The position numbers were made by a program, and so were the translations under genes. Below are positions 1 to 64,000 of a DNA stretch of 64,000 nt, piece by piece. Below the pieces are notes generated by a model. That model made no database searches, was not told the origin of the DNA, and worked only from the letters and a program-made list of their open reading frames with translations. Each line of letters begins with the position of its first letter. Positions within the stretch are counted from its first letter, which is position 1. Source of the stretch: Fodinibius sediminis (GTDB lineage: Bacteria > Bacteroidota > Rhodothermia > Balneolales > Balneolaceae); the NCBI RefSeq assembly GCF_900182555.1, contig NZ_FXTH01000011.1, positions 62,001 to 126,000 on the forward strand. Direction: 5' to 3'.

Positions 1-2
1 AG

Positions 3-773
3 GAACAGGCCTGCCGGAAAGGAAGCAAAAATCTGGCCCGTGTGGCCTGGGCCCTGGCCAAAATCCGGGAGGAAAGCGGCAAAATTCTTCATGTTGATAT
101 CGAGCCCGAGCCCGATTGCCTGATAGAGAATACCCCGGAAACCATTGACTTTTTCAACCGCTGGCTGTTGCCAATAGGCAGTACGTTTTTGGAAAACAGC
201 TGCGGAATCAGCCTGGAAGAAGCCGAAACCATTCTTAGAGACCACGTCAGGCTGTGCTATGATACCTGTCACTTTGCTCTGGAGTATGAAAATCCCCGGC
301 AGGCCCTCAGGCAATTTGAAGAGGCTGGCATCAAGATAGGAAAGACACAGGTTAGCGCGGCCCTGAAGGCCGTATTGCCCGAGACGACGGTGGGGCGTCG
401 CCAGATCAGGGATGAGCTGCGTAAGTTCGTGGAATCCACCTACCTGCACCAGGTGATAGAACGCCGGGAAGATGGCTCTTTCAGGCAGTACCGCGACCTT
501 GATCAGGCACTGCCGCATATATTTGATGAACAGGCCCGGGAGTGGCGGATTCATTACCATGTTCCCATATTTGTGGATTCCTTTGAACAACTCAACGCCA
601 CCCAGCGGGATATCACGCAGAGCCTGGAGGTTTTAAAGGCTACCGGTCAGTGCCGGCATTTTGAAATTGAAACCTATACCTGGGAGATTCTCCCGGAAGA
701 ACTCAAAAAAGACTCACTGGAATCCATAGCCCGGGAGTTTGAGTGGGTTATTGCGGCATTCGGGGATCATTGA
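3..773 (+). CDS. eboE: EboE-like TIM-barrel protein, 5' end cut by window
   Basis: The reading frame is open from base 3 to the stop at 771-773, so the gene begins before the window; a GTG at 42 is only an internal codon. The visible 256 codons resemble the xylose-isomerase-like TIM barrel EboE of the ebo operon. Visible features are HVDIEPEPDCLIEN (a metal-binding Glu region), LCYDTCHFALEYENP and HYHVPIFVDSF. EboE is thought to act in metabolite processing or traffic together with the other Ebo proteins; its reaction is unknown. The next gene, 100 bp downstream on the same strand, is an alkaline-phosphatase-superfamily protein, the usual eboF neighbour, which supports the assignment. The upstream ebo genes would lie outside the window. 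Confidence 0.8.
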   Translation, partial: EQACRKGSKNLARVAWALAKIREESGKILHVDIEPEPDCLIENTPETIDFFNRWLLPIGSTFLENSCGISLEEAETILRDHVRLCYDTCHFALEYENPRQALRQFEEAGIKIGKTQVSAALKAVLPETTVGRRQIRDELRKFVESTYLHQVIERREDGSFRQYRDLDQALPHIFDEQAREWRIHYHVPIFVDSFEQLNATQRDITQSLEVLKATGQCRHFEIETYTWEILPEELKKDSLESIAREFEWVIAAFGDH

Positions 774-872
774 GATTGCTCTGCCCGAGGTTAATTTCCC
801 GGGGTAAGCGCTGCTCTGTCCGGTGATTTTTCGTTTAACAGATAATACCATGGACCATAAAAGCAGATAGAC

Positions 873-2258
873 ATGAACAAGACGGCTGTATTGAATGTAG
901 TGGGGCTTACGCCCGATCTGATTGGCGAACATACCCCCTTTTTGAAACAGTGGTTTGAGAAGGGGAAATCGGTTACCGTACGATCAATGCTGCCTGCCGT
1001 GACCTGCTCTGTACAGGCGACTTATTTGACGGGGACCATGCCTGGCGAACACGGCATCGTTGGAAACGGGTGGTACTTCAGGGATACCAGCGAAGTCCGA
1101 TTCTGGATGCGTTCAGGAAAGCTGATTCAGCAGCCGGCGGTCTGGGACCTGGCCCGGCAGCGTAATCCGGACTTTACCTGTGCCAACCTCTTCTGGCGAT
1201 ATGCCACCTATTCGGGTGCCGATTATGTTGCTATTGAACGCCCGATGTACCGCAAGGACGGGGTGAAGGTGCCGGATGTCTATGCCCGGCCGATGACCAT
1301 GAGAGACAAGCTGCAGGATAGGCTGGGACCGTTTCCCCTGTTCAATTTCTGGGGACCCAATACCACTATTGCCTCCAGCAAGTGGATTGCGGAGGCGGCG
1401 AAAATGGTTGCCGGGGAATATGACCCCACCCTCAGCCTTGTTTATCTGCCCCATCTGGATTACTGCCTGCAGCGGATAGGTCCGGATCTTTCCAAAATAA
1501 AAAAAGATCTCAGGGAAATTGACCAGGTTTGTGAAGATTTGATCACTTATTACGAAGAGCGGGATACCCAGGTCATGGTCCTTTCTGAATACGGCATTGC
1601 CTCGGTTAACCAGCCTGTTTCCCTGAACCGCGTATTGCGGGAAGAAGGATTCATCACCGTGCGCGAAGAGCTGGGGGGAGAAGTATTGGATGCCGGGGCC
1701 AGCCGTGCATTTGCCGTGGCAGATCACCAGGTTGCGCATATCTACATTGAAGATCCCACAGACATTGAGCCGGTGAAAAGGATGCTGGAAGAAGTACCCG
1801 GTGTGGAAACCATTTTAGGCAAAAAGGAAAAAAATAAATACCATCTTGACCATCAGCGGTCGGGTGAGCTGATAGCTGTTGCAGAGCCGGAAGCCTGGTT
1901 TACCTATTACTATTGGCTGGATGATGCCAAGGCACCCGATTTTGCACCTACCGTTGATATTCATGCCAAGCCCGGCTATGATCCCGCAGAGATGCTTCTG
2001 GACCCGGGCATCCCCTTTCCCAAACTTAAAGCCGGGTTAAGGCTGCTACAAAAAAAATTAGGCTTCCGGTATATCATGGATCTGATTCCCACCAATGGAG
2101 AGGGCGTGAAAGGATCGCACGGGCGGATCTCATCCAAGCCGGAGACAAGTCCGCTGCTGGCCTCCAGGCAGCAAGAACATATTCCCGAATATTATCTTCA
2201 GCCCACTGATATTCAGCAGGTGATTCTGCGCCATCTTTTTGGGGATGAACCGGCATAG
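873..2258 (+). CDS. Alkaline phosphatase superfamily protein, EboF-like
   Basis: This 461-residue protein has the nucleotide pyrophosphatase/phosphodiesterase fold signature. VVGLTPDLI near residue 10 supplies the first metal Asp, PAVTCSVQATYLTG near residue 48 the nucleophile Thr region, LPHLDYCLQRIGPD near 198 an Asp-rich metal loop, and GSHGRIS near 413 the late His. The position where classical NPP enzymes have Asp-His reads LSEYGI, so the second metal site may be altered. No signal peptide is visible, so it is probably cytoplasmic. In ebo clusters a protein of this family follows eboE, and the same order is seen here with a 99-bp gap. The substrate is unknown. It is not one of the formylglycine sulfatases: there is no CxPxR motif. 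Confidence 0.8.
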   Translation: MNKTAVLNVVGLTPDLIGEHTPFLKQWFEKGKSVTVRSMLPAVTCSVQATYLTGTMPGEHGIVGNGWYFRDTSEVRFWMRSGKLIQQPAVWDLARQRNPDFTCANLFWRYATYSGADYVAIERPMYRKDGVKVPDVYARPMTMRDKLQDRLGPFPLFNFWGPNTTIASSKWIAEAAKMVAGEYDPTLSLVYLPHLDYCLQRIGPDLSKIKKDLREIDQVCEDLITYYEERDTQVMVLSEYGIASVNQPVSLNRVLREEGFITVREELGGEVLDAGASRAFAVADHQVAHIYIEDPTDIEPVKRMLEEVPGVETILGKKEKNKYHLDHQRSGELIAVAEPEAWFTYYYWLDDAKAPDFAPTVDIHAKPGYDPAEMLLDPGIPFPKLKAGLRLLQKKLGFRYIMDLIPTNGEGVKGSHGRISSKPETSPLLASRQQEHIPEYYLQPTDIQQVILRHLFGDEPA

Positions 2259-2568
2259 GTACAGAAGTCGCTTTTTGCGGTATTGATTTTGCAACAATTA
2301 CCAGCATTGCTAACATCTGATAGCAACAGGTCGCAATCCCGCCTTCCGGTCTGCTCTCAACAGGCTATTCTGTCCAAACTGCTTCTGCTTTGGCCAATAA
2401 TGGGCCCCTTTCTCTTCACTATCAGGGCCTCAGCCCGGCTATTGAGTATTTTTTTAAAAATTTATTGGTTAGATTAAAAAAATTGCAGAAAATCCGGGAC
2501 ATTATCTGAGGGGATGTTTCTGTATAGTTAAGGGATAGCTATAAGGGAATCTAAGGGAAGGGTGGATA
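2259..2568. other. Intergenic gap upstream of the first sigma factor
   Basis: No convincing gene is seen in these 310 bases; a 64-codon open frame at 2283-2477 has no recognisable features. The last 110 bases are AT-rich and probably hold the promoter of the sigma gene. A five-codon open frame at 2514-2531 (M-F-L-Y-S-stop) resembles the first codons (M-F-L-Y) of the second sigma gene at 30840. Confidence 0.4.
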
Positions 2569-3174
2569 ATGTATAATCAATCAGAAGGATGTGGTGAGTG
2601 GGAGCTGTGGGACAAAGAAGAACTGTGGGCGGCTTTCAGTGAGAGTAACAGAGAAGCGTTTTCAATATTATTCCTGCGCTGCTATGAGCAGTTATTTCGC
2701 TATGGCATGCACTTTGCGTCCAGTGAAGAAACGGTAAAAGATGGCATACAGAAGCTTTTTTTCCGGCTCTGGAAAAAAAGAAAAACATTAAGTCGTCCCC
2801 GGTCCGTGGATGGTTATTTGTATGTTTCTCTTCGGCGCATCCTCCTCCGGGACAAAAAGCGGAAGCAGGCCAGAAGAGAGCGGAATATGGCTTTTATAGA
2901 AGAAGAACTTGAGCATATCTTTTCCGTTGAAGAACTCATTATTTTCAAGGAAGAGCGGAAGAAACGACAGGAATTATTTCAGAATGCCCTTCAGCAGCTG
3001 AGCCCGAGGCAAAAGGAAGCACTCCTGCTGCGGGTCGACAGTGGGATGAGCAACGGAGAGATAGCCTTGATAATGGACCTCTCCGACAAACGAATCCGAA
3101 ATCTTATTTATGAAGCTACCAAGCGGTTAAAAAACGAGATCCGTGCCCTCATAAAGGATATTGACGGGCCGTAG
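2569..3174 (+). CDS. ECF RNA polymerase sigma factor, FecI-like (locus 1)
   Basis: This 201-residue protein is a sigma-70 family ECF factor of the Bacteroidota FecI type. Region 2 spans about residues 23-90 (EAFSILFLRCYEQLFRYG, then VKDGIQKLFFRLWKKR, then the basic RRILLRDKKRKQ). Region 4, a helix-turn-helix, spans about 140-190 (LSPRQKEALLLR, SNGEIALIMDLSDKRIRNLIYEA). It would direct RNA polymerase to the promoter of the adjacent uptake genes when released by the FecR-like protein encoded after a 593-bp gap. The ATG at 2569 is the first in frame. A paralogue with the same architecture lies at 30840-31442. Anti-sigma control is inferred from the neighbouring FecR and from the STN domain on the SusC protein. 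Confidence 0.93.
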   Translation: MYNQSEGCGEWELWDKEELWAAFSESNREAFSILFLRCYEQLFRYGMHFASSEETVKDGIQKLFFRLWKKRKTLSRPRSVDGYLYVSLRRILLRDKKRKQARRERNMAFIEEELEHIFSVEELIIFKEERKKRQELFQNALQQLSPRQKEALLLRVDSGMSNGEIALIMDLSDKRIRNLIYEATKRLKNEIRALIKDIDGP

Positions 3175-3767
3175 CTTTTTATTGCAGCAGATAGGCCCTC
3201 TGAGATTCTTCTTTTCCGCCGCTGTGAGGGCGAATGATCTAATCTTGTCCTTGCTGTTCCTCAAGAGGGACCGAAGCCGGGAAAGTGGCCAGCTGCTGTT
3301 TTATTTCGACCGATGTTCTGCCTACGGTACTGCGCCTGACCTATACACGGGTAAACATCACCTTCCCATGAGCATTTTCTGTTTTAAGGGTGGACGATCA
3401 ATCATCATCAGCGTCAAGGGGGATTGTCAGCACCACCGGGTGAGTGCAGCCCGCAGAGAGGGCATGGTTTTGGAGCACGGATTTTTGTTTTGCATCCACA
3501 AAGGCAGCTGAAGCATGATGGTGGGATGACTATTCCGGGACAATGGGAACAGGAGCGTCTCTATATAAATGATAGTCCTATATGGTCCATATATAGGTTG
3601 ACTATCATTCCTACGAACTCACCATAGGGTTGCTGTTCAGGCGTCATATACGTTTGTACAGTCTTCGTAACCCTTATAGCAGGTCAGGGGAGATTGAGTT
3701 CTTCCCTGACTTTAAAATTTAGGAGAATTTTGTACGGGACATCTGCTATCGCGCTGTTTCTACATAA
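3175..3767. other. Long intergenic gap between sigma factor and FecR
   Basis: These 593 bases contain only short open frames (3161-3511 and 3424-3627) with no recognisable domain. The one clear structure is a large inverted repeat at 3568-3609, annotated separately. The FecR promoter probably lies in the last 150 bases. Confidence 0.4.
3568..3609. promoter_or_regulatory. Large inverted repeat (possible operator or hairpin)
   Basis: AATGATAGTC at 3568-3577 is perfectly complementary to GACTATCATT at 3600-3609. Nested inside, CTATAT (3578-3583) pairs with ATATAG (3591-3596), leaving a three-base bulge (GTT) on one arm. The whole 42-base element lies 159 bases before the FecR start. There is no following T-run, so a classical terminator is unlikely; an operator or an RNA hairpin are the alternatives. 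Confidence 0.55.
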
Positions 3768-4856
3768 GTGAAATGGAAAAAACAATTAGAAGTGAGAATG
3801 GGTAACAGGTTGGAATATTTATTAGCGGACCGTTCCTTTGTTTTATGGTTGCGAGACGAGTGCTCGGTAGAGGAACAGAAGCAGTGGGACCGGTGGCTAC
3901 GCGAATCACCTGAGCATCAGATGTTCGTTCGGGAAGCCAAAGAGATTGTGATGGCCGTAGATGACGAATATGATATTCCGGATCCCAGAAAAGAGCTGGA
4001 AAGAATGGATCGGGTTATTGATGAGCATGAGAGCCGGCAACAATGGGAAAAAGTGATTTTTACTTTTGGTCGTGATAACCAACCCTATCGTGTCATAAGT
4101 CGATGGTCCGCAGCGGCGGCTATTATGATAGCTGTTATACTGGGGGGGCTGATAGGGTACTATACCAATAAAACAGATGGGTTGACGGAACCTGAAATCG
4201 TAGAAATCCCGAAGATAGAAGAATATCACACCGATTACGGCGAGAAGCTCACCTTTAAATTAAGTGATGGATCCCGGATTACCCTCAACGGGAATTCGTC
4301 GCTCACCTTTTCATCCACTGTTGAAAAGGGGCTCAACACCGAAGTTCGGTTGGAGGGTGAAGCCTATTTTAATATTGCCCATCTGGAAGATGAAGACCAG
4401 CGGACGTTCACCGTTCAAACCGGTGACGGGTCGATCCAGGTACTGGGGACACGCTTTGTGGTAAACACTTTCCGGGATGAAACAAAAGCCGTTTTGGAAG
4501 AGGGGAAGATAGCTATAAATACGGGTTCAACCACAGACTATGAACTAACGCCCGGCCAACTGGCTCGGTTTAAGTCCCACGATAATAAGATTACCGTTAA
4601 AGAAGTAGATACGCAGCTTTACACCTCATGGACCGAGAATAAACTCATTTTTGAACACGCACCCATGACAGCGGTATCCGAACGCATCGAAGATATTTTT
4701 GGGGTGGAAGTGGTGTTGGGGAAATATTTGAAGCATGAAACACTTTCAGGGTCTATCAAAAGCACTAGTCTACAGGTATTAAAAGAAGCACTGGAAGAAG
4801 TATTGAAAACAGATATTAGTCAGCACGAGAACCAGCTGTTGATCGGAATGAAATAA
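3768..4856 (+). CDS. FecR-family anti-sigma factor (locus 1)
   Basis: This 362-residue inner-membrane regulator has a cytoplasmic N-terminal part (about residues 20-110, with FVLWLRDECSVEEQKQW typical of FecR-like sensors) and one membrane segment at about 113-133 (AAAAIMIAVILGGLIGYY). A periplasmic FecR domain follows at about 150-250 (KLTFKLSDGSRITLNGNSSL, GEAYFNI, VLGTRFVVNTF), then a C-terminal DUF4974/STN-like part at about 285-360. It should hold the sigma factor at 2569 inactive until it contacts the STN domain of the SusC protein encoded next. The frame starts at GTG 3768; ATG 3798 is an alternative start that removes ten residues. SusC follows 57 bases downstream. Confidence 0.92.
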   Translation: MKWKKQLEVRMGNRLEYLLADRSFVLWLRDECSVEEQKQWDRWLRESPEHQMFVREAKEIVMAVDDEYDIPDPRKELERMDRVIDEHESRQQWEKVIFTFGRDNQPYRVISRWSAAAAIMIAVILGGLIGYYTNKTDGLTEPEIVEIPKIEEYHTDYGEKLTFKLSDGSRITLNGNSSLTFSSTVEKGLNTEVRLEGEAYFNIAHLEDEDQRTFTVQTGDGSIQVLGTRFVVNTFRDETKAVLEEGKIAINTGSTTDYELTPGQLARFKSHDNKITVKEVDTQLYTSWTENKLIFEHAPMTAVSERIEDIFGVEVVLGKYLKHETLSGSIKSTSLQVLKEALEEVLKTDISQHENQLLIGMK

Positions 4857-4913
4857 TCAGAATGGTGTAACTAAATCAAACGGGAAGCTACAATTCAATA
4901 AAACGGGATAGAT

Positions 4914-7900
4914 ATGAAAAAGCTACGATGGATTATGATGGGACTTATAGTGCTATTTGTTATGCGGGGGGCCTTGGCACAGGGCTCATCTTCCTCAGAT
5001 GATGAGAAAATAATGCTCACCAGCAGCGATATTAATGGTATAGAACAGGACAAGAAAGGTAAGGTTTTATTATCTGATTTTCTTTTAACCTTGGAAAATC
5101 ATTTTGATGTGACTTTTCTGTATAAAGATCAGGTGATGATGGACAAGTATGTACAAAAAGATTTCATCAGGATCGACGAAAAAACCGGTCAGGAACTCTC
5201 TGAAATTTTAAAACAGCTTGGTATTACTTTTCAGCGCATTGACAAGCAGACCTATGTCCTGTTAGCTAAGACAAAGCCCGAGCAGCCTGAAAAAAATCAG
5301 GAAGATATAGGGGGTACGGTTACCGACGCCCAGTCTGGTGAAACCCTGCCAGGCGTGAATATTTTGGTCAAAGGAACTTCAACAGGTGCATCTACAGATG
5401 CAAATGGGGAGTTTGAACTAACAGTACCTTCTTTACAGGATACATTAATAGTCACTTACATAGGGTACCAGAAACAGGAAGTTCCCATTAATGGACAAGA
5501 TGAGCTTGATATTCAATTATCTCCGCAAGCTATTATGGGAGAGGAGATGGTTATAGTAGGTTATGGTGAGGCAAGAGCTGAAAATATTACGGGATCTATT
5601 GAAACATTGGACGTTGAACAAATAGATTCAAGGCCAGCAACGAATGTATCTTCATTATTGCAAGGTCAAATTCCTGGTGTAAATGTTACTCAAGCTACCG
5701 GTCTCCCAGGGCAGGAAGAGGCAAGTATTTTAATTAGGGGTTTGGGGACTATGAATGATTCACAGCCTATGGTTGTAGTTGATGGAATTGAATCAAGCAT
5801 TGACAATGTCAATCCCAATGATATTGCAAGTATTAGCGTATTAAAAGATGCTGCCTCAGCAGCTATTTATGGGACTCGGGCAGCTAATGGCGTAATTCTC
5901 ATTACAACAAAGCGAGGCAGAGAAGGTTCACCACAGATATCTTATAAAACATATGGAGGTTGGCAACAACCAACTGGAACTCCTGATTTCCTGGAATCTG
6001 CCGATTATGCGAGATTGTTAAATGAAGCAAATGAGAATGAAGGAATAAGTCCAAGGTATACCGAAGAGGAAATCAGACTTTTTGAAACTGGTGAAGAACC
6101 TTTTAATTACCCAAATGTAGATTGGTATAATTCACTCTTAAAAAGTTCAGCGTTCACCCAAGATCATAATTTGAGAGTTTCTGGCGGTAATAAAGCTTCA
6201 ACATACAGTATTTCGTTGGGTTACAATGATCAAAACGGGCTCTTAGCTAATACAAAAAATGAGCGCTATAACATGCGGGCTAATTTGGACAGCCAAGTAA
6301 ATGATTGGCTTGACGTCGGATTAAATTTGTCATTTGCAGAAAATCACAACACTATGCCTACAGCTCCATACGCGGGTGGTGGTATAGGAACCTTTTTTGC
6401 TCAAATGGCCAGGATACCTCCTACGACATTAGACAAATTTGAAGATGGTACATGGGCCCGACATATTGATGGGAATCCAAAGGCGTGGTTAAAAGAAGGG
6501 GGGACAGATTCTAGAAAAACGGAAGAAATATTGGGAACCTTTTTTCTAGAAGCTGATTTATCGAAGTCTATTTCTTTTGAAGGCAGTTTGGCCATTGATT
6601 ATAGTACTTTTGACAGAAAAAGACAGATATATGACTTTGAATACGGAGATGGAACTTATCAGGGACCAAATTCTCTTGAAGAATTTTTGAATAGAGATCG
6701 TGATTATGATTCACAAGCTATAATTAACTTTAATACCGGGTTTAATTCTCACAGCATTAGCGGCCTTTTAGGTACTTCTTATAGAAACGAAACCACTAAA
6801 TATACTAGTGCATACCGAAGAAATTTACCTTCTAATCGTTTATCAGCACTCAACGCCGGATCAACTGAGGGCATGTCAAATAATGGATATGACTCAGAAA
6901 CTAAATTAAGTTCATTCTTTGGAAGAGTAAATTATGATTTTGACAGCAAATATTTTATTGAATCTAATTTACGTATAGATGGTTCTTCAAAATTTGCTCC
7001 TGACAACCGTTGGGGAATATTTCCTTCTGTTTCTGCTGGATGGTTAATCAATAAGGAGAATTTTATGCAAGATATAGAATGGATTAACTTTCTCAGGTTG
7101 AGGGCCTCTTGGGGTAGACTCGGAAATCACAGAATATCCAATTATCAATACTTGCCTCTTATCTCTTTAGGTCAAAACTATCCTTTTGGAGGGGCTATAC
7201 AAAGCGGTGCAGCACAACTTATTGCTGATAATCCAGATATTTCGTGGGAAGTTACTACCGAAACGAACTTAGGAGTAGATATGGAGTTTTTCCAAAGTCA
7301 ACTTGCCGTAAGTCTCAATTATTATGACAGATTTACGGATGATATACTCACAAATGTTCCGGTGTCAGAAGTTTTTGGATTACCAGCACCTATTGTAAAT
7401 GCTGGAGCAATGAGCAATAAAGGAATAGAAATAGAATTGGAGCATTTCTCTTCAGTGGATGACTTTCAATATGATATATCTTTTAATACATCTTTTAATC
7501 GGAATGTAGTAGAAAACTATGATAATCCTTCCGTTGGGGACACTTTCATTAGAGTGGAAGGAGAACCGTGGAATTCCTTCTATGGTTATGAATGGATTGG
7601 CTATTTTATGAGTGATGAAGAAGCAGAAAATAGTCCGGTTCATCATCCAAATGTAGGAGCAGGGGATTTGAAGTTTAAAGACCAAAATGGTGATGGAGAA
7701 ATCAATGCGGATGATCGTGTCGTATTAGGGAATACAATTCCTGAAATAACTTTTGGATTAAATTTGGGGCTTAATTATAAAAGTGTTGACTTTTCAGCCT
7801 TTTTCCAAGGTGCCGACAGGGTTAATAAAAGGCTTGGCCAAGGATGGGGAGGACAATGGCCTTTCCAAAATGCAGGGAAAGCCCAATCGATGCATTTGGA

Positions 7901-8234
7901 TCGTATGATTGTTGAAGATGGACAGGTTGTCGAGGAGGGATATTTTCCAAGAACACTTGTAGATAACCATCACAATGAAGATCCATTAAGCTCCTTTCAA
8001 GTACATGATGCTGCTTATGTAAGACTGAAAAATTTGCAACTTGGATATACGCTACCGGTTTCATGGACGGAAGGAATAAATATCTCAAACGTAAGATTCT
8101 ATTTTAGTGGTCAAAATCTTTTGACTTTTACAAGAGACTTTCCAGGAAATTTCGATCCAGAAGCTGCTGACGGTCGGAGCGCATATTATCCACAGGTAGA
8201 AATTTATACTTTTGGAATGGAAATCGACTTTTAA
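4914..8234 (+). CDS. SusC/RagA TonB-dependent outer-membrane receptor (locus 1)
   Basis: This 1106-residue transducer-type TonB-dependent receptor begins with a signal peptide (about 1-22). An STN domain follows at about 48-120 (LSDFLLTLENHFDVTFLY), then a carboxypeptidase-regulatory-like domain at about 133-205 (TVTDAQSGETLPGVNILVKG), a TonB-box-like EEMVIVGYGEA near 210, a plug domain at about 225-335 (LLQGQIPGVNV, SISVLKDAASAAIYGTRAANG) and a long beta-barrel. It imports glycan oligomers together with the SusD lipoprotein encoded 33 bases downstream. The STN domain implies signalling to the FecR protein just upstream. Base composition changes within the gene: the plug and barrel are much more AT-rich than the N-terminal domains (hand count 19 G+C of 60 at 6601-6660 against 30 of 60 at 5521-5580). 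The substrate is unknown. Confidence 0.96.
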   Translation: MKKLRWIMMGLIVLFVMRGALAQGSSSSDDEKIMLTSSDINGIEQDKKGKVLLSDFLLTLENHFDVTFLYKDQVMMDKYVQKDFIRIDEKTGQELSEILKQLGITFQRIDKQTYVLLAKTKPEQPEKNQEDIGGTVTDAQSGETLPGVNILVKGTSTGASTDANGEFELTVPSLQDTLIVTYIGYQKQEVPINGQDELDIQLSPQAIMGEEMVIVGYGEARAENITGSIETLDVEQIDSRPATNVSSLLQGQIPGVNVTQATGLPGQEEASILIRGLGTMNDSQPMVVVDGIESSIDNVNPNDIASISVLKDAASAAIYGTRAANGVILITTKRGREGSPQISYKTYGGWQQPTGTPDFLESADYARLLNEANENEGISPRYTEEEIRLFETGEEPFNYPNVDWYNSLLKSSAFTQDHNLRVSGGNKASTYSISLGYNDQNGLLANTKNERYNMRANLDSQVNDWLDVGLNLSFAENHNTMPTAPYAGGGIGTFFAQMARIPPTTLDKFEDGTWARHIDGNPKAWLKEGGTDSRKTEEILGTFFLEADLSKSISFEGSLAIDYSTFDRKRQIYDFEYGDGTYQGPNSLEEFLNRDRDYDSQAIINFNTGFNSHSISGLLGTSYRNETTKYTSAYRRNLPSNRLSALNAGSTEGMSNNGYDSETKLSSFFGRVNYDFDSKYFIESNLRIDGSSKFAPDNRWGIFPSVSAGWLINKENFMQDIEWINFLRLRASWGRLGNHRISNYQYLPLISLGQNYPFGGAIQSGAAQLIADNPDISWEVTTETNLGVDMEFFQSQLAVSLNYYDRFTDDILTNVPVSEVFGLPAPIVNAGAMSNKGIEIELEHFSSVDDFQYDISFNTSFNRNVVENYDNPSVGDTFIRVEGEPWNSFYGYEWIGYFMSDEEAENSPVHHPNVGAGDLKFKDQNGDGEINADDRVVLGNTIPEITFGLNLGLNYKSVDFSAFFQGADRVNKRLGQGWGGQWPFQNAGKAQSMHLDRMIVEDGQVVEEGYFPRTLVDNHHNEDPLSSFQVHDAAYVRLKNLQLGYTLPVSWTEGINISNVRFYFSGQNLLTFTRDFPGNFDPEAADGRSAYYPQVEIYTFGMEIDF

Positions 8235-8267
8235 AGAAATATTCTAATAACATAACTACTACACATT

Positions 8268-9878
8268 ATGAAAAACTCAATTTATTTATTGATAGCATTA
8301 TTTTTGGCTCTAGGAGTAAATGGTTGTACTGATGTGTTGGATGTAACTCCCAGCGATGAATTGTCAGATCCAGTATTCTGGAAAACACAAGAAGATGTAG
8401 AACTAGCACTTACAGGCGCCTATCATGGCTGGGAATCAGGTGTAAATATCTTATTTCTTGATGCGATGAGTGATAATGGTTATGAACAATTTGGCTATGG
8501 ATTTAGGCAAAAAATAAATGGTCAAGTTAGCGCATCTAATTGGAGATCAAGTAGTTGGACAGCGCCCGCTAGTGGTAATGTAGCTAATTGGTTCACTTAT
8601 GAACGTATTAGAAAATACAATAACTTTCTTACTAAAATTGAAGATGTGGAATTAGATGCTGCTGTTAAAGAGAGATATAAAGCGGAAGTTCGATTTTTGA
8701 GAGCTTATGACTATTTCAATAAGGTGATGTTTTTTGGGGATGTTCCTCTTGTACTTGAAATTCAGTCTTCAGATGTAACCATGTCAAGAACACCTTCTTC
8801 AGAAGTTAAGCAGTTCATTTTAAGTGAATTAGAAGATATAAGTAATATACTTCCAGTACAGAATAATATTGACTCTCAGGGGCACATTACTAGTGGCGCT
8901 GCTCTTGCTTTAAAGGCGAGGTTGGAGCTTTATATGGAGAATTATAGTGATGCCATGGCCTCAGCTAAAGCCGTAATAGATATGGGGGTATATGAGCTAT
9001 TCCCGGATTACAGAGGACTGTTTTTAAGAGAAAATAACTCAATAAACAAAGAATCAATTTTAGAAATCCAATATGTCCAAGATGACTATTACAATATGTT
9101 ACCACAACTTAACCTTCCTGCGAGTGAAGGTGGGTGGTCTGCAGTAAGTGTTTCCAAAACAATGGTTGATGCTTATGAAACTGCCAATGGATTACCTATT
9201 ACAGAAGACCCTGAGTATGATCCTGATAATCCTTTTGAAAATCGGGATCCACGTTTAGAAATGACAGTAATTCATCCCGGTAGTTGGTGGAATGGGAGGT
9301 ACTATAACTCCTTGGACCAAAACTATATGAATAGTGATGGGGAAATGGTTTCTAATCCTGATTACCGTCAAAATGCAGCCGCTTCACGTGGGGGGCAACA
9401 ATTGAAAAAATATATGCAACCGGAAAGCATCGGAGATATGAATAATTATGACGCTAATATTATGGTTATAAGGTTAGCTGAAGTTTATTTAATCTTTGCA
9501 GAAGCCGCTCTTAAGACAGGTCAAGATATGGGTTTAGCTTTGGATTATGTAAATAAAATTAGGAGTAGAGCGGGTCACGTTGAAGCCACTGAACTGACCG
9601 AAGAGTTGATCCGCCGCGAACGGCGGGTTGAATTGGCTTTTGAAGGATTAAGATACTTTGATATTAAACGCTGGGATCTTGGACCAGAGGTTATTGATGG
9701 CCCCTATTATGGAAGTAGAGATGGTTCAGTGAATTCACAAACCGGTGAAGTTACCTGGGATGACGAATACATAATGTTAGAAGAACGAAATTTCATACCA
9801 GAAAGAAATTACCTGCTACCTATTCCCCAATCAGAAATGGATGCAAATCCAGAAATGACTCAAAATCCTGGCTATTAA
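8268..9878 (+). CDS. SusD/RagB-family surface glycan-binding lipoprotein (locus 1)
   Basis: This 536-residue protein starts with a lipoprotein signal peptide ending in a lipobox (LGVNGC, Cys about residue 20). It has the RagB/SusD pattern: FWKTQEDVELALTGAY near residue 43, RFLRAYDYFNKVMFFGDVPLV near 144, and a C-terminal SusD motif with RLAEVYLIFAEAAL near 400, RRERRVELAFEGLRYFDIKRW near 445 and the ending IPQSEMDANPEMTQNPGY. It should cap the SusC barrel at the cell surface and bind the glycan. It is as AT-rich as the preceding SusC barrel, suggesting both came together. A ThuA-domain gene starts only four bases after its stop, so the two are likely cotranscribed. Confidence 0.96.
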   Translation: MKNSIYLLIALFLALGVNGCTDVLDVTPSDELSDPVFWKTQEDVELALTGAYHGWESGVNILFLDAMSDNGYEQFGYGFRQKINGQVSASNWRSSSWTAPASGNVANWFTYERIRKYNNFLTKIEDVELDAAVKERYKAEVRFLRAYDYFNKVMFFGDVPLVLEIQSSDVTMSRTPSSEVKQFILSELEDISNILPVQNNIDSQGHITSGAALALKARLELYMENYSDAMASAKAVIDMGVYELFPDYRGLFLRENNSINKESILEIQYVQDDYYNMLPQLNLPASEGGWSAVSVSKTMVDAYETANGLPITEDPEYDPDNPFENRDPRLEMTVIHPGSWWNGRYYNSLDQNYMNSDGEMVSNPDYRQNAAASRGGQQLKKYMQPESIGDMNNYDANIMVIRLAEVYLIFAEAALKTGQDMGLALDYVNKIRSRAGHVEATELTEELIRRERRVELAFEGLRYFDIKRWDLGPEVIDGPYYGSRDGSVNSQTGEVTWDDEYIMLEERNFIPERNYLLPIPQSEMDANPEMTQNPGY

Positions 9879-9882
9879 TCAA

Positions 9883-10905
9883 ATGTGGTTATTAAACGAA
9901 ATGCATGGGAAGCGAATTCTCCTATTAGGAACGGTTTTGGTTTTGGCGGCTTTGGGTTATATGGTGACTACGCAGTATTACCAAAGTACTCCAATTGCTG
10001 ATAAATCGAACCCCGAAGAACTATTTGACAGAATCAATAACGATGATCCTGATGTTTATGAGCCAGCGGTACTTGAGTTGGCAGAACGGGGTTCAGAGGC
10101 GTTGATTGCAGTAATTCCACGACTCAAAGACGATAATCAGTTTGGCAAAGTGATTGCCGTTCTTGAACAACACGATATTTCTAAGCTTATTCCCATTGAA
10201 AAGCCGGTGGTCAAGGCAAATCAGGGTGGTGAAAAAAAAGTATTGATTGTCACTGGCCATGAATATCCGGGGCATCTCTGGCAGCGCACCGCTCCGGCGC
10301 TGGTCGATATATTGGCGGAAGATGCGCGGCTGGAGGTAAGTTATGTGGAAGATCCGCGTATTCTTGCTCAGCCTGAGCTAAACAACTATGATGTAATCTT
10401 TCTGAATTATCAGAATCACCAGGTGCCTGCTCCGCAGGGAGCACTGAATAATCTCAAACAGGTTATCAAAGGTGGCAAAGGGCTGGTGCTATTTCACTTT
10501 GCAAGTGGTGCCTTTATTGACTGGGAGACACGACAGTTGAATACCGAGTTTGCAGAAATCGCCGGCCGGGCATGGAATCCTGATCTTCCCGGTCATGATC
10601 CACGTGGCCCCTTCAAGGTGCGAATAACTGATACAGAGCATCCAATTACAAAGGGACTTTCGGATTTTGAAACCATAGATGAACTCTACACCTGCCTTGA
10701 TGGTACTGTCCCAATTCAGGTGTTGGCTAAGGCAACTTCCATCATGGACAACGAAGACCATCCAATGGCTTTTGTGCATAAAGCGGGCAATGGCCGTGTT
10801 TTCCATTCTCCGCTTGGCCATGACTTGGAAGCATTGAACGACCCCGTTAAGGAACTATATCGGCGTGGCACTCAATGGGCGGCAAAATTGGAGGTAGATG
10901 ATTAA
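9883..10905 (+). CDS. ThuA-domain protein with N-terminal membrane anchor
   Basis: This 340-residue protein has a hydrophobic N-terminal segment (about residues 9-29, RILLLGTVLVLAALGYMV) that would place it in the periplasm. A HEAT-like stretch follows at about 40-105 (DDPDVYEPAVLELAERGSEA). The ThuA fold, a class-I glutamine-amidotransferase-like domain, spans about 120-335 (VLIVTGHEYPGHLWQRTAP, YDVIFLNYQNH, GKGLVLFHFASGAF, HPITKGLSDF, GNGRVFHSPLGHD). ThuA-type proteins occur with sugar oxidoreductases that make or use 3-keto-sugars, but their exact reaction is not settled. ATG 9901 is a possible alternative start. G+C rises abruptly inside this gene at about 10250 (37 of 60 at 10261-10320), marking the end of the AT-rich block. 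Confidence 0.85.
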   Translation: MWLLNEMHGKRILLLGTVLVLAALGYMVTTQYYQSTPIADKSNPEELFDRINNDDPDVYEPAVLELAERGSEALIAVIPRLKDDNQFGKVIAVLEQHDISKLIPIEKPVVKANQGGEKKVLIVTGHEYPGHLWQRTAPALVDILAEDARLEVSYVEDPRILAQPELNNYDVIFLNYQNHQVPAPQGALNNLKQVIKGGKGLVLFHFASGAFIDWETRQLNTEFAEIAGRAWNPDLPGHDPRGPFKVRITDTEHPITKGLSDFETIDELYTCLDGTVPIQVLAKATSIMDNEDHPMAFVHKAGNGRVFHSPLGHDLEALNDPVKELYRRGTQWAAKLEVDD

Positions 10906-11006
10906 TGATGATAACCTGACAGCTATAACACAAGTGACATTTGGGAGAACAAGCCGTTCCCAACGCAACATAAGCTGACAACTCTAAATTAACAGGAAAC
11001 AAGGAA

Positions 11007-11912
11007 ATGGATAATTCAATATCAACAGAAAACAAGGGAATGAAAATAGGATTTCACACAGATGCCTTTAATACATCGTTTAAGAATTTTGAATTTGCTC
11101 TCCAATGGGCGAAAGAAAATAATGTCCATTATATTGAGCCTGGTGTTATTGATGGTGTAAGTTGGATTCATGGTCTTGGTTATCAACCACATATTGCACT
11201 CTACGAAGATCCACTATTGCTCAAAAATAAAATGAAGGAGGAATACGATGTCCAATTTTCCCAGATAGATGCGGCTTTTCCGCTCTCCGGGAAGGATGGC
11301 CCGCTCTATGGTATACCCTATGTTCTTAAATCAATCCCATGGGCTAAACATGCAGGTTGTCCATGTATTGCAGTAACCGACGGTTTACATAAACCGGAGA
11401 GCATGACGGATGAGGAAGCCATGGATATGATGAAACGGGGATTCGAACGGATTATCGAGGTGGCAGAAGCCTACGAGATACAGATCAATATTGAAGTCCA
11501 CGGTTACTTTACAACCAATCCGGATATGCTGGAAAAGATGCTAAATTTCTGTGACAGTGAATACCTTGGACTTAATATGGATACCGGAAACTCATATATT
11601 GCCGGACGCGATCCAGTTGAATTTTTAAAAGAGTTTATCAACAAAGTAAACCATGTGCACATTAAGGATGTGTCAGAGGAGCTGGATAAAATGCTGCGAG
11701 GAAAGGACACCGGAATTGCTTTGAGCCATTGTGCAATTGGTGCTGGTGTCAACGCGGACAATATTAGGCGTATCTTGTCTTTGCTGCATGATTCAGGCTA
11801 TACGGGTGTTTTGAGTATGGAGTGTGAGGGTAAGGGTGGCCCAATGATTGAGAGATCTCTGGAGTGGTTGCGTGCAACCATGGATGAATTGAGTATACCT
11901 GAGACTACATAA
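11007..11912 (+). CDS. Sugar phosphate isomerase/epimerase family TIM barrel
   Basis: This 301-residue protein of the AP-endonuclease-2/xylose-isomerase-like TIM-barrel family starts at ATG 11007; ATG 11040 (MKIGFHTDAFN) is an equally plausible start. Metal-site motifs are visible: INIEVHGYFT near residue 157 (Glu), LGLNMDTGNSYIAGRDP near 189 (Asp), VNHVHIKDV near 211 (His) and VLSMECEG near 270 (Glu). No signal peptide is seen, so it should act in the cytoplasm on a keto- or aldo-sugar. It sits between a ThuA protein and a Gfo/Idh/MocA oxidoreductase, the classic neighbourhood for keto-sugar conversion. The precise substrate cannot be read from the sequence. Confidence 0.85.
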   Translation: MDNSISTENKGMKIGFHTDAFNTSFKNFEFALQWAKENNVHYIEPGVIDGVSWIHGLGYQPHIALYEDPLLLKNKMKEEYDVQFSQIDAAFPLSGKDGPLYGIPYVLKSIPWAKHAGCPCIAVTDGLHKPESMTDEEAMDMMKRGFERIIEVAEAYEIQINIEVHGYFTTNPDMLEKMLNFCDSEYLGLNMDTGNSYIAGRDPVEFLKEFINKVNHVHIKDVSEELDKMLRGKDTGIALSHCAIGAGVNADNIRRILSLLHDSGYTGVLSMECEGKGGPMIERSLEWLRATMDELSIPETT

Positions 11913-12119
11913 TTGTGATTATGGTATTTAGAAAAAATCTTAGGCAAGTATGACAAAAAACAGCAGTCAACAACACTTGACCAATAATGGCGGTATAGTG
12001 ATTAAATCCATCTAAGGTGTATTTAACAAAGTTTGCAGTATTTTGAAATCGCCAGTTAAGGGTAGTTGCAGAACCTTTAAAATAAAATATAATTCGCTCT
12101 ATAATAAATATGAATAGAT

Positions 12120-13448
12120 ATGGAAAATGATAATAAAAAGAAAACTATAAATCATACAGGAATCTCCCGACGCGATTTTATAAAGAAAACAGGAAAAATG
12201 GCTGGCGGCGGGCTTTTTTTAGGATCGCTTCCGATACAGGCCTCGGCCTACGTCGGGGCAACCGCCACTATTAAGGTGGGTGTTATTGGTTGCGGTGGCC
12301 GTGGGACCGGGGCAGCTAATCAGGCCCTTATGGCTGACCCCGGGGTAAAAGTTGTTGCATTGGCTGATTTATTCAAAGACCGCATCGACAAAACCCATGA
12401 AACTCTTTCCGTGCGCCACAGTGACAAGCTGGATGTACCGGAAGAACGAAAGTTCGTAGGACTAGATGCATACAAAAAAGCCATAGAAGTTTCGGATGTA
12501 GTACTCATTGCTAATGCTGCAAAATTTCATCCACTGCACATGAAAACAGCTATTGAAGCGGGAAAACATGTTTTTGTAGAGAAACCTCATGCCATAGATC
12601 CTGCCGGTATCAAGGTGGTATCAGAGGCGCTAGAAATGGCCGAACAAAAAGGGCTTTGCCTAGTATCCGGTTTGCAAAACCGTTTTAATGCGGGCAGACG
12701 TGAAACTATCCGGAGGATTCAGGAAGGCCAGATAGGCGAAATTACAAGCATTGAGGAGAACTGGCTCAGAGGTCCCTATGGCAACACCAGCCGTCCGACG
12801 GGTATGACGGAAATGGAGATACAGTTTGGCAATCAATACCGGTTCTCTTGGCTGTCAGGTGATGATGTTACCCAGTCGCTGGTTCACAATCTGGATCGCG
12901 CCACTTGGGTAATGGGCGAAATAGCTCCAGAATATTGTACTGGAATGGGTGGTCGGTCAGGGGCACAAGACCTGTTGGGCAATGTGTTCGATCATAATTC
13001 AGTGGTTTATCACTACGGAAATGGAGTTCGTCTCTATGCCAATTGCCGAACCACACAGAGCTGTTATAACGAGCACTCCAGTATTGTTAAGGGTACCAAG
13101 GGTACAGCATATTTGTTGAACAACCGTATCACCGGGGAAAACCCGTGGGAATACGAGCAAGAAGTCTCAAATCCCTACCAAGAAGAACATAATCAGCTAT
13201 TTAAGGCCATTCGTAACGATGAACCTATTATCAGCGACTACATGGCCCGCAGTACTCTGGTGGCCATTATGGGTCAGCTTTCATGCTACAGTGGAAAGAA
13301 AATTACCTGGGAAGAAGCGGTCAACTCCGATTATTTCTTAGCCCCAGCTGTGGAAGAGTGCCGGATGGACATGGAACCGCCGATCATCCCAGATGAAAAC
13401 GGAGTCTATCCTGTATGTGCCCAACCCGGAATCACCAGCAATATCTGA
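12120..13448 (+). CDS. Tat-exported Gfo/Idh/MocA-family oxidoreductase
   Basis: This 442-residue protein begins with a twin-arginine signal (SRRDFIKKTGKMAGGG, residues about 17-32), so it is folded in the cytoplasm and exported with its cofactor. The Rossmann NAD(P) motif follows (KVGVIGCGGRGTGAA near 52), then the family motif VFVEKPHAID near 151 and the substrate domain with SLVHNLDRATWVMGE near 258. Members oxidise or reduce sugar hydroxyls, or in exported forms act as NAD-dependent glycoside hydrolases of the GH109 type. The ThuA and isomerase neighbours suggest a keto-sugar intermediate. The gene stands 207 bases after the isomerase; that gap holds only a 21-codon frame at 11950-12015 with no recognisable similarity. 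Confidence 0.9.
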   Translation: MENDNKKKTINHTGISRRDFIKKTGKMAGGGLFLGSLPIQASAYVGATATIKVGVIGCGGRGTGAANQALMADPGVKVVALADLFKDRIDKTHETLSVRHSDKLDVPEERKFVGLDAYKKAIEVSDVVLIANAAKFHPLHMKTAIEAGKHVFVEKPHAIDPAGIKVVSEALEMAEQKGLCLVSGLQNRFNAGRRETIRRIQEGQIGEITSIEENWLRGPYGNTSRPTGMTEMEIQFGNQYRFSWLSGDDVTQSLVHNLDRATWVMGEIAPEYCTGMGGRSGAQDLLGNVFDHNSVVYHYGNGVRLYANCRTTQSCYNEHSSIVKGTKGTAYLLNNRITGENPWEYEQEVSNPYQEEHNQLFKAIRNDEPIISDYMARSTLVAIMGQLSCYSGKKITWEEAVNSDYFLAPAVEECRMDMEPPIIPDENGVYPVCAQPGITSNI

Positions 13449-13626
13449 TGCTCACCGGTGGCTTATTGAAGGTTGCCCATTTGGGGTATAGGCTGATTGC
13501 CCTGATGGTTAGGGTCAACTGTACGTACATGCACTCGAGGGAATCGTTTGCTCGAAAAACTAAAGAATATATATTTAAATTTGTCATTCATGAAGAAGTC
13601 AAAAGAAAGTGGCGGGTATTAGTACA

Positions 13627-13858
13627 ATGACGATAGAGAAGTATAGTATTTACATTTATTTCTTGTTGTAGTGCTATTAGCGTCCTTATTTGTTCCGAAT
13701 TTTTTAACACCGTAAATGCAACTAGTCTGCTTCGACTTGCCTCTGTGCTGGGAGTAGTCGCCGTTGGTCAAACCATCATGATGGTCTCGGATGAGTTTGA
13801 TTTATCAGTTATTTCTACGATGACATATGTTGCCCAATTTATCGGGTTTGCTCGTTGA
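13627..13858 (+). pseudogene. Decayed sugar ABC-transporter permease (RbsC-like) fragment
   Basis: Joining frames across small shifts reveals the N-terminal part of a ribose/xylose-type permease. M-T-I-E-K-Y-S-I-Y starts at 13627, then LLASLFVPNFLTP (about 13672-13713), then, after a frameshift, LLRLASVLGVVAVGQTIMM and DEFDLSVIST ending in a stop at 13856-13858. The latter match the conserved RbsC region (ASxLGxxAxGQT...GIDLSVG). Only about 75 of the usual 310-330 residues remain, with at least two frame disruptions. It lies inside the keto-sugar locus, suggesting the operon once had its own inner-membrane importer. The rest of the gap 13449-13878 shows nothing recognisable. Confidence 0.75.
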
Positions 13859-13878
13859 TGGTCACAATCAACAAATAA

Positions 13879-14877
13879 ATGAGTTTAGTCAATCAAATTA
13901 TGTTTACATCCCGACTGCTTCTAACTTTTTATTTTTTGATTACAATTTTGTTTTATTCTTGTGCACACACAAATAATGAATCAAACATGCAAGCCGGGGT
14001 TTATGAAGAACACCACATACTATTTATAGCTGGCAAAGCTTCACATGGATTTGGCGAACACGAACACTTAGCCGGTAGTAAGCTTTTGGCCGCAACTATC
14101 GAAGAAGGAAATATTGGAATCAGAACTACGGTAATTAGCAATTGGCCTGAAGACGATTCTATTTTTGATAATGTGGACTCCGTGGTAATCTACTCAGACG
14201 GTGGTCCCGGCCACCCAATCATGGATCATTTAGAAAGTTTCGAGGAGGTAATGGACCGCGGAGTAGGATTTGTAACGTTGCATTACGCGGTTGTGGTACC
14301 ACCGGGAGAGGCGGGTGATCTTTTCCTGGAATGGCAGGGCGGTTATTTTGAAACCCATTGGTCGGTAAATCCTTTCTGGACTACAAAGATTACCGGTTAT
14401 CCAGATCATCCGATCAGTAATGGTGTCGGGGAAATTTCTATCCGGGATGAATGGTATTTTCATATGAGATTTTCGGAAAATGACGGAGAACTCACACCCA
14501 TCCTTACGGATCTTCCGCCGGAAGAAACTCTTACCACACGTGATGACGGTCCTTACTCCAATAATCCGTATGTTCGGGAAGCCGTTCTGGAAAATAAAGA
14601 AGAACAGCACATGGCATGGGCTTATGAAAGGTCAAACGGGGGGCGATCTTTCGGTTTTACTGGCGGCCACTATCACTGGAACTGGGGAGTCGAAAATTTC
14701 AGAAGGGTAGTTGTCAATGCCATCGTCTGGTCAGCCGGTGTTGAAGTTCCACCAGAAGGCTTGCAATTTTCACCAATCGATGTACTCGAACTCGCTGAAT
14801 TCATAGATGATCCGAATCCCGAAGATTGGAATCCTCAACCTATACAGGATATGTTGGATGAAGCTAACCAATATTAA
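13879..14877 (+). CDS. ThuA-domain lipoprotein
   Basis: This 332-residue protein has a lipoprotein signal peptide (hydrophobic TFYFLITILFYSC, lipidated Cys about residue 28 from ATG 13879). ATG 13900 would give a more compact signal. The ThuA fold spans about 45-290: HILFIAGKASHGFGEHEH, VVIYSDGGPGHP, GVGFVTLHYAVVV, HPISNGVGEISIRDEWYFHM, and a C-terminal FGFTGGHYHWNWGVENFR. Related proteins are often annotated as trehalose-utilisation proteins and occur with oxidoreductases of keto-sugar metabolism. This is the second ThuA protein of the locus; it differs clearly from the one at 9883, so it is not a recent duplicate. A 160-base gap separates it from the isomerase gene that follows. Confidence 0.85.
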   Translation: MSLVNQIMFTSRLLLTFYFLITILFYSCAHTNNESNMQAGVYEEHHILFIAGKASHGFGEHEHLAGSKLLAATIEEGNIGIRTTVISNWPEDDSIFDNVDSVVIYSDGGPGHPIMDHLESFEEVMDRGVGFVTLHYAVVVPPGEAGDLFLEWQGGYFETHWSVNPFWTTKITGYPDHPISNGVGEISIRDEWYFHMRFSENDGELTPILTDLPPEETLTTRDDGPYSNNPYVREAVLENKEEQHMAWAYERSNGGRSFGFTGGHYHWNWGVENFRRVVVNAIVWSAGVEVPPEGLQFSPIDVLELAEFIDDPNPEDWNPQPIQDMLDEANQY

Positions 14878-15037
14878 TGAGTTGGATACATTTATACTTA
14901 CGTTATTTACACTAAAAAAATGTGTAAAAAATTTATGAGTACAACGGGGTACAATAATTTTAAAACCAAGTTCTCAGAAATGGACATGATTAATAGCAGT
15001 GCAGGACACTCCACTGTCATGATGGGGGGAGGGTGAG

Positions 15038-15913
15038 ATGCCAAGCAAACTTTTTGATAGTATAAGTAACAAAGAAAAGGCCGTTCGCAACGGACGTATT
15101 AAACAGCTTATCGTATCGTGGCCATATATGGTTTTCGGTGAGGAATGGACGCTTGATGAACTTTGCCAGGTAGCGGTCAATTTCGGGGTGGAAGGCATTG
15201 ATCTACTCGGGCCTGATCAATGGCCTGTGATAAAGCGATACGGACTAACCTGCGGGATGTCGGTGAACGGAATGCCCGATCCGCCTTTCGAGAAAGGACT
15301 GAACAACCCGCGTTATCGCGATGAAGTTATTGCACGAACCAAGCGTCGAATTGAAGAGTGTGCAGACGCCAATATACCTAATGTGATCGCTTTCACAGGC
15401 TTTGAATATCGTGATTTGGACAATCCGGATGCAGGTGTTATTTCATTGGAAGAAGGTGCAAAAAATACTGTTGCAGGTTTGAAAGAATTGGCTCTTCATG
15501 CTGAACGCCATGGTGTAACAGTATGTCTGGAACATCTCAATTCAAGATTTAAAGATGATGATTTCAAGGGGCATCCAGGCTACCAGGGTGATGATATTGA
15601 TTATTGCGCTGACATTATTCGGAAAGTGGACTCTTCTCATGTAAAAATACTTTTTGATATTTATCATGTTCAAATCATGAACGGAAATATTATCGCAAGG
15701 ATTAAAGAGTACGGTACCGATCTAATCGGCCATATCCACACGGCCGGTGTTCCTAACCGCAGTGAATTGGATAACAAACAGGAACTTTTCTATCCACCCA
15801 TCATGGAAGCTCTGCTTGAAATTGGATATGAAGGCTATGTAGGACAGGAATTTATTCCTACTCGTGCTCCAATGGACGGACTAAGACAAGCGATAGAAAC
15901 ATGCAATGTATAG
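15038..15913 (+). CDS. Hydroxypyruvate-isomerase-like TIM barrel
   Basis: This 291-residue cytoplasmic protein matches the Hyi branch of xylose-isomerase-like TIM barrels. Diagnostic segments are QLIVSWPYMVFG near residue 23, VCLEHLNSRF near 161 (metal Glu), KILFDIYHVQIMNGN near 204 (metal Asp and His), IGHIHTAGVPNR near 229 and GYVGQEFIPTR near 266 (metal Glu). Hyi interconverts hydroxypyruvate and tartronate semialdehyde, but many relatives in sugar-degradation loci isomerise other keto-sugars, so the exact substrate is open. The gene ends the first locus; a small hairpin with a short T-tract follows at 15987-16010. Confidence 0.85.
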   Translation: MPSKLFDSISNKEKAVRNGRIKQLIVSWPYMVFGEEWTLDELCQVAVNFGVEGIDLLGPDQWPVIKRYGLTCGMSVNGMPDPPFEKGLNNPRYRDEVIARTKRRIEECADANIPNVIAFTGFEYRDLDNPDAGVISLEEGAKNTVAGLKELALHAERHGVTVCLEHLNSRFKDDDFKGHPGYQGDDIDYCADIIRKVDSSHVKILFDIYHVQIMNGNIIARIKEYGTDLIGHIHTAGVPNRSELDNKQELFYPPIMEALLEIGYEGYVGQEFIPTRAPMDGLRQAIETCNV

Positions 15914-15986
15914 AATTTAAAGAAAAGTATTACTATTAAATGTATTTTGTGGATGAAATTAAGCAACCATGACATGTTAAATTATT

Positions 15987-16010
15987 AACTCAGTTTTCAC
16001 TGAGTTTTAT
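15987..16010 (+). terminator. Weak intrinsic terminator after the isomerase gene
   Basis: AACTCAG (15987-15993) pairs with CTGAGTT (16000-16006) around a six-base loop and is followed by a short T-tract. The stem is only 7 bp, so confidence is moderate. Its position, 74 bases after the last gene of the locus, fits. Confidence 0.45.
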
Positions 16011-16141
16011 GGCCAATTATCAGACCGAACAATTAATCATAGTAATTACTTACCCAGCAACCATGGTCTGTTTACCAAAAACACTGGAATTGCGGGGGAA
16101 TATATGACTCTGTCCCGAAGTGAAAATCGCAGTATTTATAC

Positions 16142-16499
16142 ATGATGCAGAACAAGACTTTTATTTGGTGTCACTTTGCTTTGGTGAAGAACTCAACCGG
16201 GAAATGTGGATACAGTCAAATCGCCATGGGCATCCCAGCATTTTGGTCATAGATATCTGTTTGGAAATGTGGGGATTGATTTACTAAAGGCAACAAAAAA
16301 TTAGAGTTAAACAGCTGAACTGTTTGGCTATGGATTGAATGTGATTCACCGAATGATTCATTCAAGTACCAAGTGGGGATTTACCCGAAGAACTGCAGCC
16401 AGTGAAACGTTTGAATATATAAGTATAGATGATGAGGCCTTCAAGAAAGGCTTTCAATACATCTGTGCCATGTGCAATTTTAAAGTAGGTACATATTGA
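16142..16499 (+). pseudogene. Possible ISL3-family transposase remnant
   Basis: The last 48 codons (ATG 16353 to the stop at 16497-16499) read in part TKWGFTRRTAA, then ISIDDEAFKKGFQYICAMCN, which resembles the catalytic-domain start of ISL3 transposases (DE-x-x-F-x-KG-x-x-Y). Upstream frames from 16142 contain a Cys-rich stretch (WCHFALVKNSTGKCGYSQ) that could be the decayed zinc-finger N-terminus, but frames are broken. No terminal inverted repeats were identified. Confidence 0.4.
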
Positions 16500-16515
16500 G
16501 CCCCTCCCCATAATT

Positions 16516-16725
16516 CACCCACTCATAAGTAGAGAATCGGGCGTTATGTGATGTTTCTGAATGTACTCATTCGGCGTTAAATCTCCTAGTGGGCTGTGAG
16601 GCCGAAAGGAGTTATATTCGCTTCTCCAAGCCTCAATTTTTTGGCGGGCATCATCCAGGGATAAAAACCACGGAAGCTCCCATTGATAGACTCAATATAA
16701 GGGTTGTCGGAAATACGACTATTTT
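16516..16725 (-). pseudogene. IS3-family transposase (OrfB) C-terminal remnant
   Basis: Read on the minus strand this gives [14 protein letters not shown], then after a frameshift and small deletion [20 protein letters not shown] and [18 protein letters not shown], ending at a stop on 16516-16518. This is the typical end of the DDE integrase domain of IS3-family OrfB (DN-x-x-IES-x-NG, W-x-x-x-YN, RPHS-x-LG-x-L-x-P). The N-terminal two thirds and OrfA are missing, so it cannot be active. Two open frames on the + strand here are shadows. Confidence 0.8.
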
Positions 16726-16779
16726 AGCAAGCTCCAAACTGAAGGAAAATACCAGAATGGATTTACGTATTTAAACTTT

Positions 16780-17007
16780 GATTACCGAATTGGATCTATG
16801 ATTTATACCAGTAATTGGATCGAGCGACTGAACCGGAGTTTTCGCCGGGTCCTAAAGATGAGATTAAGCATGCCCGACGAGAAGTCCATGCTGGTGTTGC
16901 TGGGGAATGTGACCCGGAACCAGCGAGCCTACGGGCGGAGGCTTACGCATATGGATAAGAAACAAATCCTGTTCCCTCAACAAAATAATTCCCCGAAAGA
17001 GTTCTGA
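16780..17007 (+). pseudogene. IS256-family (mutator) transposase C-terminal remnant
   Basis: The 69-codon frame from ATG 16798 begins IYTSNWIERLNRSFRRVLKM and continues PDEKSMLVLLGNV. This is the conserved C-terminal segment of IS256/mutator transposases (IYT-x-N-x-IE-x-LNR-x-x-R). Only about one sixth of a normal transposase of about 400 residues remains, so it is dead. It directly abuts the IS3 remnant on the opposite strand. Confidence 0.85.
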
Positions 17008-17268
17008 AAAGTTATTATCCTGCTATCCTATACAAGGAAACGGGCAGCCACACTCTGTGGGGAAGTACCAGGAGGTCATTGATTTCGCAGTAGAAAACAA
17101 TGACATTAGTACGCTTACATGAAGTGTTTTAAACGATATGAGGGATATGGAAAATGGATTGAAGCCGTCGACTAATTGCTATATATACATTGAACAGATA
17201 TTGATAATAAAGGAATAAAGGCCATTCGTTTTGCGCATTTTATATTGTAACCGAAAAATAAATACGCT
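17008..17268. other. Gap after the IS remnants, possible decayed coding
   Basis: A short frame around 17040-17130 reads SVGKYQEVIDFAVENNDIST before a stop and looks protein-like, but I cannot assign it. No terminal inverted repeat or promoter was identified with confidence. Confidence 0.25.
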
Positions 17269-18471
17269 TTGAAATATGTAATCTGTTGTTTATTTCTACT
17301 GATGGGCATTCCTGGCTGGGGGTATGGGCAGTCCACTGATCAGCAGCCAATTCAGATAAGATCGGATTTCGACCATGGCAGTATGGGAGTGCTAAAACAA
17401 GCAGCCCCCGGAGTCTTCAAAGGGCAAACCATGCACTTTATCAAAAAAGATCAGATTGGCAACCAGTATTACTGGTTTTATATCCAGGTTCTGCATGCTG
17501 CTGATAAACCTGTCACTATTGAACTAAACAATATGGAAGGGGTTTACCGGGGCGGGCCTCACCTGGTTTACACCGACTACACCCAGCCGGTTATCAGCAA
17601 TGACCAACAGCAGTGGAAACGCATTAGGGAGGTGCGTTATAATGAGGACGACAAAATATATACCTTCTCTTTTACGCCCTCATCGGATACTGCCTGGGTG
17701 GCCTATGCCCATCCTTATTCGTATGGCCGGTTACAACAGATGACCGATACACTGGCCTCTGATGAGCGGGTAACCACTGAAACCATAGGGGAGTCGGTGG
17801 ACGGGAGGCCGTTGGAAATGATAAAGATAAGCGGGAAGGGGGATGACAAAGAGGCTGCGAAGAACATCTTTATAACGGGTTTGCAGCACGCCGGGGAAGA
17901 TGCAGGAGGTTATTTTATGGAGGGATTGATACGGTTTTTACTATCGGGAGATAAGCAGGCCGCTTCTGTACTTGAAAAATGTAATTTTTATCTTGTTCCC
18001 ATGATGAATCCGGACGGCATTTTTTATGGAACCAGCCGCTATAACTGGAATATGGAAGATTTGAACGCCGATTGGGATGACGGGTGGACAGATACTACCG
18101 ATACGACCACAGAGCCGGAGGTCTTGGCGGTTAAAGAATGGACTGAATCATTTTCCCGCAATCACAAGATTGATTTATTTCTTGATGTCCATAATCACAG
18201 TCAAAAAAATCGCCGGAATCTATTTGTTCACCCCAGGGAAAGTTTCAGGGAATTTGTGGAGATAAATAGTGGATTATGGGAGGTAGGAGGGGTAAATAGT
18301 AACTTTGATGGTTCTGTGGTCTGGTACATGCACAATAAATATGACATCCCTGCTGCGACCATTGAGTTGACCCAGTCACATACTGGGAACGGTCATTATC
18401 TTGATATCGAAGATTACCATGATTATGGAGCGGGCCTGGGAAAAGCCATTGACCGGTATTTTTCTGAATAA
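17269..18471 (+). CDS. Secreted M14-family zinc carboxypeptidase
   Basis: This 400-residue protein has a signal peptide (residues 1-21, ending GYGQ). The only in-frame start after the upstream stop (17248-17250) is TTG at 17269. An N-terminal beta-sandwich-like domain (about 25-155) precedes the peptidase domain. Zinc ligands appear as TGLQHAGEDAGGYF near residue 205 (H-x-x-E) and DVHNHSQK near 306 (His); the catalytic Glu lies in AATIELTQSH near 368. This is the cytosolic-carboxypeptidase-like N-domain plus M14 arrangement. It would trim peptides, or amide-linked groups, in the periplasm or outside the cell. It is isolated between the IS graveyard and a strong terminator, so its link to glycan use is unclear. 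Confidence 0.88.
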   Translation: MKYVICCLFLLMGIPGWGYGQSTDQQPIQIRSDFDHGSMGVLKQAAPGVFKGQTMHFIKKDQIGNQYYWFYIQVLHAADKPVTIELNNMEGVYRGGPHLVYTDYTQPVISNDQQQWKRIREVRYNEDDKIYTFSFTPSSDTAWVAYAHPYSYGRLQQMTDTLASDERVTTETIGESVDGRPLEMIKISGKGDDKEAAKNIFITGLQHAGEDAGGYFMEGLIRFLLSGDKQAASVLEKCNFYLVPMMNPDGIFYGTSRYNWNMEDLNADWDDGWTDTTDTTTEPEVLAVKEWTESFSRNHKIDLFLDVHNHSQKNRRNLFVHPRESFREFVEINSGLWEVGGVNSNFDGSVVWYMHNKYDIPAATIELTQSHTGNGHYLDIEDYHDYGAGLGKAIDRYFSE

Positions 18472-18615
18472 ATTCCTGTTATATTATTTTATCCAATGTA
18501 ATATATAAGATTGTGTATGTACACCTTCAGCTCCCCAGGCGTTATGTTACAGCGGTGGATGGCAGGGATATGATGATGTTGGTGATGTAGGCTATGACAA
18601 GCACTGCTGAGATGG

Positions 18616-18667
18616 AAATGGTGAGGATGAATGCAGCACCGGTTCGTTCATCCTCACCATTTTTTAC
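18616..18667 (+). terminator. Strong rho-independent terminator
   Basis: AAATGGTGAGGATGAA (18616-18631) is fully complementary to TTCATCCTCACCATTT (18647-18662), with a 15-base loop and a T-tract continuing to 18666. The 16-bp perfect stem plus T-tract is the best intrinsic terminator in the window. It lies 145 bases after the carboxypeptidase stop, so a long 3' untranslated region or a small transcript could end here. Confidence 0.85.
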
Positions 18668-18681
18668 TATATATCTAATAT

Positions 18682-18809
18682 ATCCAGTAAGGTTGTTCCA
18701 AACATCCAGTAAGGATATTCCAAATATCTAGTAAGGATGTTTGAAATATCTAGTAAGGATGTTTGAAATATCTAGTAAGGATGTTTGATACATCTAGTAA
18801 GGATATTTT
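18682..18809. repeat. Tandem array of 22-bp repeats, six units
   Basis: Units start at 18682, 18704, 18726, 18748, 18770 and 18792. The shared core is ATCTAGTAAGGATGTTTGA, with the two leftmost units diverged (ATCCAGTAAGG) and the last one truncated. Units 3 and 4 are identical and unit 5 differs only at its end. The period is close to two helical turns, so any bound protein would sit on one face of the DNA. There are no spacers, so it is not a CRISPR. Confidence 0.9.
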
Positions 18810-18847
18810 AACGGTGGCTCAATGAGCCCCTTATAACGATCAGGTAT

Positions 18848-19099
18848 TTGAGGTTGGCTTTCATGATGATCAACGGGCTTAAAAGGGAAGAAACCTCCTC
18901 ATCTTGTTCCTTTTCAGAATGCACCGCAAGTGGCAAAGAACGTCGGCCATGTGCCAAAAAGGAACATAAACCTTCCACGCTGGAGTGCATGAAGATGAAA
19001 CAAGGGAAAGATAAGGAGATCAGTAATCGGTTTATGAGCCCGTCTGAAGGAGCGGCTTTAATGATGAAGCGTTTTAAAGGGGGCGGCTGCCTTGAATAA
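18848..19099 (+). CDS. Doubtful small Cys- and Lys-rich ORF
   Basis: This open frame of 83 codons starts at TTG 18848; ATG starts at 18863 and 18866 would give 78 or 77 residues. I do not recognise it. It is rich in Cys, Lys, Met and Ser (SSSCSFSECTASGKERRPCA), has no signal peptide or membrane segment, and lies just downstream of the 22-bp repeats. It ends 81 bases before the first sulfatase. It could be a spurious frame or a decayed gene; similarity to any family is not visible. Confidence 0.2.
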   Translation: MRLAFMMINGLKREETSSSCSFSECTASGKERRPCAKKEHKPSTLECMKMKQGKDKEISNRFMSPSEGAALMMKRFKGGGCLE

Positions 19100-19180
19100 A
19101 GGATGGAGGTTGGGCCTGCCTTTTTTTATTATATTTTTTCGTATAACTTAAAAACTATTGCTGGGATTAATGGTATCGGG

Positions 19181-20653
19181 ATGAAGAATGTTGTAGTCTT
19201 GCTTATGCTGATGGCGCTGGGGGTACCTTCGTATGGGCAATCCCCGCCCAATATTATCTGGCTGATGGCCGAGGATATCAGTACTGACCTGGAGACCTAT
19301 GGCACGGCCGGGGTAGAGACACCCCATCTGAATAAGCTGGCCGGGGAAGGCGTTAAGTACACCAATGTTTTCAGCACCAACCCCATCTGTTCTCCCAACC
19401 GTTCGGCCATGATGGTCGGAGCACACCAGAATGTGATCGGCGCGCAGCATCACCGCAGCAATCGCAACCGGGTGCTGCCCGATCCCTACAAGCCGCTGAC
19501 CTACTGGCTCCGTAAGGCCGGGTACACTAATATTTTGGGGCACCACGGGGTGCGGGGGCACGGCCGAAAAATTGATGTCAATTTTAAGCATGAGCGGCTG
19601 GGGCCCTATGACGGGGAGACTTCTTTCGGTTTGTTTGACAAGCTGGATACCCTGAGTGTGGCGGATCAACCGTTTTTTGCCCAGATTCAGCTTAATGTCA
19701 CCCACCGCGGCGACTGGTGGAAGCAGATTCGGCGCCAATCTCCGGATCCGGTTGACCCGGACAGCATCGAGCTGCCGCCCTATATGGCCGATCACCCGGT
19801 GATACGGCAGGACTGGGCCCGTTACCTTGATCAGGTTGAGTACATGGACCGGGAGGTCGGTCTGATCATGAAGGAACTGGAGGATATGGGTATTGCCGGA
19901 AATACGGTCGTCATCTTCCTGGGAGACAACGGCCGCGCCAATGTCCGGGGAAAAGGATACCTGTACGATCCGGGGCTGCGGGTCCCGCTCATTGTACGCT
20001 GGCCCAACGGGCTGCCCGGGGGACAGGTCAGTAAACAGGTGGTCAGCACTACCGATATTGCAGCCTCTACGCTTCAGCTTGCAGGGGTTAATCTGCCGGA
20101 TTACCTGACAGGAGTTCCCTTTATAGGTACGGAGTCCAGCCGGGAGGCTGTCTTCTCGGCCCGTGACCTGTGGGATGAGGTGATGGAACGCTCTCGCAGT
20201 GTCTCCACCAGGCAATATAAATATATCCGGCATGAAATGCCGTGGGTGCCGTACGATGCCGGCCAGGCCTACCTTGAATTCTATCGTCCGGCACTTCACA
20301 TCATGCGGTCACTTCACCGGCAGGACCGACTGGACTCACTGCAGGCCAGTTTTTTGTCCGGAAGCAAGCCCCAAGAGGAACTGTACGATCTGCAAAATGA
20401 TCCTCATGAAACCAACAATCTAATTGACAATCCGGCCTGCCAGGACGAGCTGAGCCGGCTGAGAAATATGCTTGAGGAATGGGAGGCCGGGCTCCCGGAG
20501 AGTGATCCGGACGATCATAATTTTGTGAGCCCGGGCGCCCCGGAACTGCTCCAGTGGGTCAAGTACCAGCGAACCCCGCTTTATCTGGAGATGCTGAAAG
20601 GGGAAGAGATAGGCTTCGGGCGCCTAAATCGCAAGTATCGATCACTGAATTAA
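19181..20653 (+). CDS. Secreted sulfatase, atypical second signature
   Basis: This 490-residue formylglycine sulfatase starts at ATG 19181, which places a clean signal peptide (1-20, ending SYGQ) at the N-terminus; the frame extends upstream to 19103 but without a sensible start. The maturation motif is ICSPNRSAMM (Cys about residue 70, to become formylglycine). Metal residues are AEDIS near 30 and IFLGDNGR near 245. The second signature, normally GKWHxG, reads LGHHGVRGHGRK, so the usual Lys-x-His pair is not in place. This resembles the diverged sulfatases that also include the 59794 gene. It is the first of three sulfatases leading to a PL8 lyase. Its last ten codons are repeated at 22555-22584. 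Confidence 0.92.
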   Translation: MKNVVVLLMLMALGVPSYGQSPPNIIWLMAEDISTDLETYGTAGVETPHLNKLAGEGVKYTNVFSTNPICSPNRSAMMVGAHQNVIGAQHHRSNRNRVLPDPYKPLTYWLRKAGYTNILGHHGVRGHGRKIDVNFKHERLGPYDGETSFGLFDKLDTLSVADQPFFAQIQLNVTHRGDWWKQIRRQSPDPVDPDSIELPPYMADHPVIRQDWARYLDQVEYMDREVGLIMKELEDMGIAGNTVVIFLGDNGRANVRGKGYLYDPGLRVPLIVRWPNGLPGGQVSKQVVSTTDIAASTLQLAGVNLPDYLTGVPFIGTESSREAVFSARDLWDEVMERSRSVSTRQYKYIRHEMPWVPYDAGQAYLEFYRPALHIMRSLHRQDRLDSLQASFLSGSKPQEELYDLQNDPHETNNLIDNPACQDELSRLRNMLEEWEAGLPESDPDDHNFVSPGAPELLQWVKYQRTPLYLEMLKGEEIGFGRLNRKYRSLN

Positions 20654-20665
20654 TCGCTGCCGCTT
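20624..20665 (+). repeat. Duplicated segment, copy A (end of first sulfatase)
   Basis: These 42 bases match copy B at 22555-22596 with 5 mismatches. Four are in codons 1-3 and are synonymous (L-N-R); the fifth is just after the stop codon. The shared part encodes LNRKYRSLN-stop followed by a GCTGCCGCTT tract. Confidence 0.85.
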
Positions 20666-20748
20666 CGATGGTACACGCTTCCGAAGGCAAAGAAGCGATG
20701 GCGGCGAGATCCATTATTATGCTGATCATCAGTGATGGTCTGGGATGA
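20665..20748 (+). pseudogene. Remnant of a sulfatase N-terminus
   Basis: The frame reads SMVHASEGKEA and then IIMLIISDGLG before a stop at 20746-20748. It parallels SMVHASEGMEA and ILLINIDDLGW of the intact sulfatase at 22609. It has no start, signal peptide or catalytic part. A 15-base word (AGATCCATTATTATG, 20707-20721) also occurs at the start of the 22609 gene (22597-22611). This is debris from a duplication or recombination event between neighbouring sulfatase genes. Confidence 0.75.
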
Positions 20749-20829
20749 GGAAAGGGGAGTTTCCATTTGGAAAAAACCGTTCCGGAAAAAATTCTGTAAA
20801 AAAATAAATAATTATAAACGTATACATAA

Positions 20830-22515
20830 ATGTTGAATGTCATGATGAAATACCTCTGCAAACGCACCATAATAATGTGTCCTCTTTTTTTATTGGTACT
20901 GCTAACAGTTGGAATACCACTGAGTTTTGGTCAACCACTTGATGCAGCACCCACCGCGAACAGTGAGATTGTATCGGATCCCCCCCGGGAACAGCCCCAG
21001 CGCCCCAATATTATTGTTATGTACTCTGATGACCACACCGCTCAGTCGATCGGAGCCTACCGGGAAGCCCTGGATTATGGTCTCAAGCTGGATCATAGCC
21101 CGACGCCCAACATCGACCGGATGGCTGCAGAGGGGATGCGTTTCGACAATGCTTTTGTGACCAATTCTATCTGTAAACCTTCCCGGGCGGTGCTGCTGAC
21201 CGGCCGTCACAGCCATGAGAACGGGGTGTTTACCAACCTGCAATCCATTGATGAAAACTTGGAAACTTTTCCCAAACTGCTCCAGAAGTCCGGTTACCAG
21301 ACGGCCATGATTGGGAAGTGGCACCTGGGTACTGAACCACAGGGCTTCGATTATTATGAAGTGCTCTATGGACAGGGCCCCTATTATAATCCGACCATGC
21401 GCACGCCCGGGGGCGACGTGGACTATCAGGGGCATACCACCGGTATCATTACCGATGTAGCGCTTCGCTGGCTGAGAATGGACCGGGACCGAGAGCAGCC
21501 GTTTATGATGATCTACAACCACAAGGCCCCGCACCGGGAATGGCTGCCGGGTCCAGCTCTTAACGATTATCAAAAGAGGGACCTGCCGGAGCCCTCCAGC
21601 CTGTTCTATGATTATTCCGGGTTGACGACCGCAGCTCACGAGCAGGATATGGAGATCGGGGAAGTTGGCGGTTCCGATATGAGATGGGGTCGGGATTTAA
21701 AAGTTCCGCTGCATCCGGAGACGGGTGAAGTCAATGAGAGCTGGAAAAATCTGGTCAAGGGGAATCGGCTGACCGATGTCCAGCTGAAGCGCATTAAGGA
21801 AGCGTATGCGGAGGACAATGAATATCTCTATGAACATTATAAGCAGATGTCCGACAAAGAGCGACTTCGCTGGCGTTATCAGCGTTATGTCAAGGATTAC
21901 CTGAGGGTCATCCGCGAGGTCGATAACGAAGTAGGCCGGATGATGGATTACCTGAAACGCGAGAATCTGCTGGACAACACGGTAGTGATCTATGCAGGAG
22001 ATCAGGGTTTCTTCCTGGGCGAAAACGGCTGGTTTGACAAACGCTGGATCTACGAGGAGTCGATGCGAATGCCGCTGATTGTCCACTGGCCGGAAGGGAT
22101 TGCCCCGGAATCGGTTAACAAAAAGCTGGTCCAGAATCTCGATCTTGCGCCTACCATCCTGGACCTGGCAGAGGCAGAGATTCCCGGGCGCATGCAGGGC
22201 CGGTCACTGGTCCCCCTGTTGAAAGGAGAGGAACCCGCTAACTGGCGAGAAGCGGTATACTACCACTATTATGAGGGCCCGGAGCTGGAAAGAGGATGGC
22301 ATGATGTGGCCAAGCACTACGGCGTTCGCACCGACCGGTACACCCTGGCTCACTTTTATACGCATGACGAGTGGGAGCTGTTTGACTTGCAGGAGGACCC
22401 GGAACAGCTGCAAAGTGTCTACGGGGATCCCGAATATGCCGACGTGCAGAAAGAGCTCAAACAGAAAATCAACGAACTGCAGCAGCAGTACGGGGTGGAA
22501 AATCCAGAGCGATAG
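20830..22515 (+). CDS. Secreted sulfatase, GlcNAc-6-sulfatase-like group
   Basis: This 561-residue sulfatase has a signal peptide (about residues 10-35, ending SFGQ); ATG 20845 is an alternative start that fits the signal better. The maturation motif is NSICKPSRAVLLTG (Cys about 115), preceded by the metal motif MYSDDHT. The second signature is intact (IGKWHLG), followed by GFDYYEVLYGQGPYYNP. That pattern is shared with sulfatases at 37748 and 39300 and is typical of the group that includes N-acetylglucosamine-6-sulfatases. YAGDQGFFLGENGWFDKRWIYEESMRMPL is shared in outline with the same two genes. It should remove sulfate esters from a glycan outside the cytoplasm. It is flanked by the duplicated copies A and B, as if inserted between the other two sulfatases. 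Confidence 0.94.
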   Translation: MLNVMMKYLCKRTIIMCPLFLLVLLTVGIPLSFGQPLDAAPTANSEIVSDPPREQPQRPNIIVMYSDDHTAQSIGAYREALDYGLKLDHSPTPNIDRMAAEGMRFDNAFVTNSICKPSRAVLLTGRHSHENGVFTNLQSIDENLETFPKLLQKSGYQTAMIGKWHLGTEPQGFDYYEVLYGQGPYYNPTMRTPGGDVDYQGHTTGIITDVALRWLRMDRDREQPFMMIYNHKAPHREWLPGPALNDYQKRDLPEPSSLFYDYSGLTTAAHEQDMEIGEVGGSDMRWGRDLKVPLHPETGEVNESWKNLVKGNRLTDVQLKRIKEAYAEDNEYLYEHYKQMSDKERLRWRYQRYVKDYLRVIREVDNEVGRMMDYLKRENLLDNTVVIYAGDQGFFLGENGWFDKRWIYEESMRMPLIVHWPEGIAPESVNKKLVQNLDLAPTILDLAEAEIPGRMQGRSLVPLLKGEEPANWREAVYYHYYEGPELERGWHDVAKHYGVRTDRYTLAHFYTHDEWELFDLQEDPEQLQSVYGDPEYADVQKELKQKINELQQQYGVENPER

Positions 22516-22554
22516 CTGGCTTGCGGAGGCCATGACACACCCAAACCCGTTTGG

Positions 22555-22596
22555 TTGAACCGTAAGTATCGATCACTGAATTAATTGCTGCCGCTT
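22555..22596 (+). repeat. Duplicated segment, copy B (before third sulfatase)
   Basis: This is the second copy of the segment at 20624-20665. It encodes the same LNRKYRSLN-stop with three differently spelled codons, but no sulfatase body precedes it, so it is a stranded gene end. Confidence 0.85.
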
Positions 22597-22608
22597 AGAT
22601 CCATTATT

Positions 22609-24072
22609 ATGAATTATTACACACGGATGAAGGGGATTTCGGTTATCATGGCAGGCCTGTTACTCCTGTCCGCTGGTTCGATGGTGCACGCTTCCGAAGG
22701 CATGGAAGCGGGGACATCGAGGCCCAATATTCTGTTGATCAACATTGATGATTTGGGATGGAAGGATCTTGGATACATGGGCAGCAGCTACTATGAGACG
22801 CCCAACGTCGACCGGCTGGCCGCCCGCGGGATGGTTTTCAGTCAGGCATATGCTTCGGCGGCCAACTGTGCTCCCAGCCGGGCTGCACTTTTTAGTGGGA
22901 TGTGGACTCCGAGAACAGGTATCTATACGGTTGCAAATTCCGACCGTGGAAAATCAATCCATCGCAAACTTATTCCCACACCGAATACGGAATACCTGGC
23001 TGATAGCGTCCTGACCATCGCCGAGCTGCTGCAGCAGGGCGGGTACCGGACGGCCCATGCAGGAAAATGGCACTTGGGAGAGGATCCCGCCGACCAGGGT
23101 TTTGAAGTCAACATTGCTGGGCTTGAGGCGGGAAATCCCTCTGCGGGTGAGCTGGGAGGATATTTCGCACCCTATAACAATCCGTATCTGGAAGAGGGGC
23201 CGGAGGGCGAATATCTTACCGACCGTATTACAAGCGAGGCAATCTCATTTCTGGAATCCACACGTGGACAACCGTTCTTTCTGAATTATGCACCCTATAT
23301 TGTGCACACACCCATTCAGCCCAAAGAAAAATTAAAGTTAAAATACGAACAGAAGTTAAAGGGCCGTAGTGCAAACAACCCGGACCCGGGGTATGCGGCC
23401 ATGGTAGAGACGATGGACGCCAATGTAGGGCGATTGGTGGATTATTTGATGCAGGCAGGTCGGTTTGAGAATACCCTTATCATTTTTACTTCCGACAACG
23501 GGGGACTCTACCGGGTGAGCCGGCAGGAGCCGCTCCGGGCCGGCAAAGGAGCCTATTACGAAGGCGGAATTCGGGTGCCGCTGATCATCTGCTGGCCGGG
23601 CCGGGTGGCAGCGGGAAGTGTCACCGGCGAGCCGGTGACCAATCTTGACTTTTACCCGACCATCCTGGCTGCATCAGGTTTGGAAAAGCCGGCGGGAAAA
23701 GTACTGGACGGGACAAGCCTGCTGCCCCTTTTTCGTGGCGAACGGCTGAATGAACGCTACTTGTACTGGCATTTCCCCATCTACCTGCAGGCCTATAAGC
23801 CTGGGGCGAATCCGGACCTTCCGGATCCCTATTTTCGAACGCGCCCGGGCTCCGTAATCCGAAAAGGTCCGTGGAAACTGCATGAGTATTTTGAGGATGG
23901 GCGGATAGAGCTGTACAATCTGGAGACCGATATTGGTGAGCGTAAAGATCTGAAGGAGCTGTATCCAGAGCGGGCCGGAGCTCTGTACCGGCAGCTCAAG
24001 CAATGGCGACGGCAAACCGGGGCGCCGGTGCCAACGGAACGGAATCCCCGGTACCGAAAGAAAGAGGAGTGA
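22609..24072 (+). CDS. Secreted arylsulfatase-type sulfatase
   Basis: This 487-residue sulfatase starts at ATG 22609 (the frame extends to a TTG at 22585; ATG 22627 is another option). The signal peptide covers about residues 7-29 (ISVIMAGLLLLSAGSMVHAS). Motifs are INIDDLGW (metal Asp pair), SAANCAPSRAALFSG (Cys about 87), AGKWHLGEDP and FTSDNGGL. It resembles the secreted sulfatase at 44775 in the SAANCAP-S/T-RAAL motif and in overall layout. Predicted role: periplasmic or surface desulfation of oligosaccharides made by the PL8 lyase encoded 155 bases downstream. Its N-terminal coding sequence has a decayed partial copy at 20665-20748. Confidence 0.94.
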   Translation: MNYYTRMKGISVIMAGLLLLSAGSMVHASEGMEAGTSRPNILLINIDDLGWKDLGYMGSSYYETPNVDRLAARGMVFSQAYASAANCAPSRAALFSGMWTPRTGIYTVANSDRGKSIHRKLIPTPNTEYLADSVLTIAELLQQGGYRTAHAGKWHLGEDPADQGFEVNIAGLEAGNPSAGELGGYFAPYNNPYLEEGPEGEYLTDRITSEAISFLESTRGQPFFLNYAPYIVHTPIQPKEKLKLKYEQKLKGRSANNPDPGYAAMVETMDANVGRLVDYLMQAGRFENTLIIFTSDNGGLYRVSRQEPLRAGKGAYYEGGIRVPLIICWPGRVAAGSVTGEPVTNLDFYPTILAASGLEKPAGKVLDGTSLLPLFRGERLNERYLYWHFPIYLQAYKPGANPDLPDPYFRTRPGSVIRKGPWKLHEYFEDGRIELYNLETDIGERKDLKELYPERAGALYRQLKQWRRQTGAPVPTERNPRYRKKEE

Positions 24073-24226
24073 CCGGCCGGACGGGACGGCTGTATGAGGA
24101 GCAGAGCATGGCATCCGTGGAGATGGAAAAAATGAGGAATTCTGCTTGGTCTGCGACTACATGTCCTGCTGGAATATTTTGTAAAAGTCATATTACAATC
24201 AACATTATGATTAAAACCATCATACT

Positions 24227-26440
24227 ATGAAACGACAAAGAACGGCTGAATCAGGATTATGTCTGCTCCTGTTGGTGTTCCTGTTACCGGGAGCTGCCTG
24301 CCATGCAGCTGAGAGCGGAAGTGATACTGTGTCTGACCTTGAGCTGCTGCGGAACCGATTTGTGAAGGAACTGCTTGAACCGGATGTGAACAGCGATCAC
24401 ATCCGGGAGTTGCTCGAAACCGTAGAGCCGGCGGGATTCTGGCCCGACATAAATTATGAAGATACATCCAGGACGGCCTTTGAACACAGCCGTCACTTGA
24501 GTAATATGCTTGCGCTGGGAAGAGCGTACAGGAAGAAAGAGTCCCCCTATTATAAAGAACCGGAAGTCAAGAAGGCTGTTCATTCGACCCTCGATTTCTG
24601 GCTTAAGCATGACTTTATCTGCGAGAATTGGTGGTGGAATCAAATAGGAACCCCGGAGCGCATTGGAGACCTTCTGCTGATTATGGATGATGAGCTCACC
24701 GCCGAGCAACAGGCAAAAGCAGCGCCTATTGTGGGACGGGCCAACCTGGATGCCTGGGGGGCTCGGCCGGGGGGCGACCTGATTAAGATTGCAGGGATTC
24801 TGGGAAAATATGGAATATTTGCGGGCGACCGCAACATCCTGGAGCAGGCCATTACAGCTATTGCCGGAGAGATAGAGTTTGCTGTTGAAAGGGGAGATTC
24901 AACCGACATGAGGGGACTGCAGACAGATTACAGCTTCCATCATCGCCATGATCGTGTAACTTCAACCCTGACATATGGACACGGCTTTGCCCGTTACTTT
25001 GTTGACTGGGCTTACAAAGCCAGGGGTACCTCTTTTAGCTTTCCGGCCGAGTCAATTGAAATGCTGGTAGACTTTTACCTGGATGGAATCATCAAGACCA
25101 TGGCTTTTGTAACCTACCCTGATCTCGGAGCAAAAAACCGGGGGATAACGCGGCGGGGATCACTTTCGGCCTACAGCGCAGATGTCCCGGAAAAACTGCT
25201 TCGGATTACGTCGTACCGGAATCGTGAGCTGGCAGCTATTGCCGGTATACGCCGGGGAGAGCAGGACCCCGCCCTGGAGAGCAGTCGATTTTTCTGGCAT
25301 ACGGAATACTATAGTCATCAGCGGCCGGACTATTTTGCTTCGGTCCGCATGTATTCTTCACGCAACCACAATATGGAGGTTCCTTATAATGGGGAGGGAT
25401 TAAAAAACCATCACCTGGGCGACGGCTATACCTTTATTACCCGGACCGGGCAAGAGTATAGGGGCATTTTCCCGGTGTGGGACTGGCAAAAGATACCGGG
25501 AACCACCGTAATCCAGAAGCCGGCGCTGCCGGCTCCCGACCAGGTGCAGCAGGCCGGGGTGACTGAATTTGTGGGAGGGGTTACAGATGGGATGTACGGG
25601 GCTGCCACCTTTGATTTCAGGAGTCCTGTTGATCCGCTGGAAGCCCGGAAATCCTGGTTCTTCTTTGATGAAGAGTTTGTCAGTCTGGGAGCTGGCATCA
25701 ATGCGTCGTCTGAACACCCCGTCGCTACGACCTTGAATCAGAGTTTGTTAGCAGGGGAGGTGATTTCAGGAGGACCGGAAGGTAGGGAGAGCCACGTCCG
25801 GGGCACCCATCATTTAAAGGAGATAAGATGGGTGCACCATGATAAAACTGCCTACATCTTTCCCGAACCGACTACGGCCCGCCTCGAAAACAGAAGACAG
25901 AGAGGTGAGTGGGATGCTATTAACAATCAATTCTGGGCAAAGACATTAGAGGAAGTACAAAAAGATGTTTTTACCTTGTGGATCGATCACGGCGTGGCTC
26001 CCAGGCAGGCGCGATACGAATATATTGTCGTTCCCGGCATAGCGGCCACCGAAGTTCAGCGGTATCGGGAGAGCTCCCCCATCCACATACTGGCCAACTC
26101 ACCAAGAATACAGGCCGTACATCACAGAAGGCTAAACATCAGCCAGATTGTATTTTATGAACCCGGTCGGGTAGAGATTGCAGAAGGCATCAACCTGTCT
26201 GTGGACAATCCGGCTTTGGTAATGGTTGAAAGGACAGGCGGGAAGGTAGCGAAAATCACCGTTTCGGATCCGACCCGGCGGTTGACCACATACCAGCTGC
26301 AGATTAGCTCCGGTGCTGAGCCTGGACCTGTAGATGCTAAACAGGTAAGATGGAATGAGGATGAGGGGACCGCTACCGTTACGCTCAACCTGCCCCAAGG
26401 TGAGTATGCCGGGCAAAGCGTCAGCGTAGACCTGCTGTGA
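24227..26440 (+). CDS. Polysaccharide lyase family 8 (chondroitinase/hyaluronidase-like)
   Basis: This 737-residue protein has a signal peptide (about 1-27, ending CHAA). An alpha/alpha toroid follows at about 35-370 and a beta-sandwich region at about 385-737. PL8 hallmarks are visible: ENWWWNQIGTPERIGDLLL near 130, DYSFHHRHDRVTSTLTYGHG near 234 (candidate catalytic His and Tyr), and SSRNHNMEVPYNGEGLKNHH near 384. After those come GDGYTFITRTGQEYRGIFPV and WQKIPGTTV. PL8 enzymes cleave chondroitin sulfate, hyaluronan or xanthan by beta-elimination. Three sulfatases directly upstream favour a sulfated glycosaminoglycan-like substrate, but the exact polymer is not readable from sequence. Length fits the family. 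Confidence 0.9.
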   Translation: MKRQRTAESGLCLLLLVFLLPGAACHAAESGSDTVSDLELLRNRFVKELLEPDVNSDHIRELLETVEPAGFWPDINYEDTSRTAFEHSRHLSNMLALGRAYRKKESPYYKEPEVKKAVHSTLDFWLKHDFICENWWWNQIGTPERIGDLLLIMDDELTAEQQAKAAPIVGRANLDAWGARPGGDLIKIAGILGKYGIFAGDRNILEQAITAIAGEIEFAVERGDSTDMRGLQTDYSFHHRHDRVTSTLTYGHGFARYFVDWAYKARGTSFSFPAESIEMLVDFYLDGIIKTMAFVTYPDLGAKNRGITRRGSLSAYSADVPEKLLRITSYRNRELAAIAGIRRGEQDPALESSRFFWHTEYYSHQRPDYFASVRMYSSRNHNMEVPYNGEGLKNHHLGDGYTFITRTGQEYRGIFPVWDWQKIPGTTVIQKPALPAPDQVQQAGVTEFVGGVTDGMYGAATFDFRSPVDPLEARKSWFFFDEEFVSLGAGINASSEHPVATTLNQSLLAGEVISGGPEGRESHVRGTHHLKEIRWVHHDKTAYIFPEPTTARLENRRQRGEWDAINNQFWAKTLEEVQKDVFTLWIDHGVAPRQARYEYIVVPGIAATEVQRYRESSPIHILANSPRIQAVHHRRLNISQIVFYEPGRVEIAEGINLSVDNPALVMVERTGGKVAKITVSDPTRRLTTYQLQISSGAEPGPVDAKQVRWNEDEGTATVTLNLPQGEYAGQSVSVDLL

Positions 26441-26774
26441 TCTCCAGGTCGCCATCTTGTACGGCCGCAAGGGAAGTAGAGAGCAGTGGTTACCCCTGCG
26501 AGGAGAATCATTGATCGCTGTTAGCAAGACCTATATTGTAACTGGCACTTTTCCAATGGATCAGGTGCTTGAATATCGTCGCCGGTGGGCTTTGTCACAG
26601 CTGGGAGCTGCCCCGGGAATGCATTCGGTGAACACAGCTACAACGGCAATTTCAAATGAGCATAAAAACCGATAAAATCAGGGATGGAATGAAAGATAAG
26701 TCAAAAAAAAATATGAGCAATATTCGCGCAAATTTAATGCTGAATCTGGCAGGGGGGGCTTTTTTTTTGCTGCC

Positions 26775-27959
26775 TTGGTCATGTCTTGTAATTCGGACCA
26801 AAATTCTGAGCCGCCCCATCCGCCGGTAGTGGTGGATGAGCATATCGTACAGGGATACCTGGGAGAGCAGCACCTGGCAAACCTGGTGCACAGAAGGGGC
26901 AGCGATGGCGATACCTTTGTGGGATGGGGACGAACGCCGATCACGGAATGGCCGGTTGGGTCTTCCTCCGCGAGGAGGGTGGTTCCCGAGAATGAGGACC
27001 ACCGCTATTCAAATGGGGGGACGGCCGTCGACCTGGATGATGACGGTATCGATGAAATTGTAACAGCGCGCGGTGAGATGAATAATTTACGCAATGCCTC
27101 ACTGATGTGGTTCAGGGAGGTCGAAGGTCAAAAATACTGGGAGGGACACACTATCGCCGATCTCTGGTCCTCCGGCTACTCGGCCCCACACGATATTATG
27201 CCTTATGCCAGGAATGATTTTAAAGCGGTGATTGCCAATAAATCCCGCAATGAGCTTCATCTGTTTGTCGTTCCGGAAGACCTGGAAAACGACTGGACCC
27301 ATTATAAGATCGGCACCTTTCCTTCCGGCAACCAGTCCGGCATGGTAATCAGGGACATCAATGTTGATGGCCATGATGATATTGTCAGTGGCAATTTCTG
27401 GGTGGAGGCGCCCTCTGATCCGACACAGACCCCCTGGACATTTCATCGGTTCAGCGAGTGGGATGAAAGGGGAGACAACAGGTGGGGAGGGATGAACAAA
27501 CACGGCGTCGCCGATTTTGACGATGATGGATCAGTTGAAATAGTGACTTCTGAGGCCGAAATCCCGGATGCAAGGCTGAGTATCTTTGACCGTCAATCAA
27601 AGGACGGCGCGGGCTTGTGGAAGGAAGCGGCGCTGGATAACGGGCTGGAGGCCCCTCACAGCCTGGTCGTGGCTGATCTTAATGATGACGACCAGCCGGA
27701 TTTTATCGTTGGTGAAATGACGGCCGGGGGCTGGGATTTTCCCTATAATCCCAATCCCTGGTTATATGCCTACCTGAACGAGGGGGGATTGCAGTTCGAG
27801 AAAAAGGTCATATACGAGGGCTGGGGTGTTCATGAGATGAGACTCTTCCCAAAGCCCTATGAGGGAAAAATCATGCTGTACGGGGCCGACGAGATACAGC
27901 CGCAAAAATTTAATAATATGAAGACCCACGTAAGCTACTGGCTGCTGAGCCAGAAATAA
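26775..27959 (+). CDS. FG-GAP/VCBS-repeat lipoprotein, signal peptide out of frame
   Basis: The continuous frame encodes 394 residues with beta-propeller calcium-loop repeats of the D-x-D-x-D-G type: VDLDDDGIDEIVTARGE near 77, IRDINVDGHDDIVSGNFW near 190, ADFDDDGSVEIVTSEAE near 245 and ADLNDDDQPDFIVGE near 297. The frame itself begins only at TTG 26775 with V-M-S-C. A normal lipoprotein signal starts at ATG 26713 in another frame (MSNIRANLMLNLAGG), and a one-base change or -1 slip in the G7 (26752-26758) or T9 (26760-26768) tract joins it to FFFAALVMSC. This points to a sequencing error, phase variation or slippage. Function is unknown; secreted propeller proteins of this kind often accompany PL and sulfatase genes. 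Confidence 0.75.
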   Translation: MVMSCNSDQNSEPPHPPVVVDEHIVQGYLGEQHLANLVHRRGSDGDTFVGWGRTPITEWPVGSSSARRVVPENEDHRYSNGGTAVDLDDDGIDEIVTARGEMNNLRNASLMWFREVEGQKYWEGHTIADLWSSGYSAPHDIMPYARNDFKAVIANKSRNELHLFVVPEDLENDWTHYKIGTFPSGNQSGMVIRDINVDGHDDIVSGNFWVEAPSDPTQTPWTFHRFSEWDERGDNRWGGMNKHGVADFDDDGSVEIVTSEAEIPDARLSIFDRQSKDGAGLWKEAALDNGLEAPHSLVVADLNDDDQPDFIVGEMTAGGWDFPYNPNPWLYAYLNEGGLQFEKKVIYEGWGVHEMRLFPKPYEGKIMLYGADEIQPQKFNNMKTHVSYWLLSQK

Positions 27960-28081
27960 AGAAAACCGGGAAAATAGGGTGCTAATCTTTTCATAAACCA
28001 GAACTCTACTTTTTAATTAAAATTAGTTATACTCTGGAAGTATACGATTGGCCATTATCAACGCAATAGATATTATTCAAT

Positions 28082-28639
28082 ATGGACAGACGATCTGCAT
28101 TAAGGAATATGGCTTTGCTGGGGGGAGGCCTGTTGCTGGCTCCATCCTGTACGGTGAGTGAAGAGCGCGTATCCATAGCGCTCAACAATCTGAATGTTAC
28201 CGGGAGACAGGAACAACTGCTTTCCGAGGTGACAGAGACCTTTATCCCGACAACCGATACCCCGGGGGCTCAAGCCCTCAATATTCACCATTTCGTACTG
28301 GTGATGGTGGATGACTGCCGGAATGAGCAGGATCAAAAAGCATTTGTTGGGGGACTGGATCAGATTGAACAGGCAGCGAAGGATCGATATGAAGCTTCCT
28401 TTTCATCATGTACGGCCTCACAGAAAGAAGAGGTGATAGCAGGACTGATGGGTGATCAATCAGAAATGCAATCAGCAACGGATAACACCTACCAGCAGGC
28501 CCGGCAGTGTCTGTCCATGACCAAGCGTTATACGATACAGGGGTTCCTGCAGTCGGAATACGTCATGACGAACGAGCTTCCCTACCAGCTGGTGCCGGGT
28601 CATTTTAACGGCTGTGTACCCCTGGAGCAGAAAACGTAA
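28082..28639 (+). CDS. Gluconate 2-dehydrogenase subunit 3-like protein
   Basis: This 185-residue protein starts with an export signal (MDRRSALRNMALLGGGLLLA, followed by PSC) that has both twin-arginine and lipobox features. The body matches the small subunit of gluconate-2-dehydrogenase-type complexes: LLSEVTETFIPTTDTPGAQ near 42, HHFVLVMVDDC near 68, and a Tyr-rich end (FLQSEYVMTNELPYQLVPG). The subunit partners with the FAD-containing GMC oxidoreductase, whose gene begins 38 bases downstream, and helps export and electron transfer. The pair resembles LacC/LacA of the Caulobacter glycoside 3-dehydrogenase. A cytochrome subunit is not encoded next to it, so electron acceptors may be the cytochrome c proteins elsewhere in the window or the genome. 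Confidence 0.9.
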   Translation: MDRRSALRNMALLGGGLLLAPSCTVSEERVSIALNNLNVTGRQEQLLSEVTETFIPTTDTPGAQALNIHHFVLVMVDDCRNEQDQKAFVGGLDQIEQAAKDRYEASFSSCTASQKEEVIAGLMGDQSEMQSATDNTYQQARQCLSMTKRYTIQGFLQSEYVMTNELPYQLVPGHFNGCVPLEQKT

Positions 28640-28677
28640 TTTAATTGTAGCAGAAATAGGCAGAAAGAAACAGACGC

Positions 28678-30387
28678 ATGGCAAACGTAAACATTGACAG
28701 CAAGAACGACCGCACTTTCGACGCTATTGTTATTGGCTCCGGCATGAGTGGTGGATGGGCCGCCAAAGAGCTTACGGAAAATGGGCTGAAGACCCTGGTG
28801 TTGGAGCGTGGGCGGGATGTGAAACATGGCGACTATCCCACCACCAACATGATGCCCTGGGAGTTCAAACACCGCGGTGAGATACCACTTGAGGTTCAAG
28901 AAGAAAATCCCGTGATAAGCCGCTGTTATGCCTTTAAGGAGGATGCCCAGCACTTTTTTGTCAAGGATACCGAGCACCCCTATGTGCAGGAGAAACCCTT
29001 TGACTGGATTCGCGGCTACCAGGTGGGGGGCAAGTCGCTGCTGTGGGCCCGGCACACCCAGCGCTGGAGCGAATATGATTTTGAGGGACCGGCACGGGAT
29101 GGTTTTGCGGTCGACTGGCCGATCCGGTACGAGGATATTGCTCCCTGGTACAGCCATGTAGAGAAATTTGTCGGCATCTCCGGCAATGAGGATGGCATCC
29201 CGCAGCTTCCGGACGGAGAGTTTTTACCGCCGATGGAGCTTAGCTGTGTTGAGAAATACTTTAAGAAGCAGATGGCCGAACAGTACCCTGAGCGGCCGGT
29301 CATCATTGCACGCTGCGCCCATCTGACCGAGCCCCAGCCTATTCACCTGAAACAGGGAAGGGGCAAATGCCTGCATCGTAATTTATGCCAGCGCGGATGT
29401 CCGTTTGGGGCCTATTTCAGCAGTAACTCTTCGACGATCCCGTGGGCGCGTGATACCGGTAATCTTACCCTGCGGCCTCATTCCGTTGTACATTCTATTA
29501 TCTATGATGAAGACAAGGGCCGGGCTACGGGCGTTCGTGTAGTAGATGCCAACAGCAAGGAGATGATCGAGTATTACGGCCGTACGATTTTTGTTAATGC
29601 GAGTGCGCTCAACACGAATATGATCCTGTTGAATTCTACCTCGAACCGTTTCCCCAACGGCTTGGGTAACGACAATGGATTACTGGGCAAGTATGTAGCA
29701 TTTCACAATTACCGGGGTAGGATATCAGCCGAATACGAAGGCTTTATGGACAAGACGACCTCCGGACGGCGGCCCACCAGCGGCTATATCCCCCGCTTTC
29801 GTAATGTTTTCAGTCAGGAAACTGACTTCCTGAGGGGCTATGCCGCAGGTTTTAGTGCCCACCGCTCATCCCAGCGCGACACCGATCATCTCGGAGCATC
29901 GCTTAAAGAGAGCCTGTTGAATCCGGAACCCGGCCCCTGGCGGGTGGGGTCGCACATCATGGGAGAAACCATTCCCAAGGAAAGCAACTACGTATCCCTT
30001 CATCCCGACAAAAAGGATGAGTGGGGCATGCCGCAGCTTAATGTCTCGGTCGATTATGACGACAATGATGAGAAAATGCTTGAAGACTTTTTCGTTCAGC
30101 TTTCCGAAATGTATGAGTCGGCCGGTTTCAAAAATATCAGAACCAGTGACAGCGAACAGGCCCCGGGACTGGACATTCACGAGATGGGCGGGGTGCGCAT
30201 GGGCAAAGATCCCGAGACTTCTCTGCTCAACAAATGGAATCAGCTGCATAAGTGCCAGAATGTGTTTGTGACTGACGGCGCCTGTATGACATCGACGGGA
30301 ACACAGAACCCGTCGCTCACCTACATGGCACTGACGGCCCGCTCTGCCAATTATGCAGTGGAGGAGATGAAAAAAGGGAACTTGTAA
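28678..30387 (+). CDS. GMC-family FAD oxidoreductase (candidate glycoside 3-dehydrogenase)
   Basis: This 569-residue GMC oxidoreductase has an N-terminal FAD-binding fold (AIVIGSGMSGGWAAKELTEN near residue 16, LVLERGRD near 40). GYQVGGKSLLWARHTQRW lies near 113, a Cys-containing insert near 230-245 (KCLHRNLCQRGCPFGAYF), HEMGGVRMGKDP near 500, and the C-terminal FAD segment FVTDGACMTSTGTQNPSLTY near 530. It has no signal of its own and would be co-exported by the subunit-3 partner encoded upstream. Such pairs oxidise sugars at C3 or C2 in the periplasm. The ThuA, Gfo/Idh/MocA and isomerase genes in the first locus are the kind of enzymes that consume 3-keto-sugars, so a common pathway is inferred. 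The substrate is not determined. Confidence 0.92.
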   Translation: MANVNIDSKNDRTFDAIVIGSGMSGGWAAKELTENGLKTLVLERGRDVKHGDYPTTNMMPWEFKHRGEIPLEVQEENPVISRCYAFKEDAQHFFVKDTEHPYVQEKPFDWIRGYQVGGKSLLWARHTQRWSEYDFEGPARDGFAVDWPIRYEDIAPWYSHVEKFVGISGNEDGIPQLPDGEFLPPMELSCVEKYFKKQMAEQYPERPVIIARCAHLTEPQPIHLKQGRGKCLHRNLCQRGCPFGAYFSSNSSTIPWARDTGNLTLRPHSVVHSIIYDEDKGRATGVRVVDANSKEMIEYYGRTIFVNASALNTNMILLNSTSNRFPNGLGNDNGLLGKYVAFHNYRGRISAEYEGFMDKTTSGRRPTSGYIPRFRNVFSQETDFLRGYAAGFSAHRSSQRDTDHLGASLKESLLNPEPGPWRVGSHIMGETIPKESNYVSLHPDKKDEWGMPQLNVSVDYDDNDEKMLEDFFVQLSEMYESAGFKNIRTSDSEQAPGLDIHEMGGVRMGKDPETSLLNKWNQLHKCQNVFVTDGACMTSTGTQNPSLTYMALTARSANYAVEEMKKGNL

Positions 30388-30839
30388 GGCCCGGATCAGC
30401 TGAGCTTACTCCGCGGGGAAATCTTGTGGCAGGGGTGAGGGCTTTAGGGTTTCTTTGTGCTCATCTGCTGCAAAGCCGTGGTTGAGACTGCCTGCCTGGG
30501 AATCAAGGGATACAGGCAATTATATAAATGGGGACTGCATGGCTTCTCATTTTATCCTTGAGCGGGGAAAAAGCCTTTCTTAAAAGCCATGCCGGCTGTT
30601 TGACTCCCTTGCCTGTCTTTTTCTCCCGGCAGTCTTCTGAACTACCATCACAATAACATATTTCCCCGTCCGGGAGCTGGACAAGGCCAGATCATTTGTT
30701 GCTACTGTCAAATCAGCAACGATTTTCGAATATTTTTGCAGGTATCCCGGAAAAAAGTTGAATAGACTTGCGTAATTTTATATTTATTTAGTCATATCTT
30801 GGGATAGATATTGTGTTATAGGTTATCAACTACTGGGGA
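30388..30839. other. Intergenic gap before the second locus
   Basis: No gene or remnant is recognisable in these 452 bases. The last 90 bases are AT-rich and probably hold the promoter for the second sigma gene. No clear terminator with a T-tract was found after the GMC gene. Confidence 0.4.
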
Positions 30840-31442
30840 ATGTTTCTTTACAATGGGAATAACATGGATAATACCGGGGAAAGAAGGGAGGAGGTATGTC
30901 TCTGGGAAGCCATGCGCGGCGGTGAAAGAGAGGCACTGGAAACGCTGTTTCGACGCTACTACTCTCCGTTGTATGATTACGGCATTAATCTCGTTGCAAA
31001 TGCAAATAATGTAAAAGATGCTATCCAGGAGTTGTTTCTGAAACTCTGGAGAGACCGTGCCTCGCTGAGTACCCCCCGCTCCATTAAGGCCTATCTGTTG
31101 GTGTCAATCAGACGTATCCTGATGGACGGAAAAAAAAGGAAACGCAAAAGGTATCAACGGAACAGGAAATACATAGAGGATGCGTTTTCAAGGGTTTTTA
31201 CCAAGGAAGATTTGATCGTACGCAGGGAGATCGAAGAGGGGAAGAGGGAGCGCCTGGTTCAAGCCATCAATCAATTGAGCAACCGGCAGAAGGAAACGCT
31301 TTTCCTGAGGTACTATCACGGGTTGACTAACCGGGAGATTGCCAAAATAATGAATATCAATTATCAGAGCGTTAAGAACAACCTCTACAGGGCCCTCAAA
31401 AATGTCAGGGGTATTATGGAATCCATTCCCAACTCCGTTTGA
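30840..31442 (+). CDS. ECF RNA polymerase sigma factor, FecI-like (locus 2)
   Basis: This 200-residue ECF sigma factor is paralogous to the one at 2569. Region 2 spans about residues 30-100 (LETLFRRYYSPLYDYGINLV, VKDAIQELFLKLWRDR, RRILMDGKKRKRKRY). Region 4 spans about 140-195 (LSNRQKETLFLRYYHGLTNR, EIAKIMNINYQSVKNNLYRA). ATG 30840 is the first in frame and ATG 30864 is an alternative. The N-terminal M-F-L-Y matches a five-codon frame ahead of the locus-1 sigma gene. It likely drives the second SusCD operon after release by the FecR protein encoded 264 bases downstream; that gap contains no recognisable feature. Confidence 0.93.
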   Translation: MFLYNGNNMDNTGERREEVCLWEAMRGGEREALETLFRRYYSPLYDYGINLVANANNVKDAIQELFLKLWRDRASLSTPRSIKAYLLVSIRRILMDGKKRKRKRYQRNRKYIEDAFSRVFTKEDLIVRREIEEGKRERLVQAINQLSNRQKETLFLRYYHGLTNREIAKIMNINYQSVKNNLYRALKNVRGIMESIPNSV

Positions 31443-31706
31443 TAGCCAGCTCAAGGCCCGTGGTTGCAACCCATTCTTTTCATTTCGGCATCAAAGGAAC
31501 TTCTGTAGTGAGTTTGGCTGTATACCCTCTTACTTGCTTATCAATCCAACCCTGGTTTTCCCCATTCCCGGCTGTTTCTGCGAAGAGTTCTCAAAAAAAT
31601 GAAAAATTTGAGTACTCCCTTTCTTTGGGTCCGTCTTATAGGGTGAAGTGGAAATAGGGCAGGGCTTTCCCATCGCTGGTAAATCAGAACAACTAATTTG
31701 TAACAG

Positions 31707-32777
31707 GTGGCGGAGTACGAACAGGAAATAGAAGAACTGCTGACCGATGATTCCTTTATCAGATGGATAGAGGGAAGAGCATCGGAAGTAGAAGCTGCCG
31801 TGTGGGAGCGGTGGCTGGAGAACGATCCCGCCCGAAAACAGCTGGTGGAAGAATCAAAACTGCTACACCGCAGCATGGCCTTCAGCAGGAACAGACGTTC
31901 TGAAGTCGAGCTCGAACTCGATCGATTGAAGGAAAGGATGGGCAGGGAAAAAAAGGCAGCAGAGAACGGGATCCGTAGCCGCCGGATCAGCCGGGACAGG
32001 ACCTACCCGGGCATGGCTGCTGCCCTCATTATTATGCTGGTAGCGGTGATGGGCGTTCTTTCGCTGTCATATCCTGGCTTGTATACCTCTGAACCGACAG
32101 CACGGTCTGTTTCGAAATTTATCACCCAGAAGACACAGAACGGGCAACAGAAGAAACTGACACTTTCCGACGGCTCGACAATCACGTTAAACAGCAATTC
32201 CAGTCTCAAATACCCGTCAACCCGTACGGGGGGCGATTTGGAGGTTTGGCTGGATGGGGAGGCTTATTTCGATGTTGCCCATAAAACGGGGGCGAAGGCC
32301 CGCTCCTTTACCGTTCATATTCCCGGGGGACAGGTTCGGGTGCTGGGGACAACATTCAATGTGAATACGTACGAGGAGGCTGCTGAGGTGGTTCTTGTAA
32401 AAGGGAAAGTGAAATTAGAAAAAAAGAATAGGCAGGGCCGTGACGTCGACTCACATGTGATGGAGCCGGGGGAATTAAGCCGCATATCTGAATTGAGGGA
32501 AGGCATCAGCAGCCAGAGAGTGGATGCCGAACGATATACCTCGTGGACCCGGGGTAAGATGATTTTTGACCGGACGCCCCTGCACGAGGTTGCCGAACGG
32601 GTGGAACACATTTATGGGGTAGAGTTTCCCCTGCCCGGCCAGGAACTGAAACAGATTCGGATTTCCGGTTCGCTGCCGATTCATAACCTTGAGGTCTTTT
32701 TGAATACCATCGAGAATATGTTGAACCGTACTGTTGTGAACAGGAATGGAAGGATAATACTCGGAAAAGAGAAATAA
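31707..32777 (+). CDS. FecR-family anti-sigma factor (locus 2)
   Basis: This 356-residue protein has the same architecture as the one at 3768. It has a cytoplasmic N-terminal part with SFIRWIEGRASEVEAAVWER near residue 12, a membrane segment at about 110-130 (AALIIMLVAVMGVLSLSYPG), a periplasmic FecR domain at about 140-240 (KKLTLSDGSTITLNSNSSLK, GEAYFDV, VRVLGTTFNVNTYEEAAEV), and a C-terminal domain ending near 355. The start is GTG 31707; no in-frame ATG precedes the conserved part. It should restrain the sigma factor at 30840 and receive the signal from the STN domain of the SusC encoded 58 bases downstream. Confidence 0.92.
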   Translation: MAEYEQEIEELLTDDSFIRWIEGRASEVEAAVWERWLENDPARKQLVEESKLLHRSMAFSRNRRSEVELELDRLKERMGREKKAAENGIRSRRISRDRTYPGMAAALIIMLVAVMGVLSLSYPGLYTSEPTARSVSKFITQKTQNGQQKKLTLSDGSTITLNSNSSLKYPSTRTGGDLEVWLDGEAYFDVAHKTGAKARSFTVHIPGGQVRVLGTTFNVNTYEEAAEVVLVKGKVKLEKKNRQGRDVDSHVMEPGELSRISELREGISSQRVDAERYTSWTRGKMIFDRTPLHEVAERVEHIYGVEFPLPGQELKQIRISGSLPIHNLEVFLNTIENMLNRTVVNRNGRIILGKEK

Positions 32778-32835
32778 ATAATACATGCAAACCACGGGAA
32801 AGTTAACGTCTAAAGCTAATTTAAAACAAAGGATT

Positions 32836-35800
32836 ATGAAAAGACTGTTGTTAGCAATCATAGGATGGCTCCTGGTGGGTCAGTCCATTACGTATGCCCA
32901 AGACGAACAGCGTGCGTTGACCATGACGGAGCAGGCGGCCGAACAGACCATATCGCTGGATGAGTCGTTTCGCTTGTTGGAAGACAAATACGACGTCAGC
33001 CTTGTTTACAAGAGCTCCGTGAGCAAGGGCAAGGTATTGCCGAGGAAGGTCATTGAAGCCGATGATTTTCAGACGGCTCTGACTGATCTCGTACGAATAC
33101 TGGATCTTACTTATAAACAGGTTGGACGCCGGAGCTTTCTCATATCATCAAACAGTGTACTTCAGCCGGTTGGTGTTCAGGAGACTGTAACGGGAACAGT
33201 GACCGATGCGCAGTCCGGTGAAACGCTGCCGGGAGTGAATGTGATGGTCAAGGGAACGACTACGGGTACTTCCACGGATAACAGTGGAGGGTTTGAATTG
33301 ACGGTCGAATCACTGCAGGATACGCTTATCTTCTCCTTTGTTGGATACCAGACCAGGGAAGTGCCCATCAGCGGCCGAACCGAACTCGATGTGACCCTGC
33401 AGTCGCAGGCTATTGCCGGTGAAGAGCTGGTCGTGGTCGGCTATGGCACCCAGCAGAGGAGCGACTTGACAGGTTCCGTTTCCTCTGTCAAGGCCGGGGA
33501 TATCGGAGCGGCATCCATCAATTCCATTGATCAGGGGTTGGCTGGCAGAGCGTCGGGTGTGCAGGTTACTCAGACATCGGGTCAGCCCGGGGCCGGGGCC
33601 TCTGTACAAATTCGCGGCGCTGGATCACTGCAAGGCGGTACACAGCCCCTGTATGTAATTGACGGACTTCCCATATATCCGGGATCAGGAACAGGGCCGG
33701 GTAATAAGTTGAGTCCGTTGTCGGCCTTGAACCCATCTGATATTGAATCAATAGAAATCCTCAAAGATGCATCAGCTACAGCTATTTATGGATCAAGAGG
33801 GTCAAATGGCGTTGTTTTAATAACGACAAAAAGTGGCGGAACAAGAGACCAGGTCTCCTTTTCGGCTTCCTACGGGGTCTCAAGGTTAGTCCAAAAGCTT
33901 GATGTGCTGGAAGCATATGAATACGCCACGCTGGTAAATGAAGCCTATACCAACGATGGCATGGATCCATACTACAGCAGTAGCCAGCTTGAGCAGATTC
34001 AGAGCGAAGGAGGAACGGACTGGCAGGATGAAGTTTTTGACCCGGCACCCCGGCAAAATTACAGCCTGAATTTTGCAGGGGGCGGTGATAAAACTACCTA
34101 TTCGATTACGGGTAATTATCAAAACGAAGAGGGGATTGTTGACAACTCTTCATTTGAACGCTTTAACGGGCGTATCAACTTGAATCGTGACATAACAGAC
34201 CGACTTAATGTCAGCAGCAAGTTGACGGTGAATAAAGCTTATTCATCTTTGTCCAGGACCGGAGGAGGAGGAACAAGTTCGCTAACCTATGCCGCTTTAA
34301 GAATGAACCCCGTGCAGCCTGTATACCAAAGTACCGGGTCGACTCCTCCTGATTACACATTACTCAATGCTCCGGGAGTGCAGGCGGAAAATCCGGTCGC
34401 TTCTGCTAATGAACTGATGAATGATTTTGAGTCCACCCGGCTTTTCGGTAATGCATTTATTCAATACGACCTGATGCAGGATCTGGTAATAAAGTCTGAA
34501 ATAGGGGTGGATATGTCGACTCGCAAGATGGAAAACTTTGTACCGGATTATATTGCTGAAGGATCAAGCGGGAATAGAGCTTCTGTTCAGAACCTCAACG
34601 AAACGATGTGGATTAATGAAAATACCATCAACTACAATACAACGGTAGGTGAAAGTCACTCGATCGAAGCATTGGGCGGCATAAGTTTTCAGAAAAATAT
34701 ATTTGAGCAGGCTTATGCAGGGTCCCAGGACTTTGTGAATAATCGCCTGGCCTATTATGCCCTTGAAGGAGGAAGTACCTTTAATCAGCCAAGTTCCGGG
34801 CAGCGGGAATGGTCACTGGCCTCCTATTTTGGAAGGTTGCGATATAATTTTGACGACCGATATCTCGTAACATTAAATGGTCGCGTAGACGGTTCTTCAC
34901 GCTTTGGAAAGAACAATAAATATGGTTTTTTCCCTTCTGCAGCCATTGCCTGGCGACTGATGAACGAAGATTTCATGCAGGATGTGAGTATCTTCAGTGA
35001 CCTGAAACTGAGATTGAGTACCGGTGTAACAGGGAATCAGGAAATTGGTCTCTATAATGCCTTGTCAACGCTTAACAGTAACAGCTATGCGATCGGAAGA
35101 TCAATTGCAACAGGCTTTTACCCTAATAAAGTCCCCAATCCCGATTTAAAATGGGAGAAATCGAATGAGGTTAATGTGGGTCTCGATATGGGTTTCTTTA
35201 ATGACCGCCTCACGGTGACCAGTGATTATTATTACAAAAAAACCGTGGATCTCATCTATAATGCTTCCATTCCTTTTGTTACCGGATACAGTACGGCCTT
35301 GCAAAATGTAGGCAGTATTCAGAGCCAGGGCCTGGAACTTGCCCTCGAGAGCTTCAATATTACGGGTGAAGGCTTTAATTGGAATACCAGTTTCAATATC
35401 TCCTTTGTAAGCAATGAGGTAATAGAACTGGGAGGAGAGAAATATAAAGATGTGGGGGGTGGTGACGGTCATTTAAAAACCGGCTCCGTACACAGGTTGC
35501 AAGTAGGTAAACCGATATCCGTTTTTTATGGGTATGTCTATGATGGCATTTTCAACACTGAGCAGGAGCTGGCCAATGGACCCGAAGGGCCTACCAATTG
35601 GCTCGGAGGCAGAAAATACCAAGATCTTAATGGTGACGGCAGCATCGATGCGACGAACGATCGCACCATTATCGGCGATCCGAATCCCGATTTTTACGGG
35701 GGACTCCGAAACACCTTCTCGTACGGGGGATTTCAGCTGGATGTCTTTATGCAATTCCAGTACGGAAATGATATCCTGAACTACAACCTGATTGATATGG

Positions 35801-36180
35801 AGCTCCCGACCGGAGGCCAAAATCAGCTGGAGGAGATGAAAAATCACTGGAGTGAAAGCAATCCGGATGAAGAGATTTACCCCAAGCCGACGACAAACCG
35901 TTCTCAGGTTTTCTCCAGCCGACAGATTGAAGACGGTTCTTATCTGAAGCTCCAAAACCTGACCTTTGGGTACAATTTCCCCCGATTGAGAAACCAAATG
36001 CAATCGATCAATAATTTGAGATTGTATCTGTCCATGACCAATTATTTAACATTTACTGGATACAGTGGATATGATCCTGATATTAGTTACCGGGGAATAA
36101 GTAATCTTCAGATGGGAGAAGATTTTAACCAGTATCCGAAGACCAAGATGATTCAATTAGGGTTAGAAATCGGATTTTAA
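32836..36180 (+). CDS. SusC/RagA TonB-dependent outer-membrane receptor (locus 2)
   Basis: This 1114-residue receptor starts at ATG 32836, which gives a proper signal peptide (KRLLLAIIGWLLVGQSITYA); the frame runs further upstream to ATG 32785, but the extra 17 residues would bury the signal. Domains are STN at about 40-110 (SLDESFRLLEDKYDVSLVYK), carboxypeptidase-regulatory-like at about 118-195 (TVTDAQSGETLPGVNVMVKG), TonB-box-like EELVVVGYGTQQ near 198, plug at about 210-320 (SIEILKDASATAIYGSRGSN), then the barrel. The region around the carboxypeptidase-like domain is very similar to the locus-1 SusC, but the barrels differ, so the two loci probably take up different glycans. SusD follows 24 bases later. 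Confidence 0.96.
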   Translation: MKRLLLAIIGWLLVGQSITYAQDEQRALTMTEQAAEQTISLDESFRLLEDKYDVSLVYKSSVSKGKVLPRKVIEADDFQTALTDLVRILDLTYKQVGRRSFLISSNSVLQPVGVQETVTGTVTDAQSGETLPGVNVMVKGTTTGTSTDNSGGFELTVESLQDTLIFSFVGYQTREVPISGRTELDVTLQSQAIAGEELVVVGYGTQQRSDLTGSVSSVKAGDIGAASINSIDQGLAGRASGVQVTQTSGQPGAGASVQIRGAGSLQGGTQPLYVIDGLPIYPGSGTGPGNKLSPLSALNPSDIESIEILKDASATAIYGSRGSNGVVLITTKSGGTRDQVSFSASYGVSRLVQKLDVLEAYEYATLVNEAYTNDGMDPYYSSSQLEQIQSEGGTDWQDEVFDPAPRQNYSLNFAGGGDKTTYSITGNYQNEEGIVDNSSFERFNGRINLNRDITDRLNVSSKLTVNKAYSSLSRTGGGGTSSLTYAALRMNPVQPVYQSTGSTPPDYTLLNAPGVQAENPVASANELMNDFESTRLFGNAFIQYDLMQDLVIKSEIGVDMSTRKMENFVPDYIAEGSSGNRASVQNLNETMWINENTINYNTTVGESHSIEALGGISFQKNIFEQAYAGSQDFVNNRLAYYALEGGSTFNQPSSGQREWSLASYFGRLRYNFDDRYLVTLNGRVDGSSRFGKNNKYGFFPSAAIAWRLMNEDFMQDVSIFSDLKLRLSTGVTGNQEIGLYNALSTLNSNSYAIGRSIATGFYPNKVPNPDLKWEKSNEVNVGLDMGFFNDRLTVTSDYYYKKTVDLIYNASIPFVTGYSTALQNVGSIQSQGLELALESFNITGEGFNWNTSFNISFVSNEVIELGGEKYKDVGGGDGHLKTGSVHRLQVGKPISVFYGYVYDGIFNTEQELANGPEGPTNWLGGRKYQDLNGDGSIDATNDRTIIGDPNPDFYGGLRNTFSYGGFQLDVFMQFQYGNDILNYNLIDMELPTGGQNQLEEMKNHWSESNPDEEIYPKPTTNRSQVFSSRQIEDGSYLKLQNLTFGYNFPRLRNQMQSINNLRLYLSMTNYLTFTGYSGYDPDISYRGISNLQMGEDFNQYPKTKMIQLGLEIGF

Positions 36181-36204
36181 ATACAAAATATTGGTGTCAT
36201 CATT

Positions 36205-37701
36205 ATGAAGAATATTATATATCTTAGTTTAACAGTCGTTTTCCTCACTACCTTCATTGTTTCCTGTACGGATAGTTTTTTAGCAGAGAATCCCAAGGGA
36301 CAGCTCACTCAGGAAAATTTTTACCAGAGTGAAGATGATGCAGTAGCAGCCGTAAATGGAACATATAACCAGTTATACGGCATCTACGAGCGTCTCATGT
36401 TTCTGGTCGGTGACCTGCCTGCTGATGTTGAAAAGAATGGACTTGGCATGCCCAATCAATACCTGCAAAACCTTGAGTTCATGCGTTATACCGCCGAGAA
36501 TGTGTTTGTCAGACGCATGTGGAGTAGAAATTATTCCGGTATAAACAGAGCTAATACGGCCATTATTAATATATCGGAGATGGATCAAACAACTCTTGGC
36601 GAAGATTTGAAAAATAGGTTAACGGCTGAGCTGCGATTCTTACGGGCATTATTTTACTTCAACCTGGTGCGGTATTTTGGCGATGTGCCCCTCGTAACCA
36701 ATGCTGAAACGGTGCAGGAGGCCATGATTCCCCGCACTCCCAAGAATGAGGTTTATGCCCAGATTATTAGTGATTTGGAATTTGCGGGTCAACATCTCCC
36801 CATAGAATATGGAGAAGGTGACATGGGAAGGGCAACGAAGGGAGCCGCAAAAATTTTACTGGGGAAGGTGCATCTGAGGCGTGAGAACTGGGAAATGGCT
36901 TCTGCAACACTTGCCGAAGTCGTAGAAAATGAGTCGCAATACGGTTATGGGCTTTTTGAAAATTATGGTGATAACTGGGGGCAGGCCACCGAAACAGGGC
37001 AGGAAGCTGTGTTCTACATCGAATTTATGATGCCTCCACTGAACTCCAATGGAGCAGGGGGCTTGCAGGGGCCGAAGTATTCAGTGCACGAAGGTCAGGG
37101 GATACCCTGTAAATCTGCCGCAAGCTTTGAAGCAGATATTCCCACCGAAGAACTTTATAACAGATTCAGTGATGATGACGAGAGAAAAAATGTTACCTTC
37201 CAGACTGAATTTTATTGCGGCGATACTGCCTACCCATCAGATATCCCTCTTTTTACAAAGTACTGGGATGAAAACGTTTCGGTGCCAACACAAAGCGAAC
37301 ACAACTTTCATGTCATCCGCTATGCCGATGCGTTGCTCATGTATGCGGAGGCGCTGTTTGAACAGGGCAACGAAACCGAGGCCCTGGCCCAGATCAACAG
37401 GGTACGCGAGCGGGCCTTTAATGACCAGGCACATAATTACGTGACGCTGAGCCGTGAAAAAATATGGGAGGAGCGCTTGCTGGAGCTTGCCCAGGAGGGG
37501 CACCGCTGGTTTGACTTGACAAGGCAAGGACGGTTTATAGAACGGATGAAAGAACATTCCCAGCGAGAGGAGGAGATTGCCGGTGAACCGGTCAGAGCTT
37601 CACTCAGGAATAATATAAAGGATTATATGAACCTCATGCCTATTCCTCAGCGCGAAATTGATGTAAATCCCGAGCTGGAACAAAATCCGGGATGGAATTA
37701 A
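36205..37701 (+). CDS. SusD/RagB-family surface glycan-binding lipoprotein (locus 2)
   Basis: This 498-residue protein has a lipobox at TTFIVSC (Cys about residue 21). SusD features are ENFYQSEDDAVAAVNGTYNQ near residue 37, RFLRALFYFNLVRYFGDVPL near 143, and the C-terminal VIRYADALLMYAEALFEQG near 370, INRVRERAF, RLLELAQEGHRWFDLTRQGR and the ending NLMPIPQREIDVNPELEQNPGW. It forms the lid of the SusC barrel encoded just upstream. It is only distantly similar to the locus-1 SusD and is higher in G+C. A run of sulfatase and glycosidase-like genes starts 46 bases downstream and is likely cotranscribed. Confidence 0.96.
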   Translation: MKNIIYLSLTVVFLTTFIVSCTDSFLAENPKGQLTQENFYQSEDDAVAAVNGTYNQLYGIYERLMFLVGDLPADVEKNGLGMPNQYLQNLEFMRYTAENVFVRRMWSRNYSGINRANTAIINISEMDQTTLGEDLKNRLTAELRFLRALFYFNLVRYFGDVPLVTNAETVQEAMIPRTPKNEVYAQIISDLEFAGQHLPIEYGEGDMGRATKGAAKILLGKVHLRRENWEMASATLAEVVENESQYGYGLFENYGDNWGQATETGQEAVFYIEFMMPPLNSNGAGGLQGPKYSVHEGQGIPCKSAASFEADIPTEELYNRFSDDDERKNVTFQTEFYCGDTAYPSDIPLFTKYWDENVSVPTQSEHNFHVIRYADALLMYAEALFEQGNETEALAQINRVRERAFNDQAHNYVTLSREKIWEERLLELAQEGHRWFDLTRQGRFIERMKEHSQREEEIAGEPVRASLRNNIKDYMNLMPIPQREIDVNPELEQNPGWN

Positions 37702-37747
37702 CGGACTAAACTATTAACCAATATGTACTTAAGCTAAACACTTACTC

Positions 37748-39217
37748 ATGAACAAGATCAGTAAAATACCTTATTTGCTTGCTCTGATTCTTTTCCTGCT
37801 CCCCACGGTATATGGGCAGGCCCAGGATCAGCCCACGAATGTGATCTTTATTCTAAGCGATGATCACCGGTATGACTATATGGGCTTTCATCCCGAGAGT
37901 CCTGACTTCCTGAAGACTCCGGGGATGGACCGCATGGCCAGGGAAGGGGCGCACCTTGCCAATGCCTTTGTGACCACCTCCCTGTGTTCGCCGAGCCGGG
38001 CCTCCATTCTGACCGGGCAGTATGCCTTCCGCCACGGCGCGGTTGACAATGCCAATCCTATGATTGAGGGTACCCAGTTTTTTCCCGAGCAGCTGCAGAA
38101 CCAGGGCTATCAAACGGGCTATTTTGGCAAGTGGCACATCGGAAACGCCCACGATGATCCCAAACCGGGTTTTGACCGGTGGGTAAGCTTCCGCGGGCAG
38201 GGGGTTTATAACAATCCCACCCTCAACATTGACGGGGAGCGCAGGAAGGTGGAGGGGTATACCACCGACCTGCTCACTGATTTCACCCTCGACTGGATTG
38301 AGAATCGCGATCAGGACAAGCCGTTTTTTGCCTATCTGTCTCACAAGGCGGTGCACGCGGAGTTTTATCCGGCCGAACGCCACAATGAGAAGTACGCTGA
38401 TGCCGAGATTCCAAAACCGCAATCCATGAAAAACATCGAATCCAACTACGCGGGCAAGCCCGACTGGGTGCGTGAACAGCGTTACAGCTGGCACGGCGTC
38501 GATCATATGTATCACGGGCGGGCCGACCATCCGCAGAACCTGGATGAGATTATTACCGAGTACAGTGAAACGCTGATGGGGGTGGATGAGAGCATCTCCC
38601 GTGTGCTGGATTATCTGGAAAAGGAAGGGCTGGCCGAGAATACCCTGGTGATCTATATGGGCGACAACGGGTTTATGTTGGGCGAACACGGCCTGATCGA
38701 CAAGCGTCAGGCCTACGAGGAGTCGATGCGGGTACCGATGCTGGCATGGGCGCCGGGCTATATCGAGGCAGGGTCCACCATCGATCAGAATGTGCTGAAC
38801 ATCGATATCGCCCCGACATTCCTGGACCTGGCCAGCGGGAGCATGCCGGAAGGACATACGGTCGACGGGCGTTCGTTCTTGCCGTTGCTGGGGGGCGAAG
38901 ACATCGATGACTGGCGTTCCTCGTTTGTCTATCAGTATTTTTGGGAGCATGCCTTCCCCCATACCCCTACAACCTATGCTATCCGTGAAGACCGCTACAA
39001 GTACATATACTATCACGGCGTATGGGACAAGAATGAGCTGTATGATCTGCAGAACGATCCGAAGGAGATGCATAACCTGATTGATGTACCGGCTCAGCAG
39101 CAGCGGGTCAAGCGGATGCGGGAAGAGCTCTTTGATATACTGGAGACCAATCAGGCCACGGATGTGAAGTTCCGACGCCCTTCCGATTATCAGGCTGATG
39201 AGAAGCTGATTGAATGA
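37748..39217 (+). CDS. Secreted sulfatase, GlcNAc-6-sulfatase-like group
   Basis: This 489-residue sulfatase has a signal peptide (about 1-24, ending VYGQAQ). The metal motif is ILSDDHR near residue 37, the maturation site TTSLCSPSRASILTG (Cys 80), the second signature FGKWHIG near 132, and the late metal motif MGDNGFMLGEHGLIDKRQ near 302. GFDRWVSFRGQGVYNNP groups it with the genes at 20830 and 39300. Predicted activity: removal of a sulfate ester from a sugar residue after surface or periplasmic processing. It is the first enzyme gene after SusD of locus 2. The long reverse-strand frame across it is a shadow. Confidence 0.94.
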   Translation: MNKISKIPYLLALILFLLPTVYGQAQDQPTNVIFILSDDHRYDYMGFHPESPDFLKTPGMDRMAREGAHLANAFVTTSLCSPSRASILTGQYAFRHGAVDNANPMIEGTQFFPEQLQNQGYQTGYFGKWHIGNAHDDPKPGFDRWVSFRGQGVYNNPTLNIDGERRKVEGYTTDLLTDFTLDWIENRDQDKPFFAYLSHKAVHAEFYPAERHNEKYADAEIPKPQSMKNIESNYAGKPDWVREQRYSWHGVDHMYHGRADHPQNLDEIITEYSETLMGVDESISRVLDYLEKEGLAENTLVIYMGDNGFMLGEHGLIDKRQAYEESMRVPMLAWAPGYIEAGSTIDQNVLNIDIAPTFLDLASGSMPEGHTVDGRSFLPLLGGEDIDDWRSSFVYQYFWEHAFPHTPTTYAIREDRYKYIYYHGVWDKNELYDLQNDPKEMHNLIDVPAQQQRVKRMREELFDILETNQATDVKFRRPSDYQADEKLIE

Positions 39218-39299
39218 GGCTGCGGTAGACCTGAATGGACAGCAAGATTGAATAATTGCTTATGGTATCGTCCAACCACGCATAAACTGATTGCATCTT

Positions 39300-40820
39300 A
39301 TGAGGAAATATTCTCTTATCTGTCTTCTCGCATGCTTCCTGGTGGCCGCATGTGAGTCCGAGCCGCCCGGGGAGTCGCCTCCCAACATCCTGTTTATCAT
39401 GAGCGACGACCATACCTCCCAGGCGTGGGGAATCTATGGCTCGGTACTCGACAGCGTCGCACGGACGCCCAGTATTTCACGACTGCGCGATGAAGGGGCC
39501 AAACTCAAACATGTTTTTGCCACCAATTCCATTTGCACGCCGAGCCGTGCCGCCATTCTTACCGGGCAGTACAGCCACCGAAACGGGGTGTATACGCTGG
39601 GAGATACGCTCGACCCGGCCAGGAAGACAGTCGCTGGTACATTCCAGGATCATGGATACCAGACGGCACTTATTGGCAAGTGGCACCTGAAGAGTCGTCC
39701 CTCAGGCTTCGATCACTACAACGTCCTTCCCGGTCAGGGCCGGTATCATGATCCTATCCTGCGCGATTCCAGCAGCTGGACGAAGGGCGGACAGGAATAT
39801 CAGGGGTTCGTCACGGATGTGATCACTGACCTGTCCCTGCAGTGGCTGAACGAACGCCCGAAGGATAAACCTTTTCTGCTCATGACGCATTTTAAGGCAA
39901 CGCATGAGCCGTTTAACTATCCCGAACGTTACGATACCTTGTACCGGGATATCCGAATGCCCGAGCCGGAGAGTTTGTATAATTTCTACCCGGACCAGAC
40001 CGAACGGACGTTCGAAGGACAGGTTCTGGAGATTCTGGGAGGGCGTTTTGAACAGCGGCCGGCGGTCTACTCCACCGATGACTTTTCACTGGAGGGACTT
40101 GCCAAAAAGGAGGCCCGCAGCAAGGTCTATCAAAAGTTTGTCAAGGATTTTCTTCGTTCCGGCGCCGCCATTGATGAAAATATCGGGCGTCTGCTCGATT
40201 ATCTGGACCGGGCCGGAATGGCAGAAAACACCATTGTCATTTACACGGCCGATCAGGGATACTTCATGGGAGAACATGGCCTCTTCGACAAGAGGATTAT
40301 GTATGAGGAATCAATGCAGATGCCGTTTGTTATTCGCTACCCGGGTGAAATTGAGGCGGGCACCGTCAATGATGATATCATCCTGAATACCGATTTTGCC
40401 CCGCTGCTGATGGACTATGCAGGCATTACACCACCAGAAAAAATGCAGGGCAGGAGTTTTCGTGCCAACCTGGCGGGCGAGACGCCGGACGACTGGCGGC
40501 AGTCGATGTATTACCGCTACTGGATGCACCAGGAACACCGTCCCGCTCACCTTGGCATTCGAACCAGGCGCTACAAGCTGATTTATTTTTACGGTCAGCC
40601 CCTGCGCGATGGCTATGGCGAGTCCGCTACGGAACCCGCATGGGAATTCTATGATCTGAAAAAAGATCCCAGGGAGCTGCACAACGCCTACGGAAATCCG
40701 CAGTACCGCCATCAGATTGATTCGTTAAAATCGGAGTTGTGGAAGTTAAAAGATCGGCTTGGAGACAGCGATGCCTCCTATCCGTCCATGCAGTCCCTGT
40801 TGAACAGAAATAAGAAATGA
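39300..40820 (+). CDS. Sulfatase lipoprotein, GlcNAc-6-sulfatase-like group
   Basis: This 506-residue protein starts at ATG 39300 (an upstream TTG at 39291 is in frame). The lipoprotein signal ends at ACFLVAAC (Cys 18), so the enzyme is membrane-anchored, perhaps at the surface. Motifs are IMSDDHTSQAWG, NSICTPSRAAILTG (Cys 79), IGKWHLK and GFDHYNVLPGQGRYHDP, with a late YTADQGYFMGEHGLFDKR. It is similar in plan to the sulfatases at 20830 and 37748. The gap to the preceding sulfatase is 82 bases, consistent with one operon. Substrate position (for example 6-O) is suggested only by group resemblance. Confidence 0.93.
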   Translation: MRKYSLICLLACFLVAACESEPPGESPPNILFIMSDDHTSQAWGIYGSVLDSVARTPSISRLRDEGAKLKHVFATNSICTPSRAAILTGQYSHRNGVYTLGDTLDPARKTVAGTFQDHGYQTALIGKWHLKSRPSGFDHYNVLPGQGRYHDPILRDSSSWTKGGQEYQGFVTDVITDLSLQWLNERPKDKPFLLMTHFKATHEPFNYPERYDTLYRDIRMPEPESLYNFYPDQTERTFEGQVLEILGGRFEQRPAVYSTDDFSLEGLAKKEARSKVYQKFVKDFLRSGAAIDENIGRLLDYLDRAGMAENTIVIYTADQGYFMGEHGLFDKRIMYEESMQMPFVIRYPGEIEAGTVNDDIILNTDFAPLLMDYAGITPPEKMQGRSFRANLAGETPDDWRQSMYYRYWMHQEHRPAHLGIRTRRYKLIYFYGQPLRDGYGESATEPAWEFYDLKKDPRELHNAYGNPQYRHQIDSLKSELWKLKDRLGDSDASYPSMQSLLNRNKK

Positions 40821-40912
40821 AATTCAGGATGTGAAAAATATGTTAGTCTGTGTATCTTCCCTGCAGATTACATAGGAGGGATGGGATAAGACAGGAAAGG
40901 GGTCCAGGGATT

Positions 40913-42337
40913 ATGAAACATCATGCATGTTATCTTATAACGGTATTGATTGCAATACTTCTTTTTCTAAGCAGGGATGTTCTGGCACAGGCTGCGGTCC
41001 AGCCTTCTGAAGAAAATCCGTATTACTGGCAGTACCAGGAAAAACCGGTCCTTCTGCTGGGCGGATCAACGGATGATAATCTATTCCAGATTTCGGAGCT
41101 GAAGCAGCATCTCTCTGCCATAGCGGATGCGGGAGGCAACTATATTCGGAATACGATGAGCGATCGCTCTCCGGATGGCGTGCAGCCGGGGAAGGGACGA
41201 GTTGTCTATGCATTCAAGGAAATAGACAGTGGAAAATTCGATCTGAACCGATGGAATGAAACCTACTGGAAACGTTTTGAGAATATGCTGCGCTGGACCT
41301 ATGAACGGGATATTATAGTACAAATTGAAATCTGGGATCGCTTTGATTATTCCCGGGAGAATTGGCCTCCTCATCCCTATAATCCACAGAATAATATCAA
41401 CTACAGTTACCGGGAATCCGGTTTCGAACCGCAGTATCCTGAGCACCCGGGGGCAAACAAGCAGCCCTTCTTTTTCACAACGCCCGGACAGGATCACAAC
41501 AAGGTGGTATTGCAATATCAGCGGAAATTTGTGGATAAACTCTTAGACTATACGTTGAAATATCCCCACGTCCTCTATTGCATTGATAATGAGACTTCCG
41601 GCGAGGAGGCGTGGGCTGTATATTGGGCGGAATTTATTCAACAGCGTGCTAAACAGGAGAACAGGAAGGTATACATTACCGAGATGTGGGATGACTGGGA
41701 TTTAACGCAGGAGCAGCATCGGCGTACGCTCGACCATCCCGAACGCTTTGCCTTTGTCGATGTGTCACAGAATAACCATCAGCGGAATGAAACACACTGG
41801 CAGAATTTTCACTGGGTACGGAATTATGTAAAGGAACAGCCGCGCCCGATTAATAACGTTAAGATTTATGGTGCTGATGACGGGCGGCACGGGGGAAATA
41901 ATATCGACGCCGTGGAAAAATTCTGGAGATTGATTTTTGCGGGTGCTGCATCCGCTCGTTTTCATCGTCCCACTTCTGGTATCGGTCTCAGTGAGCTGGC
42001 CGTAAAGCAACTGCGGAGCGCCCGCCTGTTTTTGAAAGAATTTGATATTGTTGAAGCCGATCCGGATCCCCGTCATGACTACCTGGTGAATCGAGATGAA
42101 GATGAAGCCTACCTGAATTATATTGGGCAGGAGCAGTTTGCCGTATATTTTACGGACGGTGGAGAGGTGGAGCTCCGGGTCCCCGGGGCACAGCGGGAAT
42201 GGCATCTCCGGTGGCTGGATATTACAAAGAGTCAATGGCTGGAGTCCACGCTATTAACTGCAGGGGATACGATACCTTTGCAAGCCCCGGGGAAGGGGCC
42301 GTGGCTTGTCGTGGTTACTTCGAAGGGCGCGCAATGA
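40913..42337 (+). CDS. Secreted glycoside-hydrolase-like TIM barrel with C-terminal beta domain
   Basis: This 474-residue protein starts at ATG 40913 with signal peptide ITVLIAILLFLSRDVLAQ; the frame extends to 40850 without a sensible start. The catalytic part begins with NPYYWQYQEKPVLLLGGSTD, a pattern seen in cellulase-like and DUF4038/apiosidase-like (GH140-related) enzymes. A candidate acid/base lies in VLYCIDNETSGEEAWAVYW near residue 222 and a second carboxylate in KVYITEMWDDWDL near 252. The last 80 residues (FAVYFTDGGEVELRVPG, then W-H-L-R-W-L-D-I) look like the PF12904-type collagen-binding-like beta domain often fused to such enzymes. It is the only glycosidase-like gene in the second locus, placed between sulfatases. 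The family assignment is moderately sure, the substrate unknown. Confidence 0.7.
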   Translation: MKHHACYLITVLIAILLFLSRDVLAQAAVQPSEENPYYWQYQEKPVLLLGGSTDDNLFQISELKQHLSAIADAGGNYIRNTMSDRSPDGVQPGKGRVVYAFKEIDSGKFDLNRWNETYWKRFENMLRWTYERDIIVQIEIWDRFDYSRENWPPHPYNPQNNINYSYRESGFEPQYPEHPGANKQPFFFTTPGQDHNKVVLQYQRKFVDKLLDYTLKYPHVLYCIDNETSGEEAWAVYWAEFIQQRAKQENRKVYITEMWDDWDLTQEQHRRTLDHPERFAFVDVSQNNHQRNETHWQNFHWVRNYVKEQPRPINNVKIYGADDGRHGGNNIDAVEKFWRLIFAGAASARFHRPTSGIGLSELAVKQLRSARLFLKEFDIVEADPDPRHDYLVNRDEDEAYLNYIGQEQFAVYFTDGGEVELRVPGAQREWHLRWLDITKSQWLESTLLTAGDTIPLQAPGKGPWLVVVTSKGAQ

Positions 42338-42393
42338 ATAAGTATTGATGTACCGAAAAGCTGGAAACGTACAAATCAGGAAAGATAGGCGGC

Positions 42394-43938
42394 ATGAGTA
42401 ATTATATTGGCAGGAGCATATTCGTAATTTGTGGGTTTTTCTTTTTTTGGTCCTGCGCTCCGGTTACGGGGGGACAGCAGGAGAAACCCAACATTGTTTT
42501 CATACTGGCTGATGATCTGGGGTATTCCGACATCGGGGCCTATGGATCTGAAATTAATACGCCTAATCTGGACAGGCTTGCCAAAAATGGCATCCGGTTT
42601 ACCCAGATGCACAATACCAGCAAATGTTTTCCTTCAAGAGCGGTGTTGCTGACAGGGCAGTATGCCCAGCAGGTGGGAATGGATGAGGCTCCCGAGGATT
42701 TTGAACAGGCTGTGATGTTCGGAGAAGTGCTGAGCCGGGCGGGATACACGACCATTTTTGTGGGGAAACACCATAGTACGGATAATCCCTATGAGTGGGG
42801 CTTTGATCATTACTGGGGATTGCGGGACGGGGCCGCCAACTATTTCAATCCCGGGGAACAGCGTCCGGGAGATCCCGGGCCACCGGCTCAAAAACCGCAG
42901 CTTTATCCCCGCACTTTTGCTTTTGATGATTCTCTTGCTGAGCCCTATACGCCGCCGATGGACTACTACAGCACCGATACATGGACCGACTGGGCACTGC
43001 AGCTGCTGGGTCGTTATGAGAAAGAGGACCGCCCGTTTATGTTATACCTGGCATATCAGGCGCCGCACGACCCATTGCAGGCTCCGAAGGAAGAGATTGC
43101 GAAGTATGAAGGAGTGTATGAGAAGGGATATGAGGCCATTGCCCGGGCCCGTTATGAACGACAGCGCCGGATGGGACTGCTGGATGAACGTTACCCCCGT
43201 TCTGAACCCGTTCATCGAAGCTGGGAGAGTCTTGATGATTCAACAAAAGAAGACCAGGTGCGTCGCATGCAGGTATATGCCGCCATGATCGACCGGCTGG
43301 ATCAGAATATTGGGCGGCTGCTGGAGTACCTGGAGGACCGGGGCGAGTTGAACAACACGCTCTTGCTGTTTGCTTCGGATAATGGAGCTTCGGCTGAGAT
43401 CGTGCGGATTGGCGAGGGGCCGATCGGTTCTATGACCCGTTGGGCCTCGCTGCAGGAAGACTGGGCCAATGTAGCCAACACGCCCTTCAGGATGTATAAA
43501 AACTATTCGCATGAAGGAGGAACGGCTACCCCCTTTATTGCGCACTGGCCCGATGGTATAACAGAAACAGGACAGGTCAATCACAGCCTGCTCCACTTTA
43601 TTGATATCATGCCAACCCTGATCGAGGTAAGCGGTGGCAAATATCCTGAACATTATCGCGGTGAAGCATTGCCACAGCTGGCGGGCAAAAGCCTGGTTCC
43701 ATTATTTACGGGAGACTCCCTGGAGCGGGAGAAGCCGCTTTTTTATGAATGGAGGGATGGCAGCGCTGTACATACCAGCGACTGGAAGCTGGTACGCTGG
43801 CAAGAGCAGTGGGAACTGTACAATCGAAAAAATGACAGGTCGGAAACAACCAATGTGGCCGACCAGCATCCCGAAATCGTCAAGGAACTAAGTGAACAGT
43901 GGCAGCAGTGGGTGATGGAGACCGGACCCGCCCGTTGA
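42394..43938 (+). CDS. Arylsulfatase lipoprotein, AtsA-like
   Basis: This 514-residue sulfatase has a probable lipobox (FFFFWSC, Cys 21). Metal motif ILADDLGYSDIGAYG, maturation site NTSKCFPSRAVLLTG (Cys 78) followed by QYAQQVGM, second signature VGKHHST (GK-x-H kept, Trp replaced) and FASDNGAS near 328 are visible. This resembles the AtsA-type arylsulfatases rather than the GlcNAc-6-sulfatase-like group. Predicted to hydrolyse a sulfate ester in the periplasm or at the surface. It lies in the same strand run as the glycosidase-like gene (56-base gap) and the VOC protein that follows. Confidence 0.93.
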   Translation: MSNYIGRSIFVICGFFFFWSCAPVTGGQQEKPNIVFILADDLGYSDIGAYGSEINTPNLDRLAKNGIRFTQMHNTSKCFPSRAVLLTGQYAQQVGMDEAPEDFEQAVMFGEVLSRAGYTTIFVGKHHSTDNPYEWGFDHYWGLRDGAANYFNPGEQRPGDPGPPAQKPQLYPRTFAFDDSLAEPYTPPMDYYSTDTWTDWALQLLGRYEKEDRPFMLYLAYQAPHDPLQAPKEEIAKYEGVYEKGYEAIARARYERQRRMGLLDERYPRSEPVHRSWESLDDSTKEDQVRRMQVYAAMIDRLDQNIGRLLEYLEDRGELNNTLLLFASDNGASAEIVRIGEGPIGSMTRWASLQEDWANVANTPFRMYKNYSHEGGTATPFIAHWPDGITETGQVNHSLLHFIDIMPTLIEVSGGKYPEHYRGEALPQLAGKSLVPLFTGDSLEREKPLFYEWRDGSAVHTSDWKLVRWQEQWELYNRKNDRSETTNVADQHPEIVKELSEQWQQWVMETGPAR

Positions 43939-44069
43939 ACAAACAGGGCCTCGGTTATATTTTTGCCTGCAGGCTTGTCAATCATAATTTTCTTGCGCCT
44001 GTGACAGTATAGTGGTATATAACCCATTGAATTCGAGGTCTGTTTTTTTAATTTAAATTTGTGAAATAC

Positions 44070-44552
44070 ATGAAATTTCGTCTCCCGTCAGCTTTATTAT
44101 GCTCTGTTATCAGCCTTTTTATAGTACTGAATATTAGTCCGTCTGCTGGTTTTGCCCAGGAATTTGATACGGAATTTGACCATCAGGCACTGGTAGTGGG
44201 TGACCTGGAAGCTTCCGCTGCTTTTTACAAAGAGGTACTGGGATTAAAAGAGATAAGAAATGAAACCGGGAAGCCCACCCGGCGCTGGTTTTCACTGGGT
44301 GGAGAGTTGCAGCTCCATCTCCTGGCCGATGACAGGGAAGGAGTTCATGTAAATAAGTCTATCCACCTGGCTGTTACCGTCCGTAACTTTGATCAGTTCG
44401 TTGAGAACCTTCGTGCCCGTAATATTCCCTTTACCGATTGGCCGGGAAACAAAAATCAGGTTAACATACGCCCCGATGGAATAAAACAGGTCTATGTCAA
44501 AGATCCAGACGGATATTCGATAGAAGTAAACAGCCGGGCAGCAGAAGAATAG
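44070..44552 (+). CDS. Secreted VOC-superfamily (glyoxalase-like) protein
   Basis: This 160-residue protein starts at ATG 44070 (GTG 44061 also possible), with a signal peptide ending SAGFAQ near residue 29. One VOC module pair is visible: FDHQALVVGDLEASAAFYKE near residue 35 (first His ligand), LQLHLLADD, SIHLAVTVRNFDQFVENL (second His) and VYVKDPDGYSIEVN (Glu ligand). A metal site is therefore likely. VOC enzymes include glyoxalases, dioxygenases and epimerases, but an exported version among sulfatases is unusual and I cannot name its reaction. The downstream 222 bases carry no gene before the next sulfatase. Confidence 0.85.
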   Translation: MKFRLPSALLCSVISLFIVLNISPSAGFAQEFDTEFDHQALVVGDLEASAAFYKEVLGLKEIRNETGKPTRRWFSLGGELQLHLLADDREGVHVNKSIHLAVTVRNFDQFVENLRARNIPFTDWPGNKNQVNIRPDGIKQVYVKDPDGYSIEVNSRAAEE

Positions 44553-44774
44553 GCTGCGGCCTGGCAGCCGCTTGTATTTACAGGTTGGCAGGGAGAGATT
44601 TGATTTGGGGTGCTTTGGATTCGGGCAGTCGACCGCCGTAAACAACCATGAGCCGGGGCAGGCATCGTGGCTATCCGGAAAGAAAATACGTTGTATCGGT
44701 ATCAAAAAGGGAACCGCTGTCTGCCCGCTTCATGGCGGATGGATATCCGATATATGAATTCAGCTAATGGGATA

Positions 44775-46229
44775 ATGATAGACAGAAGATCAAATATCAC
44801 AAAGACGCCGTTTGGCATCTTCCTGCTGTTTATCCTGGTGCTGTCTACTTTCGCCTGTGCAGGAGCTGGCAAAAGTGAGCCGCCGGGTGCTCGTGCTCCG
44901 AACATTATTTTCATATTGGCGGATGATCTGGGATACTCGGATATTAACAGTTTCGACCCACAGCACCGACGCTACTATGAAACGCCCAACATCGATCGAC
45001 TGGCTGGAAAGGGGATGAAATTTGTTCAGGCCTATACAAGCGCTGCCAATTGTGCTCCCACCAGGGCGGCCTTGATGAGCGGACAGTACTATCCCAATCA
45101 GCCTGTTTATCATGTCGGTACTTCCGGGCCGGGTAGAATGATTCCGGCACCGAATGCGGAGGCACTGCCCCTGGACAAGGTTACCATAGCCGAAAAGCTC
45201 GACGAGGCGGGCTACCGTACGGCCTTGATTGGCAAGTGGCATATAGGCAATCCGCCGGAGCATGGGCCCCGGCAGCAGGGCTTTGCCATTAACATAGGGG
45301 GATACGGAGCAGGAAACCCGGGAGCCTGGGACAATGGGTACATGCAACCCAACGGGAATCCATACATTTCTGATGCCCGGCAAGGTGAATATCTGACGGA
45401 TTATCTTACCCGGAAGTCAATAGAGTTTATCACAGACAACAAGGAACAGCCCTTCTATCTTCAACTGTCGTACTATAGTCCGCATAGCCCGTTTCAGGCC
45501 CCAAAAAGCCTGGTTGAAAAGTATGAACAGAAGAGAGGAGACGGCGGGCATAATCGTCCTGTCTATGCCGCCATGATCGAGTTGCTGGACAAGAATGTGG
45601 GTAAGTTGATGCAGGCGGTGGAAGAGCTCGGTATTGCAGAACATACCGTCGTTATTTTTTATTCGGACAACGGCGGACGCGGCGGCTATGATTTTCTCGG
45701 TCATGCTGAAAATAATATTACCAGCAATGCTCCTTTCAAGGGGGGCAAGGGCACCTTTTATGAGGGAGGGATACGGGTTCCCCTGATTATCCGATGGCCT
45801 GGAATAATTCCACCGGGAAGTCAGAGCCGGGAGCCCGTGAGCAGTATCGATTTTTATCCAACTTTTCTCGACGCCGCTGGCATTGAAGGCACAAAGTATT
45901 ATCAGGTCGACGGATTAAGCCTGTTGCCAGTAATGAAAGATCCGACGGCCGTGCTCAATCGGGAATCTCTTTTCTGGCACTTTCCGGGCTATCCAAACTC
46001 CCCGTGGCGAACAGGTCCGGTGAGTGTTGTTCGTTCAGGTTCCTGGAAGCTGATGAAATTTTATGAAACAGATGAATTTGAGCTTTACAACCTGAAGAAG
46101 GATCCGGGGGAGCAGCAAAATCTCGCCGAAACATATCCACGAAAACGGAACAGTTTGCATCGCATGCTTCAGGATTGGCTGCAACAGACGGAAGCCCCTC
46201 TGCCCGCCTGGGGAGAGGAGGCGAATTGA
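44775..46229 (+). CDS. Sulfatase lipoprotein
   Basis: This 484-residue sulfatase starts at ATG 44775, which gives a lipoprotein signal ending in VLSTFAC (Cys 28); the frame is open to 44667, and ATG 44754 is an alternative. Motifs are ILADDLGYSDINSFD, TSAANCAPTRAALMSG (Cys 93), IGKWHIGNPP and FYSDNGGRGG near 298. It is closest in layout to the sulfatase at 22609. Predicted to act as a membrane-anchored exo-sulfatase. The ceramidase-family gene begins 20 bases after its stop, so the two are almost certainly cotranscribed. Confidence 0.93.
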   Translation: MIDRRSNITKTPFGIFLLFILVLSTFACAGAGKSEPPGARAPNIIFILADDLGYSDINSFDPQHRRYYETPNIDRLAGKGMKFVQAYTSAANCAPTRAALMSGQYYPNQPVYHVGTSGPGRMIPAPNAEALPLDKVTIAEKLDEAGYRTALIGKWHIGNPPEHGPRQQGFAINIGGYGAGNPGAWDNGYMQPNGNPYISDARQGEYLTDYLTRKSIEFITDNKEQPFYLQLSYYSPHSPFQAPKSLVEKYEQKRGDGGHNRPVYAAMIELLDKNVGKLMQAVEELGIAEHTVVIFYSDNGGRGGYDFLGHAENNITSNAPFKGGKGTFYEGGIRVPLIIRWPGIIPPGSQSREPVSSIDFYPTFLDAAGIEGTKYYQVDGLSLLPVMKDPTAVLNRESLFWHFPGYPNSPWRTGPVSVVRSGSWKLMKFYETDEFELYNLKKDPGEQQNLAETYPRKRNSLHRMLQDWLQQTEAPLPAWGEEAN

Positions 46230-46249
46230 TAATTAACATTCAGGATACT

Positions 46250-48136
46250 ATGAGCTACAGTAATTCATATTTTCATTATCACACCATTTCCTTTCTGGGA
46301 AAGAAGACGCTGTCATTTGCAGCCATGGTTTGCTTGTTGCTGCTTCTGTCGGTGACAGTAAGGGGGGAGGGGCGCCCGGTCTTCCATACGGATATCGGGA
46401 ACAGGGAAAGTATGCAGGTGGGTGTTGCCCGGGTGGATATCACACCGGAAGCGCCCATTCGCCTGGCCGGTTATGGCTCGCGTCAGGGAGAATCCGAGGG
46501 GGTACTCCAGCGCCTGGAAGCGAAAGCACTGGCTTTTGGCAGCGACCGGCAGGGACCCTCTCTGCTTATTACGGTGGACCTCATTGGCATTCCAGGTCAT
46601 ATAACAACGGCGTTGCGAAACCGCTTAAAAAAGAAAGCTGGAATTCAGCCGGAGCAGCTGACCATCGCTGCCAGTCACACCCATTCGGGACCAGAAATTG
46701 GTACATTATTGAATCATTTCGGGGAGCCGCTGCCCGTGGATCAACTTGGTAGAATAGTGAGATATCTTGATGGGCTTACCGATGATCTAGAAGAGGTAGC
46801 ACTGGCGGCCCTGCAGAATCGCAGTACCTCTTTTGTAGCGTGGGGTCAGGGCCAGGTGGAGTTTGCCGTGAACCGTCGGCTGATTGAGGACGGGCGATGG
46901 GTGGGCTTCGGGGTGGTTCCGGAGGGCCCCGTTGATCACACCATGCCCCTGTTGCGGATAACTGATCCCGAAGGAAACATCAGGGCGCTGTTGATTAATT
47001 ACGCCTGTCACGGTACGACCCTCGGGCCGGATGTTAATAAAGTACATGGCGACTGGATGGGAGAGGCCCAGCGGATTATCGAGGAGCGACATCCCGGGGC
47101 CATGGCCATGGTTGCCATCGGAGCGGGTGCAGATGCCAATCCTGAGCCCCGGCTTGAGCTTGAACACACCACCAGGCACGGAAAAGAAATTGCTGATGAG
47201 GTTGATCGCCTGCTGAACACGCCACTGGAGCCGTTGTCGGTTCCGCCCACGGGAAACTATCAGGAGATCGAGCTGCCCTATGCCGAGGTGCCGACTATTA
47301 ATGACCTAATTGACCAGGCGGCCGGGGATGGGGCAAAAGGGTATTATGCCCGGCTGGCGCTTGAACGCATGGCCCGCGGGGAATCGATCCCCTCCAGTCT
47401 TACCTATCCGGTTCAGACCTGGACATTTGGTAATGATTTGGCCATGGTCTTGATGGCCGGAGAAGTGGTGGCTGATTATTCCCTTCGGTTAAAAAAAGAG
47501 CTGGATGCCGAACGCCTTTGGGTTACGGCCTATGCCAATGATGTACCCAGCTACATTTCCTCTCGCCGCATCATTCGGGAAGGTGGTTATGAGGTTGAAT
47601 CTTCGATGTATTCCTATGATAACCCGTCGCCTTTTTCAGAAGAAATTGAGGAGCTGATTATCAATGCCATACACGAACTGTTACCACCGTCATTTGCTTC
47701 TCAGCAGGCCATCAACCAGCCCGCCGTAGTCCGAGGCCCTGCAGGGGGCGCGATCCTTACGCTGAATGCTGAAAGTGGACGGGCTATAGGGCCGGAAATT
47801 GAATATATGCCCGAATGGAGAGCTTTTGGCTGGTTTACCGCTGATGACCGGGTGGAATGGGATGTGGAGGTAAACAGGAGGGGACGATATGAAGTGTCGA
47901 TGGAGTGGTCGGTATCTGATGAGGAGGCCGGAAAACCGTTTGTCTTCCAGGTGGGGGAGGAACAAATAAGGGGAACCGTAGAGCGTACGGGATCCTGGGA
48001 AGATTTCAAGACGACAGTCATTGGTACCATTCAATTGGATGAGGGGGCACAAAAAATGACATTCAAGCCGGGCTCATACTTTGAAGAAGGCGCCCTGCTG
48101 GATCTGCGGGCGTTGCACCTCACCCCGGTTGAATAA
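46250..48136 (+). CDS. Neutral/alkaline ceramidase-family hydrolase with C-terminal CBM-like domain
   Basis: This 628-residue protein starts at ATG 46250; the frame overlaps the preceding gene but earlier starts are poor. A signal anchor lies at about 24-40 (LSFAAMVCLLLLLSVTVRGE). The N-terminal part matches neutral ceramidase: MQVGVARVDITPEAPIRLAG near residue 54, LTIAASHTHSGPEIGT near 138 (zinc His residues) and LLINYACHGTTLGPD near 246. The family releases fatty acid from ceramide, but related proteins in glycan-degrading bacteria have no proven substrate. The final 120 residues (DRVEWDVEVNRRGRYEVSME, then FVFQVGEEQIRGTVERTGSW) look like a carbohydrate-binding beta-sandwich of the CBM6/35 or DUF5077 type. 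That fusion hints at a glycan or glycolipid target. Confidence 0.85.
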   Translation: MSYSNSYFHYHTISFLGKKTLSFAAMVCLLLLLSVTVRGEGRPVFHTDIGNRESMQVGVARVDITPEAPIRLAGYGSRQGESEGVLQRLEAKALAFGSDRQGPSLLITVDLIGIPGHITTALRNRLKKKAGIQPEQLTIAASHTHSGPEIGTLLNHFGEPLPVDQLGRIVRYLDGLTDDLEEVALAALQNRSTSFVAWGQGQVEFAVNRRLIEDGRWVGFGVVPEGPVDHTMPLLRITDPEGNIRALLINYACHGTTLGPDVNKVHGDWMGEAQRIIEERHPGAMAMVAIGAGADANPEPRLELEHTTRHGKEIADEVDRLLNTPLEPLSVPPTGNYQEIELPYAEVPTINDLIDQAAGDGAKGYYARLALERMARGESIPSSLTYPVQTWTFGNDLAMVLMAGEVVADYSLRLKKELDAERLWVTAYANDVPSYISSRRIIREGGYEVESSMYSYDNPSPFSEEIEELIINAIHELLPPSFASQQAINQPAVVRGPAGGAILTLNAESGRAIGPEIEYMPEWRAFGWFTADDRVEWDVEVNRRGRYEVSMEWSVSDEEAGKPFVFQVGEEQIRGTVERTGSWEDFKTTVIGTIQLDEGAQKMTFKPGSYFEEGALLDLRALHLTPVE

Positions 48137-48180
48137 ATGAACTATAGAAACGAATGGATATATCGTGTAGAAGAGACAAA

Positions 48181-51100
48181 ATGAAGAAAATAAGAGTCCC
48201 GCGGGCTGATTTCCTGTTCATTAGTCTGAAAAAAACAGTTGTGCTGTTCGTCTGCTCTCTGGTGCTGATGAATTGTTCAAAAACGGGGAGCCATGGCCGT
48301 TCCGGCGAGGGCGCCCCCCCTCTGGATCCTGAGCAGGCACGGGCGTCCATGACTGTTATGGACGGTTTTAAAGTGGAACTTTTTGCCCATGAACCGATGG
48401 TCCAGGATCCAGTGGCCATGGAGGTGGATGAAGAAGGACGCATGTATGTGGTTGAAATGCGCAGTTACCCCCTTGACGACAGCGGTCTGGGACAGGTCAA
48501 GCTGCTGGAAGATACCAACAGCGACGGCCTGCCCGATCGTTCAACGGTTTTTGCCGACAGTTTGGCCTTTCCCAATGGGGTGATGCGGTGGAAGGACGGT
48601 ATCCTGGTAACGGATGCTCCGCACCTGTTGTACCTGGAGGATACGACGGGCAACGGTAAAGCTGATCGCAGGGAGATTGTACTCACGGGATTTGCCCGCT
48701 CCAATCCCCAGCACAATGTTAATACCCCTGTTTACGGCTTGGATAACTGGATTTACCTGGCCAATAATGGGACGATCAGTACCAGGGCGTATTCCCAGAT
48801 CCTGGGGGATGAGGGAGCCCCCGTACGGTTTCACGGTTTGAAAAACGGGCCGGTTCTGCCCCGGAATGCGGCGGGACGCAATCTACGGTTCAAGCCTGGT
48901 TCCCATCAGCTGGAGATGAGGGCCGTCTCCTCCCAGTATGGTCATACGTTTGATGCCTGGGGTACTCATTTCCTGGTCAGCAACGCCCATCATCAATATA
49001 TTGAGGCAGTTGAACAACAATACCTTGAAAGAAATCCCTACTTTCCTATTCAAAGTGCCAGGCATTATACCCCGGATCATGGCAATGCCGCAGAAGTGTA
49101 CCCGACAACCAGGGATCCGGAATACCAACTGCTGACCGACCGGGGTGTGATAACGTCGGCCTCCGGGATCACCTATTACCTGGGCGGCGTGTTTCCCCCG
49201 GAATTTAAGAATGTCACTTTTGTTGCCGAATCGGTGCATAACCTGGTTCATGCGGATGTAGTAAAGAGCGAGGGCGCCATGGTAACGGCAAAGCGGCTGC
49301 TGGAGCAAAAAGAATTCCTGACGTCAACGGACGCCTGGTTTCGTCCGGTTCAGTTTTATATCGGGCCGGACGGGGCCCTTTATGTCATCGATTATTACCG
49401 GCGTATCATCGATCATCCCCAGTGGATGGATGATAAAAAAGCACAAAATGAGGATCTGTTGTATGAGGCCACCGAGCGGGGGCGTATTTACCGGATCACG
49501 CCCGATGAGATGGGCAGCCCGGAGTGGATGAGTAACCTTGGGCTGAAGGAGGCTCCTGTGACAAAACTTGTTGATCTTTTGGAACATTCCAACCTGTGGT
49601 GGCGGCGTACGGCCCAGCGGCTGTTGGTGGATCGAAAAGATGCTGCGGCGGTGCCCCTGCTTGAGGATATGGTGCGCAGCAGCAAAATGCCAGAAGCCAG
49701 GCTTCATGCCCTGTGGACCCTTGAGGGACTGGGGGCATTGGAACGGAATATGATCACCGCCGGACTCCGGGACAAGGTGGCCGGCGTGCGCCGGAATGCG
49801 ATAAAGATGGCCGAACAAAGACTGGCGGACGATGCCTATTGGGTTGACAGGCTTCTGGAGATGACGGCAGATGATGACCCCGGTGTGCGCTACCAGCTGT
49901 TGCTGAGCCTTGGCGACCACTCTTCCAGCCGTGTAAAAGAGGCGAGGAAAAAGATTCTATCTGAAAGTATGGATGATCCGTGGATGCAGATTGCATTTCT
50001 ATCCGCTGCAGACCTGGAGGCCTCGAAACTGATTAACGATTTTCTCGAACAGTTTAACAATGCTCCGAAAGCGGGACGGCAACTGTTCCTGAAGCGCCTG
50101 GCTTCCATGATGGGGCGGCAGGGAAATACAACCCGGATCAGGCAGCAGCTTCGTAAGAGCATGACGCAGATAGGGGAGGAGAATGAGTGGTGGAAAACAG
50201 CAGTCCTTGCCGGTTTAACGGAAACATTACGGCATGCTGATATCAAAACGGAAGATTACCGTTCGGAGGCTGAGCTTGCTGCAGATCTCTTTTTACAAGC
50301 AAAATCGGAACGGCTTCGCGGGGCAGTTTCCGAGCTGATAGCAGTGCTGGGCCTTCCAGCTGAAGTGCAGCAAAGGATGCTGCCGGAGTTGGTGGCCCTG
50401 GCGGACGATCGTGAGGCAGAGGACCATATTCGTGCCGACGCCATCGACCTTATGGCCCTGTTTGCCCCTGCATCGACCAAGGATAAGCTCAAGGAATACA
50501 GCGACCCCGGCGAACCGGTGGCTGTCCAGAGGGCAGGGGTGAGAGGGTTGAAGAAACTCCCGGGACGGGCCATAGGACAATACCTCATGGAAAACTGGAA
50601 GAGCATGACACCGGTTGTTAGGGAGGAGGCGGTTGATGTGCTGCTCCAGGAAGACGAACGGGTGAAGTTATTGCTGGATGCGGTAGCGGAGAACAGGGTT
50701 GCTGTTTCCTCCATTGGGTGGAGCCGCCGTGTGTCCCTGATGCAGCATGCCGACGAGGATATTCGCAGCAGGGCGAGAGAGCTGTTGAAAGAACGGCCTG
50801 AAGAGACAAGATCTATGGTTGAGAAATACCGGGCTTCCCTCAGCCTGGAGGGGGATCCGGCAAAGGGCAAGGAGGTCTACAGGACGCAATGCTCGGCCTG
50901 TCACCAGGTAGGGGAAGAGCTGGGGATGGCTTTTGGTCCCGATCTGTCGACAGTACGGCACTGGGAACCGCAGGCCTTGATATCTAAAATTGTGGATCCG
51001 GGCAGTTCGATAGCCGATGGTTATAAAATGTGGATTGTGGAACAAACTTCCGGCGGCCGTGTGGCGGGGGTTGTGCAATCAGAGAATGGCAATACGGTCA

Positions 51101-51255
51101 CCCTGCGGAATGCGGGGGGATCGGAGACGACAATTTCCCGGTCAGAAATTAAATCTATGACGCCCTCCGAGGCTTCGCCCATGCCTTCAGGTCTGGCCAA
51201 TGAGATCAACAAACAGGAAATGGCAGATCTGATTGCCTTTATTCGTCAGCTTTAA
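48181..51255 (+). CDS. Large membrane-bound dehydrogenase with HEAT repeats and cytochrome c domain
   Basis: This 1024-residue lipoprotein starts at ATG 48181 (ATG 48154 also in frame), with lipobox SLVLMNC at about residue 28. An N-terminal beta-propeller dehydrogenase-like domain of the PVC-type (about 60-430: FAHEPMVQDPVAMEVDEEGR, LLEDTNSDGLPDR, VYVIDYYRRIIDHP-like segment) is followed by HEAT-like repeats (about 450-880). A C-terminal cytochrome c with YRTQCSACHQVGEELG spans about 895-1024 (heme CxxCH near 905). Proteins of this plan are abundant in Planctomycetes and Verrucomicrobia beside sulfatases and are thought to oxidise sugars or alcohols and pass electrons to the respiratory chain. 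Its place between the ceramidase and the cytoplasmic ketose module suggests oxidation of a released monosaccharide, but the substrate is unknown. Confidence 0.88.
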   Translation: MKKIRVPRADFLFISLKKTVVLFVCSLVLMNCSKTGSHGRSGEGAPPLDPEQARASMTVMDGFKVELFAHEPMVQDPVAMEVDEEGRMYVVEMRSYPLDDSGLGQVKLLEDTNSDGLPDRSTVFADSLAFPNGVMRWKDGILVTDAPHLLYLEDTTGNGKADRREIVLTGFARSNPQHNVNTPVYGLDNWIYLANNGTISTRAYSQILGDEGAPVRFHGLKNGPVLPRNAAGRNLRFKPGSHQLEMRAVSSQYGHTFDAWGTHFLVSNAHHQYIEAVEQQYLERNPYFPIQSARHYTPDHGNAAEVYPTTRDPEYQLLTDRGVITSASGITYYLGGVFPPEFKNVTFVAESVHNLVHADVVKSEGAMVTAKRLLEQKEFLTSTDAWFRPVQFYIGPDGALYVIDYYRRIIDHPQWMDDKKAQNEDLLYEATERGRIYRITPDEMGSPEWMSNLGLKEAPVTKLVDLLEHSNLWWRRTAQRLLVDRKDAAAVPLLEDMVRSSKMPEARLHALWTLEGLGALERNMITAGLRDKVAGVRRNAIKMAEQRLADDAYWVDRLLEMTADDDPGVRYQLLLSLGDHSSSRVKEARKKILSESMDDPWMQIAFLSAADLEASKLINDFLEQFNNAPKAGRQLFLKRLASMMGRQGNTTRIRQQLRKSMTQIGEENEWWKTAVLAGLTETLRHADIKTEDYRSEAELAADLFLQAKSERLRGAVSELIAVLGLPAEVQQRMLPELVALADDREAEDHIRADAIDLMALFAPASTKDKLKEYSDPGEPVAVQRAGVRGLKKLPGRAIGQYLMENWKSMTPVVREEAVDVLLQEDERVKLLLDAVAENRVAVSSIGWSRRVSLMQHADEDIRSRARELLKERPEETRSMVEKYRASLSLEGDPAKGKEVYRTQCSACHQVGEELGMAFGPDLSTVRHWEPQALISKIVDPGSSIADGYKMWIVEQTSGGRVAGVVQSENGNTVTLRNAGGSETTISRSEIKSMTPSEASPMPSGLANEINKQEMADLIAFIRQL

Positions 51256-51431
51256 GGTTTCTGTGGCACGGGGCAGGGGAGGACGTACGTTGCAGCCTTC
51301 GCCACTGCTTTGCGGCTGCTGGTACTGGCATCGACGGATGGCCTTATCCCCGGTTGTTGATGATCAATTTTAATAATTCCATGATATATTGTTATATATG
51401 CGTACAACAAAAAATTTAAATAGATAATGTT

Positions 51432-52136
51432 ATGGAACCTGTCGTACAAATTTCATTAGATCTGACCAATATCGATGAAGCCCTAAAAACAGCTTCCATG
51501 GCATTGCGAGCCGGGGTCGACTGGCTTGAAGCCGGGACTCCGCTGATACTGGCCGAAGGTCTGCACGGGGTTCGAAAGCTGAGAGAGGCATTTCCGGAAA
51601 CGCCTGTGGTGGCTGATCTGAAAACGATGGACGGGGGCTATCTGGAGGCTGAAATGATGGCCCGGGCGGGAGCGACTCATGTGGTCGTTATGGCGCGGGC
51701 TCATGAGGAAACCATAAAATGTGTGGTACAGGCGGGCCGGGATTTTGGCGTGAAAGTCATGGGAGATAATTTGGCCTGTCTCGATATGATTGCCGGTGCA
51801 AAACGCCTGGAAGCGCTGGGATGTGATTATGTAATCCATCATATAGGCTATGACGAGCGAAGAGGCATTGCCGCACGGGGAGAACGAAAGCCCAGCCCGA
51901 TGGATCAGCTTAAAGAGGTTATTCAGGCAGTCAATGTGCCCGTTCAGGCGGTAGGGGGATTAAGCCTTGAAGAAGCGGTTCGTTGTCCGGAAATGGGAGC
52001 CCCCCTGGTGGTATTGGGAGCTCCCCTCACCATTGACGCTGATGCGTTTAAGACAGCTGAGGGGAATGTGGAAGATTCACTTCGGTTAATCTGTGAAAAA
52101 GTACATTCCTACGGGGACGTGAAAATAGAGGCTTGA
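51432..52136 (+). CDS. HPS/KGPDC-like orotidine-5'-phosphate-decarboxylase-superfamily enzyme
   Basis: This 234-residue cytoplasmic TIM barrel is of the HUMPS/KGPDC group. The metal/catalytic motif VVADLKTMDGG covers Asp62, Lys64 and Asp67; VQISLDLTN at the start supplies the first strand Asp, WLEAGTPLI near 31 the conserved Glu, and QAVGGLSLEEA near 172 and VVLGAPLT near 195 the phosphate-binding loops. Relatives are 3-hexulose-6-phosphate synthase, an aldolase using formaldehyde, and 3-keto-L-gulonate-6-phosphate decarboxylase. No 6-phospho-3-hexuloisomerase gene is adjacent, which argues against formaldehyde fixation; two dehydrogenases and a TIM-barrel isomerase follow, which fits a ketose-phosphate degradation route. 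The 176-base upstream gap is AT-rich near the start and probably carries the module promoter. Confidence 0.85.
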   Translation: MEPVVQISLDLTNIDEALKTASMALRAGVDWLEAGTPLILAEGLHGVRKLREAFPETPVVADLKTMDGGYLEAEMMARAGATHVVVMARAHEETIKCVVQAGRDFGVKVMGDNLACLDMIAGAKRLEALGCDYVIHHIGYDERRGIAARGERKPSPMDQLKEVIQAVNVPVQAVGGLSLEEAVRCPEMGAPLVVLGAPLTIDADAFKTAEGNVEDSLRLICEKVHSYGDVKIEA

Positions 52137-52196
52137 GGCAATCGGGGGATCTGCGCTTTCTAATCGAATTTTTAATGGAAAAGTAAAATACGTTTC

Positions 52197-53222
52197 ATGA
52201 AATCAGCAGCGGTTGTTAATTATGCGCCTGAAGAAGGTGCCGTTGAAATTCGCGAGATAGACAAACCAGCTATAGGAAAGGAGGATGTACTGCTTGACGT
52301 TTCTCATGTGGGCATTTGTGGCAGTGACCTTCATCAATGGACGGCCGACCACAGCTGGCCCGTCAACTATCCCGTGGTGCTGGGCCATGAATTCGGCGGA
52401 CATGTTGCAGAAGTCGGGAGCGGGGTTGAGAATTGGCAAGAGGGTGACCGGGTTGTCAGTGAAACGGCTGCGATAATAGATAAGGACAACCCGATGAGTC
52501 GCCAGGGACTCTATAACCTCGATCCTACCCGCAAAGGTTTTGGCTATGGCACTGACGGGGCCATGACGCGGTATGTGCGGGTGCCCGCCCGTTGCCTGCA
52601 CAAGGTGCCGGATGCGATTCCCTTTGAGCATGCCTGCCTGACGGAGCCATGCAGCGTGGCCTATAATGCCGTGGTCGAAAACACACGCATAAAACCGGGC
52701 TACCGGGTTGTAGTGCTGGGGCCGGGCACCATCGGCATACTGTGTGCTGCGATGGCAGGGCTCTGCGGGGCTGAGGTTGCCATTGTGGGACTGAAATCAG
52801 ACGAGCACCGCCTGGATATCGCCGGAGAATATGGCTGTGATACGATCATCGGAGATGCCACCGATTGGGCCAATAATTATGACGGACTGGGGGCTGATTG
52901 TGTGATTGACGCGGCCGGGGTGAGTGCAACTCTTGAAATAGCCCTGGAGCTTGTCCGGCCCAACGGTGCTGTAACTAAAGTGGGGTGGGGGCCTCAGCCC
53001 CTGGATTACTCCCTGGATCCGCTGGTCCAGAAGAATGTGGCACTTCAGGGCAGCTTCAGCCACAACTGGCCGGTGTGGGAACGGGTCCTCTCCCTGATGT
53101 ACACTGGCCAACTGGATGTCAGTCCCATAATCGGTGGCATATGGCCCATCACGGAGTGGCGTACCGCCTTTGAAAAGATGCACAAGGGTGAAATGGTTAA
53201 AAATATTCTTAAACCGGTATAA
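52197..53222 (+). CDS. Zinc-type medium-chain dehydrogenase without structural-zinc cysteines
   Basis: This 341-residue MDR belongs to the sorbitol/threonine-dehydrogenase branch. The catalytic-zinc ligands are present: VGICGSDLHQW near residue 38 (Cys), VLGHEFGGHV near 61 (His, Glu) and ACLTEPCSVAYNAV near 142 (Glu). The NAD motif is VVVLGPGTIGILCAA near 168. The loop that normally carries four Cys for structural zinc reads ETAAIIDKDNPMSRQGLYNL, with no Cys, so that zinc is absent. The enzyme probably oxidises or reduces a polyol, ketose or sugar acid in the cytoplasm. It lies between the HPS/KGPDC-like gene (60-base gap) and the SDR gene, which starts only 5 bases after its stop, indicating one transcript. 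Confidence 0.92.
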   Translation: MKSAAVVNYAPEEGAVEIREIDKPAIGKEDVLLDVSHVGICGSDLHQWTADHSWPVNYPVVLGHEFGGHVAEVGSGVENWQEGDRVVSETAAIIDKDNPMSRQGLYNLDPTRKGFGYGTDGAMTRYVRVPARCLHKVPDAIPFEHACLTEPCSVAYNAVVENTRIKPGYRVVVLGPGTIGILCAAMAGLCGAEVAIVGLKSDEHRLDIAGEYGCDTIIGDATDWANNYDGLGADCVIDAAGVSATLEIALELVRPNGAVTKVGWGPQPLDYSLDPLVQKNVALQGSFSHNWPVWERVLSLMYTGQLDVSPIIGGIWPITEWRTAFEKMHKGEMVKNILKPV

Positions 53223-53227
53223 AATTT

Positions 53228-54031
53228 ATGCGACTGAAAGATAAGGTCATTATTGTCACCGGCAGCACTACGGGTATCGGCAAAGCCATCGCAGTGCGAT
53301 GTGTGGAAGAGGGGGCCCGCGTTGTTGTCAACGGGCTTAGCCAGAGTGAAGGGGAAGCGGTAGTGACAGAGCTGGGCAGGGACAGGGCGATATTGCATGT
53401 CGGCGACATCAGCGACCCGGAGACACCAAAAAAACTGGTGGATGAGGCGTTGACGGCTTTTGGCCGGCTGGATGCCGTTGTGAACAATGCAGCGATGGTT
53501 GTTTCATCAAACATACATACTACCGATAGTCAGCTGCTGCACAAGGTATTCGGGGTTAATGCCGCCGGGCCTCTGGCTCTCGTCAAGACGGCCTTGCCCC
53601 ACCTTGGCAAAACCCGGGGGTGTGTGCTTAATATTGGGTCGGTCAACGCCTATAGCGGGGAGCCGGAGCTGTTGGCTTACAGTATGTCAAAGGGGGCGCT
53701 GATGACGATGACCCGTAACCTCGGGGATGTGCTTTTCCGGGAAGAGGGGGTGCGGGTAAATCAAGTCAACCCGGGCTGGGTGCTTACCGAGAATGAAACA
53801 ATCCGAAAACACAACCACGGGCTGGACGAGGACTGGTACAAGGAACTACCGAAGAGATATGCGCCCGCAGGACGTATTTTATGGCCGAAAGAGATCGCAG
53901 CTGCGGCCATCTATTGGCTGAGTGATGAAAGTGGTCCCGTATCCGGGCAGGTTGTTGATCTGGAGCAGTATCCTTATATAGGAAGAAATGCCCCCAAGGA
54001 TGAGACCACCATCCCGAAAGATGGAGATTAG
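53228..54031 (+). CDS. Short-chain dehydrogenase/reductase
   Basis: This 267-residue classical SDR has the cofactor motif VTGSTTGIGKAIA (TGxxxGIG, residues about 10-20), VVNNAAMV near 88, catalytic Ser in LNIGSVNAYSGEP near 138 and the YSMSKGAL pair (Tyr about 155, Lys about 159). It likely oxidises or reduces a sugar, sugar acid or polyol using NAD(P). It starts 5 bases after the MDR gene. The combination of two different dehydrogenases with a ketose-phosphate lyase and an isomerase suggests successive redox steps at two carbons of one substrate. The start at ATG 53228 fits the family N-terminus exactly. Confidence 0.92.
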   Translation: MRLKDKVIIVTGSTTGIGKAIAVRCVEEGARVVVNGLSQSEGEAVVTELGRDRAILHVGDISDPETPKKLVDEALTAFGRLDAVVNNAAMVVSSNIHTTDSQLLHKVFGVNAAGPLALVKTALPHLGKTRGCVLNIGSVNAYSGEPELLAYSMSKGALMTMTRNLGDVLFREEGVRVNQVNPGWVLTENETIRKHNHGLDEDWYKELPKRYAPAGRILWPKEIAAAAIYWLSDESGPVSGQVVDLEQYPYIGRNAPKDETTIPKDGD

Positions 54032-54135
54032 CCAGGATATCGCCCTATTTTTGCTTCAATGTGTCTCCACCCAGCAAATGATTTGATAAGGAATGAATAT
54101 TTTACAGCTATTACTCAATTACTGATTACAAGCGT

Positions 54136-55026
54136 ATGCCCAGGTTAGCCGTATTTCCCAAAGCATTTATGCAACAGCTATGTAAAGATGGAACGATGAG
54201 CGTATCCGAGTGGATTACGCTTGCCGCAGAACTGGAGGTCGATGGCCTGGAATGGTATTCCGGTTTCCTGGAGATGGCCGATGAATCCAACTGGGCAAAA
54301 TTTCGCCGTCAGGTGCACAGCCATGATAAAGAGATTCCCATGATGTGCTGCTCACCCGATTTCACGCATCCTGATGCCGGCTTCCGGGAAAAAGAAATTG
54401 AAAAACAGAAGTACTGGATCGACATGACAGATGAGCTGGGCGGTTCCTACTGCCGGGTTTTGTCGGGCCAGCGACGCCCTGAATTGTCTATGGGGGAGGG
54501 ACTGGATTTCGCGGCAGAAAGCATCAAGGCGTGCCTGCCCTATGCTGCTGAACGGGGTATCACCCTTATATTGGAAAATCATTACAAGGACGACTTCTGG
54601 GAGTATCCCGAATTTGCACAGAAGATGGAGGTGTTTTGTAAACTTGTAGATCGGATACATCATCCGAATTTTGGCGTCAATTATGATCCCAGTAACACGT
54701 ATCTTGCCGGAGAGGATCCGCTCGAACTCCTTCGCAGGGTTTCGGATCGTGTTGTAACAATGCACGCCAGTGACCGGTACCTGACGGAAGGAACGCTGGA
54801 AGACCTCCGTAAAGAGGAATCAGGGGTGGAGGGATATGCCCGCAGATTGAGCCACGGGGAGATTGGCCAGGGGCTGAACGACTATGATGCGATCTTCAGG
54901 GAATTGAAAAAGGCTGGATTTAACGGGTGGGTAAGTATTGAGGATGGAGTGGAAGGTATGGACCAGCTGGAACGGAGCGTAGCCTACCTCAGAAAGAAAA
55001 TATCCCATTACTGGCCGGAAGAGTAG
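54136..55026 (+). CDS. Sugar phosphate isomerase/epimerase family TIM barrel
   Basis: This 296-residue cytoplasmic protein has metal-site motifs of the xylose-isomerase-like family: LEVDGLEWYSGFLEM near residue 35 (Glu), ITLILENHYKDDFWEYPEF near 140 (Glu), FGVNYDPSNTYLAGEDP near 180 (Asp), VVTMHASDRY near 206 (His) and GWVSIEDGVEGMDQ near 260 (Glu). It ends the four-gene module and could be the epimerase or isomerase acting beside the HPS/KGPDC-like enzyme, much as UlaE accompanies UlaD in L-ascorbate use. It is not closely similar to the two other TIM barrels in the window. The 182 bases that follow contain no recognisable gene. Confidence 0.87.
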   Translation: MPRLAVFPKAFMQQLCKDGTMSVSEWITLAAELEVDGLEWYSGFLEMADESNWAKFRRQVHSHDKEIPMMCCSPDFTHPDAGFREKEIEKQKYWIDMTDELGGSYCRVLSGQRRPELSMGEGLDFAAESIKACLPYAAERGITLILENHYKDDFWEYPEFAQKMEVFCKLVDRIHHPNFGVNYDPSNTYLAGEDPLELLRRVSDRVVTMHASDRYLTEGTLEDLRKEESGVEGYARRLSHGEIGQGLNDYDAIFRELKKAGFNGWVSIEDGVEGMDQLERSVAYLRKKISHYWPEE

Positions 55027-55208
55027 CTGTTTTCCGGGCTGGGGCTGTTGAATGCGTTACAGGCTTCCGAAAAAAGACCAGGGGGGGTACCAGTCACTGG
55101 ATTTAAACCGCACTATTGACTATGATGGATGCACAAATACCCATCGGATGGTTCAACAGGGTGTCCGGGTTATCACATGAGATCTATTAACGTAAAAAAG
55201 TATTTTTG

Positions 55209-56600
55209 ATGAGGGATTTTGGTTCTGGATCACATCTGAAAGCAATCGGAATTATGGTGCTCTTTCTGGCCGGAGGTATACTGGGGGGACGCCAGGCAGT
55301 GGCCCATCCGCCAGAGGATCGGCCTAATATTTTGTTGATCCTGGCCGATGATCTGGGCTATCATGATGTCTCCTACTACGGGACACCGGATATCCGCACC
55401 CCTCATCTTGACCGGCTGGTTTCCTCGGGTATGCGCCTGGATCGATTTTATGCCAATTCACCGGTCTGTTCACCCACCCGGGCTGCGTTGATGTCCGGAC
55501 AGTATCAGGATTACGTAGGAGTACCCGGGCTGATTCGGACGAACCCCGATAACAGCTGGGGATACCTGGACCCGGAAGCCACGCTGCTTCCCGAAGTACT
55601 CAGTCAACATGGCTATCACACCGGACTGGTGGGGAAATGGAACCTGGGGCTAAGATCACCCAACAAGCCCAACGAACGCGGTTTCGATCATTTCCACGGC
55701 TGGCTTGATGATATGGTCGAGGATTTCTGGGAACACCGCCGCGAGGGGATAAATTATATGCGGCTTAATGAGGGGGAGATTGATCCCGAAGGCCACGCCA
55801 CGGATCTGCTGACGGGGTGGGCCGTGGAGTATATCGAAGAACAGGCCGGCAGCGAGGCACCGTTTTTCTTGTTCCTGTCGCATCTGGCACCCCATTTCCC
55901 CGTGCAACCCCCGCAGGAGTGGCTGCAAAAAGTCAAGGCTCGGGAACCGGATATATCAGAAAAAAGGGCGAAACTTGTAGCTTTTATTGAGCACCTTGAC
56001 GAAGGGATTGGCAAAGTTGTCGCCGCACTCAAAGAGCACGGGCTGTATGAAAATACAATGATCATTTTTACCAGTGATAACGGTGGACATCTGCCCAGCG
56101 AAGCCAACAATGGTCCGCTCCGTGATGGTAAACAAAGTATGTACGAGGGGGGCTTGCGGGTTCCGGCGGGGGTCTCCTGGCCCGGGCATATCAGTCCGGA
56201 CACACATTCGAAGAAAGTGATGCTTACCATGGATGTCTTTCCAACAGTTCTGGAGGCTGCCGGTATATCCTACGACGGGCCACTCAGCGGCACGAGCTTT
56301 TTGCCCACGCTGCTGGGCGAAGAACAGCCCCTGCATGAAGGGGAGCCTCTGTTTTTTACCCGCCGCGAGGGAAATATGCGCTATGGGGGCCTTACCATCC
56401 AGGCCGTTCGGCTGGATAACTGGAAGCTCATACACAACAGTCCTTTCGGACCCCGGGAGTTATATAATCTTGCAACCGATCCGCGTGAACAACATAATGT
56501 CATTGAGCAGCATCCCCAAAAAGCACGGGAGCTGAATGCATTACTTATGAAACACATCCAGAAGGGTGGGGCGGTTCCGTGGCAGCGCCCGGCTGACTAA
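55209..56600 (+). CDS. Secreted sulfatase with GKWN second signature
   Basis: This 463-residue sulfatase starts at ATG 55209 (a TTG directly before it is also in frame). Its signal region (LKAIGIMVLFLAGGILGGRQ) ends near residue 33. Motifs are ILADDLGYHDVSYYG, NSPVCSPTRAALMSG (Cys 87) and the late FTSDNGGHLP. The second signature reads VGKWNLG, so the His of the Lys-x-His pair is replaced by Asn. That His helps bind the sulfate in characterised arylsulfatases, so activity or specificity may be altered. It is the first of four consecutive sulfatases ending the second locus. Confidence 0.92.
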   Translation: MRDFGSGSHLKAIGIMVLFLAGGILGGRQAVAHPPEDRPNILLILADDLGYHDVSYYGTPDIRTPHLDRLVSSGMRLDRFYANSPVCSPTRAALMSGQYQDYVGVPGLIRTNPDNSWGYLDPEATLLPEVLSQHGYHTGLVGKWNLGLRSPNKPNERGFDHFHGWLDDMVEDFWEHRREGINYMRLNEGEIDPEGHATDLLTGWAVEYIEEQAGSEAPFFLFLSHLAPHFPVQPPQEWLQKVKAREPDISEKRAKLVAFIEHLDEGIGKVVAALKEHGLYENTMIIFTSDNGGHLPSEANNGPLRDGKQSMYEGGLRVPAGVSWPGHISPDTHSKKVMLTMDVFPTVLEAAGISYDGPLSGTSFLPTLLGEEQPLHEGEPLFFTRREGNMRYGGLTIQAVRLDNWKLIHNSPFGPRELYNLATDPREQHNVIEQHPQKARELNALLMKHIQKGGAVPWQRPAD

Positions 56601-56650
56601 CTGTTTCCAAAAAATCACCGCAATATTAAAGATATCTTATATTCAGAATC

Positions 56651-58009
56651 ATGATTAGCAATATACGCTTTAACTGTACATTTATTCTGTTATTGGTATT
56701 CTCTGCCGGTCTTGCAACAGCTAGCGGACAGGATCCTGGGGAGGGGGAGCAGCCGAATTTTATAATTATTTTTAACGATGATCTTGGCTACGGGGATGTA
56801 GGCCTTGAGGGCTCTCCGCTGATCGAGACACCCAATATCGACCAGATGGAAGCCGAGGGCGTAAAGCTGACCAACCATTATTCCAGCGCCAATGTATGCA
56901 CCCCGGCACGGGCGGGGCTGCTGACCGGTCGGTACCCCATCCGTACGGGGCTCGCCCACAGCGTGCTATTTCCCGAGGATGAGCACGGGCTGCCTGAAGA
57001 AGAGGTGACGATTGCCGAGGCACTGAAGGACGAAGGTTACCGAACGGGCATGGTAGGTAAGTGGCACCTGGGCACCCCGGAGGTATCCTGGCCCACCGGC
57101 AACGGCTTTGATTCATTTTATGGACTCCCCTACAGCAACGATATGCGTCCGCTGGCCCTCTATCGCAATGAAGAACCCGTCGAAGAGCCGGTCAACCAGA
57201 CTACACTGACCCGTCGGTATACCGAGCAGGCGGTTGATTTTATTGAAGAACAGCCGCAGGAGCCGTTTTTTTTGTATCTGGCTCACTCCATGCCGCATGT
57301 ACCGCTGCATGCTTCTGATTCATTCCAGGGCCGATCAAAAGCGGGACTTTACGGGGATGTGATCGAGGAGATTGACTGGAGCGTTGGTCAAATTTTGGCG
57401 GCCCTGAAGCGTGCAGGCATTGATGAAAATACGCTGGTGATTGTGACCAGCGACAACGGTCCGTGGTTTGAAGGCAGTTCCGGGGAGTTGCGAGAACGCA
57501 AGGGAGCAGCGAGCTGGGAAGGTGGGCAGGGGGTGCCCTTTATCGCCCGATGGCCTGGTCATATTCCCCCCGGGGTAACCTCTGATGCCATAACGATGAA
57601 TTTTGACCTGTTCCCGACGCTGCTGACCCTGGCCGGTTCGCAGCTGCCGGAAAACCGTCCCATTGACGGGAAAAACATCTGGTCCGTCCTTCAGGGGGGC
57701 GAGACTTCTCCTCACGAGTACCTGTATTTCTTTAACAACGAACAGATTACGGCGGTACGCTCCCAGCGCTGGAAATTTGTGGTTCGTTCCTACTACCGGG
57801 GCGGTCTCTCGCGATTCGAGGGGAGCATCCAGGGGAGGCCTCATTATTATGATCCGGGCCTGCTGTTTGATCTTGAGCGTAATCCCGCCGAGCAGTTCAG
57901 CTATACTCGTGAGCGACCCGAAGTTGTTGAACAGATGGTCAGGTGGCTGGAGAAAGGGCGCAGGGAACTGGAGCCGCTGGGAAAAGAAGAGGAGCGGAAT
58001 GCACAGTAA
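56651..58009 (+). CDS. Secreted arylsulfatase A-like sulfatase
   Basis: This 452-residue sulfatase has a signal peptide (about 6-26, ending TASGQ). The metal motif FNDDLGYGDVGLEG, maturation site SANVCTPARAGLLTG (Cys 83), GRYPIRTGL, second signature VGKWHLGTPE and late VTSDNGPWFE follow the arylsulfatase A/N-acetylgalactosamine-sulfatase pattern. Compact length also fits that group. Predicted to remove sulfate from hexosamine or hexose residues outside the cytoplasm. It begins 50 bases after the preceding sulfatase, consistent with cotranscription. Confidence 0.94.
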   Translation: MISNIRFNCTFILLLVFSAGLATASGQDPGEGEQPNFIIIFNDDLGYGDVGLEGSPLIETPNIDQMEAEGVKLTNHYSSANVCTPARAGLLTGRYPIRTGLAHSVLFPEDEHGLPEEEVTIAEALKDEGYRTGMVGKWHLGTPEVSWPTGNGFDSFYGLPYSNDMRPLALYRNEEPVEEPVNQTTLTRRYTEQAVDFIEEQPQEPFFLYLAHSMPHVPLHASDSFQGRSKAGLYGDVIEEIDWSVGQILAALKRAGIDENTLVIVTSDNGPWFEGSSGELRERKGAASWEGGQGVPFIARWPGHIPPGVTSDAITMNFDLFPTLLTLAGSQLPENRPIDGKNIWSVLQGGETSPHEYLYFFNNEQITAVRSQRWKFVVRSYYRGGLSRFEGSIQGRPHYYDPGLLFDLERNPAEQFSYTRERPEVVEQMVRWLEKGRRELEPLGKEEERNAQ

Positions 58010-58119
58010 ACGACAGGAAGTGGAATATTGCCATGAGGGTACCGCAGAAGACGGCTCCTCGTCATTTTTCCCTACATGGCAGGCAAGAAATATGCTGAAT
58101 TTATTTTAATGATGATGTA

Positions 58120-59676
58120 ATGCGTTCGTACATATTTATCATGAGATACCTATTCATACTGGGAATATTCATCGGTTGGGCGACCCCAGCTGCTGCGCAG
58201 GAGCAGCCGCCCAATATCCTGTTTGTCATCAGCGATGACCAGTCGTTCCCGCATGCGTCGGCTTACGGGGCGGATTTTGTCGAAACCCCCGCTTTTGACC
58301 GGGTGGCGAGGGAAGGTGTTTTGTTTACCAATGCGTTTGTAGCTTCCCCGGGATGCAGCCCCTCACGGGCCGCCATCCTTACCGGGCGATATCCCTGGCA
58401 GAATGAAGAGGCAGGTACGCACGGAAGTTCCTTTCCGAAAAAGTTTCGGGTATTGCCCGACCTCCTTGAGGAAGCAGGCTACGAGGTGGGGTATACGGGC
58501 AAGGGGTGGGGCCCCGGCGACTGGGAGGTCAGCGGGAGAGACCGAAATCCAGCCGGCCCCGCCTTCCAGGAAGTGAAGCTTGATCCGCCGCATGCCTATA
58601 TCCGTAACACAAACTATGCCGGCAATTTTGGCGCATTCCTGGAGCAGCGTTCAAAGCAGGCCCCGTTTTATTTTTGGATGGGTACTTCCGAGCCTCACCG
58701 TCCTTTCGAGGAAGGCATTGGAGAAGCCGCTGGAAAAAATCCGGAGGCGGTGAATGTGCCTTCCTATCTTCCGGATACTCCCGAGGTGCGAAGCGATCTG
58801 CTTGATTATGCGGTGGAAGTCGAATGGTTTGATCGGCAGCTCGCACAGGCCCTGAATCTGCTGGAGGAGAAGGGGGAGCTTGAGAATACCCTGATTATTG
58901 TCACTTCCGACAATGGGATGGCCTTTCCGCGGGCTAAGGCAAACCTCTACGAGGATGGTATCCACGTACCGTTGGCCGTGCGATGGGGCAATCATATTCC
59001 GGCCGGGCGTTCTATCTCAGACCTCGTCAGCCTTGTAGATCTTATGCCGACCATGCTGGATGCCGCGAGAGTCGCATACCCGGGGGAGATGGCGATAAGC
59101 GGCCGGAGCCTTATGGACATACTTGTCTCCGGCAAAGAAGGGGTGGTAGACTCCTCACGGAAGATGATCTTTGCGGGAAGGGAGCGTCATTCCAGTTCAC
59201 GCTGGAACAATCTGGGGTACCCTCAGCGTGCCCTCCGTACACATCGGTACCTCTACATCCGCAATTTTGCTCCCCAGCGGTGGCCGGCGGGCAGTCCGAG
59301 GCGTATTGAGAAGGGCAGCACGCCCCCCATGCACAGTGGCTATCACGATATCGATTCGGCACCGACGCTGGAGGAAATGACCGAAAATGCCGAGCACCCC
59401 TACTTCAACCGTTATCTTCATTTGGCGGTTGGCAGGCGTCCGGCCGAAGAGCTGTATGACATAAAAGATGATCCTGGCTGTATCAACAACCTGGCATTGC
59501 ATCCTGAGTATGGTCAGCTTACGCGCCATTTTAGAAATAAAATGACTGAACTGCTGGATGAGACCGGAGACCCCCGGATGAGTGGGAAAGGGGATATCTG
59601 GGAAAGTTATCCCCGCCTGCGGGGCCCCATGCGGGAATTTCCTGCCCCGGAGTGGGTGCTTCCCATGGATGAATAA
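58120..59676 (+). CDS. Secreted sulfatase, heparan-N-sulfatase-like
   Basis: This 518-residue sulfatase has a signal peptide ending ATPAAAQ (about residue 27 from ATG 58120; ATG 58141 is an alternative start that fits equally). Motifs are VISDDQSFPHASAYG, SPGCSPSRAAILTG (Cys 79) and YTGKGWGPGDWEVSGRDRNP, a second signature of the type seen in sulfamidase (SGSH)-like sulfatases. GTSEPHRPFEEG and VTSDNGMAFPRAK follow. The group includes enzymes that cleave N-sulfate as well as O-sulfate, so the bond is not certain. It is the third of the four-sulfatase run. Confidence 0.92.
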   Translation: MRSYIFIMRYLFILGIFIGWATPAAAQEQPPNILFVISDDQSFPHASAYGADFVETPAFDRVAREGVLFTNAFVASPGCSPSRAAILTGRYPWQNEEAGTHGSSFPKKFRVLPDLLEEAGYEVGYTGKGWGPGDWEVSGRDRNPAGPAFQEVKLDPPHAYIRNTNYAGNFGAFLEQRSKQAPFYFWMGTSEPHRPFEEGIGEAAGKNPEAVNVPSYLPDTPEVRSDLLDYAVEVEWFDRQLAQALNLLEEKGELENTLIIVTSDNGMAFPRAKANLYEDGIHVPLAVRWGNHIPAGRSISDLVSLVDLMPTMLDAARVAYPGEMAISGRSLMDILVSGKEGVVDSSRKMIFAGRERHSSSRWNNLGYPQRALRTHRYLYIRNFAPQRWPAGSPRRIEKGSTPPMHSGYHDIDSAPTLEEMTENAEHPYFNRYLHLAVGRRPAEELYDIKDDPGCINNLALHPEYGQLTRHFRNKMTELLDETGDPRMSGKGDIWESYPRLRGPMREFPAPEWVLPMDE

Positions 59677-59793
59677 GAGTTGTCATTTTACAGCTGTATT
59701 TATTTATTTGTTTACTGGCAAAGGGATTAGGGATGTGTCTTTTTTAGGGAATCACCCTCTCAGATAAGGTAACTGGATGTTGAAATTAGAAAA

Positions 59794-61662
59794 ATGAGCA
59801 ATATGAAATGGACAGGGAATGGGATGTTGGATCGGACCATCTGGATTGGATGCATGGCTTTGATGGGGCTGCTGTTTTATGGCTGTGGAGATTCAGCTGA
59901 AGACAGGCCGCCCAATATTCTTTGGATCACCAGCGAGGACAACAGTCCTTTGCTCGGGGCCTACGGTGACGAGTATGCTGATACCCCGCATCTGGACCGT
60001 CTGGCTGAGCAGGGAACCATCTATACAAACGCCTATGCCACGTCGCCGGTCTGTGCACCCTCTCGCTTTACGCTGATCACAGGTACCTATGCAAACCGAA
60101 TGGGGACCGAAAATATGCGCAGTACCTTCCCCATTCCGAAAGAGATTCGCTTTTTTCCCAAGTACCTCCGGGAGGCGGGCTACCATACGACCAATAACCG
60201 AAAGAAAGACTATAATACCATTGACCAGCCGGACGCCTGGGACGAGTCCAGCGGAGAGGCCCACTATCGTGATCGTGCCGAGAATCAGCCCTTTTTTCAT
60301 GTTCGGAATATTACGATCAGCCACGAAAGCAGCCTCCACGATCCTATTGATACGCTCATCCATGACCCGGAAAAGGCCCCCGTGCCTCCCTACCATCCAA
60401 AGACACCAACAGTAAAAAGGGATTGGGCACATTATTACGACGAGGTCAGCAGGATGGACGCCCGGGTGGGAAAAATTCTGAACGAGCTTGAAGCATCAGG
60501 GGAGGCTGATAACACTATTGTATTTTATTATGGAGATCACGGCGGAGCCATGCCAGGCTCCAAGCGGTTTATGAATCAACGGGGACTGAGCATCCCGCTG
60601 ATTGTTTATATGCCCCCCCGTTATGAACATCTGGCACCCGATGAAAAACAAAACGATCGGTTGGTATCCTTTGTGGATTTTTCTGCCACGGTACTGAGCC
60701 TGGCAGGTATTGACCCACCTGATTTTATGGATGGTAAGCCTTTCCTGGGGGAGCATGCAGTCCCACCGCGGGAATATGTGCACACCTACCGGGCCCGCAT
60801 GGACGAGCGGTATGACCTGGTTCGCGCCGTGCATGACAAAGAGATGATGTATGTCCGTAATTATATGCCTCAGCGCATCTATGGCCAACATCTTTGGTAC
60901 CTTTGGAAAGCCCCATCGATGCGAAGCTGGGAGCAAGAGTACAAAGAGGGGACCCTGAATGAGATCCAGCGCCAGTTTTTTGAATCCAAGCCGGTGGAAG
61001 AACTCTATGATCTCTCGGAAGATCCCTATACGGTTCATAATCTGGCTTCTGACCCGGAGTATGAAGACGATCTCAAGCGATTGCGCAAGAAAAATGCCCG
61101 CTGGGTACGCGAGCAGGGTGACCTGGGCTTTATCCCGGAAGGCATCATTGACAGCCTGCGCGGTGATCAAACACTCTATGAAGCGGTCAGGGAAAAAGGG
61201 GTTCCGATCGAGACCATCATTGAAACGGCGGAGATGGCATCCCGGGGCGAAAAGAAGTATATGGATGAACTTGCTGAAAGGCTGAGTCATGAGGATCCCT
61301 CGGTACGGTTCTGGGCAGCGATGGGGATGGCCATTGGACATGAACATGCGGGCGGTTATATTGGGCTGCTGAAGGAGCGCAGTGAAGATCCGGTGGGCAC
61401 GGTCCGGGTAGCGGCAGCCGAGGCCTTGTATGCCTCAGACCGTAAGGAAACGGCTTTTACCATCATGGACGATGCCCTGGATCATCCGGAGGATCATGTC
61501 AAGTTGCAGGTACTAAACCTGCTGGAATCCATCCGTCCCGACCCCATACCAGAGGAGCTTATGAATCATCTGCAGCGGCTTGCTGACACTTATGAGGGCC
61601 GTGACGGTTCGGGCAATTATGTCTTCAGGGCTTCAAACTGGCTGGTGGAGGGGAATAAGTGA
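59794..61662 (+). CDS. Sulfatase lipoprotein with C-terminal HEAT-like repeats
   Basis: This 622-residue protein has a lipoprotein signal ending MGLLFYGC (Cys 31). Motifs are ITSEDNSPLLGAYGDE, SPVCAPSRFTLITG (Cys 87) and YYGDHGGAMPGSKR near 247. The second signature region reads GYHTTNNRKKDYNT, lacking GKWH but keeping the TNN-x-x-x-DYN pattern of a diverged sulfatase group that includes likely heparan-type enzymes. After the sulfatase domain (to about 460), a helical repeat region follows (LSHEDPSVRFWAAMGMAIGH, VGTVRVAAAEALYASDRKET, HPEDHVKLQVLNLLESI) that looks like three HEAT repeats. Such an extension is not part of the sulfatase fold. It may bind a partner or the substrate chain. Confidence 0.9.
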   Translation: MSNMKWTGNGMLDRTIWIGCMALMGLLFYGCGDSAEDRPPNILWITSEDNSPLLGAYGDEYADTPHLDRLAEQGTIYTNAYATSPVCAPSRFTLITGTYANRMGTENMRSTFPIPKEIRFFPKYLREAGYHTTNNRKKDYNTIDQPDAWDESSGEAHYRDRAENQPFFHVRNITISHESSLHDPIDTLIHDPEKAPVPPYHPKTPTVKRDWAHYYDEVSRMDARVGKILNELEASGEADNTIVFYYGDHGGAMPGSKRFMNQRGLSIPLIVYMPPRYEHLAPDEKQNDRLVSFVDFSATVLSLAGIDPPDFMDGKPFLGEHAVPPREYVHTYRARMDERYDLVRAVHDKEMMYVRNYMPQRIYGQHLWYLWKAPSMRSWEQEYKEGTLNEIQRQFFESKPVEELYDLSEDPYTVHNLASDPEYEDDLKRLRKKNARWVREQGDLGFIPEGIIDSLRGDQTLYEAVREKGVPIETIIETAEMASRGEKKYMDELAERLSHEDPSVRFWAAMGMAIGHEHAGGYIGLLKERSEDPVGTVRVAAAEALYASDRKETAFTIMDDALDHPEDHVKLQVLNLLESIRPDPIPEELMNHLQRLADTYEGRDGSGNYVFRASNWLVEGNK

Positions 61663-61769
61663 CAGCGAAAGGCAGAGGGCTATGCTTGCAGCCGGCACAG
61701 GCCTTGAAAGAAGTTCATAACTCAATGGTTGCTCAATACAATATTTAAGCGTGTTACCAACAGGATTGC

Positions 61770-63932
61770 ATGACAACTACTTTCATTAAGGCATACTGCA
61801 TAAAGGCCCTGGTCATTCTCGTTCTGGCAGCGGCCTGCCGGCATGAAAAGGATGCCTATCAGACATGGCAGGTATATAAGGGGGATGCATCCAGCAGCAG
61901 TTACTCATCCCTGGATCAGATAAACCGGGACAATGTGGATCAGCTGGAAGTTGCCTGGACCTATCATTCTGGTGACCAACGGCGTGCCGGTAGTCAATCC
62001 AATCCCATTATGGTTGAAGGGGTGGTCTACCTGACGACACCGGGCATCAAGGTTGCAGCGCTGGATGCAGCCTCCGGTCAGGTGCTTTGGACCTTTGATC
62101 CCTTTGAAGGGGAAGAGCCGGTATCCGTGAACCGGGGCGTCACGTACTGGGAAGATGGAGGGGATCACCGCATTTTCTTTTCAGCAGGTTCCTTCTTGTA
62201 TGCGCTGGATGCAGAGACCGGTTCATTGATTGAGGAATTTGGTGACGATGGAGCCGTAGATTTAAGAGAAGGGCTGGGGCGTGATCCCGTTCTACTTTCG
62301 GTAGGAAGTACCTCACCGGGTATCATTCATGACGATTTCCTGATTATGGGCTCGATCGTGGGTGAAGGAACGGGATCGGCCCCCGGGCATATTCGGGCAT
62401 ATAATGCTAAAACGGGGGAGATGGAGTGGATCTTTCATACAATCCCGCATCCCGGGGAGTACGGGCACGAAACCTGGGGCGATAATGCCTGGCAGCAGGC
62501 GGGAGGAACCAATAACTGGGCGGGGATGAGTTTGGATAAAGAACGAGAAATGGTCTTCGTTCCCACGGGAGCCCCTGCCCCCGATTTTTACAAGCCCGGT
62601 ACGAGTGGCAAGGGGCGGCACCTGTTCGGAAACTCTGTGCTCGCCCTGGATGCGAATACGGGAGAGCGTATATGGCATTACCAGATCATTCATCATGATT
62701 TGTGGGATTATGATTTACCGGCTCCCCCCAATCTTGTTACAGTCGAAAAAGGTGGAAAGAGGGTGGATGCGGTGGCACAGGTCACCAAGCATGGCTTTAT
62801 TTTTGTGCTGGATCGTGAAACAGGCGTCCCACTCTTTCCTGTGGAGGAACGTCCGGTTCCTCAGTCGGAGATTGAGGGGGAGGAGTCATGGCCCACTCAG
62901 CCGTTTCCCCAGAAGCCAAAGCCGTTTGTCCGCCAGCAACTGGGCAGGGAGGATCTGACGAATATTTCTCCGGAAGCCAGGGAATATGCTCTGAAGAGAT
63001 TTGAAGAATTGAACTACGAAGGTATGTTTACACCGGTAGGCGAAGAAGAGACTCTCTTTTATCCGGGAACACGGGGTGGGGCGGAATGGGGTGGCGCCTC
63101 TTACGATCCGGAAACGGGCGTGCTTTATATTAATGCCAACGAATACGGCAATACCTTTGCTCTCAAAAGAGTAAAGGTTCCCTCCAGAAATACCGCGAGT
63201 CCGGCAGTGCGGGGACGAGAAATATATCAGATCCATTGTGCAAGCTGTCATAGTAGTCCCGGCGGACCGCTTCCCACACAGTTTCCCTCTCTGCTCAATG
63301 TGAAAGATAAGTATACCAGGCATGAGGTCGAGGAGATCATGGAAAAGGGACGCGGTGGAAAGATGCCGGCTTTCCCCCAGCTTTCCGATACGGAGAAAAA
63401 AGCAATTATTGAGTATCTTTTCAGTGTGGATGAAAAGGGAAACATGAAGACCGCCGGAGCAGCGGACCCAGGTGCGGAGGAAGCTGATTCCAGTTATACT
63501 TATACGACCGATTTTGCCTATCGCTCTTTTTTGGACCAGGAGGGTTATCCTGCGACAAAACCCCCCTGGGGAACTATGAATGCGATTAATCTGAACACGG
63601 GAGAACTCGAATGGAGGGTACCTCTCGGAGAGTATGAAGAGCTGACCAAGCGCGGCGTACCGGTCACGGGCACTCCCAATATGGGGGGCTCCATTGTCAC
63701 AGCCGGCGGCCTCGTTTTTATCGGGGCCGCGGCAGATGAGAAGTTCCGTGCATTTGACAAGGAAACAGGCGACATTCTATGGGAATATCAGCTGCCGGCT
63801 GTAGGCTATGCCACCCCTTCAACCTATGAGATTGATGGCAGGCAGTACGTGGTAATTGCCGCTACGGGGGGAGCGAGGGCAGGAGTAAATAAAAGTGATG
63901 CTTTTATAGCCTTTTCCTTACCTGTTAACTGA
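61770..63932 (+). CDS. PQQ-dependent dehydrogenase with inserted cytochrome c domain
   Basis: This 720-residue lipoprotein (lipobox LVLAAAC, Cys about 23) is a quinoprotein of the membrane glucose/alcohol dehydrogenase type. Beta-propeller W-motifs recur: DQLEVAWTYHSGDQ, ALDAASGQVLWTFDP, ALDANTGERIWHYQ and FDKETGDILWEYQLP. IIHHDLWDYDLPAPP near 308 and NEYGNTFALKR are family landmarks. A cytochrome c module sits near 480-550, between propeller blades (QIHCASCHSSPGG, heme CxxCH near 491; the axial Met is probably in GKMPAFPQLS). It oxidises a sugar or alcohol in the periplasm and passes electrons directly to its own heme. It is the last complete gene in the window; the remaining 68 bases hold no supported feature. 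Confidence 0.92.
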   Translation: MTTTFIKAYCIKALVILVLAAACRHEKDAYQTWQVYKGDASSSSYSSLDQINRDNVDQLEVAWTYHSGDQRRAGSQSNPIMVEGVVYLTTPGIKVAALDAASGQVLWTFDPFEGEEPVSVNRGVTYWEDGGDHRIFFSAGSFLYALDAETGSLIEEFGDDGAVDLREGLGRDPVLLSVGSTSPGIIHDDFLIMGSIVGEGTGSAPGHIRAYNAKTGEMEWIFHTIPHPGEYGHETWGDNAWQQAGGTNNWAGMSLDKEREMVFVPTGAPAPDFYKPGTSGKGRHLFGNSVLALDANTGERIWHYQIIHHDLWDYDLPAPPNLVTVEKGGKRVDAVAQVTKHGFIFVLDRETGVPLFPVEERPVPQSEIEGEESWPTQPFPQKPKPFVRQQLGREDLTNISPEAREYALKRFEELNYEGMFTPVGEEETLFYPGTRGGAEWGGASYDPETGVLYINANEYGNTFALKRVKVPSRNTASPAVRGREIYQIHCASCHSSPGGPLPTQFPSLLNVKDKYTRHEVEEIMEKGRGGKMPAFPQLSDTEKKAIIEYLFSVDEKGNMKTAGAADPGAEEADSSYTYTTDFAYRSFLDQEGYPATKPPWGTMNAINLNTGELEWRVPLGEYEELTKRGVPVTGTPNMGGSIVTAGGLVFIGAAADEKFRAFDKETGDILWEYQLPAVGYATPSTYEIDGRQYVVIAATGGARAGVNKSDAFIAFSLPVN

Positions 63933-64000
63933 AGGATATGACAACGAACAGTACAAAACTACATTATTTTAAATCATAAAGACAGGCTAGATACCTATAC

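Follow-up and report, generated by a model that had tools for sequence, protein, structure and literature searches.

Cleavage of 3-keto-glycosides in the periplasm is a widespread non-classical way of opening glycans. 3-Keto-glucose is reduced to glucose in known pathways, among them the LacABC/GlycDH pathway with DUF1080 or OGE/HYD (PMC10628242). Price et al. call the fate of 3-ketogalactose unknown, and suggest reduction in that case too (PMC9007349). Reduction in these cases counts against an oxidative exit for 3-keto sugars. A second described system is the L-ascorbate/gulonate cluster, where the decarboxylase UlaD/SgbH (KGPDC) is found with an FGGY kinase and an L-ribulose/xylulose-5-phosphate 3-epimerase; two Pantoea plasmids are annotated FGGY-UlaD-epimerase. 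Two others are HxlA, the 3-hexulose-6-phosphate synthase of the RuMP cycle, and the IolM-IolN-IolO inositol pathway of Thermotoga.

The locus described here lies in a window of 64,000 nucleotides from Fodinibius sediminis. Four genes were predicted to lie head to tail with gaps of 60, 5 and 104 bases. Both the ORF coordinates, all on the + strand, and the Pfam matches agree:

51432..52136, + strand: HUMPS-family enzyme (OMP decarboxylase suprafamily), 234 aa; PF00215, 74.5 bits (gathering threshold, 27 bits)
52197..53222, + strand: zinc-type MDR dehydrogenase, 341 aa; PF08240 and PF00107 (ADH_N and ADH_zinc_N)
53228..54031, + strand: SDR dehydrogenase, 267 aa; PF13561 (adh_short_C2), 151 bits
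54136..55026, + strand: xylose-isomerase-like TIM barrel, 296 aa; PF01261 (AP_endonuc_2), 138 bits

The surroundings are also as the original prediction had them. The window holds sulfatases, a PQQ dehydrogenase, a GMC dehydrogenase with Gluconate_2-dh3, and a DUF7133/cytochrome c protein. No kinase is adjacent, and tblastn with four kinase queries (E <= 1e-6) found no relative in the window; for HxlB, the HPS partner isomerase, this genome gives only weak matches, all under the cut-off. No lactonase or PF06439 gene adjoins the window copy either, and tblastn with the PF06439 protein of a second copy of the cassette, present in the same genome, found no relative in the window.

A lack of co-occurrence elsewhere would have refuted the original prediction, and this is clearly not what was seen: all four genes were found in the same order (HPS-MDR-SDR-TIM) at 69 of 81 homologous loci, which are not independent and were chosen mainly as the nearest relatives of the HUMPS protein. 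In 11 of the 12 remaining genomes, the missing genes were found elsewhere in the genome. Two duplicates (L088 = L004, L090 = L063) were taken out of the locus set, as were 15 short loci (L001-L003, L084, L093-L103) in which there is either no cassette gene or only what a longer locus already shows; matches with identity below 45%, coverage below 85%, or translations with stops or X were discarded. Pairwise distances between the four proteins correlate (r 0.51-0.81, 72 loci). The gene set is a real module, more than chance, and its occurrence is patchy: of 247 genomes sampled from the window's phylum, 7 have the cassette, as do 10 of 240 in a Verrucomicrobiota sample, and none of 170 matching plasmid records carried it at 60% identity or more. 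A search of the open-access literature found no paper describing this widely shared set, which is undescribed in that literature.

The PF00215 score places the first enzyme in the OMPDC/HUMPS superfamily. It remains under the cut-offs of both HxlA (TIGR03128 equivalog, 144 vs 200 bits) and NCBIfam UlaD (64.6 vs 294 bits), so that the comparison with UlaD/UlaE made in the original prediction stands as an analogy and not as a family assignment. The logic in common is an oxidised sugar acid, a HUMPS decarboxylase, a TIM-barrel epimerase and a kinase; the cassette differs in having two built-in dehydrogenases, a kinase that is usually not adjacent, and a HUMPS protein only 28% identical to the Pantoea UlaD pair. 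In a tree, the HUMPS clade is separate from HxlA and UlaD (support 1.0). The AF2 model (pLDDT 88.7) has as closest folds the HPS-PHI protein 9lj9 and then KGPDCs.

Residues D10, E33, D62, K64, D67 and H137, presumably catalytic, are kept, and the D-x-K-x-x-D motif (D62-K64-D67) is invariant across 19 HUMPS rows. The UlaD/KGPDC signature E112/R139/T169 (the positions mutated in 1xbx, mapped onto HUMPS from sequence alignments) is absent: the window protein has D112, Y140 and V174, each found in at least 90% of the 19 rows. One relative, L112, carries E at position 112. At positions 112/139/169, two aligned HxlA proteins have D, Y/L and A, and the window protein is nearer to these (33% identity overall) than to the UlaD pair. 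Judged from the alignment, the active site thus looks more HxlA-like than UlaD-like; unlike HxlA, the protein has an extra loop (RRGIAARGER..PSP). We propose that it is a 3-keto-sugar-acid decarboxylase, a reading against which the HxlA-like residues count.

The same HxlA-like positions, together with the best sequence match, also suit a retro-aldolase of the HPS type: a 3-keto-aldose reduced at C1 by a dehydrogenase would give a 3-hexulose, and phosphorylation by PfkB would permit its cleavage to a pentulose phosphate and formaldehyde. A PfkB gene does come immediately after the TIM gene in the second copy. However, it is rare for a kinase gene to adjoin the cassette (PfkB accounts for 3 of 113 adjacent ORFs), lactonases imply an acid rather than a reduced C1, and HxlB is over the cut-off in none of 16 cassette genomes, so we consider this explanation very unlikely. 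RuMP formaldehyde fixation is set aside as unlikely because of the same HxlB result: all 16 genomes have weak matches below the cut-off, and 5 of 14 controls are over it.

The recurring partner of the cassette, not named in the original prediction, appears to be 3-keto-glycoside machinery. The neighbour survey covered loci where at least three of the cassette genes were found, and ORFs of 140 to 1100 aa; one 159-aa ORF (L091:4821-5297) was removed from the 114 listed neighbour ORFs, and overlapping spurious ORFs were disregarded in reading gene orders. Besides PfkB, the 113 operon-adjacent ORFs include SMP-30/SGL (12), Gfo/Idh (12), PF06439 (7), GMC (4) and Gluconate_2-dh3 (4), while 114 distant ORFs include three Gfo/Idh, at most two SGL and one or two PF06439. 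Taken alone, the PF06439 difference (7 adjacent against one or two distant, with P as high as 0.08) is no more than suggestive; MFS genes were not enriched (8 adjacent vs 4 distant, P = 0.18). In the majority of loci, the cassette lacks a PF06439, lactonase or kinase gene next to it. At three loci (L085, L143, L146), a PF06439 gene (3-keto-disaccharide hydrolase) is inserted between MDR and SDR. At the genome level, 27 members of the 247-genome sample have at least nine PF06439 matches, and all seven that carry the cassette are among them (P = 9e-8; P = 0.002 when restricted to listed genomes no smaller than 3.9 Mb).

GMC and Gluconate_2-dh3 genes lie nearby on the cassette strand in the second copy and in L087, L058 and L074; L035 has a nearby GMC without Gluconate_2-dh3, and its contig ends there. 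In the window, a pair of this kind is a possible upstream partner of the cassette. Its GMC is 32% identical to that of the second-copy cluster, and the link between pair and cassette is one we infer:

28082-28639, + strand: Gluconate_2-dh3 subunit (PF13618), ~21 kb from the cassette, possible upstream partner
28678-30387, + strand: GMC oxidoreductase (PF05199/PF00732), ~21 kb from the cassette, possible upstream partner

Several cassette clusters share GMC with Gluconate_2-dh3, Gfo/Idh, PF06439 and TIM-barrel genes with the LacABC/GlycDH pathway. In contrast to that reductive pathway, the cassette has an enzyme of the decarboxylase type along with a further two dehydrogenases, which suggests an oxidative exit. 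An acid intermediate is favoured by the lactonases, by a GntR-FCD regulator upstream in L104 (with a 64% identical relative in L106) and by a DASS anion symporter that follows the SDR gene in L046. The original proposal of a sugar-acid or ketose pathway fits the conserved set; its other half, a sulfated glycan as source, is not supported as a general rule, since sulfatase ORFs turned up in just 7 of the 72 loci that span 15 kb or more. Sulfatases are numerous in the window, and one genome has a sulfatase gene placed between those for SDR and TIM.

The observed gene set, conservation, co-occurrence and neighbours led us to a tentative model, whose substrates, step order and chemistry we infer: the four genes, patchy in distribution but inherited together, would encode a single cytoplasmic pathway in which oxidised aldoses become pentuloses by oxidative decarboxylation. 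The input would most often be 3-keto-aldoses freed by periplasmic 3-keto-glycoside cleavage. The SDR would oxidise C1 of the 3-keto-aldose to a lactone, which an SMP-30 lactonase or spontaneous hydrolysis would convert to the 3-keto-aldonate. HUMPS would then take CO2 from this beta-keto acid via a metal-bound enediolate, in KGPDC fashion, yielding D-ribulose from 3-keto-gluconate and D-xylulose from 3-keto-galactonate. The TIM barrel would epimerise or isomerise the pentulose, and a PfkB or FGGY kinase, sometimes encoded nearby, would feed it into the pentose phosphate pathway. Starting from an ordinary aldonate, the MDR would arrive at this 3-keto acid too, a route that would make the cassette self-contained.

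Whether the acid is phosphorylated when it reaches HUMPS bears on this scheme. Characterised HUMPS enzymes act on phosphorylated substrates, and the phosphate-site glycines (GG...G) are kept. An alternative is that PfkB phosphorylates the 3-keto-aldonate first, as KDG kinase does with its substrate, and that HUMPS then forms ribulose or xylulose 5-phosphate. The second copy (gene order GMC, Gluconate_2-dh3, Gfo/Idh, PF06439, HPS, MDR, SDR, TIM, PfkB, MFS, with no adjacent lactonase) has a PfkB whose matches, all under cut-off, include keto-acid kinases: fructokinase is best (102 bits), followed by 5-dehydro-2-deoxygluconokinase (84 bits) and KDG/KDGal kinase (55.6 bits). Against early phosphorylation, the TIM epimerase would have no obvious job, and the FGGY pentulose kinase nearby in L087 (661 bits; a locus of the window's own family) would work after decarboxylation. 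An invariant Pro198 directly follows the phosphate-site Gly-Ala and may count against it too, although it presumably lies one residue past the backbone amides that bind phosphate, and loop 198-208 has low pLDDT in the AF2 model. On balance, we view this alternative as unlikely. Kinases do lie near some copies of the cassette: PfkB is found by the second copy and in L017 and L023 of Verrucomicrobiota, but a kinase is rarely adjacent overall. FGGY pentulose kinase was discarded as a fixed partner, as TIGR01315 is over the cut-off in only one of the seven cassette genomes sampled; it is also over it in four sampled genomes without the cassette.

For the other three enzymes, the functions in the decarboxylation model are proposals; the substrates of the SDR and MDR are assigned by distant homology. 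The nearest NCBIfam of the MDR is L-threonine 3-dehydrogenase (180 bits, cut-off 380), and its nearest solved structures are Tdh (2d8a) and then sorbitol dehydrogenase (1pl6); we propose a sugar-acid/polyol dehydrogenase, perhaps oxidising C3 of an aldonate. The SDR is nearest to PRK06198 (207 vs 240 bits) and to glucose 1-dehydrogenase PRK07231 (189 vs 215), and is proposed to be an aldose (3-keto-aldose) 1-dehydrogenase. In a fold search, the TIM barrel (AF2 pLDDT 92.7) resembles Art22, AtHYD (8ro4), D-tagatose 3-epimerase and UlaE, and these matches do not tell an epimerase from a hydratase or a lyase. Its residues E147, D184, H210 and E269, which from the family pattern we take to be metal ligands, are invariant in 47 rows (L050 and L074 were removed from the proposed 48) and agree with the E-D-H-E metal site of D-tagatose 3-epimerase-like TIM barrels. 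It is probably metal-dependent, and we propose a pentulose epimerase/isomerase.

A different assignment, a bacterial glucuronate-xylulose route, would have both dehydrogenases act after decarboxylation: HUMPS would make L-xylulose from 3-keto-L-gulonate that stems from a uronate or L-gulonate, the SDR would act as L-xylulose reductase and form xylitol, and the sorbitol-dehydrogenase-like MDR would oxidise this to D-xylulose. The last two reactions are those of the animal pathway. The MDR does match sorbitol and xylitol dehydrogenases (1pl6, 7y9p), and the window contains a PL8 lyase, an enzyme that releases unsaturated uronates. However, the cassette has no fixed gulonate 3-dehydrogenase, L-xylulose reductase is not named among the best 60 SDR matches, and the recurring lactonases and PF06439 point toward aldose oxidation; we regard this route as quite unlikely. 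Catabolism of cyclitols or ring sugars, with the MDR as an IolM-like inosose dehydrogenase and the TIM barrel as an IolO/IolE-like enzyme, seems extremely improbable. IolM is the second NCBIfam match of the MDR and IolO the first of the TIM barrel, but both are far under cut-off (IolM 170 bits against 450, IolO 37 against 300), and HUMPS, which the Iol pathway does not have, would be left without a role, as would PF06439.

Under the oxidative decarboxylation model, the cassette may be a missing exit for the 3-keto sugars that arise in many bacteria from plant and algal glycan breakdown. If so, a compact transferable cassette working by oxidation and decarboxylation would close the gap in 3-keto-sugar fate, many genes whose closest family model is hexulose-6-phosphate synthase would be re-annotated, and the OMP decarboxylase suprafamily could gain a new substrate class. 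A bolder version, which we find rather unlikely, is that HUMPS is the first member of the suprafamily with an unphosphorylated sugar acid as its substrate. The cassette would then be an oxidative pentose route free of kinases before decarboxylation, the missing exit in Bacteroidota, Balneolota and Verrucomicrobiota, with the C2 epimers glucose and mannose converging on D-ribulose.

Pattern scans were also run. A Bacteroidota-type promoter pattern has three matches window-wide, none of them close to the cassette, and promoter-like sites around the cassette number 3 (shuffle mean 4.0). Terminator-like sites there number 11 (shuffle mean 3.1), and three are on the + strand: one at 51222, close to the end of the upstream gene, and two, at 53476 and 54439, that are intragenic.

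The original prediction had four genes in a row with gaps of 60, 5 and 104 bases, and an ORF check returned exactly these coordinates:

51432-52136, + strand, HUMPS ORF (Pfam OMPdecase/HUMPS)
52197-53222, + strand, MDR ORF (Pfam ADH_N/ADH_zinc_N)
53228-54031, + strand, SDR ORF (Pfam adh_short_C2)
54136-55026, + strand, TIM-barrel ORF (Pfam AP_endonuc_2)

None of the best matches to the four proteins reached its NCBIfam cut-off: HUMPS scored 144 with HxlA (cut-off 200) and 64.6 with UlaD (cut-off 294), the MDR 180 with Tdh (cut-off 380), the SDR 207 with PRK06198 (cut-off 240) and the TIM barrel 37 with IolO (cut-off 300). The MDR (52197-53222) lacks the cysteine-rich structural zinc segment of Tdh-type enzymes, the region being DKDNPMSRQGLYNLDP. 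Nothing on this four-gene set was found in the open-access literature.

The four-gene cassette is a real module. When genome contigs were scanned with the HUMPS protein, at least 570 stretches matched at E <= 1e-3, other HUMPS proteins possibly among them, and the best 80 of these (81-88% identity, nearly full length) were retained. Together with loci from sampled genomes, they yielded 81 loci with at least 5 kb beyond the HUMPS gene, which are mainly the closest relatives of the query rather than a random sample, and include some near-copies as well as second copies within one genome (L091 and L113). MDR, SDR and TIM followed in order, on the same strand and within 6 kb of HUMPS in 69 of the 81. 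The exceptions were seven loci without TIM, one HUMPS-TIM pair and four HUMPS genes without the others downstream. Eleven of the 12 exception genomes nevertheless contain TIM (69-81% identity), which lies next to HUMPS in G455 and apart from it in the other ten. Five of the exception genomes belong to the Verrucomicrobiota sample (G490, G446, G443, G455 and G479). Four of these have MDR (75-77%) and SDR (62-67%) as well, unlinked to HUMPS save for the MDR of G490, which lies 1.8 kb upstream; G479 is the only one of the five in which MDR, SDR and TIM are all missing. Hence, the four genes co-occur in genomes even when they are not adjacent. Across the 72 loci that have the full set, pairwise protein distances for one gene correlate with those for another (r = 0.51 to 0.81). 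The HUMPS protein of G479 (locus L112) shows 73% identity, and sequence inspection indicates that its gene ends against a convergent transporter-like ORF; it may have another job.

Cassette HUMPS proteins form one clade (support 1.0; 14 rows) when compared with two UlaD proteins (28%) and a pair of HxlA proteins (33%). Residues D10, E33, D62, K64, D67 and H137, which correspond to catalytic positions of KGPDC, do not vary in 19 rows. The clade is further marked by an insertion following HHIGYDxR, by invariant N113 and R143, and by Gly-Ala-Pro-Leu, likewise invariant, at the phosphate site. PDB entry 1xbx is mutated at three positions (E112D/R139V/T169A, from its title); there the window HUMPS has D, Y and V, the Pantoea UlaD proteins have E, R and T, and the two HxlA proteins have D, Y/L and A. 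One relative of the cassette type, L112, has E at the first of the three. Judged by these residues, the active site looks more like that of HxlA than that of UlaD, an argument against straightforward decarboxylation of the UlaD type. The AF2 model (pLDDT 88.7, below 50 in loop 198-208) has as its closest solved folds an HPS-PHI fusion (9lj9) and KGPDCs. Formaldehyde fixation through the RuMP cycle is unlikely, because HxlB, the partner isomerase, was over its cut-off in none of 16 cassette genomes, all of which gave weak matches under it, compared with 5 of 14 control genomes. A different HUMPS-family gene was seen on a Shinella plasmid (L120, NZ_OZ012605.1), with a SIS-domain protein, a PfkB kinase, two SDRs, a sugar ABC transporter and a LacI regulator.

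The TIM-barrel model (pLDDT 92.7) has among its closest solved folds the Art22 isomerase, SCO6571, the 2-hydroxy-3-keto-glucal hydratase AtHYD (8ro4), IolE, D-tagatose 3-epimerase and UlaE, all at 20% identity or less. In a profile search Art22 came first (6e-14), and tagatose epimerases and AtHYD followed at 1e-5 to 1e-3. Residues E147, D184, H210 and E269 are invariant across 47 rows, which is the pattern of ketose 3-epimerases. In addition, H149, two residues past E147, is reminiscent of the eliminase AtOGE, whose catalytic His134 comes after metal ligand His132 (PMC10628242). The barrel may be an epimerase or a hydratase/lyase.

Neighboring genes were collected by stepping outward from cassettes in which three or more genes were present, through same-strand ORFs (140-1100 aa) separated by no more than 250 bases, at most three per side. 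Of the 114 ORFs obtained, 113 were scanned for families: SMP-30/SGL 12, Gfo/Idh 12, MFS 8, PF06439 (3-keto-disaccharide hydrolase) 7, Gluconate_2-dh3 4, GMC 4, PfkB 3, FAD_oxidored 3, SSF 2 and SusD 2. As a control, 114 ORFs picked at random beyond 3.5 kb from a cassette gave MFS 4 and Gfo/Idh 3, with SGL and PF06439 at 2 or fewer each (outside the 25 families listed); BLAST detected one PF06439 relative among them, at L031. Under the worst-case control, Fisher tests gave P = 0.005 for SGL, 0.014 for Gfo/Idh, 0.083 for PF06439 and 0.18 for MFS.

At the whole-genome level, PF06439 matched (E <= 1e-8) in 96 of 247 phylum-sample genomes, at least nine times in 27, counts being bounded because 12 candidates were scored in each genome. 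All seven cassette genomes fall within those 27 (P = 9e-8). Bigger genomes hold more of everything; when only listed genomes (one match or more) from 3.9 Mb upward are considered, nine or more matches occur in 25 of 56, and the association has P = 0.002, a figure that allows for size in part.

Individual loci show how these families are arranged. Around the second cassette of the window genome the order is GMC, Gluconate_2-dh3, Gfo/Idh, PF06439, HUMPS, MDR, SDR, TIM, PfkB kinase and MFS transporter, preceded by SusC- and SusD-like ORFs (sequence inspection). L087, from the same family, reads PF06439-like, HUMPS, MDR, SDR, TIM, GMC, Gluconate_2-dh3-like, a deacetylase-like ORF and an FGGY pentulose kinase (TIGR01315, 661 bits against 408.7). 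An MDR-PF06439-SDR arrangement occurs in L085, L143 and L146 (30.6 to 175 bits, cut-off 26.8), HUMPS being located elsewhere in the genomes of the latter two. L046 has a DASS symporter after SDR, and a GntR-FCD regulator lies immediately upstream of the cassette in L104, with a 64% identical one in L106. The window's own GMC/Gluconate_2-dh3 pair is 21 kb from its cassette. Two ThuA-domain proteins (9883-10905 and 13879-14877) near Gfo/Idh and two TIM-barrel genes are possibly another 3-keto sugar cluster.

A tentative interpretation is that the cassette would turn 3-keto-aldoses into pentuloses by oxidative decarboxylation. The SDR would oxidize C1, and the lactone would then be opened. C3 would either be already oxidized, as in a 3-keto sugar, or be oxidized by the Tdh-like MDR, an assignment made because Tdh turns a 3-hydroxy acid into a 3-keto acid. 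HUMPS would decarboxylate the resulting beta-keto sugar acid to a pentulose: on stereochemical grounds, 3-keto-gluconate would yield D-ribulose and 3-keto-galactonate D-xylulose, C2 epimers converging because the C2 stereocenter is lost. The TIM barrel would interconvert pentuloses, and a kinase would act before or after. Several points count against this interpretation. Known 3-keto-glucose pathways finish by reduction to glucose (PMC10628242), and Price et al. (PMC9007349) call the fate of 3-ketogalactose unknown and suggest reduction. In the window, tblastn found nothing related to the PF06439 protein of the second copy, to the L089 lactonase or to the four query kinases, which leaves only the distant GMC/Gluconate_2-dh3 pair. 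The FGGY kinase is over cut-off in one of seven cassette genomes and also in four genomes without a cassette. The mechanism is therefore inferred from neighbors and family logic. An FGGY-type kinase at G000:C11:51128-52756, some 9 kb ahead of the window, is a candidate pentulose kinase (180 bits to TIGR01315, under cut-off).

A sulfated glycan had been proposed as the sugar source. The window does contain 11 sulfatase-like ORFs, five of them Pfam-confirmed and the others recognized by inspection, and a sulfatase sits between SDR and TIM in L143. However, with these 11 as queries, only 7 of the 72 loci spanning 15 kb or more had a sulfatase ORF, so the cassette is not specific to sulfated glycans. 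A polysaccharide lyase family 8 protein (24227-26440) lies amid the window sulfatases, suggesting a glycosaminoglycan-like substrate for this locus.

The cassette is accessory: in the sample of the window's phylum, 7 of 247 genomes had matches at E <= 1e-40, as had 10 of 240 sampled around G248, which carries an Opitutae locus, the window genome and G248 being counted. The tree requires four phylum-label changes (minimum two), which is compatible with some transfer without proving it. Two cassettes are present in the window genome, the second of which groups with Fodinibius roseus (Balneolaceae). Between the TIM genes of the two (window 54180-55000, L091 6331-7209), DNA identity is 90-100% per 100-base block over 54201-55000 and 100% across 54201-54500, while the other three genes show 64-90% per block. 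High identity in TIM only points to recent gene conversion or recombination confined to one gene.
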